Positions 1 to 54,201 of a stretch of 54,201 nt of DNA are shown here, piece after piece. A program made the translations under genes and the position numbers. The stretch spans positions 1 through 54,201 of the forward strand of contig JAISAH010000008.1 in NCBI GenBank assembly GCA_031266805.1, given 5' to 3'. Origin of the DNA: Gracilibacteraceae bacterium. Its GTDB lineage: Bacteria > Bacillota > Desulfitobacteriia > Desulfitobacteriales > Syntrophobotulaceae. Positions within the stretch are counted from its first letter, which is position 1; each line of letters begins with the position of its first letter. The notes below the pieces were generated by a model that was not told where the DNA came from, made no database searches, and worked only from the letters and a program-made list of their open reading frames with translations.

Positions 1-615
1 GGGATCTGCCGGAGAATTCAAGAAGCATCTGTTTGCCTGCGCTGTCAGAAACGGTTACGGCGAATACAAGGAAACGGTTCTTTTGAGCGATGGCGCGACA
101 TGGATCCGCAACATGAAAGACGAGTTGTTTCCTGACGCGCAGCAGATATTGGATTATTACCATCTATGCGAAAATGTGAGCAATTATGCGAAACAAATAT
201 TCAAAATGGATGAAAAACTCTATAAACCATGGTCAGAGCAAGAACAAGTATGCGCGGCGCTCAAAGCCGGTGAATACCAAAAAGTTCTGGCTGATATCGG
301 CAAGCCGAGCGGAAAGAAAGAAGAAAACAGCCCGAATTTATACGGTTATATAGCATAGCAAACAACGCGAACAACATCGACTACCCGGCGTACATCGCTA
401 AAGGGTATTTTATCGGCAGCGAGGCGATCGAAAGCGGAAACAAGACCGTGCTGCAGCAGAGACTCAGGCAGGCCGGCATGCGGTGGAATATTGAGAGCGC
501 CCAGCCAGTGTTGACCCTTAAAGCGAAAGCGGAAAGCGATTTGTGGGAAAAGGATGTGGTCATACCTTTTGTTGACGCCTATATAGGCGGATTAAGTGCT
601 GCCTACGATTTGTAA
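1..615 (+). pseudogene. Transposase remnant, ISKra4-like, frameshifted and cut by the window edge
   Basis: The reading frame is open from base 2 and stops at 358. It encodes a DGATWI motif and an 'ILDYYHLCENV' stretch typical of DDE transposases of the ISKra4/ISLre2 kind. Homology then resumes in another frame from about 361 to the TAA at 613, with 'GSEAIESGNKTVLQQRL' and 'AGMRW', the C-terminal signature I associate with ISKra4. One or more indels near 340-360 therefore break the gene. The 5' end lies outside the window. It should be inactive unless a programmed frameshift operates, and I see no slippery heptamer. Family assignment is from motif memory; ISLre2 (UPF0236) is the alternative. 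Confidence 0.75.
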
Positions 616-639
616 CTGCACCCTTGGACAACTTTTCTA

Positions 640-668
640 TTGACTTTCACTCCGGTATATCTTAAAAT
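640..668 (+). promoter_or_regulatory. Promoter of the RhuM gene
   Basis: TTGACT (640-645) and TAAAAT (663-668) are separated by 17 bases, a near-consensus sigma-A promoter about 40 bases before the RhuM start. It lies between the broken transposase and the gene, so the gene has its own transcription start. Confidence 0.7.
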
Positions 669-708
669 ATAAAAACCGCGATTGTCGCGGAGATTGAGGG
701 GGTGCAGC

Positions 709-1719
709 ATGAACAATGCAGAAAGCCAAATGATTATATTCACGACAGAAGATGAAAATGTGTCTGTTGACGTACGGTTTAACGAGGAAACCGTTTGGCT
801 GACGCAGCAGCAGATAGCGGAATTGTTCGATACTGCGCGGTCAAATGTCGTTGAGCATATCAAACATATATACGAAGACGGAGAACTAAAAGTCGAGGCA
901 ACCTGTCGGGATTTCCGACAGGTTCGAGAAGAAGGAAATCGTCAAGTAACGCGAACGCTGCCATATTATAACTTGGATATGATTATTTCGGTTGGCTATC
1001 GCGTGAACTCGAAGAGAGCCACACAGTTTCGCCAATGGGCGACGAAGCGCCTTAACGAGTATATCCGCAAGGGCTTCACGCTTGACGACGAGCGGCTGAA
1101 AAACGGTGGCGGGCGCTATTTCCGCGAGCTTTTACAACGCATCCGCGACATTCGGAGCAGCGAGCGCAACCTCTACCAGCAAGTTACGGACATCTATGCC
1201 ACGGCGGTTGATTATGATCCGAAAGCCGCTATGACGCGGGAGTTTTTCGCCACGGTCCAGAACAAAATGCACTACGCCGCGCATAAACACACCGCCGCCG
1301 AGGTTATCTATGAGCGCGTGGACAGTGAAAAGCCTATGGTCGGTATGACCAATTTCAAAGGCGATTACATCACCAAGAGCGATGTGAGAGTCGCGAAAAA
1401 CTATCTTACCGAACGTGAACTTACTGTGCTGAATCTGCTTGTGTCGCAATTCCTCGACTTTGCCGAATTGCAGGCGTTGGAGGAACGCGCTATGACGATG
1501 GCGGAATGGATAACGGAACTTGACCGCCAGATTTTGGGCAATTACCGTGAACTGTTGACAGGCAAAGGGCGCGTACCCCACAAAAAGGCGGTTGAGAAAG
1601 CCGAAAAGGAATTTGAATTGTACCGCGCCCGCGAAATGCGCCAACTTGAAAGCGACTTCGACAGAGCGGTAAAAGAGCTTGCGCAGAAAGACAAAAGAGA
1701 CAAGGATGCTATTGGTTGA
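709..1719 (+). CDS. rhuM: RhuM family protein (virulence RhuM/Fic-associated type)
   Basis: The product has 336 residues and matches the RhuM family. It has an N-terminal DNA-binding-like segment ('VWLTQQQIAELFDTARSNV'), the family core ('YYNLDMIISVGYRVNS', 'RATQFRQWATKRL'), and a charged C-terminal helical tail ('ESDFDRAVKELAQK'). The molecular role of RhuM is not firmly known. The family is common in genomic islands, often beside restriction or toxin-antitoxin genes. The start is the ATG at 709, preceded by a GAGGGGG ribosome site; an in-frame TTG at 682 lacks one. A consensus promoter lies at 640-668. A diverged, N-terminally truncated paralogue sits behind recJ at 44639. The neighbouring transposase remnant suggests acquisition by transfer. 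Confidence 0.85.
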   Translation: MNNAESQMIIFTTEDENVSVDVRFNEETVWLTQQQIAELFDTARSNVVEHIKHIYEDGELKVEATCRDFRQVREEGNRQVTRTLPYYNLDMIISVGYRVNSKRATQFRQWATKRLNEYIRKGFTLDDERLKNGGGRYFRELLQRIRDIRSSERNLYQQVTDIYATAVDYDPKAAMTREFFATVQNKMHYAAHKHTAAEVIYERVDSEKPMVGMTNFKGDYITKSDVRVAKNYLTERELTVLNLLVSQFLDFAELQALEERAMTMAEWITELDRQILGNYRELLTGKGRVPHKKAVEKAEKEFELYRAREMRQLESDFDRAVKELAQKDKRDKDAIG

Positions 1720-1766
1720 TGTGCCGTCCAGCCCTGCCTCAAAATTTGCAATCAGAACATATATTT

Positions 1767-1844
1767 TGGTCGGAGCGACAAGACTTGAACTTGCGGCCTC
1801 TACCACCCCAAGGTAGCGCTCTAGCCAAACTGAGCTACGCCCCG
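1767..1844 (-). tRNA. tRNA-Pro (anticodon GGG)
   Basis: The reverse strand folds as a full cloverleaf. The acceptor stem CGGGGCG pairs with CGCTCCG, with discriminator A and an encoded CCA. The D arm is TAGCTCAGTTTGGCTAGAGC. The anticodon stem CTACC/GGTAG encloses the loop TTGGGGT, which puts GGG at 34-36. The T arm contains GTTCAAGTC. It reads proline CCC/CCU codons. Confidence 0.95.
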
Positions 1845-1855
1845 ACACTTCTATA

Positions 1856-1884
1856 AAGTTACCACATTATCACCAAAAAATCAA
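1856..1884 (-). promoter_or_regulatory. Promoter of tRNA-Pro
   Basis: On the minus strand TTGATT (1884-1879) and TAACTT (1861-1856) are spaced by 17 bases and end 11 bases before the tRNA 5' end. It lies between the lipase-like gene and the tRNA and would transcribe the tRNA alone. Confidence 0.5.
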
Positions 1885-1903
1885 GACGCTTGAAAAAGTT
1901 TCG

Positions 1904-3484
1904 TCACAGCTCGCGCGAGGCGACGCGGCCGGGCGGGGCGGGCGCGTTCGGGGTTCGGCTTTCGCTTTGCCCCGAGCGTTCTTTGGCCCACTCTACCCGT
2001 TCCGCGAAACTCATGGCCGCGAACGGCTTTGCCGCGCGCGGGCCGTCCGGCGTCCGCGCTTCTTTTGCCGGGGCCTGCTCCGCCTGGGTCGTCTCTGTCT
2101 GGGCCTGCCCTGTCTGCGTTTGCGCTTGCGCTTTCGCCATCTCCGTTTCCGCCATCTCCGCCCTCGGCAGGCGGGCGATTTCCGCCGCCGCGGCTTCCGT
2201 CAGCGCTGTTCCTAATTGCTCCGCGCCCGCCAGTTCCGGCGACTGGCGGCCCATTTCCTTGATCTCCGCGCCGAGTTTGCCCGCCTCGGTGATCAGTTCG
2301 CCGGTCCGCGTCATCACGCCCGCGACCAGAGCGGCGACGGCCCGAGCCGCTTTTTGCGCCACCTCCAGCATCAAGGCGGACAGAGAGTCGAGCAGCCCGG
2401 CGGAAAGGCTGAAGACGAACAGATTCAGGCCGGCCGTAAATCTGGCCGGATCAACTTTTTGCCCGCCCAAAGGCGCCTCGCGGCGGGCGAACTGCGCCGC
2501 CCACATCACGCTTTCGGTGATGAGGGCGCGGGCCGGGGGCGGAAAATTCATGACCGCGTCCGAGATATTCTCCAGCACTTTGACCAGCGCGCCCTTCTCC
2601 GTGACGGCGGTGAGGCGCCCCGCCTCGGTCACATAAGAATCCGGCACGTGCAAGCTCCTCAGGCTGGGGCCGAAACCGGCGTCCATCTTGAGGTAAACGG
2701 TGTTCTCCGGCGGGATGAGCGCGCTTGGGAGACGGCGGCCTTCGTGGACACACGATCCCATATTATGGTAAAAAGGGTGGACGAAGTCATTTTCCCCGCA
2801 GACGGAGGCGAGTTTTTCCGTGCGGATCTTGTCAAAATTTTCCGCGCCCAGCGCGTCGATCATGTGCCCCATCGCCTCCGGGCTCATGCCCTGCCCGTCC
2901 ATGGAAATACCCGCGCGAACGATGTCCTGATGCTCGGTCATCATCGCGATAAACTGCGCCTTATTGCCGCCCTTGGAATGACCGGTCACGATCACCCCCG
3001 GCTCTTGTCCGCTCAGTTCGCGCATCTTGGCCGCCGCGCCCTCAATATAGAAGTCGAAAAAGGCCAGAGCCTCCTCCTGCTGCGGGGAAAACGGCATAAG
3101 CCCCCCGCCCGCCAGCGCGTTATCCAGCCATTCCCCGCCGCCCGTTCCGCGAAAAGCGGTATAAACAGTCCCCGTGCGCAAGTCGCCGTAAAAACCGGCT
3201 TTCAAGCCGCCGGACGGGAACGGTTCGCCAGTGCGGGGATCGGTCAGTTTGACGCTTTCGCCCAGCAGCATGATATTGGCGAAATCCGGGTTAGCGGCGC
3301 AGGCGGCGAGAAGTTTCGCGTGCATCCGCTCCTGCTCGGGAGTGAACGTAGCGAAATAGTCGTTCTCACCTAAAATCTTCTCCATAGTCAAATTTTGCCC
3401 TATGTTGATTTTTGGTTCTAAGTCCAGATACTGAAAAATATTCAGCAAAGCGGCGATATCGCTTCCTTCCGGCGGACTGTTCAT
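1904..3484 (-). CDS. Mbeg1-like (DUF2974) alpha/beta-hydrolase-fold protein
   Basis: The 526-residue product has a lipase-like core. 'TVYTAFRGTGGGEWLDN' around residue 112 resembles the oxyanion region of class-3 lipases. The nucleophile elbow 'VTGHSKGGNKAQ' has Ser170. A 'FDKIRTEKLASVCGENDFVHP' stretch supplies a plausible acid residue. These features fit DUF2974/Mbeg1-like proteins. The last ~150 residues form a long Ala/Glu/Gln-rich helical tail without recognised domain. No signal peptide is visible. The ATG at 3484 overlaps the TGA of the upstream gene (ATGA), with GGAGG 11 bases before it, so the two are translationally coupled. The substrate is unknown. An alternative in-frame ATG lies at 3502. 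Confidence 0.7.
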   Translation of the reverse strand: MNSPPEGSDIAALLNIFQYLDLEPKINIGQNLTMEKILGENDYFATFTPEQERMHAKLLAACAANPDFANIMLLGESVKLTDPRTGEPFPSGGLKAGFYGDLRTGTVYTAFRGTGGGEWLDNALAGGGLMPFSPQQEEALAFFDFYIEGAAAKMRELSGQEPGVIVTGHSKGGNKAQFIAMMTEHQDIVRAGISMDGQGMSPEAMGHMIDALGAENFDKIRTEKLASVCGENDFVHPFYHNMGSCVHEGRRLPSALIPPENTVYLKMDAGFGPSLRSLHVPDSYVTEAGRLTAVTEKGALVKVLENISDAVMNFPPPARALITESVMWAAQFARREAPLGGQKVDPARFTAGLNLFVFSLSAGLLDSLSALMLEVAQKAARAVAALVAGVMTRTGELITEAGKLGAEIKEMGRQSPELAGAEQLGTALTEAAAAEIARLPRAEMAETEMAKAQAQTQTGQAQTETTQAEQAPAKEARTPDGPRAAKPFAAMSFAERVEWAKERSGQSESRTPNAPAPPGRVASREL

Positions 3485-4155
3485 TTTTGACCGCGCCTCC
3501 AAACGCTATTCGCAAAACGCAAATGTTCGTCCGTCCAGTCTATATGACTCAATTCCGGGTATCTGAACTTGAAAAAACCGCGGCAAAGCATACACGGTTT
3601 AGCCGGATCGGCATAATCATTATAATTTTTCGCTGTGACTTCGGGAAAAACCGCCGGGTCGATATAGGTGACGCTAAATCCTAAATTGAAGCGCTCGGCG
3701 CGCAACACCTCGGCAAAGCCCTCCAGATCCTCCTCTTTGCGCTCTGGCGAGTTTCGGGTAATAATCTCAGCGCGCGACTTTGTTCCTGGATTGGACAAAA
3801 AAGCCCGCCCGTCCGTCGAGCGCATATCAAGAAACACTCTAACCATCCCCGTTTCACAAACTACCAGACAGTCCCCGTACACCTGAACCGCTGCGCGCCG
3901 CACTTCCTCCTCTATTTCCTCCCGCAGCAGCAGGCCCAGATAGTTATCCACCAGATCGCCGGTATTTTTATCCCGCAAGACCAGCACCAACTGCCCGGGC
4001 AGTTTGACCGCCCGCAGCCAGATTTCCGTTTCGCCGGACAAATAGCTCTCCGTGTCGGAATTGCGGTATGTGAAGGTGTCCTCATACTTTTCCTCCATGT
4101 ACCGGATGATATCCTCAATTGTTCGATTCTTTTGCAAAAAGCGCGGCTTCCGCAT
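3481..4155 (-). CDS. Unrecognised protein coupled to the lipase-like gene
   Basis: The 224-residue product is soluble and acidic, with no signal peptide, and I do not recognise it. It begins with a helical segment ('TIEDIIRYMEEKYEDTFTY'), continues with alternating beta-like stretches ('GQLVLVLRDKNTGDLVDNY', 'CLVVCETGMVRVFLDM'), and has a Cys pair ('KPCMLCRGFFKF') near residue 195. The start is the ATG at 4155, preceded by AAAGGAAG; longer in-frame starts would run into a repeat and are rejected. Its stop overlaps the start of the DUF2974 protein, so the two probably work together, for example as partner, inhibitor or regulator. That is inference from gene order only. Confidence 0.6.
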   Translation of the reverse strand: MRKPRFLQKNRTIEDIIRYMEEKYEDTFTYRNSDTESYLSGETEIWLRAVKLPGQLVLVLRDKNTGDLVDNYLGLLLREEIEEEVRRAAVQVYGDCLVVCETGMVRVFLDMRSTDGRAFLSNPGTKSRAEIITRNSPERKEEDLEGFAEVLRAERFNLGFSVTYIDPAVFPEVTAKNYNDYADPAKPCMLCRGFFKFRYPELSHIDWTDEHLRFANSVWRRGQK

Positions 4156-4240
4156 ATCGCCACTTCCTTTCATTTTCTTACATAATATAATGCCTTGCGG
4201 GGAAACCCCTCCGGCAACCCCTCCGCCCTGTATGGGGGCA

Positions 4241-4259
4241 CCTCCCCTTGCAGGGGAGG
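4241..4259. repeat. Short palindrome in the gap before the 4155 gene
   Basis: CCTCCCCT/AGGGGAGG arms (8 bp) around a 3-base loop, embedded in a C/G-homopolymer-rich stretch from about 4199 to 4270. The rest of the 4156-4429 gap is AT-rich and holds only the palindrome at 4395. No gene is seen there. Confidence 0.5.
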
Positions 4260-4394
4260 CAGGGGGGCAATGGGACATTGATTCTGGGGACAGGGCCACT
4301 TATAGTTTCGACGCCTTGCCGCCAATTCCTTCCATATTTTTCAGGGAAATAAAAATTTTACTATATATGTAATATATGCCTGGTAATTCTTGCT

Positions 4395-4415
4395 ATTCCG
4401 GGGTAAGCCCGGAAT
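4395..4415. repeat. REP-like palindrome (copy 1)
   Basis: ATTCCGGG/CCCGGAAT arms around a 5-base spacer, one of the dispersed attccggc-type palindromes of this window. It lies 15 bases beyond the premature stop of the HEPN gene. Confidence 0.65.
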
Positions 4416-4429
4416 AACAAAATATGTTC

Positions 4430-4549
4430 TTAATGCGAATGAAAGCAAACTGCGTTTATTTTTCGAGAGCCGTGTTCCGCGAGAATTTTAGCTGAATCCA
4501 AATCATCTTCGGCAAATTCAAACCAACGCAACGTGTGGAGGTCATCCAT
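4430..4549 (-). pseudogene. Truncated HEPN-domain protein (HepT-like)
   Basis: A 39-codon frame starts at the ATG at 4549 and overlaps the end of the nucleotidyltransferase gene. It encodes the beginning of a HEPN domain: 'LRWFEFAEDDLDSAKILAEH', then 'INAVCFHSH' before TAA. Intact members continue 'CFHSQQAAEK.LKA' for about 80 more residues carrying the RX4-6H ribonuclease motif. Here the sequence ends and an AT-rich stretch with a REP-like palindrome follows. In MntA-HepT pairs HepT is the RNase toxin, so loss of most of it should abolish toxicity. Deletion or palindrome insertion is the likely cause. Confidence 0.75.
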
Positions 4550-4880
4550 AGATTTTTACCCCCGTTCTCGCGATGACTTTTTCAAACGTCGCGTATTCCT
4601 TGTTGCGATTGAATTTCCCCGAATGTTTCACGATTAAATCCACCGGCATACGGAAACTGCCGCCGTACAGCAGTCCCGTTATCGCCACCTCTGTTTGCAA
4701 GGGATTTGTGTCGCTGTCCGGCACGACGACATAAATATCAAGGTCGCTGTCTTCGTGCGGCGCTCCGTTAACATATGAGCCGAACAGATAAATCGCCTCT
4801 GTGTCCGGCGCGGCGCGCAAAACCGCGTCTTTGACGGCGGTTAGTTTTGCCTGTACGTCAGGCGTTTCATACGGTTGCAT
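4542..4880 (-). CDS. mntA: MntA-like nucleotidyltransferase (antitoxin of an MNT-HEPN pair)
   Basis: The 112-residue product has the minimal nucleotidyltransferase signature GS-x10-D-x-D: 'LFGSYVNGAPHEDSDLDIYV' with Gly34, Ser35, Asp46 and Asp48, and a downstream 'PVDLIV' segment that supplies the third carboxylate. In type VII toxin-antitoxin systems such enzymes AMPylate the HEPN toxin and neutralise it. The start ATG is preceded by AGGGGTG at good spacing. The gene overlaps the truncated HEPN frame downstream, the usual operon order being variable in this family. The catalytic residues look intact although the partner is broken, so it is either an orphan or decaying. Confidence 0.8.
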   Translation of the reverse strand: MQPYETPDVQAKLTAVKDAVLRAAPDTEAIYLFGSYVNGAPHEDSDLDIYVVVPDSDTNPLQTEVAITGLLYGGSFRMPVDLIVKHSGKFNRNKEYATFEKVIARTGVKIYG

Positions 4881-5215
4881 AGTTGCACCCCTGTCTTATG
4901 ATTTTGTCTGTGCCGATATTTTCACAGCAAATGTGACAGATTCATATATGAAAGCCCGCAGTTTTACCCTGCGATGCGGAAATAATTCCCCAAGTACTGC
5001 GAATCACGCTATTATTGTAATCGTTCATAGCGAAATTGTCAATGCTGCTCGCTAGTTTTGCAGCCTAAATTATGGGAAAAAGTCGTGTGCGGTGCTCCCG
5101 CTATGCTCGCAATGACGGTTGTTTCCTCCGAAATTTTCAAAATTGTTGCCGCGGGGAAAGATTCAGCAGAAAAAAATTTCTCCGAACCTTAAAAAAAGAT
5201 TAAAATTTTTGTGTT
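4881..5215. other. Intergenic region, no gene seen
   Basis: AT-rich spacer between the divergent mntA and BMP-lipoprotein genes. Frames are short and without familiar motifs. A run near 5090-5115 (gctcccgctatgctcgcaat followed by gacgg) resembles the outer arms of dispersed repeats seen elsewhere in the window. Nothing else is supported. Confidence 0.5.
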
Positions 5216-5244
5216 TTGTGACCGCTGTGAGACTTTCTTATGAT
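5216..5244 (+). promoter_or_regulatory. Promoter of the BMP-family lipoprotein gene, with a ~110-nt leader
   Basis: TTGTGA (5216-5221) and TATGAT (5239-5244) are spaced by 17 bases. The leader from about 5251 to the start codon contains a GTGC/GCAC hairpin with a GTCAA loop and a CCTTCGCCGGAGG palindrome. I could not match it to any riboswitch class I know. Confidence 0.5.
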
Positions 5245-5365
5245 ATACTTACTGCATATAAGTGCGTCAAGCACAGGATTATCCAAGGAAGCACTGAGCG
5301 ATCCTTCGCCGGAGGGCGGCAGGACCGGGGTTTCCCTAAATTACACTAGATGGGAGAATTTGACA

Positions 5366-6430
5366 TTGAATAACGGCAGAAGTTGGGCGGGCACTGCGCG
5401 GACTATTTCGTTTTTTTTCCTGGTTCTCATCCTCGCCGCCGTGGGCTGCGGCAGCAAAGACATCTATCTGGCCGGTCAAACGCGGGTGGCGGTGGCGCTT
5501 TACGACGGCGCTATGGCCGGAGATCCATATTATGAAAACTGCGCGCAGGGCTTTGAGCGGCTGCGCGGACAAAATATCGACCCCCAATATTTTGAAAATC
5601 CTACCGGCAAACCGTTTGCGGATATTCTGGCGGCGGCGGTGGCCTCAAGGCCGGACGTGATCTGGTGCCTGGACAGCCGGGGGGCGGACGCGGCGGCGGA
5701 AGCGGCGGCGGCAAACCCGGAGATCCAGTTTATCACTTTGGAACACGCTTACGCGGAACCGGCGTCTAATCTGGCCGGTGTATATTTCGACTCGCCGGGA
5801 GCGTCTTTCCTCGCCGGTTATTTAGCCGCGGTCGCGACGGAAAACGGCGATGTCGGCATTGCCGGCGGCGCGGCTAGCGCGGCCCCGGAGGAATTCGCCT
5901 TCAAGGCCGGGGTCATTTACGCCGGGAATAGCCTGGGCAAGAGCATCCGCGTCCATTCGGCTTTCGCCGGCGACAATTATGACGCGGCGGCGGCGGAAGG
6001 GGCGGCGGCGACTTTATACGGCGAGGGCTGCGACGTTATTTTCAGTTCTTCCGGCCATACGGCGGCGGCGGCGGTCACGGCGGCGCAAAACGCGGGCCGC
6101 TCGCTGATATGCCTGAATTACGGCCAGTATACGGCGGATGCCGCGCCTGATGGGGTCGTCGCTTTTGTGGCGGAGAGCGTGGACGCGCGTGCCGACGGCA
6201 TGACGAAAATGGCGGCCGCCGGTCAGGTCGGCGGACAAAATCACTTTTTTGGCTTCCCCACTAATTCCGTGCGTCTGGAGCGGGTCGGGACCTCTTTCAG
6301 CGATCAGGAATGGGAAGCGATGAATAATGTGCTGAGCCGGATCTTAGCGGGAGATTTCCGCGCGCCGGCGGATCAGGAAGCTTTGGATGAGTTTGTCGCC
6401 GCGGCGCCATGGCGCTCGGCTGGCGGTTGA
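5366..6430 (+). CDS. BMP-family substrate-binding lipoprotein (Med/BmpA/PnrA type)
   Basis: The 354-residue product starts with a lipoprotein signal peptide ('ISFFFLVLILAAVGC', lipid-modified Cys about residue 28). The body matches the basic-membrane-protein family: 'RVAVALYDGAMAGDPYYENC', then 'PDVIWCLDSRG', 'GVYFDSPGASFLAGYLAAV', 'GDVGIAGG', and a 'DVIFSSSGHT' segment. The family binds nucleosides or other small ligands for ABC import. No ATPase or permease lies nearby, so this is an orphan binding protein, which may act as a sensor or share a transporter. TTG at 5366 is chosen because GGGAGA lies 8 bases upstream; TTG at 5360 is possible. The C-terminus is rather degenerate compared with BmpA. 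Confidence 0.75.
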   Translation: MNNGRSWAGTARTISFFFLVLILAAVGCGSKDIYLAGQTRVAVALYDGAMAGDPYYENCAQGFERLRGQNIDPQYFENPTGKPFADILAAAVASRPDVIWCLDSRGADAAAEAAAANPEIQFITLEHAYAEPASNLAGVYFDSPGASFLAGYLAAVATENGDVGIAGGAASAAPEEFAFKAGVIYAGNSLGKSIRVHSAFAGDNYDAAAAEGAAATLYGEGCDVIFSSSGHTAAAAVTAAQNAGRSLICLNYGQYTADAAPDGVVAFVAESVDARADGMTKMAAAGQVGGQNHFFGFPTNSVRLERVGTSFSDQEWEAMNNVLSRILAGDFRAPADQEALDEFVAAAPWRSAGG

Positions 6431-6559
6431 GGGGAGGACGACGACATAACGATATAGCTGCACTATTAAGGAAGCGGAAAAGAGAAAAACAGAAGAATTA
6501 GAGAGAGAAATCGAATGCGGCCAGCAATCTTGTGCCTGAAACAGCAGACAGGAGCCATA

Positions 6560-6584
6560 GATTCCGGCATAAAGCCGGAATGAC
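6560..6584. repeat. REP-like palindrome (copy 2) with a half copy at 6647-6660
   Basis: GATTCCGGC/GCCGGAAT arms around ATAAA, followed by GACGGATGG. A second, incomplete copy begins with GGATTCCGGCATAAAG at 6647 and has lost its right arm. Both lie in the 292-base gap between the BMP lipoprotein and the giant surface gene. That gap shows no other gene. Confidence 0.75.
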
Positions 6585-6722
6585 GGATGGAATGGATGCA
6601 CGGGCGTAGGCGGCGTCCTCGACGCACCGCCTGACCCTGGGAGATGGATTCCGGCATAAAGTCAGGAGGGCGGAGAGCCGCGAGAAAAACAAAGAAAGGT
6701 AATAAAGGAAGGTATAATTGCA

Positions 6723-9700
6723 ATGAAAACTGACGAACAAAACGTGAACAGATCCCAGCCGGTCCCGCCGGGACCGCGCCGCTCCAAAGCGGAAAAAATG
6801 TTTTCCTTGGTATTGTCTATTTTGGTACTGATCGCCATGATCCCGGCCCCCCTCTACGCGGATGATCCGCCCCCTGTGCGAACGACGAAGACGGCGGAGC
6901 GGGTCGGGGAAAACCTGTGGAAAGTGACATTGAATTTGGAAGGCGATATGACGACAGTCAAACAGCCGCTGGATGTTATGCTGGTGCTGGATATATCCGG
7001 TTCTATGACCACCAATCGCATGACCGCCATGAGGACTGCCGCAGAGAACTTCGTTACTCAACTGGTGGGTTATAAAAACAGCGGTGCCTTAGATGACGTG
7101 CGCGTCGGCGTTGTGAAATTTGAAAGCACTGCCAGTTATGTTCCGGCAGGTACGGGAATAACACCCATTGATTCAGCGCACATGACAACAATAGATGCGA
7201 TGTTAAATGGTATTAAAACTTTGAGCAGTGGCGGTGGAACTCGTATTGATAGGGCCATTGAATTGGCAGACGATCAATTGCCACAAAGCAACCGTTCCCG
7301 ATATATTGTGCTGATGAGTGACGGTGAGCCGACCCCAGGCTATGATGACGAAGCAGAGACGGCCGCTACAAATTATAAAAATACTGGCGGCCATCTGATT
7401 ACTGTTGGATTGGATTTAGCGGATAATTCTGCGGGCGCGAAATTCCTCAACAAAATTCATAATGCCGGCTATTACAATGCCAATTCCAGCGGCAGCAACC
7501 TCACTCAGGTTTTTACCAATGTACTCACAAATATCATAGAAAACACCCCTGTCATCGCGAACGCTATTGTGACCGACCCCCTCGGCCCTGCTTTCAAATA
7601 TGTGGATAGAAACGGCAACAATGCGATTGACGCTGGGGATATCAGAACTTTCAACCCTGACGATCCCGCGAAATATGCCGGCGTAGCGTCGCTGCAAAAC
7701 AGCAACCGGCAGATAAAGTGGGAATTTACCGAAAAAATCGCGAAAGCGACGATGGAATATTATGTAGAGTTGATCGACCGGAACAACCCTGCTTACCATA
7801 ATGTACTCCTGCCCACCAACGGCAATACGACTGTGGAATACACCTTGATAGATAATACCGAAGGGGATCAGACGTTCCCTGAACCGGTGGCCTCTTATGG
7901 CATGGGACATCTGACCGTCGCCTACGGCAACAATGTGACCGGCGCTCCGGGGCCGCAAACTTACGGAGCGGAAAGCGACTGGAACACAAATACCAGATTT
8001 ACTTTTAACGCGCCGGCGGCAATCCCCGGATATGAACTGGCCTCCATAAGCCTGAACGGCACGGAAGTGCAGATCGCTTCGGGCGGCGGTCTGACCAGCA
8101 TAACCTGGACTGACGAAGATATCACGACGGCAGTTGTGACGCCGGACAGCGACCTGACGGACCGTTTCGCCCCCGCCGCTGACGGATCGGGACTGATCTC
8201 CATGCCCGTGCCGGCCGGCGACCTCGTTATCACTTATAATTACGTTTCGGTCATCTTTGACATCACCGAACAATACAGAGACGCGGCTGGCGCCGTGCTG
8301 TTGTCCGATACGACCGTGAAGGTCAACAAAAATTCGGATCACAATTTTACAGTCCCGGACGATATCACGGGCTATGTGCCCGTCGGCTATCAGATCGACA
8401 ACGGGCAGCAGCAGATTGAAACTACCGGATTTCCCAAGGATATCAAGAACACGATATCCAACGTGACGACCAACCACACCGTTACCTTCATATACGCGGA
8501 AGATAAAAACGGCGACAATATCCCCGATCCCGGCCAGAGTTTCACCATAACCGAGCATTATGACCTGTGGGATGAGAACAATAACCCTATTATAGGCGAT
8601 ATTCAGTCCCAAACGACGACTGTCGTGCCGACTGGTAATGGCGGTTCTTTTGACTACAAAAAAGACGCGCAGCCTATCACCGGCTATGTGGCTGTAGGTT
8701 ATCAAGCTGAGGATGTAGTTGAAGATGTATATCCGAAGCCGGTAACTATCACCATAGGCCAGGTGAAAACCAGCCAGCATGTGTATTTCTACTATAAATA
8801 TGATAAGAACAACAACGGCGTCCCTGACGACGACGAGAGCGAAAAATTCGCGATCAGCGAGACTTATGTCAGCGAAGACGGAACGGCGCTGAAAGCCGCG
8901 ACGACGACGGATCTGCCCTATGCGGACGGTTCTTTTGACTACAGTAAAGACGCGGAAGATATAACAGATTATGTAGCCATCGCTTACCAGGTGGATGGTG
9001 AGCCGCCGGTTCCGCTGAATACTTTCCCCGGCGCAGTCACGGCGAAGATACCTGAAGTCAAAGCCGCTCACGCCGTGAAGTTCACCTATAAGAACGACAA
9101 GAACAACAACGGCGTTCCGGACGAAGACGATCCCGACTTTTATGAGGTGTCGGCCTCTCTGGTCGGCCCGAACGGTCAGGCGTTTGCCGCTCCGGTGGAT
9201 AAAAATGGAAATCCACTGGATAATCCGCAGCGGTATACCGCCGATAAGAGCAACAGCTTCGCCGTTAACGAGCCGGCTCCGGGTGTACTAGACTATGTGG
9301 CGGTGAGCTACCAGTTTGACGGAAATGAAAACCTGGTCAAAGCCAATCAAGACTCCGTGACTGGTGTTTATGAGCAGCTAATCATCGTCCACGGACCCAT
9401 CGCGGCCGACCGGGCGGTGAAAGTCAATTATAAGGACGACAAGAACAACAACGGCGTCCCGGACGACGACAGCAAAGAAACATTCACGATTAGCGAGACT
9501 TATGTCAGCGAGGGCAATGCGGTGCTGAAAACCGCGACGACGACGAGTCTGCCCTACGCGGACGGTTCTTTTGACTACAGAAAAGACGCGCCGAATGATA
9601 TAACGGATTATGTAGCCGTCGCTTACCAGGTGGATGGTGGGCAGCCGGTTTCCCTTAGCGCTTTCCCTGGCACGGTCACGGCGGCGATAGACGGAGTCAA

Positions 9701-12700
9701 GGCCGCTCATACCGTGAAGTTCATCTATAAGAACGATAAGAACGATAACGGCGTCCCGGACGAAGAAGATCCCGGCTACACGGTGACGGCGACTTATGTC
9801 GACGAGGCCGGCCAAAATCTGACTTTGCCGAATAACGCGCCGAACCCGGAGACATTCCAAGCGGGCGATAACAGCACCGGGTTCAGCTTCAGCGAACCGG
9901 CGCCCGAACCTCCCGGTTATGTGGCGGTGAGCTATCAGTTTGACGACGGGAACCTGATTCCCAACATTCCGGATTCGGACGGCGTCTACGGGCAGCTGAC
10001 CATTGAGCACGGCCCCATCGCGGCTGACCGGACAGTGACGGTCAATTACGAAAAAGATCAAAACAACAACGGCAAGCCGGACGACAAGGAAAGCGATTAC
10101 ACGGTGACTGCGTACCTGATGGACGGAGCGCTGTCGGCGAACGGCGGCACAGCTATCGTGGATCCCAAGGCCCCCAATGGCGATCCGGTCCCGAATCCGA
10201 CCGCTTATCCCGCCCTCCAAAGCGCTAATTTCAATCTGTCGGAGCCGGCGCCGGTGATAGCGGACTATGTAGCTGTAGGCTATAAGATCGAAGACGGGAC
10301 CTTTATTCCCGGCGTGAAAAATCAAGTCACCGGGGCCTATCTGTCTCTGCAGATAGCGTACGACCATGTGCCCTCTAATTTGACGGCGGAAATAGTTTAT
10401 CTGACCGACAAGAACAATAACGGCATACCCGATGAAGGCGAAGCTGACTACAAAGTGACCGCGGATTATGTTGACGCGGCCGGCCTGACTCTGGCGGATA
10501 TCGGGGATAACGATACGGAATTCATCGTCACGAGCGCCATGGGCTTCGGTTTCAGCTACGAATTGAAGCCGGTGCCGAACTATGTGGCGGTGAGTTATCA
10601 GTTTGACGGAATCGGAGAACCTCTGATCGAGGCTGAGAAAGACGCGGCCGGCGCCTACCAGCCGCTGACCATTGAGCATGATCCGATTTCCGCTCCCCGG
10701 ACGGTGACGGTCAATTACAAGGACGACAAGAACAATAACGGCGTCCCGGACGACGGCGAAAAAGACTACAATATCCAGGCGAGTTATATTAACATCGACG
10801 CGGATGACCCCGGCGATAGTTACCTGAAATTACCAAACGACGCGCCGAACCCCCAGGATTTCCCTGTCAAGAGCGCCACAGGGTTCAGCTTCAGCGAACC
10901 GGCGTTGGATATACCTGATTATGTGGCGGTGAGCTATCAGTTTGTCGGAGACGGTGAACTTTTGATCGAAGCCACGAAGAACAACGAGGGTGTCTATAAC
11001 CAACTGATGATCGAGCATGACCCGATTTCCGCTAATAAGGAAGTAACGGTCAACTACAAGGAAGATAAGAACAACAACGGCAAGCCGGACGACGGCGACG
11101 GCGGCGTCGCGGAAGCGTACCTGATCACCGTAAATTATCAGGATAATGACGGCGATCCCCTCATTGACCCCGTTACCGGTCTGAACAAGCACGAAGAAGA
11201 TCTGCCCGGCGATGGTGGTTCCTTCGACTACACGGCTGAAGCGCCGCCGATAGAGGACTATGTGGCGGTCAGCTACACAGTGGATCCGGGAACCCCAGAG
11301 GCAAAAACCGGTGAAGGCGAGAGCTACGATTTTGAAGATGTGAAGATCGATCACACGATCATTTTCCACTACAAGGACGATAAGAACAACAACGGCGAAC
11401 CGGATGACGAGGAAGCCGGCTACGAAGTGAACGTGGCTTATCTTGACGAGGGCGGCCAAGCTCTGCCGGATATTGGCCATAATCTGGCGAAATTCCCCGT
11501 CACCAACATCACTGGGTTTAGTGTCAGCTACCCGCTGTGGCCGATAGTGGACTATGTGGCGGTGAGTTATCTGTTTGACGCTCCTGGGGAACAGGTGATT
11601 CCAGCCGAGCAGGACGACGAGACCGGCGCCTACAAACCGCTGATCATCGAACACGGCCCCATCTCGGCCGACATGAAAGTGACGGTCAATTACAAGGACG
11701 ACAAAAACAATAACGGCGTCCCGGACGACGACGACAGTGAAAAATTCACAGTCAGCGAGACCTATGTCAGCGGCGGCGCAGTGATACACGACCCGACAGC
11801 GACGGAGATGCCTGACGCGGACGGTTCATTCAACTACAGTAAAGACGCGGAAGATATACCGGATTATGTGGCTGTCGCTTATCAGGTCGACGATGAACCT
11901 CAGGTCGAACTGACTGCTTTCCCTAGCGCGGTCACAGCGAAGATAGATGAAGTCAAGGATCCTCATAACGTGAAATTCATCTACAAGGACGATAAGAACA
12001 ACAACGGCGTCCCGGACGACGACGACAGTGAAAAATTCACAGTCAGCGAGACCTATGTCAGCGAGGGCGACGCGACGCTGAAAGCCCCGACGGAGACGTA
12101 TATGCCCAATCCGGACGGTTCTTTCGACTACAGTAAAGACGCGGAAGATATACCTGATTATGTGGCCGTCGCTTATCAGATCGACGATGAGCCTCAGGTC
12201 GAACTGACTGCTTTCCCCGGCACGGTCACGGCGAAGATAGATGAAGTCAAGGGGCCGCACAACGTGAAATTCATCTATAAGGATGACAAGAACAACAACG
12301 GCGAACCGGACGACGGCGGCGGCAACGGCGGCAGCGCGGAAGCGTACAAGATCACCGTGATCTATCAGGACAAGAATGACGCAGCTCCTGTCGGCGCTCC
12401 GGCGACGCATATCGAAGATCTGCCTGGCGACGACGGCTTCTTTGACTACACGGCCACGGCCGTCCCGATAAAGGACTATGTGCCGGTCAGCTACACGGTG
12501 GATCCGGGGACTTCGGATGAGGAAACCGGCGACGGCGCGAGCTACAAGTTTGATGATGTGAAGATCGACCACACAATCATTTTCCACTACGCGGACGATA
12601 AGAACAACAACGGCACGCCGGACGACGAGGAAAAAGCCGGCTACACCATCACCGTGAATTATCTGGCCGCGGACAATAACAACGCCCCCCTTAACGACCC

Positions 12701-15143
12701 CGCTACCGGACAGCCGCCTCTCCCGGTGAAACTGCCTGGCGCGGACGGCTCCTTCGACTACACGGCCGCGGCGCCGCTGATAACAGACTATGTGGCGGTC
12801 AGCTACACGCTGGACGACGGGACGACGACGCTCGGCACGAGTTACGACTTCGACGATGTGACGGAAGATCACACCATCAGTTTCAACTATAAGGACGACA
12901 AGAACAACAACGGCGAGCCGGACGACGGCGACGACGGCAGTGGCAGCGGCGGCAGCGCGGAAAAGTACGAGATCGGCATGAGTTACCTGAACCAGAACGG
13001 TGATCCCATCGCGCTGGCGGACACGCATGATCTGCCGGAAGCGGACGGTTCCTTCGACTACACGGCCGAGGCGCTGCCGATAACAAATTATGTGGCGGTC
13101 AGCTACACGGTGGATCAGGGAATGCCGGGTGAAATAACTGACAGCGGCGTGAGTTATTTCTTCGACGACGTGAAAATCGATCACGCGATCATTTTCCACT
13201 ACGAGATCGATAATAACAACAACGGCGTCCCGGACGAGAACGAAGGCGACTACGTGATCAGCGCGGTCTATGTGGACGAGGGCGGCAATGAGCTTGACAG
13301 CCCGGCCCAGTTCACGGTGAAGGCCGACGACGGCTACAATTTCTCGCATTACGCGCCGACAGTCCCAGGTTATCTGGCGGCGGGCTTCCAATTCGACGGC
13401 TATGACTACGTCGGGGCGGGAACTATCAGTGGTACCGAGATTTTGGTCCAGCCGCTGACCGTTTTCCTGGACAGCGTCACGGCCAGTCTCGGCGTGACCG
13501 TCACCTATACGAAGGACGCGAACAACAACGGCGTCCCGGACACGGAGGAGAGCTACACTCTGACAGTGGAGCCCGTGGATGGCGGCGGCGACCCGATTGC
13601 CGGCCCGCAGACCGTGCCGGTGACGGGGGCGAACGATTTTGAGGTGGATATCCCCGCCCCGCCGCTGGATAACTATGTGCCGACCGGCTATCAGTTCGAG
13701 GGAGAAACGCCGGTGGAAGGCCAGAAGAACGGCGACGGCAGTTATCAGGAGCTGCATGTGACGCACGGCCCGCTGGACGCGGATACGACGGTGAAAGTTT
13801 TCTACGCGCCGGACTATAACGGCAATAATATCCCGGATATGCAAGAAGGCGACTACACGATCACGGAGACTTATATCTCCGACACCGGGACGGAGCTGGC
13901 CTCTCCGACGGCGGCTACGGCGAACAGTGGCAACGGTTACTATTACAGCCGGACGGTGAAGGACAATATCGCGGACTATATCGCCATCGGCTATCAGGTG
14001 GACAATCAGGCGGCGGTGATCTACACGAGCGGCTTCCCGCGGGATGTGCAGGTGCAGCTGACAAAAATTTCCTCCGACCGGAACGTCGCCTTCATCTACG
14101 CCCGCGACGTTGACGACAATGATATACCGGACAGTTTGCAGGCCGGCGAGTTCGGTTATACGATCCATTACTACAAAGAGTCTGTGGAAGCGGGCAATCT
14201 GCTGCTGGAGACCGTCGTGACCGACGTCAGTCTGGAGGACGTGATCCAACTGACGAAGGCGCAGCTGAACGCGGCCTGGCCGGCTTACGGCTACTATATG
14301 GGCGTGCAGCAGGGAGCGCCGGTGGTGATCATGAGCGGCGCGAACAATATCGACGTGGTTTACCAGCGCATTCTGATCACTGACCCGCGCCTGACGATCA
14401 CCCATTCCTACTATCGCTCCTCGGTCAACGCCCTTAATCTGGAAGGAACGCGGGACACGGACACTTTCACCGACCCGCTCGGCTACGGCCAGCAGGAGAT
14501 CAACTCTCTGCTCAAATATTCGCACGACGGCCGCAACTATTCGGCGAAATGGCCGGTCACGGTGGAAATGTACCCCATCATCTATATCGTGGAGGACGAC
14601 ACGCAGATCGGCGGCAGCGGTATATTTGAAAACGAAAACGAGTACGACGAGTACGACGTATACGGCGTGGAGGATGACGCCTATGCCGCAGATGCCTACA
14701 CGGTCGCCGACGATGTGGACGCCTATGAAGTCCTGATCGACAAGGACAAGGATTCGCCTCATGTCGTGACGCTGACGCTGAATTCCGGCGATACCCTGAA
14801 TGTTGACTATGGCTATATTTACCAAATCTCCGCTGATTACACGCGGCCCATCGTTCCGAACGGCGGCAGCGGCGGAGGTGGCGGCGGCGGCGGGACCGGC
14901 GGCGGAGGCGGGACCACGACCGTGCCGGATACCGACGTGCCGCTGGCGGTGATCCCAGAGGAAGTGCCGCCGCTCGCGCTCCCGCCTGAGGAAGATGAAG
15001 ACGATCTCACCAATATCGACGATGAAGATACCCCGCTCGTCCCGAATCCCAAGACGGGCGGCGACGTGACCAGCGCTTCCGGCGCGGCCTCTCTGATGGC
15101 CCTGCTGGGTGGGATCCTGATGAACAGACTGCGCAGGAAATAA
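6723..15143 (+). CDS. Giant surface protein: vWA domain, ~19 calcium-loop-linked repeats, NPKTG sorting signal
   Basis: The 2806-residue product has a signal peptide (hydrophobic core about residues 27-46, 'PLYADDP' cleavage region). A von Willebrand A domain follows, with MIDAS motif DISGS at 90-94 and 'RYIVLMSDGEPTPG'. About 19 modules of 85-100 residues come next, each with a beta-rich core ('DYVAVSYQFDG', 'DYVAVAYQVDG', 'DGSFDY') and joined by DxNNNGxPDD loops that look like calcium-binding EF-hand/thrombospondin-3 loops. The C-terminus has a poly-Gly spacer, a Pro/Glu/Asp-rich stretch, then NPKTG, a hydrophobic segment ('AASLMALLGGILM') and RLRRK. This is a sortase-type anchor with a non-LPxTG motif. 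It probably acts as a calcium-stiffened adhesin stalk with a vWA tip. AAGGAAGG precedes the ATG. No sortase gene is in the window. Confidence 0.9.
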   Translation: MKTDEQNVNRSQPVPPGPRRSKAEKMFSLVLSILVLIAMIPAPLYADDPPPVRTTKTAERVGENLWKVTLNLEGDMTTVKQPLDVMLVLDISGSMTTNRMTAMRTAAENFVTQLVGYKNSGALDDVRVGVVKFESTASYVPAGTGITPIDSAHMTTIDAMLNGIKTLSSGGGTRIDRAIELADDQLPQSNRSRYIVLMSDGEPTPGYDDEAETAATNYKNTGGHLITVGLDLADNSAGAKFLNKIHNAGYYNANSSGSNLTQVFTNVLTNIIENTPVIANAIVTDPLGPAFKYVDRNGNNAIDAGDIRTFNPDDPAKYAGVASLQNSNRQIKWEFTEKIAKATMEYYVELIDRNNPAYHNVLLPTNGNTTVEYTLIDNTEGDQTFPEPVASYGMGHLTVAYGNNVTGAPGPQTYGAESDWNTNTRFTFNAPAAIPGYELASISLNGTEVQIASGGGLTSITWTDEDITTAVVTPDSDLTDRFAPAADGSGLISMPVPAGDLVITYNYVSVIFDITEQYRDAAGAVLLSDTTVKVNKNSDHNFTVPDDITGYVPVGYQIDNGQQQIETTGFPKDIKNTISNVTTNHTVTFIYAEDKNGDNIPDPGQSFTITEHYDLWDENNNPIIGDIQSQTTTVVPTGNGGSFDYKKDAQPITGYVAVGYQAEDVVEDVYPKPVTITIGQVKTSQHVYFYYKYDKNNNGVPDDDESEKFAISETYVSEDGTALKAATTTDLPYADGSFDYSKDAEDITDYVAIAYQVDGEPPVPLNTFPGAVTAKIPEVKAAHAVKFTYKNDKNNNGVPDEDDPDFYEVSASLVGPNGQAFAAPVDKNGNPLDNPQRYTADKSNSFAVNEPAPGVLDYVAVSYQFDGNENLVKANQDSVTGVYEQLIIVHGPIAADRAVKVNYKDDKNNNGVPDDDSKETFTISETYVSEGNAVLKTATTTSLPYADGSFDYRKDAPNDITDYVAVAYQVDGGQPVSLSAFPGTVTAAIDGVKAAHTVKFIYKNDKNDNGVPDEEDPGYTVTATYVDEAGQNLTLPNNAPNPETFQAGDNSTGFSFSEPAPEPPGYVAVSYQFDDGNLIPNIPDSDGVYGQLTIEHGPIAADRTVTVNYEKDQNNNGKPDDKESDYTVTAYLMDGALSANGGTAIVDPKAPNGDPVPNPTAYPALQSANFNLSEPAPVIADYVAVGYKIEDGTFIPGVKNQVTGAYLSLQIAYDHVPSNLTAEIVYLTDKNNNGIPDEGEADYKVTADYVDAAGLTLADIGDNDTEFIVTSAMGFGFSYELKPVPNYVAVSYQFDGIGEPLIEAEKDAAGAYQPLTIEHDPISAPRTVTVNYKDDKNNNGVPDDGEKDYNIQASYINIDADDPGDSYLKLPNDAPNPQDFPVKSATGFSFSEPALDIPDYVAVSYQFVGDGELLIEATKNNEGVYNQLMIEHDPISANKEVTVNYKEDKNNNGKPDDGDGGVAEAYLITVNYQDNDGDPLIDPVTGLNKHEEDLPGDGGSFDYTAEAPPIEDYVAVSYTVDPGTPEAKTGEGESYDFEDVKIDHTIIFHYKDDKNNNGEPDDEEAGYEVNVAYLDEGGQALPDIGHNLAKFPVTNITGFSVSYPLWPIVDYVAVSYLFDAPGEQVIPAEQDDETGAYKPLIIEHGPISADMKVTVNYKDDKNNNGVPDDDDSEKFTVSETYVSGGAVIHDPTATEMPDADGSFNYSKDAEDIPDYVAVAYQVDDEPQVELTAFPSAVTAKIDEVKDPHNVKFIYKDDKNNNGVPDDDDSEKFTVSETYVSEGDATLKAPTETYMPNPDGSFDYSKDAEDIPDYVAVAYQIDDEPQVELTAFPGTVTAKIDEVKGPHNVKFIYKDDKNNNGEPDDGGGNGGSAEAYKITVIYQDKNDAAPVGAPATHIEDLPGDDGFFDYTATAVPIKDYVPVSYTVDPGTSDEETGDGASYKFDDVKIDHTIIFHYADDKNNNGTPDDEEKAGYTITVNYLAADNNNAPLNDPATGQPPLPVKLPGADGSFDYTAAAPLITDYVAVSYTLDDGTTTLGTSYDFDDVTEDHTISFNYKDDKNNNGEPDDGDDGSGSGGSAEKYEIGMSYLNQNGDPIALADTHDLPEADGSFDYTAEALPITNYVAVSYTVDQGMPGEITDSGVSYFFDDVKIDHAIIFHYEIDNNNNGVPDENEGDYVISAVYVDEGGNELDSPAQFTVKADDGYNFSHYAPTVPGYLAAGFQFDGYDYVGAGTISGTEILVQPLTVFLDSVTASLGVTVTYTKDANNNGVPDTEESYTLTVEPVDGGGDPIAGPQTVPVTGANDFEVDIPAPPLDNYVPTGYQFEGETPVEGQKNGDGSYQELHVTHGPLDADTTVKVFYAPDYNGNNIPDMQEGDYTITETYISDTGTELASPTAATANSGNGYYYSRTVKDNIADYIAIGYQVDNQAAVIYTSGFPRDVQVQLTKISSDRNVAFIYARDVDDNDIPDSLQAGEFGYTIHYYKESVEAGNLLLETVVTDVSLEDVIQLTKAQLNAAWPAYGYYMGVQQGAPVVIMSGANNIDVVYQRILITDPRLTITHSYYRSSVNALNLEGTRDTDTFTDPLGYGQQEINSLLKYSHDGRNYSAKWPVTVEMYPIIYIVEDDTQIGGSGIFENENEYDEYDVYGVEDDAYAADAYTVADDVDAYEVLIDKDKDSPHVVTLTLNSGDTLNVDYGYIYQISADYTRPIVPNGGSGGGGGGGGTGGGGGTTTVPDTDVPLAVIPEEVPPLALPPEEDEDDLTNIDDEDTPLVPNPKTGGDVTSASGAASLMALLGGILMNRLRRK
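8256..14140 (+). repeat. Tandem protein-coding repeat array inside the surface gene
   Basis: About 19 repeats of 255-300 bases, each ending in a gayaaraayaayaacggc-type stretch that encodes DxNNNG. Most are diverged. The units beginning near 11694 and 11988 (period about 294 bases) share an almost unbroken run through 'GVPDDDDSEKFTVSETYVS', indicating a recent duplication. Unit types alternate ('SETYVS' type, 'VNYQDN' type, 'ASYVD' type), so the array grew by copying blocks as well as single units. Confidence 0.85.
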
Positions 15144-15202
15144 CCCGAATAACCCGAACAGCGCTTGAACAAACTATCATAGTCTCGCGCGGGAAACACG
15201 GG

Positions 15203-15232
15203 AAAGGCCGGCTCTGAGAGCCGGCCTTTCTT
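15203..15232 (+). terminator. Rho-independent terminator of the giant surface gene
   Basis: AAAGGCCGGCTC and GAGCCGGCCTTT form a 12-bp stem around TGA, followed by CTT. It sits 60 bases after the stop. The A tract on the left arm means it can also serve the convergent PIN gene. Confidence 0.75.
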
Positions 15233-15250
15233 GAGGAATCATACCTTGTT

Positions 15251-15640
15251 TTAACCGCGCTCCCGCACAAACTTAGCCGCCGTCATAATAAACGGCTCAT
15301 CGGGATAATGACGGAGGTTGCCGGTTATCAAAGTTGCGCCGCACTCTTTGGCGACCTCGTAAAACATCTTGTCGTCTTCGTCCGCAAAAGATACAGCGCT
15401 CGGTTTGGCAACCACTGAGAGTCCGTCATTGCGGACGCGGTTAAGCACAGCGCCGATTTTTGAGCGCTTAAACGCGAACTGTGGCCGGTTCAACACGTCT
15501 CTGTACTCGGTCATGATCCGCGCGTCGTAACAGAGAATGATTTCCCCTTTGATAAACATCTCAAAGATTTTGGCGGGATTGCCCGGCGCCGACCACAGCG
15601 CCGAAACAAGTATATTGGTGTCTGGCACCACTCGTATCAT
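15251..15640 (-). CDS. PIN-domain toxin, COG1569 type
   Basis: The 129-residue product has the PIN-domain layout of putative toxin-antitoxin RNases. 'RVVPDTNILVSAL' carries the first acid residue (Asp7), 'MTEYRDVL' the second (Glu45), and 'FADEDDKMFYEVA' the third acid cluster (Asp87-90). The C-terminal 'ATLITGNLRHYP' is the usual end of this subfamily. PIN toxins are magnesium-dependent endoribonucleases, often cutting tRNA or rRNA. The gene overlaps the upstream antitoxin by 4 bases. All catalytic acids seem present, so it should be active. It lies convergent to the giant surface gene and shares the terminator region. Confidence 0.85.
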   Translation of the reverse strand: MIRVVPDTNILVSALWSAPGNPAKIFEMFIKGEIILCYDARIMTEYRDVLNRPQFAFKRSKIGAVLNRVRNDGLSVVAKPSAVSFADEDDKMFYEVAKECGATLITGNLRHYPDEPFIMTAAKFVRERG

Positions 15641-15900
15641 TTGGCTTTGCCGCGCTTTTCCCGGCGATAAGCCCGGATTTCGGCCTCAATTTCTTCTTCT
15701 GACAAAAAACCGCTCTCGGCGGCTTCTTCGCGCATACGGTTGAACTCCCGCATGAGTTTCGCCTGCCGAACGCCGGCTAAAGTCTCCTCGAAATTTCCTT
15801 CCGGTATATTCAATAACAGCGCTGTGGGTCTGCCGTTGTTGGTAACGACAATCTCTTCCTCGTGGCTCAGTTTATCCCAAATTTCTTTGGATAACAACAA
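15637..15900 (-). CDS. Phd/YefM-like antitoxin of the PIN toxin
   Basis: The frame encodes 'EEEIVVTNNGRPTALLLNIPEGNFEETL', the Phd-like DNA-binding/dimer core, followed by a charged helical tail ('EFNRMREEAAESGFLSEEE') that would wrap the toxin. It overlaps the PIN gene by 4 bases, the usual antitoxin-toxin arrangement. The start is uncertain: the frame remains open upstream into tRNA-Leu, and no ATG with a ribosome site is present. The TTG at 15900 is given as a minimal start. A start nearer 15954 at ATA is possible and would restore about 18 residues that the family normally has. Confidence 0.7.
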   Translation of the reverse strand: MLLSKEIWDKLSHEEEIVVTNNGRPTALLLNIPEGNFEETLAGVRQAKLMREFNRMREEAAESGFLSEEEIEAEIRAYRREKRGKAK

Positions 15901-15955
15901 AAGAGCCCAATTTTTGGACTCCCTTGTTGTGTAGACATATGTCTTATCGCTTATT

Positions 15956-16038
15956 TGGTGCGCTCGGAGGGACTTGAACCCCCACGGTTTCCCGCAAGAA
16001 CCTAAATCTTGTGCGTCTGCCAGTTCCGCCACGAGCGC
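15956..16038 (-). tRNA. tRNA-Leu (anticodon TAG)
   Basis: The reverse strand gives acceptor stem GCGCTCG/CGAGCGC with discriminator A and an encoded CCA. The anticodon stem CAAGA/TCTTG encloses the loop TTTAGGT (TAG at 34-36). There is a class-II variable arm (GGGAAACCG region) and a T arm with GGTTCAAGTCC. It reads CUA/CUN leucine codons. Confidence 0.95.
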
Positions 16039-16046
16039 CTGCCATT

Positions 16047-16075
16047 ATTATAACAACAAACGCCGCCGAACGCAA
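16047..16075 (-). promoter_or_regulatory. Promoter of tRNA-Leu
   Basis: On the minus strand TTGCGT (16075-16070) and a perfect TATAAT (16052-16047) are spaced by 17 bases, 8 bases before the tRNA. With no terminator visible between the tRNA and the antitoxin, this promoter may also feed the toxin-antitoxin pair. Confidence 0.65.
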
Positions 16076-16100
16076 GCGGCCGGAATGACGTGGGTGCATG

Positions 16101-16190
16101 TCAGGAATGTTTGAAGTTACTGCGGCGCTCCTTGATTTTTCTGCGTGTCGCGTGAATAGCGTCAAGAGTGTCATTTGTCGTCTTGCTCAT
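16101..16190 (-). pseudogene. Relic of a small antitoxin-like gene
   Basis: A 29-codon frame starts 'MSKTTNDTLDAIHATRRKI' and ends prematurely in 'KERRSNFKHS'. Similar starts (DTLDAIHATRRKIYEETK) occur in small antitoxin-like proteins of 60-75 residues that sit next to PIN or RelE-type toxins. Here the second half is missing. It has no partner and is probably a deletion remnant. The family recall is from memory and of moderate reliability. Confidence 0.45.
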
Positions 16191-16200
16191 GGTATTTTTG

Positions 16201-16225
16201 GATTCCGGGACAAGCCCGGAATGAC
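16201..16225. repeat. REP-like palindrome (copy 3)
   Basis: GATTCCGGG/CCCGGAAT around ACAAG, followed by GACGGCGG. It sits upstream of the hydrolase lipoprotein gene. Confidence 0.75.
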
Positions 16226-16267
16226 GGCGGAGGGGATTGCCCCGGTTACCCAAAACTCCTCCACCCC

Positions 16268-16296
16268 TTGAAATTCAGTCGCAAATGCGATATAAT
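16268..16296 (+). promoter_or_regulatory. Promoter of the hydrolase lipoprotein gene
   Basis: TTGAAA (16268-16273) and TATAAT (16291-16296) with a 17-base spacer. The transcript would carry the REP-like hairpin at 16348 in its 5' untranslated leader. Confidence 0.65.
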
Positions 16297-16347
16297 GCTG
16301 AGTATGGGGACTGTGCCTGTGACAAAATTTGAGTATTCCCCTTCCCC

Positions 16348-16373
16348 GTCATTCCGGCTTTATGCCGGAATCC
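16348..16373. repeat. REP-like palindrome (copy 4), inside a 5' leader
   Basis: GTCATTCCGGC-TTTAT-GCCGGAATCC. It is located between the promoter at 16268 and the start at 16429, so it would form a hairpin in the mRNA leader. Confidence 0.75.
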
Positions 16374-16428
16374 AAAAATTGTTATTCGAATATAATTTAA
16401 AATTTGTATAAACACAAAGGTGACGAAA

Positions 16429-18066
16429 ATGTATATACAACTGAGCAAAATTTCATTTTTGCGACGGTTTATTATTCCCTGCGCCATCGCCGTTCTGCTG
16501 ACCGGCTGCGGCGCGCCGCCGCAAACGAAACCGGCGCCTTCCGCGGAGCAAACCGCCGAAACCGAAACGGCGGCGCTCACCGGCGGCGACGCTGAATGTA
16601 CCTTGGCCGACGTCTCTAAAATCAAGGTGAAAGAGTTCAATCTAGGCGAGGGAGAGCTAAAAACCCTCAAAGGCTTTCCGGTTCCCTGCCCGCTGAACGG
16701 CATTATCGCCGTGCCGGAGGGAACGGGCCCCTTCCCCCTTGTCATTATTTTCCAGGGCGTCTATGCAATCAACGACGTCTATAAGGATAAAATCTGCGAG
16801 GGATATGACTATTTGGTCAAACAGCTTGCCGCGCAGGGCTATGTGGCCATGAGTTTCAATATTAATGTGGAATACACCTTCGACTACGGTGAATCTGTGG
16901 ACTACGGCTGGGCTTACGAGATATACAAGCAGCATCTGGCGAAGATCGAAAGCTCCAGCGCCGGCGAGGACGCGGGTTACGGCGTCGATCTCGAGGGCAA
17001 GGTGGACACAGGCGACCTTCACCTGATGGGACATTCTCGCGGCGGCCAGATCGCCGAGGTGATCGCCCGCCGCGAGAAGAGCGAGGGCAAAAACCGGATC
17101 CATTCCCTCTTTTGTATCGCGCCCCCGCCCATGGGCATCTTTGCGGAGCCGCTGCCCGACGTTCCCACCGGCGTCGTCATCTCCGAATTCGATGAGGATG
17201 TCGCCGGCAGCGGCCAAAAGATCTTCGATGAAATACAGAAAACGCCGGGGCGAAAATGCCCCGCCGCCATTGTCTATCTGCGCGGCGCCAACCACGCCTT
17301 TTTCTGCCGTTCCTTTGCGCGGGGCGACGACGACAGGGCCGATCGTCTCACGCGGGAGCGGCAGGAGGATTTTACCGCCCGCTATATCAGCCAGTTTTTG
17401 GATGTTTTTTCCAAGGGGGGCGCTCCCTCCGGCCTGTTCGACACGTCCGTGCCACAGCCGCGCAGGATGTACGGCTATGATGTCGTCGCGTCATATTGCC
17501 CGCCCGGCAAAGTGAGCCTGCTTTCCGTCACGGAGGGAAACGGCCAGGTCACGGCGAAGGGCGCGGAACTCAGGTATGTCGTGCAGACGATCAACGGAAA
17601 AACGCTTTTCCGCCATCCGGGATATCCGGAGGAATTGCCGCTTTATAATATCCGCTGGACAGACAGAGCCGGGGCGGTGTCCGTCGCCCCCGAAACCGCC
17701 GACTTCACGCCCTATAGAGCGTTGAGCGTCTACCTTGCGGTAGATTCCTCTGACCGGCTCAACGCGCCGGGCGAGCCGCAAGCTTTGACCGTCGCGCTCA
17801 AAACAAGATCCGGCGCCGAGCGGAGCGTCGTCGTGCCTAAAGGCATAGCGGCGCTGAGTTATCACCCCGGCGAAAAAGCGAGCGTCAAGGAGTTCGACGG
17901 CAGTGTGACCGAATATTGGACCGGGCAGATGCCGCTGGGCGACCTGAGGATTCCGCTCAGCTTTTTTAACGCGATCGACCTCGGCGAGGTCAGTGAAATT
18001 TCGCTGAGCTTAGATCAGACTGACTCCGGCGCTATTATGATTTCAGGGATGTATTTAACGCCTTAA
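16429..18066 (+). CDS. Secreted lipoprotein with alpha/beta-hydrolase domain
   Basis: The 545-residue product has a lipoprotein signal ('AIAVLLTGCG', Cys27) and an alpha/beta hydrolase core. 'PFPLVIIFQGVY' is the oxyanion-hole strand, 'LHLMGHSRGGQIAEV' the nucleophile elbow with Ser203, 'VVISEFDEDV' may bear the acid, and 'YLRGANHAFF' supplies the His. The C-terminal ~200 residues look like a beta-rich accessory domain ('SLSLDQTDSGAIMISGMYL'), perhaps for substrate binding. It probably acts as an esterase or peptidase-like enzyme on the outer face of the membrane; the substrate is unknown. ATG at 16429 is chosen over GTG at 16420 for the AAGGTGA ribosome site 5 bases upstream. The stop lies 3 bases from that of the convergent ligA remnant. 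Confidence 0.75.
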   Translation: MYIQLSKISFLRRFIIPCAIAVLLTGCGAPPQTKPAPSAEQTAETETAALTGGDAECTLADVSKIKVKEFNLGEGELKTLKGFPVPCPLNGIIAVPEGTGPFPLVIIFQGVYAINDVYKDKICEGYDYLVKQLAAQGYVAMSFNINVEYTFDYGESVDYGWAYEIYKQHLAKIESSSAGEDAGYGVDLEGKVDTGDLHLMGHSRGGQIAEVIARREKSEGKNRIHSLFCIAPPPMGIFAEPLPDVPTGVVISEFDEDVAGSGQKIFDEIQKTPGRKCPAAIVYLRGANHAFFCRSFARGDDDRADRLTRERQEDFTARYISQFLDVFSKGGAPSGLFDTSVPQPRRMYGYDVVASYCPPGKVSLLSVTEGNGQVTAKGAELRYVVQTINGKTLFRHPGYPEELPLYNIRWTDRAGAVSVAPETADFTPYRALSVYLAVDSSDRLNAPGEPQALTVALKTRSGAERSVVVPKGIAALSYHPGEKASVKEFDGSVTEYWTGQMPLGDLRIPLSFFNAIDLGEVSEISLSLDQTDSGAIMISGMYLTP

Positions 18067-18069
18067 TAA

Positions 18070-18932
<863 letters not shown>

Positions 18933-18940
<8 letters not shown>

Positions 18941-19898
18941 TCAGATAACCCTCCAGTATTTCTTCGATTGCCAATCCCACACGGGGATCCGACAGTTCAT
19001 CAACGGGGACGGACAAAACAGCCGAAAGCGGGTCGATGGCCGCGGCATCTGCAAAATCCAGGCTGTATCGCATGACTTGGATCACTTGCGCCGGGGTTTC
19101 ATCCTTCGGAACGGTCCCGTATTGATCCAAAGCCGCCGTTTTTGCCTGCTCTTTCGTGACGGCGCAAACCGGGCAGGCGCCGTCCGCCAGCATGGAGTAA
19201 TGGCTGACCGCGGACAGACCGCCCTGCTTCATGCCGTCCACAAAAATGCGTTCCTTTAACCGGTATTGCTTGCCGATGGGACTGCGCAGCAGGGGATATG
19301 TCAAATCCCAGAGTCCTCGAGGCGAGCCGGCCCATGCAAAGTTTCTGGTCTTGCTCGGCTTCGCTATGAGCTGCGGCCAAAGCGCCTGCAACTCGTCAAA
19401 GCAGCGCGTCGCGGTCATTTTAGATACGCCAAGTTCGGCAGCCGCCCCGGTCAGCGTCATGTTTTCCCAGCGCCTGTACATCGCGAGCAGCAGCAGCTTC
19501 TGCGCGGTGTACGAGATTTTGTCCACGGCGGGAATCTCTCTGATATCCCCTGCTTTCAGCGCGACGCCAAGAAAGGGCATGTAGATCTGCCGCCCCGCGA
19601 TGATAAAGGGCAGTCCCTCGTCAAGCATTTTTTCCTTGGTATAGGCGCCCGCGGATCTCAGGCACAGCACACAGTCCATCCCCGTTAGTTTTTTGAGTTG
19701 AATACACTGTTTGCGCGCGGCAGTCAGGTTTTGCGCTTCTTTCGGCTCGGCCAGCAGACATTCGCAGCCCGATAGCTTTAAGATATGCAACGCGTAGCCT
19801 TTCCGCAAATAGAGCGGCAGGTTTTCGGTATTCGTGAATTCCGCCGTTTCCGCTTTTAAGTGCAGCGTATCTTCAATATATGTTACGAACTCAGTCAT
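18933..19898 (-). CDS. abiEi: AbiEi-like antitoxin / transcriptional repressor
   Basis: The 321-residue product has a winged-helix segment in the middle ('MTLTGAAAELGVSKMTATRCFDELQAL') and a C-terminal region ('RGLWDLTYPLLRSPIGKQY') like COG4861/AbiEi antitoxins. It precedes and overlaps the AbiEii gene, the standard AbiE order. AbiEi proteins repress their own promoter by binding inverted repeats. A 13-bp inverted repeat covering the promoter lies 24 bases upstream (19922-19956), which matches. ATG at 19898 is chosen for the GGAGT site 7 bases before it; the longer in-frame start would overlap the operator. Cys pairs in the first half ('SGCECLL', 'GMDCVLCL', 'ACPVCAV') are noteworthy and could bind metal. 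Confidence 0.75.
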
Positions 19899-19921
19899 AG
19901 GAACACTCCGTAATATATTTT

Positions 19922-19956
19922 TTTGCATTGTAACATAGTTTGCGTTACAATGCAAA
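19922..19956 (-). promoter_or_regulatory. AbiE operator with embedded promoter
   Basis: TTTGCATTGTAAC and GTTACAATGCAAA are perfect 13-base arms around a 9-base spacer. On the minus strand the left arm holds a -35 (TTGCAT, 19955-19950) and the right arm a -10 (TACAAT, 19932-19927), spaced by 17 bases. Repressor binding to both arms would cover the whole promoter. Autoregulation by AbiEi is the obvious reading. Confidence 0.8.
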
Positions 19957-20174
19957 CGGTTATTTGCACGGGGTGTAGATAAAGATATATGGTAAATTAT
20001 GACATTCTAAACATGATTTGAACGAAAAAGCAATGCGCTAAGAAAGGTATTTCAACATCACTCATCCATAATGAGCATAACGCGCCGGCGTTTTTTTGCG
20101 GAGCAAAACGCGGCGATGCGGAAAATTTATGGGACTAACCGCAACTGTAAAACCGGCGCTGATTTGGGCGAACC
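19957..20174. other. Divergent spacer between the AbiE operon and the LuxR-type gene
   Basis: Together with the flanking sites this is a 380-base gene-free region. It contains an AACGC/GCGTT stem followed by seven T near 20080-20097, which could terminate leftover transcription. I see no open frame with a ribosome site. Confidence 0.4.
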
Positions 20175-20212
20175 CCGGTGATTTTTGCGGCTTGGCATGG
20201 TATAATCACCGG
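20175..20212 (+). promoter_or_regulatory. Extended -10 promoter inside an inverted repeat, upstream of the LuxR-type gene
   Basis: CCGGTGATT (20175-20183) and AATCACCGG (20204-20212) are perfect 9-base arms 20 bases apart. A TGG-TATAAT extended -10 (TATAAT 20201-20206) lies at the right arm. No good -35 exists, so transcription may need an activator. The geometry suggests a regulator binding site, possibly for the LuxR-type protein itself. Confidence 0.5.
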
Positions 20213-20279
20213 TAAGAAGGATTCGCGCCCGACCCGTTGGCTGACCGCATATGTAATGTAATAAAGGTGAGGGTGACAC

Positions 20280-22754
20280 ATGGCAAGACCGAAAAAACAC
20301 AATGCCGACAAGTTTTATTTCTCCGAACGCCTGTCCGAGAAGCTGGATGGGCTGCTTTGGGCGAAAACGACGCTGATATGCGCCCCTGCGGGCTACGGCA
20401 AGACAACGGCCGCGCGGGAGCATCTGAACAAGCGCCTGCCAAAAACCGCCGCGCTCCGGTGGCTCACCTGCGTTGAAGAACCGGCAGCCGCCGCGTGGAG
20501 ACGATTTTGCGACGTCATTCAAACTATCGACGCGGAGGCCGGGAGAGGGCTTCTCGCGATAGGACTGCCCGACGATGACACGAAGGGCGATGTCGCAACG
20601 CTGATCATGGAAATGGAGTGCCGAGGCGAAACATGGCTTGTCATCGACGATTTTCATTCCGTCAAAGACGCCGTGCCGGGTACGGTGTGGGATGTGCTGA
20701 TGGAGCATGGCGCAAAAAATCTGCACACCGTTATTCTGACCAAGGCGGCCGTGGAAATGCGCATGACGCAAAAGCCCGGCGTACTGTATCTGAAACGGGA
20801 CGATATGCGGCTGACCGAGGACGAAATCGGTGAATATTTCGAGCAGGCGGGCGTCGCGCTCACGCCGGCGCAAATCCGAGAGGCGAACCGCCATACCGAG
20901 GGCTGGATCACCGCCCTGAATCTGCAAAGGAAAAGCTATTTGGACACCGGCGCTTTTCTGGACACCGGCGACATTCACGAAATGATGCGGGAAATCGTGT
21001 GGAACAGGCTCACGGAGAACGAGCAATCGTTTCTGCTGCGCGTTTCGCCTTTTGACAGCTACACGCTCGTACAGGCGGCCTATATGATGGACGCTGATAA
21101 ACTGCCGGAGTACGCCAAAGCTCTGAACGAAAAGAACGATTTTATCCGGCGCGACCCGTGGGGCTTGGTATTCAGGCCGCACAGCACATTGCTTCATTTC
21201 ACGCGCGGCGTGCTTGACACGATTTCCGTAGGCGAGCGCGCAGAGATTCTCACCCGCGCCGGCGACTGGTGCGCGGGGAACAAACAGCCGGAGCAGGCCA
21301 TGTATTTCTATCACCGCTTGGGCGATTACAAGAAAATCCTGGCGCTGGACGTTTTGGGCATAGAATTTGAGCGGGCGGACGGCGCGGACTACGCCGACAT
21401 GCTGCTTGATATATTGGAGAACACAACGCCGGGGGAAAAGCTCGCCCGTTCCGTAAGCGTGATAAAAATCATCTTCATGCTATTCGGCGCGGGACGCTAT
21501 GAGCAATTCGGACGTTGGTGCGGAGAGTTGACCGCGATTGTAGCCGAAAGCGATCTGCCGGAAACGGAAAAGAACCGTCTGGCCGGCGAGCTTGCCTTGC
21601 TGACTTCCTTTACGAAATTCAACAATATCGCGGAAATGGGAGGCCTTATACGCCGCGCCGACGAGCTGCTTTGCGGCAAGCCGTCGCTTATCAGCATGAA
21701 CGACGCCTGGACATTCGGCAGCCCCTCGGTTCTGTTCCTGTACCACTCGGAAGCGGGTCGCCTTGACGGGGAGCTTGCCGACATGGATGAGAACGCCGCT
21801 CATTACTTCTCCCTGACGCGGGGCCACGGCAGCGGCGGCGACGTTTTGATGAAAGCGGAAGCGCTGTTCAACCGGGGTGAGATGAGTCTCGCCCCGATCT
21901 CGGCGTATAAGGCGCTGTATCGGGCGGAGAACAGGCGGCAAGAGTGCGTCTGCATCGGAGCCGCGCTGCTGCTTGGCAGACTGGCGCTTCGACGCGGAGA
22001 CAGCGACGAATTTGCCGACATTCTGGAACAGCGCATATTGCGGTACGCGGAGAAAAACCCGCTCAAATCAAACCGGATGGAGGCGGATCTGGCGACTTCC
22101 TGCCTTATGCAGCTTTTGGATCGCCCGCAGGACATGGCAGGGTGGCTCAGACACGGCGATCTTGGCGACAAGCGTCTGTACGACGTGACTTTGCCCTACG
22201 CGCAAATCCTGTACGGGAAATATCTGCTTGGGTCCGGCAGCCCGGACATCTGGCTCGGCATGGCGGGCGAGGCGATGGCGCTCGCCGAAAAGCTCCGTTG
22301 CGGGATGGCGGAGATTTACGGCGGGATACTCACCGCCGCCGCCTATCGTGCGCAGGACATGACGGGGAACGCCGCTGCCGCGCTGAAAGGAGCGCTTGAT
22401 CTCGCGCTCCCCGACCGGCTGTATATGCCTTTCGCGGAAAACCATTCCCTGCTCGGCATCTTGCTTGACGAGCATTGCCCGCAGGGCGCGCTGAAATGCA
22501 TCATTTCCCTCGCGGAGAAGCAGGAGGCGGGCAAGGCGGCGATTTTGCGCAAGCTCTACCCGTTGCTTCCGTTCGGTCTGACACAGCGGGAATATGATGT
22601 GGCGAAGCTGGCGGCGCGGAACCTCACAAGCCCGGAAATCGCGGAAAATCTATACATCTCACTCAATACGGTGAAAACGCATATCAAAAACATTTACCAA
22701 AAAACGCAGGCTTCGTCCCGGTCGGAACTGAATAAAATTTTCGAGAAAATCTAA
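20280..22754 (+). CDS. LuxR-family transcriptional regulator, MalT-like STAND ATPase
   Basis: The 824-residue product has the full MalT-like architecture. The N-terminal NTPase has Walker A 'CAPAGYGKTT' (34-43) and Walker B 'TWLVIDDFHS'. A winged-helix-like region ('LTENEQSFLLRVSPFDSY') follows, then a long helical, TPR-like sensor domain. The C-terminal LuxR-type helix-turn-helix reads 'LTQREYDVAKLAARNLTS' and 'IAENLYISLNTVKTHIKNIY'. Such proteins oligomerise on ATP and ligand binding to activate transcription. The ligand is unknown. The ATG follows GGTGAGGG. The promoter lies in an inverted repeat whose half-site recurs just after the gene. It is the first gene of a plus-strand signalling cluster and probably controls it. 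Confidence 0.88.
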   Translation: MARPKKHNADKFYFSERLSEKLDGLLWAKTTLICAPAGYGKTTAAREHLNKRLPKTAALRWLTCVEEPAAAAWRRFCDVIQTIDAEAGRGLLAIGLPDDDTKGDVATLIMEMECRGETWLVIDDFHSVKDAVPGTVWDVLMEHGAKNLHTVILTKAAVEMRMTQKPGVLYLKRDDMRLTEDEIGEYFEQAGVALTPAQIREANRHTEGWITALNLQRKSYLDTGAFLDTGDIHEMMREIVWNRLTENEQSFLLRVSPFDSYTLVQAAYMMDADKLPEYAKALNEKNDFIRRDPWGLVFRPHSTLLHFTRGVLDTISVGERAEILTRAGDWCAGNKQPEQAMYFYHRLGDYKKILALDVLGIEFERADGADYADMLLDILENTTPGEKLARSVSVIKIIFMLFGAGRYEQFGRWCGELTAIVAESDLPETEKNRLAGELALLTSFTKFNNIAEMGGLIRRADELLCGKPSLISMNDAWTFGSPSVLFLYHSEAGRLDGELADMDENAAHYFSLTRGHGSGGDVLMKAEALFNRGEMSLAPISAYKALYRAENRRQECVCIGAALLLGRLALRRGDSDEFADILEQRILRYAEKNPLKSNRMEADLATSCLMQLLDRPQDMAGWLRHGDLGDKRLYDVTLPYAQILYGKYLLGSGSPDIWLGMAGEAMALAEKLRCGMAEIYGGILTAAAYRAQDMTGNAAAALKGALDLALPDRLYMPFAENHSLLGILLDEHCPQGALKCIISLAEKQEAGKAAILRKLYPLLPFGLTQREYDVAKLAARNLTSPEIAENLYISLNTVKTHIKNIYQKTQASSRSELNKIFEKI

Positions 22755-22757
22755 AAA

Positions 22758-22776
22758 ATCACCCGAATCGGGTGAT
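22758..22776 (+). promoter_or_regulatory. Palindrome after the LuxR-type gene
   Basis: ATCACCCGA/TCGGGTGAT around a single A, immediately after the stop codon. There is no U tract on the plus strand, so it is not a classic terminator. Its ATCACC half-site equals the one in the promoter repeat at 20175-20212, so it could be an operator for the next gene. Confidence 0.4.
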
Positions 22777-22891
22777 GTGGGAAAAAAACTAATGCGTTAT
22801 GCTTATAGAATAGAAAGCATGGCGCATTTTTTTGTGCGCCGTGAAAGCAAAACCCCATATTTCAATTCAAAAGCAATGAGAGGTGGTTTTT

Positions 22892-23323
22892 ATGGTTTGG
22901 CCTGAAATGAAATCCGGCGCGCGCCTTCTGGAAGTCACGTCCGACGATGTAGGGGGAGAGGTTTTTATATGGGCGGTCATTGACGACAGAGAGATTCGCG
23001 GCATCGTATACGAGGGCATGTTTTACTGCCAGCTGCGCGCGGACGCGGCCGGGCTTACCGTTACGTCCGTGACCGAGATCGCGCCGATTGAGGCGAAGCG
23101 CTCCACGCGCCCGCAGATAATGAAGTTCGTTGAGGACTGCGACGCGGACGACGAGTTTCTTTGGGACACATACCGCAAGGGCTATCACCTGTTCGTCCAC
23201 CGGACGGCGGACGGCGGCGAGTACATCGTTATGGCGACGAAATGCGTTTGGGGAGAACCGCGCCCGTACAACGGGGGCCTTGCCGCTTCGGATAATCAAA
23301 TGAAAAGGAGGGACAGCAGGTGA
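22892..23323 (+). CDS. Unrecognised small protein of the signalling cluster
   Basis: The 143-residue product is soluble and acidic. I do not recognise it. It alternates beta-like stretches ('GARLLEVTSDDVGGEVFIWAV', 'EYIVMATKCVWGEP') with a helical middle ('RPQIMKFVEDCDADDEFLW'). The ATG at 22892 has AGAGGTGG before it. Its TGA overlaps the GTG start of the receiver/HD-GYP gene, so the two are coupled and may function together, for example as a sensor or binding partner of the response regulator. That is inference from position. Confidence 0.65.
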   Translation: MVWPEMKSGARLLEVTSDDVGGEVFIWAVIDDREIRGIVYEGMFYCQLRADAAGLTVTSVTEIAPIEAKRSTRPQIMKFVEDCDADDEFLWDTYRKGYHLFVHRTADGGEYIVMATKCVWGEPRPYNGGLAASDNQMKRRDSR

Positions 23324-24339
23324 AAACCATTTTTGTCGTTGACGACAGCGACACCAATCTCGCCACGGCGAAAGCGGCGCTGGAAGGTTCGTACAAGGTG
23401 TTCACCATACCGTCGGCGCAAAAAATGTTCAAGCTGGCCGAAAAAATAATTCCCGATTTGATACTGCTCGATGTGGACATGCCGGAAATGGATGGGTTCC
23501 AAGCCATGGAACTGCTGAAAGCGGACGCGAAGATGAGCCGGATTCCCGTGATGTTTCTGACCGCCCGGTCGGACGCGGCGGTTGAAGTGCGGGGATTTGA
23601 GCTTGGCGCCGTGGACTTTGTGACGAAGCCCTTTTCGGCTCCTGTCTTGTTGAAACATATCGAAATGCACATCGGCTTGGACGAGCTGATCAAAAAGCGC
23701 ACGGAACAGCTCATCCGGCAGCAGAACGGCATTATTTCCGTCATGGCGGACATCGTGGAAAGCCGCGACCAAATTACGGGCGGCCACATTGAACGGACGC
23801 AGAAATACCTTGAAATACTGCTGACCGCCATGCTCGGCACGGGACTGTACGCGGAAAAAATATCCGGCTGGGACATGAATATTGTAATTCCTTCCGCGCA
23901 GCTGCATGACATCGGCAAAATCTCCGTGCCGGATCATATCCTCAATAAACCGGGCAAGTTGGAAAAAGACGAATTCGAGGCAATCCGCGCTCACGCCGCC
24001 GAGGGCGCGCGGCTTGTTGACAAAATCGCCGGGAAAATCGGCGGCGGCGACTTTCTTGTTCACGCCAAGCTGTTCGCGGCGGCGCACCATGAAAAATGGA
24101 ACGGCACAGGCTACCCGAAAGGACTCTCGGGTGAAGAAATCCCCTTGCAGGGGCGCGTCATGGCAATCGCCGACGTATACGACGCGCTCATCAGCGAACG
24201 TCCCTATAAAAAACCGTTTTCCCACGAAGAAGCCGTCGAATTGATCAAAAATGACGCGGGAACGGCTTTCGATCCAAAAATCGTCGAGGTGTTTCTGAAC
24301 GTCGCCGACGAATTCTGGGTCGAGGTCATGATATACTAA
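23320..24339 (+). CDS. Response regulator with HD-GYP domain (c-di-GMP phosphodiesterase)
   Basis: The 339-residue product has an N-terminal receiver ('FVVDDSDTNLA', phosphoacceptor Asp51 in 'LLDVDMPEMDG', 'FVTKPFS' with the conserved Lys). A C-terminal HD-GYP domain follows with HD at 196-197 ('QLHDIGKISVPD'), 'AAAHHEKWNGTGYPKGL' containing HH 256-257 and GYP 264-266, and 'ADVYDALISERPYKKP'. HD-GYP enzymes hydrolyse c-di-GMP. All metal ligands and the GYP motif seem intact. The GTG start at 23320 is preceded by AAGGAGGG and overlaps the upstream stop. The likely phosphodonor is the hybrid kinase/Hpt encoded at 25628, two genes downstream. Confidence 0.92.
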   Translation: MKTIFVVDDSDTNLATAKAALEGSYKVFTIPSAQKMFKLAEKIIPDLILLDVDMPEMDGFQAMELLKADAKMSRIPVMFLTARSDAAVEVRGFELGAVDFVTKPFSAPVLLKHIEMHIGLDELIKKRTEQLIRQQNGIISVMADIVESRDQITGGHIERTQKYLEILLTAMLGTGLYAEKISGWDMNIVIPSAQLHDIGKISVPDHILNKPGKLEKDEFEAIRAHAAEGARLVDKIAGKIGGGDFLVHAKLFAAAHHEKWNGTGYPKGLSGEEIPLQGRVMAIADVYDALISERPYKKPFSHEEAVELIKNDAGTAFDPKIVEVFLNVADEFWVEVMIY

Positions 24340-24402
24340 CGAGCGTTTGAATTTTCCGCAAACACGAGTATCACTCAAAAAAATATTTTTGGAGGTAACG
24401 AA

Positions 24403-25644
24403 ATGGTTAAGGTTTACACGGCATTTACAAAGGAAATTGACAGCGCCGAGGACGCTGTCAATGAAATCCTTGGCTACGCCGCTCCGATTGTGGCGCTGAC
24501 GGCAAACGCGATAACGGGTAGCGACAAGATGTTTATGGATAGGTTGGCCAAACCGGAAAGCAATCCAAGACCTCTTGAAATCTTCGGTGAAAAAAGTCCA
24601 CGCTTGCGGCACAGCTTGAAAAAAACCGGCGAATTCATGCGCCATTATTTCGTCATAAACCCCAAATCCTTTGTTAAACTGGAGGATTTGAAGCATTTCC
24701 TTCTCAGCGTGGAAAATTGCTTTTCGGTTGGCAACCGCGCGGAATACAAAATCTACATATCCCGTTACCCCCGTGACGCTGTGGCCGCCGTACACAGATA
24801 CGCGGCAAGCGTTCGGGACTGTGAAACGGTGAGGATTTACGCCGTAGGGGGCGACGGAGTGCTTTTTGACTGCCTGAACGGCATGGCGGAGTTTGAGAAC
24901 GCGGAACTTGCGAGCATTCCTTACGGTAACGCGAATGATTTCATAAATGCGCTGGGCGCGGAGAATTTTGACGCTTTCAGGGACATCAAACGCCTTTCGG
25001 AAGCGCCGTCTGTGCCTGTGGATTTAATCCGGTGCGGCTCACGCTTCGCTCTGATCAATTGCAGCATCGGAGCGGAAAGCCGGGCGGTCATGAATATGAA
25101 CGGCATAATGAAAGCGATGAATAAAGGCAAAAATACACGCCGTTTTATACCGGCGATTTATAAAATCGGCGCTATAACCGGCATCATCAACGGTTCCATT
25201 TTGCCGAAGCGCTATATCGTGGAAATCGACGGCGCGGATAAATCCGGTGAATATATGAATATGAACATCGCGAACACAGCGTTCAACGGAGGCGGAAACA
25301 TTCCGAACCCTTACGCTGTGCCGGACGACGGGGAACTGGACGTTGTTTTTTTGAACCGCCTTTCCCGGTTTCGCACCATTTCGATTATGCCGGGATACAC
25401 GCGCGGACAGTTTGAAAAATATCCGCAAATATTCACGCACTTGCGCTTTCGAGAAATGTCATGCAGATGCGAAACGCCCATGAGCGTAATCATGGACGGC
25501 GAATTGTTCATGACATCCGAAATCACATTCAAAGTGCTGCCCGGAGCCGTGAAAATAGCCGTTCCCGAAGGTTTGGGCTTTGTAGATGCGACGGCAGGGG
25601 CCGGACGGAAAAAGAAGGAGGCGCGTCATGAATCGCAACGCTGA
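24403..25644 (+). CDS. Diacylglycerol/sphingosine-kinase-like (YegS-type) protein with chimeric N-terminus
   Basis: From residue 79 on, the 413-residue product matches the DAGK catalytic fold: 'MRHYFVINPKS', the nucleotide loop 'IYAVGGDGVLFDCLNG', 'ELASIPYGNANDFINALG', and 'MNIANTAFNGGGNIPNPYA'. Such enzymes phosphorylate diacylglycerol or similar lipids. The first 78 residues are a mosaic. 'MVKVYTAFTKEIDSAEDAVN' resembles the start of FIST-domain sensors. 'APIVALTANAITGSDKMFM' copies the receiver of the hybrid kinase encoded at 25628, and 'SNPRPLEIFG' copies its linker before Hpt. Translation likely starts at ATG 24403, behind GGAGGT. The internal ATG at 24637, where the kinase fold begins, has no clear ribosome site. 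This is a fusion by deletion. Confidence 0.8.
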   Translation: MVKVYTAFTKEIDSAEDAVNEILGYAAPIVALTANAITGSDKMFMDRLAKPESNPRPLEIFGEKSPRLRHSLKKTGEFMRHYFVINPKSFVKLEDLKHFLLSVENCFSVGNRAEYKIYISRYPRDAVAAVHRYAASVRDCETVRIYAVGGDGVLFDCLNGMAEFENAELASIPYGNANDFINALGAENFDAFRDIKRLSEAPSVPVDLIRCGSRFALINCSIGAESRAVMNMNGIMKAMNKGKNTRRFIPAIYKIGAITGIINGSILPKRYIVEIDGADKSGEYMNMNIANTAFNGGGNIPNPYAVPDDGELDVVFLNRLSRFRTISIMPGYTRGQFEKYPQIFTHLRFREMSCRCETPMSVIMDGELFMTSEITFKVLPGAVKIAVPEGLGFVDATAGAGRKKKEARHESQR

Positions 25645-28264
25645 AAGGATAACGAAAACCCGGAGTTTCGCCAATTTCGCCGGGCTATTCGGCATCATGC
25701 TGTATGGGGTTTTGCGCCTTTGCGAGTCGCTTCTCACCGGGCTTTATGCTGAACGCGGCGTTTTGGTGTTTTTGATGTGCTTGGGGTGCGGAGTCTGTGT
25801 GTGCCTGACGCAAATCATGCTGAAAAACCGCCGCTCGGTTCCTTTGGTGTCCGGCACGCTGATTTTGCTGTCCTTTATCGCCGGGGCTTACATCACGGCG
25901 GATTTTGAGTATTTCTATATCTCAATCCTGTGCATTGCCGGAATTGTGTGCCTGTATCAGGATTTCAAAATGGTCATGGCGTTTTTCCTCGAAAACATCG
26001 TCGTGAACATCGTTTTGTTCCTGAGCGTGTTCAGAGCGGGCGTGATAGCTGACTTCAAGATCATGAGCATTGACGCGCTCCTTTTTTTGTACGGTTTCTT
26101 TTTCCTCGCCGCGCTGTCTTGGCGTTCGACGAAAAAAGAAGGACAGGCGGAAAAAGGACTGAGCGCCTTCTCCTCGCTTTTGAAAACAACGCCGAATTAC
26201 ATGGTCATCGTCGATACGGAAAATCTGGTGCGGTATATTTCCGATCCATTGGCGAAATTCGCGGATATTGAGCCGGAACACACCGTCGGACGTCCGCTGC
26301 TCGATTTGTTTTCAGAGAAAAGCATGGAAATGATGTTCGCGGACATCCTTGACGCCGATGGATTTTGGACGGATACTCGAGAGATCGTCGTCGCCGGAGA
26401 AACCCATTATTTCAAAATACTCTCGGACAGGCTCGTGGGCGACACGGACGGCATGTTTATCGAGATAACGGACATTACGGAAACTGTCACGGCCAAGATG
26501 GACGCAGAAAACGCGAATCGCGCGAAATCGCGATTTTTGGCCACCATGTCCCATGAAATCCGCACGCCGATGAACGCGATTATCGGCGTCGCCGAGATTT
26601 GGCTCCAGCGCGGCGACATGCCCGCAGATTTGACAAAGGCAATAGATACAATCCGAAGCTCCGCTCACGGGCTTCTCGGAATCATCAACGATATACTCGA
26701 CCTGTCAAAAATAGAGACGAGGCAGTTCGAGATCCGCCCGGCGGAGTACGACGTGCCGAGCATGATAAACGACGCGGTGCAATTGAATATTTTCAGGATC
26801 GGGAGCAAACCCATAGAGTTTTTTCTTGATGTGGAAGAAAACGTGCCGGCGCGGTTGTTCGGCGACGAGCTTCGCATCAAGCAAATCCTCACCAACATTC
26901 TGTCCAACGCCTTCAAATACACCGAGAGCGGAAGCGTGACGCTTTCGGTGAAGTCAAACGAATCAAACGAAGCGGACGGCGGCGTGTCTTTGGTTTTTCG
27001 TGTGGCGGACACAGGACAGGGCATGAAGCCGGAGGATTTGGATCGGCTGTTCAGCGAATACGCGCGATTTAACGACGAAGCGAACCGCGCCACGGAAGGA
27101 ACCGGGCTTGGCATGAGCATAACCCGCAGCCTTGTGCGGATGATGGGCGGCGAAATTGATGTGGAAAGCGAATACGGCAAAGGCAGCGCGTTCACGGTGA
27201 CGCTGCCCCAAACACCGGTGGGCGGCGCGATCGTCGGCGCGGAACTGGCGCGAAGCATTCGCGATTTTGCGTTCATGCGCGACCGGCAGGGCGCGAACGC
27301 GCAGATCATCCGCGAGCCGATGCCTTACGGAAGCGTTTTGATCGTGGACGACGTGGACGTGAACCTCTACGTCGCGCACGGCCTGATGGCGGTTTACGGC
27401 CTGAAAATCGAAACGGCGTCCGGCGGTTTCGCGGCTCTGGACAAAATAAAAGACGGCGCTTCTTACGATGTGATTTTTATGGATCACATGATGCCCGAAA
27501 TGGACGGTGTGGAGACGACGCGAAAGCTCCGCGAGTTTGGCTACGGCGCCCCGATTGTGGCGCTGACGGCAAACGCGATAACGGGCAGCGACAAGATGTT
27601 TATGGAAAACGGGTTTGACGGCTTCATATCCAAACCCATTGACATCAGGCAGCTGAACGCCGCTTTGAACAAGTTCGTCCGCGACCGGCACAAAAGAGAA
27701 GCGGCGACAATTACCGCAATGCCGATTCAAGATGCGGCGGCCAAACCGGGAAGCGATCCGAGGCTTCTTGAAATCTTTAGAGGCGACGCCGCGAAAGCGG
27801 TTGTGACGCTGGGGGAAACGGCGCGGGACGGGAACCTCAAGCTGTTTACGACCGCCGCCCACGCGATGAAATCCGCATTGGCAAACATCGGGGAAGCGGA
27901 AAAATCCGCGTTGGCGGCCCGGCTGGAAAAGGCGGGCCGGGACGGTGACAGCGCCTTTATAGCGGCCAACGCCGAAAGTTTTGTCGCCATGCTTGAAGCA
28001 TTTGCGCTCAGTGCGGCGGATGAAGCGGATACGCCGGGCGATACGGACGCTTCGGCGGACGCGGCGCTTTTGGGTGAAGGGCTTCGGATTCTCAAGCAAG
28101 CCTGCGCGGAATACGACAGCGCGGCGGCGGACGCGGCGATTTCCACGCTGAAAGAATACGCCCGAAAGCCTGACACCCGCGCCGCGCTCCGCAGAATCTC
28201 CGAATGCCTTCTGCACAGCGATTTTGACGAGGCAATGGACGTGATAGACGCTTTGATAAACTGA
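25628..28264 (+). CDS. Hybrid sensor histidine kinase with receiver and Hpt domains
   Basis: The 878-residue product has about five N-terminal membrane segments (residues ~10-165), a PAS domain ('YMVIVDTENLVRYISDPLA'), HisKA with His309 in 'ATMSHEIRTPMN', HATPase ('NILSNAFKYTESG', 'DTGQGM', 'GTGLGMSI'), a receiver with Asp619 in 'FMDHMMPEMDG', and an Hpt domain with His745 in 'TAAHAMKSALANIG'. A second helical stretch near the end ('LRILKQACAEYDSAAADAA') may be an Hpt-like tail. It forms a complete four-step phosphorelay, and the HD-GYP regulator at 23320 is its natural terminal acceptor. ATG 25628 follows AAGGAGG and overlaps the upstream gene by 17 bases. It ends 20 bases from the convergent ligA stop. 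Confidence 0.93.
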   Translation: MNRNAERITKTRSFANFAGLFGIMLYGVLRLCESLLTGLYAERGVLVFLMCLGCGVCVCLTQIMLKNRRSVPLVSGTLILLSFIAGAYITADFEYFYISILCIAGIVCLYQDFKMVMAFFLENIVVNIVLFLSVFRAGVIADFKIMSIDALLFLYGFFFLAALSWRSTKKEGQAEKGLSAFSSLLKTTPNYMVIVDTENLVRYISDPLAKFADIEPEHTVGRPLLDLFSEKSMEMMFADILDADGFWTDTREIVVAGETHYFKILSDRLVGDTDGMFIEITDITETVTAKMDAENANRAKSRFLATMSHEIRTPMNAIIGVAEIWLQRGDMPADLTKAIDTIRSSAHGLLGIINDILDLSKIETRQFEIRPAEYDVPSMINDAVQLNIFRIGSKPIEFFLDVEENVPARLFGDELRIKQILTNILSNAFKYTESGSVTLSVKSNESNEADGGVSLVFRVADTGQGMKPEDLDRLFSEYARFNDEANRATEGTGLGMSITRSLVRMMGGEIDVESEYGKGSAFTVTLPQTPVGGAIVGAELARSIRDFAFMRDRQGANAQIIREPMPYGSVLIVDDVDVNLYVAHGLMAVYGLKIETASGGFAALDKIKDGASYDVIFMDHMMPEMDGVETTRKLREFGYGAPIVALTANAITGSDKMFMENGFDGFISKPIDIRQLNAALNKFVRDRHKREAATITAMPIQDAAAKPGSDPRLLEIFRGDAAKAVVTLGETARDGNLKLFTTAAHAMKSALANIGEAEKSALAARLEKAGRDGDSAFIAANAESFVAMLEAFALSAADEADTPGDTDASADAALLGEGLRILKQACAEYDSAAADAAISTLKEYARKPDTRAALRRISECLLHSDFDEAMDVIDALIN

Positions 28265-28283
28265 GCTTTTTTGATTTTTGACT

Positions 28284-32532
<4,249 letters not shown>

Positions 32533-32546
32533 ACAGACCTCCGTCT

Positions 32547-32783
32547 GGACACCTCTAAACACTCATTCATCGCGCCTCCGCCGCCCTTTTCCCGTCAGGC
32601 GTCGTTGTACGACCGCGCCGCATACGCGCCGCGGCTTTCGCACTCCTTCGACTATGACCGCTGAAGCGGCCAGTCTCAGTTGTCGTCAGTCACCATACCG
32701 CAACGGGTATGCCTCCTTCCTCCGCCTAGCCTGACGGGAAAATTGCTGGCGGAGGCATCGATTCTGAGTATTTAGAGGTATCC
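32547..32783. repeat. Inverted-repeat-bounded element between mazG-like and pcrA
   Basis: A 237-bp segment whose ends are inverted copies: the outer 19 bases match with 2 differences (GGAYACCTCTAAAYACTCA). Inside them lie GCCTCCGCC/GGCGGAGGC and a perfect 14-base pair TTTTCCCGTCAGGC (32587-32600) / GCCTGACGGGAAAA (32729-32742). The interior has smaller hairpins and a run (gccagtctcagttgt) that recurs at 37084-37098. No protein frame is convincing. It could be a miniature inverted-repeat transposable element or a structured leader RNA of pcrA, whose ribosome site lies a few bases outside its left end. Confidence 0.7.
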
Positions 32784-32785
32784 TA

Positions 32786-33106
32786 TTAATCACAATAACC
32801 TCTGGCGCGCAATTTTTCCAAATGTTCCCGGATTATGTTTTCCACGCTGATCTGATACTGTTCCTCTAAAACAAACATCATCGTCACCGCCGTCTGGGCG
32901 ACGTCCAGCAGTTCCAGCGCCACCAGCCGCATGGCTTCCCGTTCGTCCACCCGCCGCGTCTCGCCGCTCAGTCCCCGGAATTTGCCGATAGCCTGCGCCA
33001 GTTCCCCCGACTCCTCCATGATCTTCAGCGCCGTGCTTTCCAGAGTCGGTTGCAGGCGGTTAAGCCGCGGCAAGGTCAAGGTTTTTTGTTTTTTTTCTGT
33101 CAGCAT
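32786..33106 (-). CDS. MazG-like nucleotide pyrophosphohydrolase-fold protein
   Basis: The 106-residue product carries the MazG metal-binding signature: 'IMEESGELAQAIGKFR' with Glu31, Glu32 and Glu35, and 'ALELLDVAQTAV' with Glu65 and Asp68. These all-alpha enzymes hydrolyse non-canonical or excess NTPs/dNTPs to monophosphates. The single small domain and its 'TLTLPRLNRL' start match the MazG-like subfamily common in Clostridia. ATG 33106 is preceded by GGGAGG. Its promoter, 53 bases upstream, is part of a module repeated at 50297. The gene lies upstream of pcrA-ligA on the same strand, separated by the inverted-repeat element. Confidence 0.8.
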   Translation of the reverse strand: MLTEKKQKTLTLPRLNRLQPTLESTALKIMEESGELAQAIGKFRGLSGETRRVDEREAMRLVALELLDVAQTAVTMMFVLEEQYQISVENIIREHLEKLRARGYCD

Positions 33107-33158
33107 CCGCTCCGCCTCCCATCTGATCCATATGATCCATATGGATGCCGCCGTAGAT

Positions 33159-33187
33159 ATTGTAGCATTTTTAAAGGCGGAAAACAA
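33159..33187 (-). promoter_or_regulatory. Promoter of the mazG-like gene (repeated module, copy A)
   Basis: On the minus strand TTGTTT (33187-33182) and TACAAT (33164-33159) are spaced by 17 bases. About 36 bases around it, from 33158 to 33194, recur with two or three changes at 50296-50331 in front of an unrelated gene. Confidence 0.65.
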
Positions 33188-33195
33188 TGCCCGCC

Positions 33196-33216
33196 GTCAT
33201 TCCGGCTTCATGCCGG
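33196..33216. repeat. REP-like palindrome (copy 5), joined to the promoter module
   Basis: GTCATTCCGGC-TTCAT-GCCGG with the final AATCC arm lost. It directly abuts the repeated promoter module of the mazG-like gene. Confidence 0.65.
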
Positions 33217-33278
33217 TAAACTCGGCGGCGAGGGAGAGAGAGACCATTTTCTTGCCGCACACTTGATGGAAAAAAGTG

Positions 33279-33308
33279 TTTACTTAACCTGCGGACATGT
33301 GCTATAAT
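33279..33308 (+). promoter_or_regulatory. Promoter of the glycoside-hydrolase gene
   Basis: TTTACT (33279-33284) and a perfect TATAAT (33303-33308) with an 18-base spacer, 46 bases before the start codon. Confidence 0.6.
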
Positions 33309-33354
33309 GGTCTCAGCGCCGAGAGCGCCGAGTAATTGACGGGTTATTTTCACG

Positions 33355-35529
33355 ATGAAAACAAAATCAATTCATAAATGGATCTGCATCGCGGCCCTGA
33401 GTCTGGGGGCGCTGTTTTTTGGCGTCTGCGCCTGCGTGCCGGCGGATATGGTCTACGCGGATACCGGAAAACCCGGGGAAACGGCCGCGCCGCAGGAGGG
33501 CGATAGCGCCAATACCCGGACCAACAAATATGACGGGTATTTTCTCTACGGCTCGAACATGCAGTGGCTCAACCAAAACTGGCGGGACGAAGATATCGCG
33601 GACATCCTGACAGGCAGCGAGCGCCGCGGCTGGGAAGGCGTGGGCGTCACCAGTTTGCGTCCCGCGCTGTACGAGGATTTTGTGGAAACGTACGGTTACG
33701 ATATCCGGGTCAGCGCCTTCGAGCATTATGAGCGCGCCGGCGCGAAAAACAACGTGGTCTTTATCGGCGACCGCCCCTCGGATCAGCACCGCGAGCGAAA
33801 ACAGTATATTCCCGGCGTGCCGTCCGAATCCTACGAAAACCTCTATGAGCCCATTTGGGATCAGGGGGAGAACGGAACGCCCGTCAACGACCAGAATTAT
33901 TATGCTTTATATGTATACAATGTCGCCCTGCGCTACAAGGGCTATGTAAAATTTTGGGAAATAAAAAACGAGCCTGATTTTACCTATGCGCCCATGCGCG
34001 CCGAAAGCGGGCCCGGCGAGGAAGGCAACTGGTGGGACGCGGATCCCGACCCGCAGCTTCTGGCGAATTTTCACGCCCCGATCCAAAGCTATATCCGGAT
34101 GCTGCGGGTTTCATACGAAGTGATCAAATCGGTCGATCCCGACGCTTTCATCTGTGTGGGCGGCATCGGCTACGCGAGTTTTCTCGACGCCATCCTGCGC
34201 AACACCGACAACCCCGACGGCGGCAAGGTCACGGCCGCATATCCCTACACGGGCGGCGCCTGGTTCGACTGCCTGAGTTACCATATCTATCCTATGTATT
34301 ATCTGCAAAAATGGAGCGGGCCGGGGTTCACCTATTTCCGCCACTCGGACGCCGCCGTAGACGCCGTAGTCCGCCAAAACGGCCTGTACGCCGATTTGCT
34401 GAAAAAATACGGTTACGACGGCCTGAAATATCCCGCCAAGGAGATCATCATCACCGAGACCAATACCCCCAGCAAGCGGGTGGGCGAGTTTATCGGCTCG
34501 GAGCAGTCGCAGCGGAATTACCTGATCAAGATGGCCGTGACCGCCCAGCAGAACGGCGTCAGCGCTATTTACCCATATAGTCCGTGGGATTTCAAGGAAT
34601 TAAGCGAAAACGGCCAGGAATACGATTACAAAGGTTTTTACGGGCCGATCCCCGCCGCCCCCGGCAGCGGCGAATTGCGTATGCACGAGTCGGGGATCGG
34701 CTGGCGCACTGTGAGCCGGATGCTGGACGAACGGAAATACGACGCGGCTGAAACCGCCCGGCTGAACCTGCCGGCGACTGTCGGCGGCGGCGCCTTCCAC
34801 TCGGCGGCGGCCGGTGATTATCTTTACGTCCTCTGGGCCAAAACCAGCCGGGATCTGGCGGAAACGGCGGCGGCCGCGTTTACCTTCCCGCCGTCCATGA
34901 ACGTCACTAAAATGGCAGTCGTTTCCTGGGACGAAAAGGAAACAACCGTCGCCGGCGGCGCCATCAGCCTTACGGGCGACCCGGTTTTCATAAAACTCAA
35001 CGCGGACGCCGTGAATAAAGCGGTGACCGGCGTCACGTTCAGCCGCGCGGCCGAAGCGCTGGAGACCGGGGATACGCTCCAGCTCGTCGCCCATGTGGCC
35101 CCCCGCGGCGCGGCGAACAGAAAAATGACTTGGACCAGCGCCAACCCCGCCGTCGCCAGAGTCGACGACCTGGGCGTGGTCACAGCCGCGGCCCCGGGAG
35201 AGACCGTCATTACCGTAAAAACCGCGGACGGCCAAAAAACCGCGGTCTGCGCCGTCACAGTCCGCGTCAAACCGGTCAGCCTGTCATATATACTGCTCAG
35301 TGCGTCTTACGAACGTATGAAAGTGGGAGAAACGCGGCAGCTGGGCGTCGAGTTTTTCCCGGCGAACACCTCCGAGCGGAACATCATCTGGAAAAGCAGC
35401 GACAGCGGGATCGTGACCGTGGATAAGAACGGCGTGCTCCGGGCCGTCGCCGCCGGAAAAGTGAATATTACAGCGACACCCGCAGGCGCGGACTCAAAAG
35501 CGAAAACCTGCGTTGTTCAGGTAAACTGA
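33355..35529 (+). CDS. Secreted clan GH-A-like glycoside hydrolase with two Ig-like (Big2) domains
   Basis: The 724-residue product has a signal peptide (hydrophobic core 9-28, 'VYADTG'). It has a (beta/alpha)8 catalytic domain of clan GH-A style, with the acid/base Glu206 in 'FWEIKNEPDF', 'CLSYHIYPMYY', and a candidate nucleophile Glu367 in 'EIIITETNT'. A beta-sandwich follows around 450-560, then two Big2 domains (about 562-640 and 642-724: 'WTSANPAVARVDDLGVV' and 'WKSSDSGIVTVDKNGVL'). It probably degrades a plant or microbial polysaccharide outside the cell; I cannot assign the family number. The ribosome site is weak. A consensus promoter sits upstream. No other carbohydrate genes are adjacent. 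Confidence 0.8.
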   Translation: MKTKSIHKWICIAALSLGALFFGVCACVPADMVYADTGKPGETAAPQEGDSANTRTNKYDGYFLYGSNMQWLNQNWRDEDIADILTGSERRGWEGVGVTSLRPALYEDFVETYGYDIRVSAFEHYERAGAKNNVVFIGDRPSDQHRERKQYIPGVPSESYENLYEPIWDQGENGTPVNDQNYYALYVYNVALRYKGYVKFWEIKNEPDFTYAPMRAESGPGEEGNWWDADPDPQLLANFHAPIQSYIRMLRVSYEVIKSVDPDAFICVGGIGYASFLDAILRNTDNPDGGKVTAAYPYTGGAWFDCLSYHIYPMYYLQKWSGPGFTYFRHSDAAVDAVVRQNGLYADLLKKYGYDGLKYPAKEIIITETNTPSKRVGEFIGSEQSQRNYLIKMAVTAQQNGVSAIYPYSPWDFKELSENGQEYDYKGFYGPIPAAPGSGELRMHESGIGWRTVSRMLDERKYDAAETARLNLPATVGGGAFHSAAAGDYLYVLWAKTSRDLAETAAAAFTFPPSMNVTKMAVVSWDEKETTVAGGAISLTGDPVFIKLNADAVNKAVTGVTFSRAAEALETGDTLQLVAHVAPRGAANRKMTWTSANPAVARVDDLGVVTAAAPGETVITVKTADGQKTAVCAVTVRVKPVSLSYILLSASYERMKVGETRQLGVEFFPANTSERNIIWKSSDSGIVTVDKNGVLRAVAAGKVNITATPAGADSKAKTCVVQVN

Positions 35530-35567
35530 ACCAAATGATCAAGCCTTTTCCATGGCAGTATTTCCCC

Positions 35568-35593
35568 GTCATTCCGGCTTTATGCCGGAATCC
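35568..35593. repeat. REP-like palindrome (copy 6)
   Basis: GTCATTCCGGC-TTTAT-GCCGGAATCC, base-identical to copy 4 at 16348. It lies 39 bases after the glycoside-hydrolase stop and may also shield its mRNA end. Confidence 0.8.
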
Positions 35594-35605
35594 ATCCCCA
35601 TCACT

Positions 35606-35633
35606 GTAGGGGTTCAAAATTTTGAACCTCTAC
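35606..35633. repeat. Long palindrome also present inside the RAYT gene
   Basis: GTAGGGGTTCAAAA and TTTTGAACCTCTAC form a 28-base palindrome with one mismatch. The 24-base perfect version (AGGGGTTCAAAA and its complement) occurs at 36674-36697 inside the transposase coding sequence, 1.07 kb away. Confidence 0.85.
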
Positions 35634-35696
35634 CCGTCCCAAAATCAAACGAAATGAGTGCGAATAATATAACTGCCAAATTGTTCACCCCTCAAT

Positions 35697-35999
35697 CTAT
35701 ACGAAAACTACATATCTGAAGAAATTTCGTATCATCGAAGAAAGATACGGTATCCAAAAGCATCCCCCAATCAGCCAATATAAAAACGCGAAAGTCACGC
35801 TTAAGGCAATAGGGTTCTGCTCCATATCCATTACTTTGAACAGCTGAAAAAACCCAAAAAATGAAATAAGCAGCGCTGCCGCGTGACTTGCCGGGACCGG
35901 CCAGCCTTGAATTACCATCACATAACAAACCATGGCGGCAAGTTGAAGCACTAAACAGCGGCGCATATTTTTTTTGAGGTCAACTGTTGAATTATCCAT
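35697..35999 (-). CDS. Small membrane protein of unknown function
   Basis: The 100-residue product has about three hydrophobic segments ('CLVLQLAAMVCYVMVI', 'AAALLISFFGFFQLF', 'ALSVTFAFLYWLIGGCFW') after a short charged N-terminus ('DLKKNMRRC'). I do not recognise the family. ATG 35999 follows AAAAGGAGTGAA, a good ribosome site, which supports a real gene; an earlier in-frame ATG lacks one. Codon use is more AT-rich than in neighbouring genes, so it may be a recent arrival. It is isolated between repeat sequences. Confidence 0.6.
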   Translation of the reverse strand: MDNSTVDLKKNMRRCLVLQLAAMVCYVMVIQGWPVPASHAAALLISFFGFFQLFKVMDMEQNPIALSVTFAFLYWLIGGCFWIPYLSSMIRNFFRYVVFV

Positions 36000-36224
36000 T
36001 TCACTCCTTTTGCGGCAAAGATCAACTGAATAATGATCCGTGATTTTACTTATTCTCTCATTTCTCATCATTTAACAAATCTATTTTTTGGACAATGCAG
36101 TGTTAACTATATTATGGCACGAATTTGCCTAAAAGTAAAGTGCGAATTTTGAAACGTGCTTTTATTTTATTTTTTCAACGGCCACGAATTGTGCCTCACT
36201 AACCGCCTCGGCAATCGCCCCCGA
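36000..36224. other. AT-rich spacer, no gene seen
   Basis: Upstream region of the small membrane protein and of the hsdM remnant. It is AT-rich and without ribosome sites or familiar motifs. Confidence 0.4.
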
Positions 36225-36253
36225 TGGAAAAATATGCGGATATATGCTATAAT
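36225..36253 (+). promoter_or_regulatory. Promoter in front of the hsdM remnant
   Basis: TGGAAA (36225-36230) and TATAAT (36248-36253) with a 17-base spacer, 8 bases before the remnant's ATG. It would now drive the RAYT gene. Confidence 0.5.
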
Positions 36254-36260
36254 TAATAGC

Positions 36261-36397
36261 ATGAACAATCAAACCTACAACCAAATCGTGTCGTCATCTG
36301 GGGCATCTGGGGCATCGCGGACATCATCGCCGATATCCGCGCCTTGGAGCGCGAAACAGACGGCTTGCTGGCGGAGGTGCTGGGCGATGGTATATAA
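36261..36397 (+). pseudogene. Internally deleted type I DNA methyltransferase (hsdM) remnant
   Basis: The frame begins 'MNNQTYNQIVS', the usual N-terminus of HsdM-type N6-adenine methyltransferases. It then shifts to another frame reading 'IWGIADI', which matches the next residues of HsdM, and jumps at once to 'IADIRALERETDGLLAEVLG', which looks like an HsdM C-terminus, before TAA at 36395. More than 450 codons are missing. The RAYT start codon overlaps its last codons, and its GGAGGTG provides the RAYT ribosome site. HsdM recognition is from memory of the family termini. Confidence 0.6.
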
Positions 36398-36932
36398 TTC
36401 CAACATCCGCCACCGCAAATCTATGCGGCTAAAGGGATATGATTATTCACAAAATGGGCTGTATTTTGTTACGATTTGTGTAAATAACCGAAAACACCTA
36501 TTGGGGCATATTAATAATGGCATAATCGAATTAAACAACAACGGTGAAATCGTCAGGGGTTGTTGGTTGTCAATTACTGAACATTTCCCGAATGTTCGGT
36601 TGCATGATTTTGTTGTCATGCCGAATCATATACATGGTATTATTGAAATCACCGCACATGTGGATGAATCTGCAGGGGTTCAAAATTTTGAACCCCTACC
36701 GGCGCAACCCCTTAAAAATGCCTATCAACATATAATTCCGCGTTCAATCGGCTCAATCATACGCGGGTTCAAAATCGGCGCGACGAAACAAATCGGTTAT
36801 TCTATTTGGCAGCGCAATTACCACGAACGCATCATTCGCGACGACGAATCTTACAATGAAATCGCTGAATATATCCAAACGAATCCTTTGTGCTGGAATG
36901 ACGACCGCTATTATGATGAGGTGTTGGGATGA
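36387..36932 (+). CDS. REP-associated tyrosine transposase (RAYT, Y1 family)
   Basis: The 181-residue product has the Y1 transposase features: 'YFVTICVNNRKHLLG', the HUH motif 'MPNHIHGIIEI' (His81, His83), and a candidate catalytic Tyr162 in 'EIAEYIQTNPLCW'. RAYTs are single-copy relatives of IS200/IS605 enzymes that mobilise short REP palindromes. The window holds several attccggc-type REP-like palindromes that could be its substrates. Residues 97-103 (GVQNFEP) are encoded by a 24-base perfect palindrome that also occurs in the intergenic region at 35606, so the palindrome has been taken into the coding sequence. ATG 36387 is chosen for GGAGGTG 10 bases upstream. Its end overlaps the next frame (ATGA). 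Confidence 0.88.
   Translation: MVYNSNIRHRKSMRLKGYDYSQNGLYFVTICVNNRKHLLGHINNGIIELNNNGEIVRGCWLSITEHFPNVRLHDFVVMPNHIHGIIEITAHVDESAGVQNFEPLPAQPLKNAYQHIIPRSIGSIIRGFKIGATKQIGYSIWQRNYHERIIRDDESYNEIAEYIQTNPLCWNDDRYYDEVLG
36674..36697. repeat. Perfect 24-base palindrome inside the RAYT coding sequence
   Basis: AGGGGTTCAAAA followed by its exact complement, encoding part of 'GVQNFEPLP'. A second copy at 35606-35633 lies in non-coding DNA. Confidence 0.9.
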
Positions 36933-37249
36933 GCGAATGGTATGGAATTCTGCCGGAGCATTCCCAATCAGGCAATATGGAACAAGATGGTATCTGTTAT
37001 CCATTGTCAGAAACTGCTCGCGCTTTTTGGAGCAAAGGACTTGAAGCAACTGAAAGCGATGGTTTCCAAAAGCCCGCAAAACCGCCAGTCTCAGTTGTGC
37101 AGTCAGCGACTGCACAAATTAGCGGCCTTGAGGGACGGGTCTTTTACGTTATGTACGGAACTTCATTCAAGAAGTGGCTGGCCAATATGGTGTTTAGCGT
37201 GACCTACAATACCGAGGGCAGACCGCTTGACGGTGAAACTGCGCTATGA
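36929..37249 (+). CDS. Possible small protein between RAYT and helicase
   Basis: A 106-codon frame overlaps both neighbours by ATGA (RAYT stop and helicase start). The product ('MSEWYGILPEHSQSGN...', ending 'TYNTEGRPLDGETAL') has no family I recognise. Its middle contains a GTGCAGTC/GACTGCAC hairpin at 37097-37115 and a 15-base run shared with the 32547-32783 element, which suggests partly non-coding origin. The double overlap argues for real translation, the repeat content against. It may be a fused remnant. Confidence 0.4.
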   Translation: MSEWYGILPEHSQSGNMEQDGICYPLSETARAFWSKGLEATESDGFQKPAKPPVSVVQSATAQISGLEGRVFYVMYGTSFKKWLANMVFSVTYNTEGRPLDGETAL

Positions 37250-38777
37250 TAAACCCTTTTCCGTGGCAGGAAGAATGTCTCGCCGCCTGGCTGGCCGCCG
37301 GCGGGCGCGGTATAGCCCACGTCGCTACCGGCGCGGGCAAAACGGTCATGGCTCTCATGGCGGTCAGGGCCTTGGAGGAGCGCCTCCGGACGGATCTGCG
37401 CGTTAAGGTCGTCGTGCCTAAGGTTTTTCTGGCCGCGCAGTGGGCGGAGGCCATCGTCAAAATTTACGGCGCCGCCCGCGCCGAGGTGGGAATATGCTCG
37501 GGGGCGGTCAAAGAAAGCAGCCGGAAATTCACGGTCTATGTCGTCAATACGGCTCGTCTCTGCGCCGCCCGGCATATCGCGGCGGATTTCGCGGCGGGGC
37601 GCGCGGTTTTTCTCATCGGCGACGAATGTCACCGTCTCGGCAGCGAGGAAAACGCCCATGTCTTCGATTTCCTCCCTCTGGCCGGCCCGGACAATTATTT
37701 CGCCCTCGGTCTTTCCGCGACGCCGGATTGCGAGCGCTATGAGAACGTAATCGTCCCGGCGCTCGGGCGGGAGATCTACGGCTACGATATCCGGGAAGCG
37801 GCGGCGGCGCGCGTCGTGGCTGATTTTGCGGCGCACGGCGTCGGTCTGGCCTTTACGGAGGCGGAAGCGGGTGATTATGAAGAACTGACGGAAAAACTGA
37901 GGGCCATTACCAAAAAGCTGCTGAGAAAATGCCCGTTTCTGCGCGCCCTGTCCGGGAATAAGTTTTTGGCCTGTCTGAACCGGCTGGCCGCCCAAAAAAA
38001 TGAAATAGGCTCTCTGGCGAGCGCGGTGCGTTTCTTGATGTTTCGGCGCAAAGAAATAGTCTATCTGGCGCGGACGCGGGTCCTGTGCGCGGTGGAGCTG
38101 GCCAAGCGGCAGCCGGCCGGCAGCCGGGTGATTTTTTTCCTGGAAAGGATCGAAATGGCGGACGAGCTGTACGCCGCGCTGCTCCCGGTGTATGGGGGCC
38201 GGATCTGCCGTTATCACAGCGAGATGAGCGATGAGGAAAAACGGCGGGCGCTGGACGCCTACCGGGACGGGGAAGCGCTGGCCCTGGTTTGCTGCCGCTG
38301 GATATTCCGGACACGGACGCCGGGATCATCGTCGCCTCCACCTCGGCGCCGCGCCAGCGCATACAGCGGCTGGGCCGTTTGCTCCGCCGCGGCGGCGGCC
38401 GGGCGGTCAAGGATATTTACTATTTTTATATCGCGGAATCCGTGGAGGAGCGCTTATTGCTGCCGGAACTGCCGCGGGGCGAGGACCTGTTTTTCGATCA
38501 CAGGACCGGCGCCATCGAAAATCCGCCTTATGACGCGCTGGCCGCCGGGCTGCGGGGGAAACTGGCCGCTCGCGGCGTGACCCCGCGCCTGATGGAGGAA
38601 GTGGAGCGCAATCTGCGGCTGGGGGCGATCCGGCGCGATTACCGGGAGCGGGCGGGGCCGGAATACCGGGCGGAGGAGAGGAGCGAGCGCAACTATTGGG
38701 TAACGATGCGCCTGCTAAGAGGGCAGGCGGAGGAGCGGGAGCTGGATTTGTCGGAACTGAGAGGTTTGATCTCTTGA
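37246..38777 (+). pseudogene. Superfamily-2 DNA/RNA helicase (COG1061 type), frameshifted
   Basis: The first frame encodes 'WQEECLAAWLAAGGRGIAHV', Walker A 'ATGAGKTVMALMA', 'VVPKVFLAAQW', motif II 'FLIGDECHRLGS', and motif III 'FALGLSATPD'. It then reaches 'ALALVCC' near 38290, where homology moves to a different frame ('LDIPDTDAGIIVAST', 'RIQRLGRLLRRGGG'). Relatives read 'C.aldEGlDiPd' here, so roughly 16 bases seem to have been lost. The C-terminal frame runs to 38777. An intact protein would have about 510 residues. It may be inactive, or the indel could be a sequencing error. Its stop overlaps the TTG start of priA. Confidence 0.75.
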
Positions 38778-41152
38778 CTTTATACGCGGAAGTGCTGCTT
38801 GACGTGCCGAACAGGCGGCTGGACGAAAGTTTTCACTATATTGTGCCGCCGGGGATGGACGCGCGGCCGGGAGCGATCGTGCAGGCGCCGCTGAAAAACC
38901 GGGAGGTGCGCGGGCTGGTCGCGGCCTTGCGGGAGGAACTGCCGGCGGACGCGGATTTTACGCCGCGCCCCCTCAGCGCCGTGCTGGAGGAAGATTCGCT
39001 GGTGCCGCCGGATATCCTGGCGTTGGCGGTTTGGCTGGCCGAGACGACTATTTGCCCGCTGGCCCTGAGTCTGCGGGCGGTCTGGCCGTTTTTGCGCGGA
39101 AAAGGAGAGCTGTGGTACAGCCCGGCCGGGGCGTGGGCGGTAGACGGGGACGCCGCGTCCGCCGCCGAAGAAGCGGCGGACGAACGGCGGGCCTTGGTGC
39201 GGGGCTGTCTGCGCCGGAGCCGCCGCGGGGAACTCGCGGCGAAAGTGCTGATGAGCCGCTCCGGGGTGGACGCCGCTTTTTTGCGGGAGTGCGAGGCGGC
39301 AGGGCTACTCAGACGGGAAGTCCGTTTCCCGGGCAGGCGCGCCGCGCCGGCGCCTGACGGCGCCGGCCTGGCGTCAGCGGCGGGGGGGATAGCGCCGGAG
39401 CGGCCCGGCCTCGGGGAGGCCGGGCCCCTTCCGGCGCCCGCGGGTCCAGCCGGCCGCGGGCCGGCCGGCTGGACCTCGGCGCCCCCGGGGCTGACCGGCC
39501 GGCCGGCGGCCGGCTCGGCCCCGGGGGCGATAGCCTCCCCGCCGCTGACGCCAGCCCAGGCGGACGCCTGGCGGCGCGCCGGGGAAGCCTGGGAGGGGGG
39601 GCAGGGCACCGTTCTCCTGCACGGGGTGACCGGTTCGGGTAAAACGGTGATTTACGGCCGGGCCGCCGCCGAGGTTTTAGCTAAAGGGATGCAGGCCATC
39701 ATCCTCGTGCCGGAAATTTCCCTCACTTCCCAGATCGCCGCTTTTTTCAGCGCCCATTTCGGCGCCGTCGTCGCCGTCGTCCACTCCGGGCTCCGGCCGG
39801 GAGAGAAGCTCGCCATCTGGGAAAAATGCCTGCGCGGGGAACTGCAAATAGTCGTCGGCGCCCGTTCCGCCGTTTTCGCCCCTTTTCCCCGCCTCGGCCT
39901 CATCGTCGTGGACGAGGAACACGACGGCGCTTACAAACAGGAAGAAAACCCCAAATATCACGCCCGCGACGTCGCTCGCCGCCGTCTGCCGGGCGGGCTG
40001 GTCCTCCTCGGCAGCGCCACCCCTTCGCTGGAAGCTTACGCCGCCGCCGCCCGCGGGCAGATCGCCCGCGTTTCCTTGCCGGCCCGCTACAATCAAAAAC
40101 CCATGCCGCGCGTCACGGTGGCGGATATGAAACAGGAATTAGCCACCGGCAACAACAGCGTTTTATCGCTCCCTTTGCGCGACGCGCTCACGGAGACGCT
40201 GGCCCGCGGCGAACAGGCAATCCTTTTTCTCAATCGCCGCGGCTATTCCACCTTCATTCTCTGCCGCGAATGCGGGCACGTCGTTTCCTGCCCGCGCTGC
40301 GACGTGGCCCTCACTTTTCACCAAAAAGCGGACGTCCTCCGCTGCCATTACTGCGGCCACCGGGAAACGCCGGTCAAAAACTGCCCGCGCTGCGGCAGCC
40401 GCTACATCCGTTATTTCGGCCAGGGCACCCAGAAAGTGGAAGAAGCGGTGCGGGAACTCTGGCCTCAGGCGCGGGCGCTGCGGCTGGATCGCGACGCCGC
40501 CGCGGAGGCCCGGGGGCCGGAGGAGATCGTCGCCCGTTTTCGCCGGCGGGAGGCGGATATTCTCATCGGCACGCAAATGCTGGCCAAAGGTCTGGATTTT
40601 CCGTATGTAACTCTGGTCGGCGTCGTCGCGGCGGATCAATTGCTCAACATGCCGGATTTCCGCGCCCGGGAACGGGCTTTCCAGCTTTTCACCCAAGTCG
40701 CCGGCCGGGCCGGTCGTGGGCGGCGGGAAGGCGCGGTGATATTGCAGACCTACGCGCCGGACGACCGCACGGTCCTGTGCGCCGCGGATTATAATTATGA
40801 GCTTTTCGCGCGGGAAGAGCTGGCCTACCGGAGCGAGCGCCGCTATCCCCCTTTTGCCCATATGCTGCGCCTGATGATTTTCCAGGCCGACGAAGCCCGC
40901 GCCGTCAAGGCCGCCGTCGTTCTGGCCGCCTGTCTGCAAACGGAACTGACCGCCGCCCACCCGCTCCTGCGCCTGTTCGGGCCGGCGCCGGCCGTTCTCA
41001 CCCGCCTGAAAAACGAGTACCGCTGGCAGATCATCTTACAGGGGCGCGATCCGGGGGAACTGCGCCAGGCGGCCCACCGAGGCGTCGCCGCTTTTTACCG
41101 GGAGAGCGCGGCCGGGGGGATCCGGCTCAGCCTGGACGTCGATCCGTTATGA
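38774..41152 (+). CDS. priA: Primosomal replication restart helicase PriA
   Basis: The 792-residue product has the PriA layout: N-terminal DNA-binding domain ('AEVLLDVPNRRLDESFHYIVP'), helicase motifs ('VTGSGKTVIYGR', 'ILVPEISLTSQI', 'LIVVDEEHDGAYKQ', 'VLLGSATPS'), eight Cys of the zinc sites ('CRECGHVVSCPRC', 'CHYCGH', 'CPRCGS'), and the C-terminal half ('GTQMLAKGLDFPYV', 'QVAGRAGRG'). It restarts stalled forks. A linker of about 70 Pro/Ala/Gly-rich residues around 200-260 is unusual and is encoded by palindrome-rich DNA. The TTG start at 38774 overlaps the preceding helicase stop, with GAGAGG 9 bases upstream. Confidence 0.95.
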   Translation: MTLYAEVLLDVPNRRLDESFHYIVPPGMDARPGAIVQAPLKNREVRGLVAALREELPADADFTPRPLSAVLEEDSLVPPDILALAVWLAETTICPLALSLRAVWPFLRGKGELWYSPAGAWAVDGDAASAAEEAADERRALVRGCLRRSRRGELAAKVLMSRSGVDAAFLRECEAAGLLRREVRFPGRRAAPAPDGAGLASAAGGIAPERPGLGEAGPLPAPAGPAGRGPAGWTSAPPGLTGRPAAGSAPGAIASPPLTPAQADAWRRAGEAWEGGQGTVLLHGVTGSGKTVIYGRAAAEVLAKGMQAIILVPEISLTSQIAAFFSAHFGAVVAVVHSGLRPGEKLAIWEKCLRGELQIVVGARSAVFAPFPRLGLIVVDEEHDGAYKQEENPKYHARDVARRRLPGGLVLLGSATPSLEAYAAAARGQIARVSLPARYNQKPMPRVTVADMKQELATGNNSVLSLPLRDALTETLARGEQAILFLNRRGYSTFILCRECGHVVSCPRCDVALTFHQKADVLRCHYCGHRETPVKNCPRCGSRYIRYFGQGTQKVEEAVRELWPQARALRLDRDAAAEARGPEEIVARFRRREADILIGTQMLAKGLDFPYVTLVGVVAADQLLNMPDFRARERAFQLFTQVAGRAGRGRREGAVILQTYAPDDRTVLCAADYNYELFAREELAYRSERRYPPFAHMLRLMIFQADEARAVKAAVVLAACLQTELTAAHPLLRLFGPAPAVLTRLKNEYRWQIILQGRDPGELRQAAHRGVAAFYRESAAGGIRLSLDVDPL
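39402..39475. repeat. Two palindromes inside the priA linker
   Basis: GGCCCGGCCTC/GAGGCCGGGCC (39402-39426, loop GGG) and GGTCCAGCCGGCC/GGCCGGCTGGACC (39443-39475, loop GCGGGCC). Both are perfect and in frame with the Pro/Ala/Gly-rich linker of PriA. Confidence 0.85.
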
Positions 41153-41168
41153 AAGGTCATTATTAGCG

Positions 41169-42095
41169 ATGAGAATTGTGTTTATGGGGACGCCGGAATT
41201 CGCGGCCGTGAGCCTGCGGGCGCTTATCGGCGCCGGGCACGAGGTCGCCGGGGTTTTCACCCAGCCGGATCGGCCCGCCGGCCGGGGCCGCCGCCTGAAA
41301 GAGAGCGCGGTCAAAGAACTGGCCCTGACGGCCGGGATCGAGGTTTTCCAGCCCGCTCGCTCGCGGGAGGGGGCGGAGGCCCTGCGCGCCCTGCGCCCGG
41401 AACTGATCGCCGTGGTGGCTTACGGGCAAATACTGCCGCCGGAGATCCTCGCTCTGCCGCCGGGCGGCTGCGTGAATCTGCACGCTTCGCTTTTGCCGCT
41501 GTACCGCGGCGCGGCGCCGATCCAATGGGCGCTGCTCAACGGGGAGACCGAGACCGGGGTGACGACCATGCGCATGGACGCCGGCATGGATACGGGCGAT
41601 ATTTTGCTGCAGGAAGCCTGCCCGATCCTCCCCGGCGAGGATATGGGCGCTTTGCACGACAAATTGGCGCGCTTAGGCGCGGCGCTGCTGGCGGAAACGC
41701 TGCGCCGTCTAGGGCGCGGCGGCCTGACCGCGCGGCCTCAGGGAGAAGGCGTCACCTGCGCCCCGCGGCTGGAGCGGAGCGACGAGCGGCTGCGGTGGCC
41801 GGAAGACGCCGTCAGTCTGGCCCGCCGCGTCAGGGCTTTGCGGCCGTGGCCGGGCGCGTTTACCCAGCTGCGCGGCGAGACGATAAAAGTCTGGGCGGCC
41901 GAGGTCCGGGCGGAAGAAGCACTCGGGGCAGCCGGACCGGGGGAGATCCTCCGTCTGGGGGAGAGCGGGATCCTGTGCGCCACCGGGCGCAGCGCTCTGG
42001 AGATCATGACCGTGCAGCCGGCCGGGCGCAAAAGCATGGCGGCGGCGGATTTTGCCCGGGGGCGCCGCCTTGAGCCCGGAGCGCGGTTCGGTTAA
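41169..42095 (+). CDS. fmt: Methionyl-tRNA formyltransferase
   Basis: The 308-residue product matches Fmt along its length: 'MRIVFMGTPEFAAVSL', the folate/catalytic 'NLHASLLPLYRGAAPIQWAL' with Asn103 and His105, Asp141 in 'MDAGMDTGDIL', and the C-terminal OB-like domain ('RALRPWPGAF', 'LRGETIKVWAAEV'). It formylates Met-tRNAi for translation initiation. It follows priA by 16 bases, as in the priA-def-fmt arrangement common in Firmicutes, but def is missing between them. The spacing within the plus-strand priA-fmt-recJ cluster indicates one operon. Confidence 0.96.
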   Translation: MRIVFMGTPEFAAVSLRALIGAGHEVAGVFTQPDRPAGRGRRLKESAVKELALTAGIEVFQPARSREGAEALRALRPELIAVVAYGQILPPEILALPPGGCVNLHASLLPLYRGAAPIQWALLNGETETGVTTMRMDAGMDTGDILLQEACPILPGEDMGALHDKLARLGAALLAETLRRLGRGGLTARPQGEGVTCAPRLERSDERLRWPEDAVSLARRVRALRPWPGAFTQLRGETIKVWAAEVRAEEALGAAGPGEILRLGESGILCATGRSALEIMTVQPAGRKSMAAADFARGRRLEPGARFG

Positions 42096-42178
42096 AAAAA
42101 TCTGGGGCGGCTATGAATCATCGCCAGCTTATGATATACTGTCAGGGCAGGCAAGTCGTTAAGGCGGAGGGCTGATTT

Positions 42179-42535
42179 ATGGCGGGTATAGGTCTGATTT
42201 TAGCGATTATTATCGCTTTGGCCGTGGTGATTTTTACGGTGCAAAACGCCGCGACCGTTTCCGTGAGCTTTATTTTGTGGACGGCGGACACGCCGCTGGC
42301 GGTGGTCATTTTTTGCTCGGTGCTGGCGGGCGCTTTGCTGATGTTTTGCCTGGTGCTGTATAAATCCCTGCGGGATAAATGGCGCTCGCGCCGTACCGGC
42401 AAAACGGAAGAAGCGCGGCCTAAGGATGAGGACGCCGCCGTCGTCGTCTCGCTCAGGGAATCCGCGCCGGAAGCCGGGAACGCGGAGGAGCCGGCGGCGG
42501 CGGAATCTCCGGCGCCGGATGAGCGGGGGGAATGA
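42179..42535 (+). CDS. LapA/DUF1049-like membrane protein
   Basis: The 118-residue product has two membrane segments ('IGLILAIIIALAVVIFTVQ' and 'PLAVVIFCSVLAGALLMFCL') separated by 'NAATVSVSFILWTADT', the hallmark of the LapA domain. A basic juxtamembrane stretch follows ('KSLRDKWRSRRTGK') and then an acidic, Ala/Glu/Pro-rich cytoplasmic tail. In proteobacteria relatives (LapA/YciS) help assemble LPS with LapB; in Gram-positive genomes the role is unknown. GGAGGG lies 8 bases before the ATG. It sits between fmt and recJ and ends 10 bases before recJ, so it is probably in the same operon. Confidence 0.85.
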   Translation: MAGIGLILAIIIALAVVIFTVQNAATVSVSFILWTADTPLAVVIFCSVLAGALLMFCLVLYKSLRDKWRSRRTGKTEEARPKDEDAAVVVSLRESAPEAGNAEEPAAAESPAPDERGE

Positions 42536-42545
42536 CGAATAGTTT

Positions 42546-44636
42546 ATGAAAGAAAATGAATTAAACGGCCAGATCAGGCGGCGCTGGCTCTTGCCGGCGG
42601 CGGAAAAAACAGGCGGCGCGGCGTTTTCCGCTGAAGGCGTTCCGCCGGCCGCTCTGGCGATCATGGCCCGGCGCGGCATCAAAGAGGCGCGCGCGGCGCT
42701 GGATTATCTGGCGGTGACCCCCGGCGATTTGCACTCGCCTTTTTTATTTCAGGATATGGGCAAAATCATTGCCCGCTTGGAGCTGGCCCGGCGGCGGCGG
42801 GAAAAACTGCTCATCCACGGGGATTACGACGTGGACGGGGTCACCTCCGTCGCCATGCTTTATCATGTTTTGCGGGATTCGGGCCTGGACGCCATCGCCT
42901 ACATCCCCACGCGGAGCGAGGGCTACGGGCTGCGCGCGGATACTGTCAGAAAATGCCATGAGCAGAAAGTGGCGCTGATCCTCACCGTGGACTGCGGCGT
43001 CACTTCCGTCGCCGAAGCCCGGCTGGCCAAGGAGTTGGGGGTCGACCTCATTATCACCGATCACCATGAGCCGGAGGCGGAATTGCCGGAGGCGGTCGGT
43101 ATTTTAAATCCGCGCGTTGATTCCGGTTATCCTTTCGGCTATTTAGCCGGCGTCGGGGTGGCGTTCAAACTCGTCCAGGCCATCTACGCCCGTTTGACGT
43201 CTCCGGAGGCACGCCGGCCGGAAAACGTCTGGCTGGATATGGTCGCCCTCGGCACCATCGCGGATATAGTGCCGCTGAGCGGGGAAAACCGCGTTTTGGT
43301 CAAATTGGGTCTGGAGCAGATGGCGCGCACGGAACATACCGGTCTGCGCGCGCTGCTGGCGGAATGTAATCTGAGCGATAAAAAACCCACCGCGGGGCAG
43401 ATAGCTTTTCTCGCCGCGCCGCGCGTCAACGCCGCCGGGCGCATGGATACGGCTCGCCGGGCCTTGGAACTTTTTATCACCCAAGACGACGAGGAAGCGC
43501 AGGCTTACGCGCGGGAACTGAGCCGCGAAAACACCGCCCGTCGGGAAGTGGAACAGCGGATCGTGGACGAAGTGCGCGCGGAACTGGAGCAAGGCGATTT
43601 GCCGCCGGTCATCGTCCGCTCCTCCCCGGACTGGCCGCATGGCGTTATCGGCATTGTGGCCTCTAAGATAACGGAAATATACCGCCGCCCCGTATACCTT
43701 ATCGCGGAGGAAGGCGCGCGGGCCAAGGGCTCGGCTCGCGGCGGCCTGAGCGGCTATTCGGTCGTGGGCGAGCTGAGCGCCTGCTCCGCCGATCTGGAAA
43801 ATTGGGGCGGGCATAAGGCGGCCGGCGGTTTTACCATCGCCACGGAGCGGATCCCGGCTTTGCGGGCAGCGCTGAACGAACGGGACGGCGACTGGCGAGC
43901 CGAGATCGGGATAGAGGATATCACGGCGGACGCCGTGCTGACTCCGCGGGAAATAACCTTAGAACTGGCGGCCACCCTGGAAATAATGGCCCCTTTTGGC
44001 GCCGCCAATCCCACGCCGGTTTTTTGCACGCAGAATCTCGTCGTGCTAAAAGTCGCCACTTTTGGCGATGAAGCCCATTTGCGCCTTGATCTGGGCGGGG
44101 AGGGGGTCAGGCTCACGGCCAAGGCTTTCCGCCGCGGCGAGGAAGCCGCTCTTTTCCATATGGGCGACACGGTGGATTTGCTGTATAATTTGGAAATAAA
44201 TTCCTATCAGGGGCGGGAAGAATTGCAGCTGCTCTTGCGGGATTACCGCTTCGTCTCATCTGTCCACCCCGCGCCTGAATCCAGCGCTCGCGGCCCGGAA
44301 CCGGCCATACTGACGGCGCCGCCCCTCGAATCCACCGCTCTGGCGCCGCTTGATTTTCATTTGGACAGAAAAAACCTGGCGGATTTTTACCGCCGCCTGC
44401 TCGCCGCCCGGGCCGCGAGCGGAGAGACCGTGTTTCGCTGGGAGATAGGCGACGCTTTTCCGCTGCCGGAGTCAGAAATGCTCAAGATTTTTTTTGAACT
44501 CGGCCTAGTGGAATGGCAGGGCGGAGCAAACCCTTATCAATTGACGGCGCCGCCGCAGGAGAAGAAGCTGGCTCTGGAAAACTCGCTGCGTTTTCGCTAT
44601 TGGAATGGGAGCGCGCCACCGAGTGAAATTAGGTAA
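42546..44636 (+). CDS. recJ: Single-stranded-DNA-specific exonuclease RecJ
   Basis: The 696-residue product has the DHH phosphoesterase motifs: 'HGDYDVDGVTSVAM' (Asp93, Asp95, Asp97), 'LILTVDCGVTS' (Asp149), 'DLIITDHHEPE' (DHH 172-174). The DHHA1 motif 'WGGHKAAGGFTI' and an OB-like C-terminal domain ('MAPFGAANPTPVF', 'DLLYNLEINSYQGREELQL') follow, with a further ~100-residue extension ('FHLDRKNLADFYRRLL') of the Firmicute type. It degrades 5' ends in recombination and repair. The ribosome site is weak, so translation may be coupled to the LapA-like gene upstream. Confidence 0.95.
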   Translation: MKENELNGQIRRRWLLPAAEKTGGAAFSAEGVPPAALAIMARRGIKEARAALDYLAVTPGDLHSPFLFQDMGKIIARLELARRRREKLLIHGDYDVDGVTSVAMLYHVLRDSGLDAIAYIPTRSEGYGLRADTVRKCHEQKVALILTVDCGVTSVAEARLAKELGVDLIITDHHEPEAELPEAVGILNPRVDSGYPFGYLAGVGVAFKLVQAIYARLTSPEARRPENVWLDMVALGTIADIVPLSGENRVLVKLGLEQMARTEHTGLRALLAECNLSDKKPTAGQIAFLAAPRVNAAGRMDTARRALELFITQDDEEAQAYARELSRENTARREVEQRIVDEVRAELEQGDLPPVIVRSSPDWPHGVIGIVASKITEIYRRPVYLIAEEGARAKGSARGGLSGYSVVGELSACSADLENWGGHKAAGGFTIATERIPALRAALNERDGDWRAEIGIEDITADAVLTPREITLELAATLEIMAPFGAANPTPVFCTQNLVVLKVATFGDEAHLRLDLGGEGVRLTAKAFRRGEEAALFHMGDTVDLLYNLEINSYQGREELQLLLRDYRFVSSVHPAPESSARGPEPAILTAPPLESTALAPLDFHLDRKNLADFYRRLLAARAASGETVFRWEIGDAFPLPESEMLKIFFELGLVEWQGGANPYQLTAPPQEKKLALENSLRFRYWNGSAPPSEIR

Positions 44637-44638
44637 TT

Positions 44639-44946
44639 ATGGCCAGTTATTATGCCTTTCCGGACTCAGGCACGGCCCATGAAAAAATAACAGATTTTGC
44701 GGAGTTCACGGCTTTGGAACAGCAGCCCATGGCCATGGCGGATTGGATAGCCGCGTTGGACAATCAAATCGTCGCTTTGCGCCGCGAAGTATTAAGAGGG
44801 ACGGGGCGCGTCTCCCATAAACAGGCTATAGAAAAAGCCGCGAAAGAATTCGCGATTTACCGCGAACGCGAAATGAAGCAGCTGGAAAGCGATTTCGACC
44901 GCGCCGTTAAGGAATTTGCCAAACTGAACCCGCCACGGAAAGCGAC

Positions 44947-44950
<4 letters not shown>
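44639..44950 (+). CDS. RhuM-family C-terminal fragment
   Basis: The 103-residue product aligns with the last ~85 residues of the RhuM protein at 709 ('DFAEFTALEQQPMAMADWI' versus 'DFAELQALEERAMTMAEWI', and a shared 'QLESDFDRAVKE' end) but lacks the DNA-binding and core regions. The match is partial and spread with substitutions, so the copies are old paralogues rather than a recent duplication. The first 18 residues ('MASYYAFPDSGTAHEKIT') are not RhuM-like. It begins 2 bases after the recJ stop and overlaps the convergent ppdK end by 4 bases. It is a remnant, or possibly a functional small protein made from the tail. Confidence 0.7.
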
Positions 44951-47601
<2,651 letters not shown>

Positions 47602-47640
47602 ACAGCTCATCCCATCCCTTCTATAATAAAAATGATTTGC

Positions 47641-48465
47641 TCACGTTTTTTTAATATCCTGCCGTTTATACACGGTTTGGAGGATGATGCCGGCCGTTTC
47701 CTCCACCGCCTTGTTCGTCGTGTCGATCACCATGCAGCCGATGCGTTTCATGGTATTTTCCGCGTATTCCAGCTCTTCCACGATGCGGTTATATTTGGCG
47801 TAGTTGGACGACATGTCCATGCCCATGGATTTGAGGCGCTCGCTGCGGATGGAGTTCAGTTTTTCCGGACTGAGCACCAGACCGAAGACATTTTGCGGCG
47901 AAGCGAGAAACAGTTCCCGCGGCGGCGCTACTTCTGGCACAAGGGGGATGTTGGCGGTTTTGACTCCCTTATGGGCCAGATACATGCTGAGCGGGGTTTT
48001 TGAGGTGCGCGACACGCCGATCAGCACGACATCCGCGTAAAGAGCGCCGCGCGGGTCTTTGCCGTCGTCATATTTCACGGCGAATTCCACCGCCTCGATT
48101 TTGCGAAAATACTGTTCGTCCACGCGATGCGTTATATTAGGCACGCTTTGCGGCGCCATGCCGAGCTTGGTGCTCAGGGCGCTGATGAGCGGGCTGAGGA
48201 TATCGATGGCCACAAGGTTTTTTTCCCGCGCCCGCCGGTCGAGATAGACGCGCAGCGGATTCATCACCATCGTGTAAATGAGGATGGCGTCCACCGAAGC
48301 GGCCTCGTCGATGATCTCGTCGATATGCGCTTCCGTCTGCACATAAGAATTACGGCGGAATTCCGAGTGGGACAGGTCAAATTGGGCGGCGGCGGCTTTA
48401 TAAACCAGCTCCGCCGTTTCCCCCAAGGCGTCCGATATAACATAGACGACGGGGATGTCAGGCAT
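47641..48465 (-). CDS. ppsR: PPDK regulatory protein (DUF299 kinase/pyrophosphorylase)
   Basis: The 274-residue product matches the bifunctional regulator family of PPDK and PEP synthase: 'VYVISDALGETAELV' at the N-terminus, the P-loop 'GVSRTSKTPLS' (150-160), and 'VFGLVLSPEKLNSIR'. It switches PPDK off by ADP-dependent phosphorylation of the Thr next to the catalytic His, and on again by Pi-dependent dephosphorylation. The TTAGGAGGA site precedes the ATG. It is upstream of ppdK on the same strand with a 39-base gap, so the two form an operon, and the visible Thr in 'GGMTSHAAV' of PPDK is its target. Confidence 0.94.
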   Translation of the reverse strand: MPDIPVVYVISDALGETAELVYKAAAAQFDLSHSEFRRNSYVQTEAHIDEIIDEAASVDAILIYTMVMNPLRVYLDRRAREKNLVAIDILSPLISALSTKLGMAPQSVPNITHRVDEQYFRKIEAVEFAVKYDDGKDPRGALYADVVLIGVSRTSKTPLSMYLAHKGVKTANIPLVPEVAPPRELFLASPQNVFGLVLSPEKLNSIRSERLKSMGMDMSSNYAKYNRIVEELEYAENTMKRIGCMVIDTTNKAVEETAGIILQTVYKRQDIKKT

Positions 48466-48586
48466 GATGATGATTCCTCCTAATCTATAATTCCTTTACC
48501 GCTACCGCAGGCACATGGTGGCGGCTTCGTCATTGTATTGCATTGATCCTCCAAGTTTATGATCACCATGCGCGTTTATTATCCTG

Positions 48587-48859
48587 TCATTCCAAAAGGC
48601 CATTTACGCTGCTGTTTTTTACGTTAGCACTCTCTTTTTTGTGAAGCAGATCGGGTTCATCCACGGTTCTCATCAGTTCCTGGATCATATCAGAATATAC
48701 ATTGTTGGTTCCGTTCCGTAATTCTGTCCAAAGTTTCTCAATTTCGTTCATAGTGATAAAGTGATCCGCGTCGGAAGTTCCTGCTCGAAATTTTGTTATA
48801 AATTCATCGATTAACCGCTCAATTTCGGCGATTCTTGCGTCTGATGATTTGTCACTCAT
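48587..48859 (-). CDS. Small acidic helical protein of unknown function
   Basis: The 90-residue product is predicted largely helical and acidic ('ARIAEIERLIDEFITKFRAG', 'MIQELMRTVDEPDLLHKK'). I recognise no domain. A strong GGAGGTG ribosome site lies before the ATG, which supports expression. It is transcribed towards ppsR but 121 bases away, so it may be separate. A role as regulator or partner is possible but not shown by the sequence. Confidence 0.6.
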   Translation of the reverse strand: MSDKSSDARIAEIERLIDEFITKFRAGTSDADHFITMNEIEKLWTELRNGTNNVYSDMIQELMRTVDEPDLLHKKESANVKNSSVNGLLE

Positions 48860-48957
48860 TTCACTGACACCTCCTCGTTTGATGCCAGTATATCATTTCC
48901 TATCTGATTTGTATATACACCAATTTTTTACAGCCGCCCCCGCAGATTCGCTTCCCC

Positions 48958-48986
48958 TTGACAAAACACAGATTTTTCTGTAGTAT
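48958..48986 (+). promoter_or_regulatory. Promoter of desulfoferrodoxin
   Basis: TTGACA (48958-48963) and TAGTAT (48981-48986) with a 17-base spacer, 55 bases upstream of the start. I see no PerR-box-like palindrome around it. Confidence 0.7.
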
Positions 48987-49041
48987 TTCAGGAAGGAACT
49001 TTGACAAACAAGCTGGATTTTTATAACGGAGGTGCTAAATA

Positions 49042-49422
49042 ATGCCAGAACAAAAATTTTTCAAATGTAATCACTGCGGGACTCTTGTCGGGATGCTCAA
49101 CGACGGCGGCGTAAAAATAGTTTGCTGTGGAGAGCCGATGGTCGAGCTGAAGGCGAACACGACCGACGCCGCGAAAGAAAAACATGTCCCGGTCGCGGTC
49201 AAAACAGGTGATCTGATCAAAGTGAGCGTCGGCAGCGTCGCGCATCCGATGCAGGAAGAACATTTCATCGAATGGATCTATGTACAAACGACAAAAGGCG
49301 GGCAGCGCAAAATCCTGCGGCCGGGCGCGGAACCGGCGGCGGCTTTTGTCCTGACCGACGACGAGGCGATCGCGGTTTACGCCTATTGCAATCTGCACGG
49401 ACTCTGGAAAATAACCCTCTAA
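49042..49422 (+). CDS. dfx: Desulfoferrodoxin (superoxide reductase)
   Basis: The 126-residue product is a two-iron desulfoferrodoxin. Centre I has Cys9, Cys12, Cys28 and Cys29 ('CNHCG', 'VCCGEPM'). Centre II has His48 ('EKHVPV'), His68 ('AHPM'), His74 ('EEHFIEW'), Cys116 and His119 ('YCNLHGLW'), with Glu46 next to the site. It reduces superoxide to peroxide without producing oxygen and is typical of anaerobes and microaerophiles. GGAGGTG lies 7 bases before the ATG, and a consensus promoter and a strong terminator bracket the gene, so it is a single-gene unit. Confidence 0.97.
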   Translation: MPEQKFFKCNHCGTLVGMLNDGGVKIVCCGEPMVELKANTTDAAKEKHVPVAVKTGDLIKVSVGSVAHPMQEEHFIEWIYVQTTKGGQRKILRPGAEPAAAFVLTDDEAIAVYAYCNLHGLWKITL

Positions 49423-49450
49423 TCAATGCTTCCCTGATCCCGCGGCAAAA

Positions 49451-49483
49451 AAACGCTGTCTCCAAACGGAGACAGCGTTTTTT
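49451..49483 (+). terminator. Rho-independent terminator of desulfoferrodoxin
   Basis: AAACGCTGTCTCC and GGAGACAGCGTTT form a perfect 13-bp stem with loop AAAC, followed by TTT. It is 29 bases after the stop codon. Confidence 0.95.
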
Positions 49484-49485
49484 CT

Positions 49486-49567
49486 TTCCACTCTCATCTC
49501 CCAACTCTCCCCTCCCAACTCTCCACTCTCCCCTCCCAACTCTCCACTCCCCTCTCTCCTCTCTCAA
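49486..49567. repeat. Pyrimidine tract with imperfect tandem repeats
   Basis: About 80 bases almost purely C/T on the plus strand, with the unit cccaactctccactctcccct repeated two to three times in variants. It sits between the desulfoferrodoxin terminator and the end of the ABC-permease fragment. It is a likely slippage-prone, possibly triplex-forming tract. Confidence 0.7.
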
Positions 49568-49568
49568 C

Positions 49569-50243
49569 TCAACTCTCCTCCCGCAGCGCCTCGATCACGT
49601 TCGCGTTTTTTATCCCTCTCACCGCGTAGATCATGGTGACGAACACGATGAGGAACACGCCGAAGGTGCTGACGGCGATACCGTTCCAGGGAAGCGTAAA
49701 CGGGACGTCCACGCCGCTCAGGACCGCCCGGTAGATCAAATAGGTGATTCCCGCCGACGCGGGCAGCCCGTAGAGCAAGGCTTTCAGCCCGTAGAAAAGG
49801 CACTCAAAACTCATCATCCGGTCAAAGCCGCGGCTGCTCAGCCCGACGGACCTCAGCATGGCGAACTCGCGCCGGCGCAGCTTGATGCCCGTGGATACCG
49901 TGTTGAACACGTTGGCGACGGTGATGAGCGAGATCAAAATGACGAAGCCGTAAGTGAAAATGTTAATGACCAACAGGATATTACGGTTTTGCGCAAAGGC
50001 CTCCGCCGCGTTGAACAGCGTGTAGCCGGACTCCGCGCCCGCTTCCGCTATCATGGCCTGCATCTCGGCGGCGCTTTCCCATGGGTCGGTGGAGGAAAAA
50101 TTCATGGTTATGCCGGAATAATCGCCTGCCGGCGCCGGAAAGAGTGATTTTGCCGAATAGGGAGCGAAGGCGGTAACCCCGTAGTAATACGTTTGGAACA
50201 ATATCTCCGGTATTTCCGAGACGAAAGTGAAAGTTATGTCCAT
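49569..50243 (-). pseudogene. C-terminal fragment of an FtsX-type ABC transporter permease
   Basis: The 224-residue frame corresponds to the last part of a MacB/FtsX-type permease: a periplasmic segment followed by three membrane segments ('ILLVINIFTYGFVILISLI', 'FYGLKALLYGLPASAGITYL', 'VSTFGVFLIVFVTMIYAVRG') with the family sequence 'KLRRREFAMLRSVGLS' and the end 'NANVIEALREES'. Full-length members have 400-900 residues and one to two N-terminal halves, and all the rest is missing here. An ATG at 50243 with GGGGGC before it and a promoter module 54 bases upstream could still make it. The ATPase gene is absent, so it is probably non-functional as a transporter. Confidence 0.75.
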
Positions 50244-50296
50244 AATGCCCCCTGGTGTTTTTACATAAATTTCCTGTTTATTGACAACGCTTTTCT

Positions 50297-50325
50297 ATTG
50301 TAGCATTTCTAAAGGCGGAAAACAA
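50297..50325 (-). promoter_or_regulatory. Promoter module (copy B) before the ABC-permease fragment
   Basis: On the minus strand TTGTTT (50325-50320) and TACAAT (50302-50297) spaced by 17 bases. The surrounding 36 bases match 33158-33194 with two or three changes. The breakpoint of the truncated permease lies just downstream of it. Confidence 0.65.
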
Positions 50326-50541
50326 TGACCGCGCGAAAAAGAGGGGGAAATTGAGGGCAGCAGCGCCGCGCAAATGGAGATCGCCCTGAATGCCTTTCGT
50401 CGGGAGAGGTCGGGAAGGGCTGTGCCCATCGAAACGCTGAAGGGCGCCGAGAAACTCCGCGAAAAGCGGGGTTCCGAGCCAGAGCGGTAAGACGCCGGCA
50501 TGAACAAAATATCCCGGCAAACCGCGCGAAACGCGAAGAAC

Positions 50542-50623
50542 CCAAGGAGAAAATGAAGACGGGGCAAGGGGGGTAATACCCTTGCCCCGTCCCTGTCATT
50601 CCGGACCGGAGAGGCGGGACGGG
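50542..50623. repeat. 82-base direct repeat, copy 1
   Basis: It contains a strong hairpin (ACGGGGCAAGGG/CCCTTGCCCCGT around GGGTAATA, 50560-50591), then a half REP-like motif (GTCATTCCGGACCGGAG). It is almost identical to copy 2 exactly 200 bases away. Confidence 0.85.
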
Positions 50624-50741
50624 ATGCCGGGGAAATGGATGCGCGGGCGTAGGGGACGGGCTTGCCCGTCCCGTGTATTGGGATGGATGCCGGGACATCG
50701 GGACGGGACGCCGTCCTACAAGTCATTGCGGAAACGCGGGC

Positions 50742-50823
50742 CAAGGGGGAAAATGAAGACGGGGCAAGGGGGGTAATACCCTTGCCCCGTCCCCGTCATT
50801 CCGGACCGGAGAGGCGGGACGGG
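50742..50823. repeat. 82-base direct repeat, copy 2
   Basis: It matches copy 1 with two to four substitutions, with the same hairpin at 50760-50791 and the same half REP-like motif. The offset of exactly 200 bases suggests a duplicated 200-base unit whose other parts have diverged. Confidence 0.85.
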
Positions 50824-50944
50824 CGCCGGGACGTCGGGACGCCGTCCCCTACGGCACTATTTTATTACCTTGTTCCTCGTTGGAACATCACCGCCATACG
50901 CGAGTTGTCACTTTCAGTTTTTCTCATGGCGGTGTGTTCCTGCC

Positions 50945-50990
50945 GATAAGGGCGCTCCCTGTTTCGCTTTGGCGCGGTCGCGCCCTTATC
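50945..50990 (-). terminator. Hairpin overlapping the end of the CWB2 gene
   Basis: GATAAGGGCGC/GCGCCCTTATC arms (11 bp) with a 24-base loop. The right arm includes the TAA of the surface gene. No U tract follows on the minus strand, so it may stabilise the mRNA end rather than terminate. Confidence 0.4.
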
Positions 50991-53900
50991 CTCCAAACGC
51001 AAATACCTTGGTTTCATGGGTAATATTACCAAAATCTACGCCGGTGGGGTCGTTCCCCGGGGTGAGGACTATGGCGGCTCTGGTCTGGGCGGCGAGGGCC
51101 GAGCCGGTCAGGGCGTCTACCAGCGTGTCGCCGTTCGCGGTGTAAATATTCGTGTATTCAAAGGCCAGAGCGTCGCGGATGGCCTTGTTGGTCTCGTAGC
51201 GCGTCGCGCCGTAGAGGCGCGTGGCGCCGGCTATATCGCGCACGAGGGTCGGGCCGCCCAGAATATAAACCGGCAAATCTGGGTTCACCCTCGTTGTATC
51301 ATGGTCGTCCGACGCGCTTCCATTTGCGCTATCGGGTTGCGCGCCGGACTCCCTGATACTGCCGATGGTCGCGCTCCCTGCATCTGCCACCGGCAGCGGT
51401 CGCGCGAACCATCCGTCCGGATCCGCGATCTGGATAGCGTAGCCGTTGGCGGCGGCAAACGACGCCGCGCTGACGGCGTCGGCGACGGCGTTATAGCCGA
51501 CGACGAACGTGCCTTGCGGGTTGGTCAGTTTGGCGCCCACCAGCGCCGCGGTCTCAAATCTGTTACTTCCTTGCAGTATTTCCACCGTGACGCCGGGCAG
51601 GGCCGCCCGCAGGGCGCCGATCACATCCTGGCCTATCGCGCCGACGACGTAGATCTTTTTCGCGCCGAGCCGCTGGATCTCCGCGACGACGGCCGGGTCA
51701 AGCGTACCTGTGCTAAGCAGAATCGGGGCGTTCTCCTGGCCGGCCAGCGGGGCGGCGGCCAAGGCGTCGATCAGGTTATTTTGTCCGCCGGGGGCGAGGA
51801 TGACCGCATCGGCGCTCTCCCAGCCCTGCCGGGAAATGGCGACGGAGGTGAGGACGCGATCCGCGCCGCTGATATAGCTGAGGCTGGCCCGGCTGACCGT
51901 GACCGGCGCGGCGGGCGGCTGCGCTCCGCCGCCTCCGCCGCCTGTGCCGCCATTGGGAGTGGGCGCGCCGGCGTTCTCATTCACGTTGCCGCGGACGATG
52001 TTTATCTCGCGCATGGTCACAAGTCCCGCCGCGTTTGCCGCGGTCAAGGTGAAGTCCTCGCTGTCCGCGCCGCTGTCCAATGTGCCGGAGAAGGAAAATC
52101 TGCCGTTTTCATCCGCGATCGCGCCGCCTATCGCCGCGCCGGGATCGGCCTGTCCGGTGACGGTGTAGTTGCCGGTATTCTTGTAGGCGGTGAAGGTAAA
52201 GCTTCCGTTGTTCGGGTCATAGTTGTCGGGGACGAGCAGCGGGGCCGATATGCCGGCGTAGAGCGTGAGATACTCCGTCGCAGAGTCGCCCTGCCCGTTT
52301 CTCGCGCTGACGATCAGCGCCTTGCCGGTATGAGCGGCGAGTGTTTCCGCGTCGAGCGCACCTTGAGCCGAAGTTATGGGCGTGCCGTTAAATTCGTAAT
52401 AGGTCACCGCCGCGCCGCCTGTGGCCGCAGCGGTCAGCGCCGCCTTCTCGCCGGCAAAGATGTAGCGGAGGCCGTTTTCCTCCACGATATTGCCGCCGGT
52501 CACGCTGAAAGTCAAGGACGGCGGATTCGCCTCGCTGACGGTTATCGCCGCGGGCGTTTTCACCTCGGCGCCCCTGCGCAATACGGGGGACGCTTCGTAT
52601 ACCGTGTTGCCGTCTTCGTCTTTTATTACATTGTTCTCTTCGTCCACTGTGGGATTCAAATCCGCGTACAGCGGCGCGGCGCCCACGGTATACGCGCCGA
52701 CAGGAACTTCGGGGATATTGTATTCGTAACGGCCCGAATCATTTTCGCTCGTCGGAATATTGTACTCCATCGAGCTTACGCTCTGCGCGCCGTCCGCGTC
52801 GGTCGCGCGGCGGCTGGCGGGCAGCTTGGTCGCATCGTCATACACGGTAACGTGGTAACCGCTTACGACCATGCCATCCGGAACGTCATTAGAGGCGACG
52901 GGATCAAAGGAAACGTCGATGCTTTGGTTGCCGCCGGAAGAGGCTTGCAGATTCGCGTTCCAGGCCAGAGCCTCTAGCCAGCTGGTCACGCGGTAAGGCG
53001 TCGCGCTGTATCTTTCATCCACAAAATCGGTCGTCAGCAATTCGATTTCGTTTTCGGTACCGCTGTTAAAAGTTTCCATGCCGCCCTGGAGCAGCGTCAC
53101 GTTGGCGTACCAGTCACCGCTGGCGGCGATTTCACTTATATCGTAGGTGTCGCCGGCGGCATTGCCCACCGGCAGCTGCGTGAGATCCATCGTGATCGCC
53201 TGTGAACTATTCACAACGCTCTCGTTCGCGGCGATCGTCAGCGGTGTTTCCAGCGCCTGAGCGCGGGGGTCGCCCTTGCGCTCCAGCGTCACGTCGTAGT
53301 AGTAATCGCCGCCTGTCGTATCGCCTATATTTTCAAACGTCGCCGTCAAAACGCCGGCGTCGGTCAATTCAACCGACTTCACTCTGGGAACGGCGTTCAG
53401 CGTCACCAAGCTGCTCTTGAAGGGCTTGTCGCTCACGACCTGCCACACGCCGGGCAGCGTGTTTCCGCCGACGGTGATAACCGGAGCGGCTGACACAGTG
53501 GTGTCCGCGTTCTTGAAGTCGGCCAGCGAAAGGGTCAGCACGCCGTCAATCACGGCGGCGTTATAGCCGGATTCCGCCTGCGCCGCCGTCACCGCGCCGG
53601 CGACTTCCCTGACGGTGAGCGCCTGACCGTTCGGCTTGAACACGCGCAGGTCGGCGGACGTCAGCGCGCTGCCGCCGAAGCCCTCCAGTTGCAGCACATA
53701 GCCGTTGCCGCCCTGCGGCACGGCGACGAAATGCGTATAGACCGAGCCGTCGTAATCGACCTTGATGTTGGCGGTATCCTGCGTGATGGCGCGCAGCGCC
53801 CGCAGGCCCATCGGCGCCGGCGCGGCCGGCGCGGCGCTGCGGCTGTCGCTGACCGCCGCCACATTGCCGAAGGCCAGATTGCGGTATGTGCCCTTATAGC

Positions 53901-54201
53901 CCGCGTCGACCTCCAGCCCGGCCGCGGCGGGGTCGGCAATAGCCGCGCTCATCAGCTTCAGCTGCGATTCGGCGGCGGCCGCCGCCGACAGGCTATTCGC
54001 CGCGTACTTCCCTGTCCCGTTTTGCTCGTCGAGCCAATCGCTCATATTCGGTATCTTGGCGAGAATATCGAGTTCCTGCTCGCCGACTTCCATGCCGAGG
54101 AAATGTTCCGTGGCGATGATTTTAAATGTGTGCGGCATGAGCGGATACTTCTTCACGTCTTTTCCCGGCTTAAGGGCGATGACAAAGCGCGCGTCGGCAT
54201 C
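50986..54201 (-). CDS. Cell-surface protein with cell-wall-binding type 2 repeats (5' end outside window)
   Basis: 1071 codons are visible and the frame is open to the right edge, so the true start and signal peptide lie outside. The body has several beta-sandwich/Ig-like regions ('TGADVLTATFENIGD'-like linkers, 'GNYTVTGQADPGAAIGG', 'NGRFSFSGTLDSG'). A poly-Gly spacer ('GGTGGGGGGAQPP') comes before three C-terminal CWB2 repeats ('DAVILAPGGQNNLIDALAA', 'KIYVVGAIGQDVI', 'SNRFETAALVG', 'PVYILGGPTLV', 'ATRYETNKAI'). CWB2 modules bind secondary wall polymers non-covalently, as in Clostridioides surface-layer proteins. It is a candidate surface-layer or adhesin component. The other giant protein uses a sortase signal instead, so two anchoring modes are present. 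Confidence 0.88.
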   Translation of the reverse strand, partial: DADARFVIALKPGKDVKKYPLMPHTFKIIATEHFLGMEVGEQELDILAKIPNMSDWLDEQNGTGKYAANSLSAAAAAESQLKLMSAAIADPAAAGLEVDAGYKGTYRNLAFGNVAAVSDSRSAAPAAPAPMGLRALRAITQDTANIKVDYDGSVYTHFVAVPQGGNGYVLQLEGFGGSALTSADLRVFKPNGQALTVREVAGAVTAAQAESGYNAAVIDGVLTLSLADFKNADTTVSAAPVITVGGNTLPGVWQVVSDKPFKSSLVTLNAVPRVKSVELTDAGVLTATFENIGDTTGGDYYYDVTLERKGDPRAQALETPLTIAANESVVNSSQAITMDLTQLPVGNAAGDTYDISEIAASGDWYANVTLLQGGMETFNSGTENEIELLTTDFVDERYSATPYRVTSWLEALAWNANLQASSGGNQSIDVSFDPVASNDVPDGMVVSGYHVTVYDDATKLPASRRATDADGAQSVSSMEYNIPTSENDSGRYEYNIPEVPVGAYTVGAAPLYADLNPTVDEENNVIKDEDGNTVYEASPVLRRGAEVKTPAAITVSEANPPSLTFSVTGGNIVEENGLRYIFAGEKAALTAAATGGAAVTYYEFNGTPITSAQGALDAETLAAHTGKALIVSARNGQGDSATEYLTLYAGISAPLLVPDNYDPNNGSFTFTAYKNTGNYTVTGQADPGAAIGGAIADENGRFSFSGTLDSGADSEDFTLTAANAAGLVTMREINIVRGNVNENAGAPTPNGGTGGGGGGAQPPAAPVTVSRASLSYISGADRVLTSVAISRQGWESADAVILAPGGQNNLIDALAAAPLAGQENAPILLSTGTLDPAVVAEIQRLGAKKIYVVGAIGQDVIGALRAALPGVTVEILQGSNRFETAALVGAKLTNPQGTFVVGYNAVADAVSAASFAAANGYAIQIADPDGWFARPLPVADAGSATIGSIRESGAQPDSANGSASDDHDTTRVNPDLPVYILGGPTLVRDIAGATRLYGATRYETNKAIRDALAFEYTNIYTANGDTLVDALTGSALAAQTRAAIVLTPGNDPTGVDFGNITHETKVFAFGG

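Follow-up and report, generated by a model that had tools for sequence, protein, structure and literature searches.

The window, a stretch of 54,201 nucleotides of Gracilibacteraceae DNA, contains a single uninterrupted open reading frame at 6723-15143 (+) that starts with ATG and encodes 2806 amino acids. The question raised by this locus is what so large a protein might do at the cell surface, how it would be held there, and what purpose the 19 Asn-rich loops along its length could serve. The reading we prefer, with a probability of roughly 0.8, is that of a giant cell-wall-anchored adhesin that is exported, anchored by a class B sortase, and composed of a MucBP-fold stalk with a vWA and GBS104-like head, the array of modules being subject to recombination. 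Its features, in window coordinates, are as follows.

6723..15143 (+): surface protein gene, 2806 aa, one open frame with an ATG start
6723..6860 (+): putative signal peptide, about residues 1-46 (RRSKAEK, then a hydrophobic core, ending ...PLYA), read from the sequence
6972..7514 (+): vWA domain with MIDAS (DISGS at residue 90, Thr near 172, Asp near 199); PF00092, 7.8e-15; SpaC of L. rhamnosus GG, 8.5e-12
7554..7889 (+): GBS104-like Ig domain, residues 278-389; PF21426, 42.1 bits, cut-off 26
8256..8498 (+): module 0, the first MucBP-like module, with no preceding loop; module profile match, 2.2e-14
8502..14105 (+): modules 1-18, each a D-x-N-N-N-G-x-P-D loop plus a domain of predicted MucBP fold; loop pattern, module profile and predicted fold
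11700..12281 (+): w11 and w12, the neighbouring modules that resemble each other most (87-88% DNA identity); TRF and alignment
14106..14132 (+): 19th loop, DVDDNDIPD, leading into a divergent C-terminal domain; from the sequence
14850..15044 (+): wall-spanning segment, Gly-rich, then Pro/acidic, ending IDDEDTPLVP; from the sequence, with a weak match to the NF033073 anchor model
15045..15140 (+): putative sorting signal, NPKTG with a hydrophobic stretch and RLRRK; from the sequence

A preliminary description of this DNA had proposed a giant surface protein with about 19 loops and a vWA tip with an intact MIDAS, and both proposals hold: the frame runs from signal peptide to sorting signal with exactly 19 loops, and the vWA domain (PF00092 at residues 84-264, E = 7.8e-15) has its MIDAS elements in place as DISGS at residue 90, GGGT near 170, and MSDG near 198. 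By sequence, SpaC and its pilus-protein twin are the closest solved structures to the head (8.5e-12). The head itself, used as a query against the genome_contigs collection, found no relative, and its structure predicted without an alignment reached a pLDDT of 32 and was discarded. At the opposite end of the protein, the module profile gave no match to the domain that follows the 19th loop, and the NF033073 anchor model scored 31-38 bits on the wall-spanning segment, below its cut-off of 48. Neither promoters nor terminators turned up in scans around the gene. Its neighbours are a gene for a Bmp-family substrate-binding protein and a PIN/Phd-type pair; the latter, a PIN-domain toxin with a Phd/YefM-like antitoxin, occupies window positions 15251-16032 (-), directly downstream of the adhesin gene. 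A short dispersed repeat around GGATTCCGGCATAAAGTC lies upstream of 6723 (about 6645-6665) and seems to appear again in L012 and L033, in intergenic positions; in L012 it is found beside a false NPKTG reading. The DNA ligase encoded in the window shares 97% identity with its counterpart in Gracilibacteraceae assembly JAISEW010000132, and 82% with those of two more.

Our own profile search recognises 19 modules of about 100 residues each, 18 of them full and one without a preceding loop. Their identity to the first module is just 21-47%, and dN/dS between orthologous modules is 0.21-0.50. Compared by sequence profile with solved structures, the modules gave no significant match, and the Pfam MucBP profile gave weak matches in 5 of the 18 modules (best 2.7e-4) with none reported for the full-length protein. 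An AlphaFold2 model of a module pair, made from an input alignment of 17 pairs from the window, predicts small, all-beta domains with a pLDDT of 90.8, lowest at the loops. Foldseek ranked YwfG first for this model (9.8e-6); lower down, MUB repeats and MucBP domains appear alongside pilins and further surface proteins, and the structures matched include Mub-RV, lmo0835, and other MucBP structures. In VIA-align, most of the top 22 rows were likewise MucBP/Mub or similar surface-protein domains; nearly every alignment covered about 64-75 residues, and the Z scores of 6-8 are middling taken alone. Because the structural matches point consistently to one family, and the weak profile matches to MucBP agree with it, the models support a predicted MucBP (mucin-binding) fold for the modules.

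Among 82 genomes of the class, the module family was found at E 1e-5 in only two, both of the genus, and a search of the module pair against viral contigs and plasmids, which is sensitive to close relatives only, found nothing. Weak matches in G014 and G022 (E 2e-4 to 4e-4) proved to be other giant repeat proteins lacking the DxNNNG loop and were rejected. Giant repeat proteins from another genus of the family (L039:3097-9135 and L040:4836-9242) have MucBP-like modules whose linkers end in PDGIED and not in DxNNNGxPD. A second surface protein, on contig C79 (L033:3389-5897), consists of BspA-type LRR_5 repeats and then, just where the contig stops, a single MucBP/DxNNNGxPD module, and the remainder of its array is absent from the assembly; modules of this type thus occur in another protein too.

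The loop pattern D.[ND][NDG][ND]..PD occurs exactly 19 times in the protein at a spacing of 97-117 residues, whereas 2000 shuffles of the protein gave 0.02 matches on average and a maximum of two. Asp at position 1, Asp or Asn at position 3, and Asp at position 9 are present in all 19 loops, Gly at position 6 in 16, and an acidic residue at position 12 in 15. When 27 loops of two species are considered together, D1, P8, and D9 are invariant, N3 and N5 are nearly so, and G6 and an acidic position 12 are each found in 22; an extra acidic column (23/25) lies inside the domain at position 65. The preliminary description took the loops for calcium sites. Acidic residues are indeed present by sequence, and Asp1, Asn3, Asn5, Gly6, Asp9, and acidic 12 are EF-hand-like ligand positions, so the chemistry fits; against this, position 5 is Asn in 18 of the 19 loops, and a Pfam search of seven loops up to E 10 yielded no family, calcium-binding or other. 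In the published calcium-loop motif, Dx[DN]xDG is followed further along the chain by another acidic ligand, and Asn at position 5 is permitted in the published structural query, yet is not the rule (PMC3123361). The loops here fit that motif at Asp 1, Asp/Asn 3, Gly 6, and the later acidic residue, but not at the strict Asp 5. Because the ligand positions are kept, but position 5 is Asn and no Pfam family matches, we give about even odds that the loops bind calcium and stiffen the stalk.

Only slightly behind, at a little under one chance in two, is the alternative that the loops bind no calcium and are plain hydrophilic Asn/Asp/Pro linkers that set the spacing of the domains, and are stiff or flexible by themselves. 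Asn in place of the classic Asp at position 5 and the absence of any Pfam match among the seven loops favour this reading, and the first and middle loops have the lowest model confidence, in blocks of 70-80 compared with mostly 90+ elsewhere. Plain linkers account less well for the retention of D1, N3, N5, G6, D9, and acidic 12, the very positions of EF-hand ligands, while the rest of the modules diverges. If the loops do bind calcium, the MucBP fold would join the stalks that are stiffened at their joints by calcium. Cadherin-type linkers, which have the form DxNDNxP, were weighed as well; the loop spacing here differs from theirs by one residue. A further step, which we regard as doubtful, would make the protein a Gram-positive counterpart of the RTX adhesins, with a MucBP-fold stalk jointed throughout by Asn-rich, EF-hand-like calcium loops, a reach dependent on external calcium, and an evolution apart from both cadherins and RTX adhesins.

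Two neighbouring modules had been described as nearly identical over 294 bases, with variation in length between strains expected as a result. The neighbours w11 (11700-11987) and w12 (11991-12281) are certainly alike, but their DNA identity is 86.7-87.6% (87% by TRF), and their longest exact run is 61 bp. With a dS of 0.38, their synonymous distance is as large as that of orthologous modules of sister species (0.21-0.47), and the pair is therefore not a recent copy. The duplication is an old one, yet the array in general probably does turn over. In G001, a sister species whose contig ends within the array, each of the last six modules has its own counterpart among w13-w18, in unchanged order, and identity to the window protein over the C-terminal 345 residues is 88%. 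The module that precedes these six is of the w7/w10 type, however, and the one before it is closest to w14. Because the G001 array thus differs just upstream of the w13-w18 equivalents, this comparison of sequences supports a probable turnover of modules upstream of w13. Note that the module number could be wrong, because the assembly is fragmented and the genome yielded no 16S gene.

The C-terminus has the layout of a class B sortase substrate: an NPxTG-type motif (NPKTG at residue 2775), a hydrophobic stretch, and a basic tail (NRLRRK). The preliminary description regarded NPKTG as non-standard and its matching sortase as not encoded in this DNA. The motif is there, but it is not exotic, being documented for class B sortases (PMC11987632), and although no sortase lies within the window, the genome (G000; 3.38 Mb, 152 contigs, 95% complete) has three, on contigs C56, C67, and C72. 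The C56 sortase passes the class B equivalog model TIGR03064 (179.2 bits, cut-off 153.75), and its PDB matches are headed by C. difficile SrtB (2.8e-40), after which come further sortase B structures, among them 1rz2 (BA4783, B. anthracis sortase B) at 2.3e-35. Its gene (L036:6805-7635) stands alone among metabolic genes with no adjoining substrate, a position that suits a general function better than a dedicated one. The SrtB of B. anthracis recognises NPKTG, and does so best with Asp at P5 and P2' (PMC11987632), where the protein described here has Pro and Gly; C. difficile SrtB prefers SPKTG and PPKTG (PMC5118464).

Ten sites in the genome code for NPKTG, and three are C-terminal sorting signals, belonging to the window protein and to two further proteins on C62 (387 aa) and C69 (1812 aa); none of the three minus-strand sites is a sorting signal. 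In a set of 22 genomes, the NPKTG sites were read in frame and the tails judged one by one, because ribosomal protein L1 has an internal NPKTG and raw counts mislead. Sorting-signal-like tails numbered 3, 2, 1, 2, and 4 in the genus genomes G000, G001, G002, G003, and G004, respectively, a total of 12, compared with one across 17 genomes outside the genus. SrtB scored above cut-off in G000, G001, G003, and G004 and in none of the other genomes tested, G002 (86% complete) having an NPKTG tail and no SrtB match. The co-occurrence of tail and enzyme has a Fisher p of 0.001 over 20 genomes, uncorrected for kinship, and since the genomes are related, it counts as a single association at the level of the lineage, not as a series of independent cases. 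From the motif and this co-occurrence, we infer that the genome's class B sortase has NPKTG as its ordinary signal.

It is improbable that one of the other sortases anchors the protein instead. Those of C67 and C72 both have an intact sortase domain, but they pass the general sortase model only and no class model, both lie in element-like clusters with large SpaA/Cna-B-like proteins of their own, and across the genus the NPKTG tails track the class B enzyme. The two clusters (L034 and L035, respectively) are alike, with each sortase beside a SpaA/Cna-B-like protein of 1500-1760 aa, and L034 also has DNA methylase-like and VirB4-like genes. The class B enzymes of S. aureus and B. anthracis are each known to serve one haem protein (PMC11987632), whereas in this uncultured lineage the class B sortase seems to be a general surface-protein sortase, and NPKTG a genus-wide signal. 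Less probable still is a role as tip subunit in a sortase-assembled pilus in place of a single-chain stalk adhesin, since the likeness of its head to the tip pilins SpaC and GBS104 is set against a window without a sortase, neighbours (the Bmp-family binding protein and the PIN/Phd-type pair) that are not pilus genes, and a stalk of ~2000 residues that the protein brings itself.

The single-chain adhesin would then work as follows. The signal peptide would export the protein, and the class B sortase would cut at NPKTG and join it to peptidoglycan, as motif and co-occurrence suggest. About twenty domains of predicted MucBP fold in a row would form a long stalk that holds the vWA and GBS104-like head away from the wall, where the head, to judge from its family, could bind a target through the MIDAS metal. 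The acidic, Asn-rich loops would be the joints between domains, and with about even odds these joints may hold calcium in an EF-hand-like loop that limits bending. Recombination between alike modules would change the array, as the comparison with the sister species supports.

The known systems closest in build are the MucBP/Mub adhesins (YwfG of Lactococcus lactis, MUB of Lactobacillus reuteri, and lmo0835 of Listeria), which share the predicted module fold and are likewise large surface proteins with tandem domains; here, however, DxNNNGxPD loops join the modules and the anchor is NPKTG, and YwfG has a lectin domain where the window protein has its vWA head. The vWA tip pilins SpaC (L. rhamnosus GG) and GBS104 share a MIDAS-bearing vWA domain and, after it, a GBS104-like Ig domain, but the window protein lies outside any pilus gene cluster, with neither a backbone pilin nor a pilus sortase cluster beside it, and its stalk is a single chain. 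In the RTX adhesins MhLap, MpIBP, and SiiE, linker calcium stiffens tandem beta domains (PMC7493085). The window protein, with its tandem beta domains and acidic linkers, would be alike if its loops bind calcium, but it is not a member of that group, which is Gram-negative and has beta-sandwich modules with calcium seen in crystals, whereas calcium here is predicted. IsdC of Bacillus anthracis shares the NPKTG motif and a class B sortase (PMC11987632), but it is a haem transporter protein, whereas here several surface proteins would be the substrates and the sortase does not adjoin them. Set beside these systems, the protein is a very large yet ordinary sortase-anchored adhesin of a known kind.

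Follow-up and report, generated by a model that had tools for sequence, protein, structure and literature searches.

Three adjacent plus-strand genes in the window (the whole stretch of 54,201 nucleotides of Gracilibacteraceae DNA analysed here) encode an HD-GYP response regulator, a DAGK-like lipid kinase and a membrane hybrid histidine kinase, and by sequence comparison these three are the conserved module in a region that an earlier note had described as a self-contained cassette of five genes. On balance, we favor a reading in which the hybrid kinase, by means of its Hpt domain, would relay phosphate to the HD-GYP phosphodiesterase, with the lipid kinase acting as a coupled input.

Gene layout

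ORF and domain searches recovered all five plus-strand genes with the domains named in the earlier note. Together with a terminator and a sequence scar, they are arranged as follows:

20280-22754, plus strand: STAND/LuxR (MalT-like) regulator, 824 aa (Pfam GerE, 1.1e-12)
22791-22835, plus strand: intrinsic terminator downstream of the STAND gene and ahead of the small protein gene, 14-bp stem and U tract (-17.5 kcal/mol, z -3.95)
22892-23323, plus strand: small protein of an uncharacterised family, 143 aa (ORF)
23320-24339, plus strand: REC-HD-GYP response regulator, 339 aa, GTG start (domains and catalytic motifs)
24340-24636, plus strand: scar composed of a FIST gene start and hybrid-kinase pieces (sequence comparison; missing from locus L163)
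24637-25644, plus strand: DAGK/YegS-like lipid kinase, ATG start (domains; start set by comparison with L163)
25628-28264, plus strand: membrane hybrid histidine kinase with Hpt, 878 aa (PAS/HisKA/HATPase/REC/Hpt domains)

The five ORFs stood, but some of their starts had to be moved: no gene begins at 20175, the first position of the region in the earlier note, and the STAND gene starts at 20280; the lipid kinase gene starts at 24637 and not at 24403, from where the codons belong to a fossil fusion, and the hybrid kinase gene most likely at 25628 and not at 25586. The stop of the small protein gene overlaps the start of the HD-GYP gene by 4 nt (GTGA), in agreement with the translational coupling proposed before, and the start of the hybrid kinase gene overlaps the stop of the lipid kinase gene by 17 nt. 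Upstream of the genes, an Rfam search at the gathering threshold detected no riboswitch or other RNA family except tRNAs; a sub-threshold sRNA match over the STAND terminator was judged to be due to chance.

Recurrence of a three-gene core

A search across the phylum, using the lipid kinase as query, identified a contig from another family (C124 of genome G282, locus L163) on which the genes for the HD-GYP regulator, the lipid kinase and the hybrid kinase follow each other in unchanged order. The proteins are about 85-88% identical to those of the window (HD-GYP 88%, lipid kinase 85%, hybrid kinase 85%), and the DNA is 85-87% identical, with 87% for the HD-GYP gene. DNA homology extends from 23322, at the HD-GYP start codon, to 28233, near the end of the kinase gene, and the sole sequence common to both loci outside this interval is a 27-nt repeat. 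The dN/dS ratios between the two loci were 0.12 for the HD-GYP gene, 0.17 for the lipid kinase gene and 0.18 for the hybrid kinase gene, indicating purifying selection on all three. G282 contains two paralogous loci (C66 and C255) with the order lipid kinase, hybrid kinase, HD-GYP, and at one of them the stop of a further hybrid kinase gene overlaps the lipid kinase start. At locus L164, the lipid kinase forms a fusion with a sensor whose HisKA domain has decayed, indicating that the lipid kinase is tied to sensory input. The window copy of the lipid kinase clusters with the copies of the other family, apart from those found in its own genus, which suggests horizontal transfer of the three-gene module, the alternative being a binning error in a metagenome assembly.

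The idea of a block moving together with AbiE at ligA was not borne out, since relatives of both supposed AbiE genes (18185-19955) were missing from the compared loci and the flanks of L163 are unrelated. Neither gene matched any model in Pfam, NCBIfam or PADLOC, including those for AbiEi/AbiEii.

The five-gene set was found in no other genome searched, whereas the three-gene set recurs, at three loci in G282; by the refuting condition named in the earlier note, the former fails in these genomes and the latter stands. The homology to L163 stops at the HD-GYP start, which places the STAND regulator and the small protein, both missing at L163, outside the unit. That these two proteins belong to the same system is thus very improbable, even though the small protein gene overlaps the HD-GYP gene, relatives of the small protein adjoin pairs of hybrid kinases and response regulators, and a kinase-HD-GYP pair on contig C149 of the same genome has two STAND genes as neighbors, which faintly resembles the window. 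The STAND protein matches MalT-like ATPase and TPR models below the family cut-offs. The strong terminator behind its gene indicates that it probably forms a separate transcription unit, and its relatives, of which many genomes contain several, are 23-32% identical and located elsewhere. By these comparisons, the STAND regulator is adjacent to the conserved module and not part of it.

The small protein, too, appears from its distribution to be coupled to the HD-GYP gene here without being part of the conserved core. Among the matches listed, the protein family was not found in other genomes of the same bacterial family; relatives occur in Desulfosporosinus, Anaerovorax, a Lachnoclostridium assembly and an uncultured Firmicute. 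At each of these loci, the small protein gene follows genes for a hybrid kinase and a REC-LuxR regulator. The one upstream kinase tested has a MASE7-like sensor and an Hpt domain, and at all loci but L083 the small protein gene is followed by one for a large secreted protein, the identity of which varies by locus. A 40-residue match in a Bacteroidetes assembly (L010) was not accepted as a family member. No relative of the small protein was found in Pfam, NCBIfam, PADLOC or the PDB, and no plasmid match. Its AlphaFold model is beta-rich and fairly confident (pLDDT 83.5), and fold comparisons with PDB and viral structures gave nothing at E <= 0.001.

Pairing of lipid kinase and hybrid kinase

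Comparison of all loci identifies the pair of lipid kinase and sensor kinase as the tight core of the module. Lipid kinases of this type were found at seven loci in five genomes from two families (the window, G282 with three loci, G465, G004 and G003), and in all seven cases the gene is directly followed by that for a hybrid kinase, with a frame overlap of 4-17 nt when the ATG or GTG nearest the conserved start is taken. No hybrid kinase was present within flanks of about 1.5 kb at any of 47 ordinary DAGK-family loci from the same searches, a few of which lie on short contigs. This control rules out chance adjacency (7/7 versus 0/47, Fisher p 5.6e-9, with loci treated as independent, which is true only in part). 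The seven lipid kinases form a single group with a support of 100/100 and have in common an NPxSF loop, where most ordinary relatives have a loop of the NPxAG type; the motif should make further members easy to recognize by sequence. A search of viral contigs for this clade found none, and a kinase with a related sensor region on contig C52 of the window's own genome has no lipid kinase gene beside it.

An HD-GYP gene adjoins the pair at four of the seven loci; it is missing beside the pair in G465 (L193), and contig ends hide the neighborhood at L076 and L077. The kinases of L193 and L076 are without Hpt, indicating that a four-step relay is not universal in the set. The lipid kinase of G004 has GGNG in place of GGDG, which leaves some doubt whether all members of the clade are catalytic.

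Predicted output of the relay

The HD-GYP regulator consists of a receiver with the phospho-acceptor Asp51 followed by an HD_5/HD domain, in which the E..H, HD, HH and GxGYP motifs are present and intact (ESRDQITGGH at 147, HDIGK at 196, HHEKWNGTGYP at 256). It is likely an active c-di-GMP phosphodiesterase and the output of the module, as predicted from these motifs. Its top NCBIfam match, NosR (NF053512), stayed under the cut-off with 135.8 of 400 bits. The hybrid kinase is composed of about six TM helices, PAS, HisKA (His309), HATPase, REC (Asp619) and Hpt (His745). HisKA, HATPase_c and REC exceed the Pfam cut-offs and contain their phospho-acceptor residues; the Hpt domain reaches 19.4 bits against a cut-off of 24.6, with the motif AHAMKSALANIG at 744, and the Hpt domains of relatives are over the cut-off. 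The predicted model of the TM region is all-helical and of low confidence.

The closest HD-GYP relatives without a lipid kinase mostly adjoin hybrid kinases, in several families (for example on C149 of the same genome and in G002, G004, G041, G074, G078 and G037), which makes it likely, as the earlier note had assumed, that the kinase feeds phosphate to the HD-GYP protein. Such two-gene systems are common in related genomes and place a hybrid kinase beside a REC-HD-GYP regulator as in the window, but without a lipid kinase. Motifs and neighborhood together make the path from the kinase over Hpt to Asp51 of the HD-GYP phosphodiesterase quite probable. In this path, the kinase would autophosphorylate on His309, the phosphate would pass to Asp619 and on to His745 of Hpt, and transfer from there to Asp51 of the HD-GYP protein would change the rate of c-di-GMP hydrolysis.

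Possible functions of the lipid kinase

The lipid kinase passed the Pfam cut-offs for DAGK_cat (46 bits, cut-off 23.6) and YegS_C (67.8 bits, cut-off 27), while it remained under that of NCBIfam TIGR00147 (89.9 of 118.65 bits, obtained with an ORF that included the scar). By sequence, it is related to the YegS/DgkB family but atypical for the TIGR00147 subfamily. Its profile matches DgkB (2qv7) at 2.9e-18, and conserved motifs are kept (NPxSF, GGDG, LFDCLNG). It has in common with the YegS/DgkB/BmrU lipid kinases (2qv7, 2bon, 3t5p) both domains as well as the GGDG, Asp and DGE positions, but belongs to the separate NPxSF clade that is always coupled to a hybrid kinase, a coupling that ordinary relatives do not show, even when encoded in the same genomes.

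Translated as a coupled unit with the sensor kinase, the lipid kinase may phosphorylate a membrane lipid and would thereby most likely set or reset the membrane cue read by the TM/PAS input of the kinase. We infer the direction of phosphotransfer, the lipid substrate and the action on the sensor input, and the same applies to the active enzyme modifying a membrane signal that the earlier note had envisaged. Alternatively, the protein could be non-catalytic in signaling and serve as a lipid- or nucleotide-binding accessory subunit (co-sensor) of the kinase, as NosP does for NosK. The conserved frame overlap, suggestive of a fixed stoichiometry, the NPxSF loop, GGNG in G004 and the fusion at L164 would fit such a subunit, which we nevertheless consider unlikely in view of the purifying selection on the gene and because the window protein, like almost all of its relatives, retains GGDG, DGE and the Asp that aligns with TKVD of DgkB. 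Still less probable is a parallel output, in which lipid phosphorylation and c-di-GMP hydrolysis would be controlled side by side and the sensor left untouched: co-location with HD-GYP at four of seven loci is consistent with it, but the Pfam search found no receiver domain in the lipid kinase by which phosphate could control it, and its tight partner is the kinase (7/7) and not the HD-GYP regulator (4/7).

If the lipid kinase does act on the sensor, it would represent an enzyme-based input to bacterial two-component signaling and connect the state of the membrane lipids directly to c-di-GMP. We only tentatively suggest a class of phosphorelays with a lipid kinase of their own: produced together with the membrane hybrid kinase by coupled translation, this enzyme would set the lipid cue that the hybrid kinase reads and so tie membrane lipid phosphorylation directly to c-di-GMP turnover. 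The parts are known, but the literature searched contained no description of a lipid kinase clade coupled to hybrid kinases that have an HD-GYP output; no paper joined DAGK, HD-GYP and histidine kinase in a search whose coverage excluded most subscription journals.

The scar upstream of the lipid kinase

Between the HD-GYP and lipid kinase genes, positions 24403-24471 correspond to the first 23 codons of a FIST gene, the ribosome-binding site of which is also retained. The encoded residues MVKVYTAFTKEIDSAEDAVNEIL are identical at 13 of 23 positions to the FIST protein of the same genome and to one in G022, and their score of 54 compares with 24 for the next best among 231,304 background 23-mers. 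They are followed by 70 nt of a hybrid-kinase receiver (24470-24539, 96% or 67/70 identical to 27537-27606) and 39 nt of a receiver/Hpt linker (24546-24584, 87% identical to 27739-27777), between which 132 nt are missing relative to the downstream kinase. The scar is in frame with the lipid kinase, to which it adds 78 residues N-terminally, and supplies the ribosome-binding site of the fused ORF. At L163, the scar is missing, the gap between the HD-GYP and lipid kinase genes is short and a ribosome-binding site lies right before the lipid kinase ATG; this arrangement, together with the DNA homology resuming at 24636, rules out 24403 as the start. The receiver piece is closer to the window kinase (67/70) than to that of L163 (61/70), indicating that it arose or was converted in the window lineage. 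An assembly chimera is unlikely, since the kinase pieces are not exact copies of the downstream kinase gene, nor is the FIST start one of the only FIST gene in the genome.

From its composition, the scar represents the remains of a FIST/hybrid-kinase pair, which may have been ancestral at the locus or may have been inserted and then lost. The gene order nosR-nosP-nosK was reported in Burkholderia (PMC12570481), and the order HD-GYP, FIST start, kinase piece in the window matches this system of a REC-HD-GYP regulator, a FIST NO sensor and a histidine kinase. Both systems encode a histidine kinase with a REC-HD-GYP regulator and an accessory protein. In the window, however, the intact accessory protein is lipid kinase-like and not a FIST hemoprotein, about 23 codons are left of FIST with no complete FIST (NosP) gene in the operon, and the kinase, unlike NosK, is a hybrid located in the membrane that carries REC and Hpt domains itself. 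The scar shows a way in which HD-GYP relays can lose and exchange their accessory sensors. It also cautions that, under automatic annotation, the lipid kinase would be extended N-terminally by 78 residues of fossil origin. Among the matches listed, the only FIST gene in the genome of the window is on contig C88, and FIST genes of this kind at the loci read (L015, L171, L172 and L146) are followed by a hybrid kinase gene.

Fusions of the lipid kinase

A further locus encoding the same type of DAGK-like lipid kinase (L164) carries this enzyme within a composite gene:

L164:1720-3927, DAGK, sensor region and HisKA-like segment in one fusion

The HisKA-like segment is devoid of its His (MSSEIHGP), and the fusion contains a proline-rich linker. 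This is a second case, separate from the scar in the window, of kinase remnants fused to this DAGK type. In the orthologous three-gene locus L163, ACG takes the place of GTG at the start codon position of the HD-GYP gene (~10616, minus strand), and the earliest in-frame ATG would truncate the N-terminal part of the receiver.

Relatives of the regulatory genes

At five loci encoding relatives of the 143-residue protein (L005 to L009), the small protein forms a conserved block together with a hybrid kinase and a REC-LuxR regulator, and this block is followed immediately 3' by a large secreted protein, which varies by locus (NHL/CWB2, SLH/LRR, SLH/Big and TIG/cadherin-like types). The block looks like a portable regulatory unit for surface proteins. 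At L083 it is present without a large secreted protein.

The nearest paralogue of the window HD-GYP regulator within its own genome lies on contig C149 with a dCache hybrid kinase, and two tandem STAND/LuxR genes there run divergently from this pair.

Other features of the window

6723-15143, ORF of 2806 aa with von Willebrand A and GBS104-like pilin Ig domains
16194-16231, repeat of 27-38 nt
18185-19955, minus strand, two-gene unit

The 2806-aa product is a giant, adhesin-like surface protein. The two-gene unit had been taken for AbiE; it matches no family model and is therefore left unassigned. The repeat resembles REP-like palindromes and shares 95-100% identity with copies in L163 and L164, which belong to another family.
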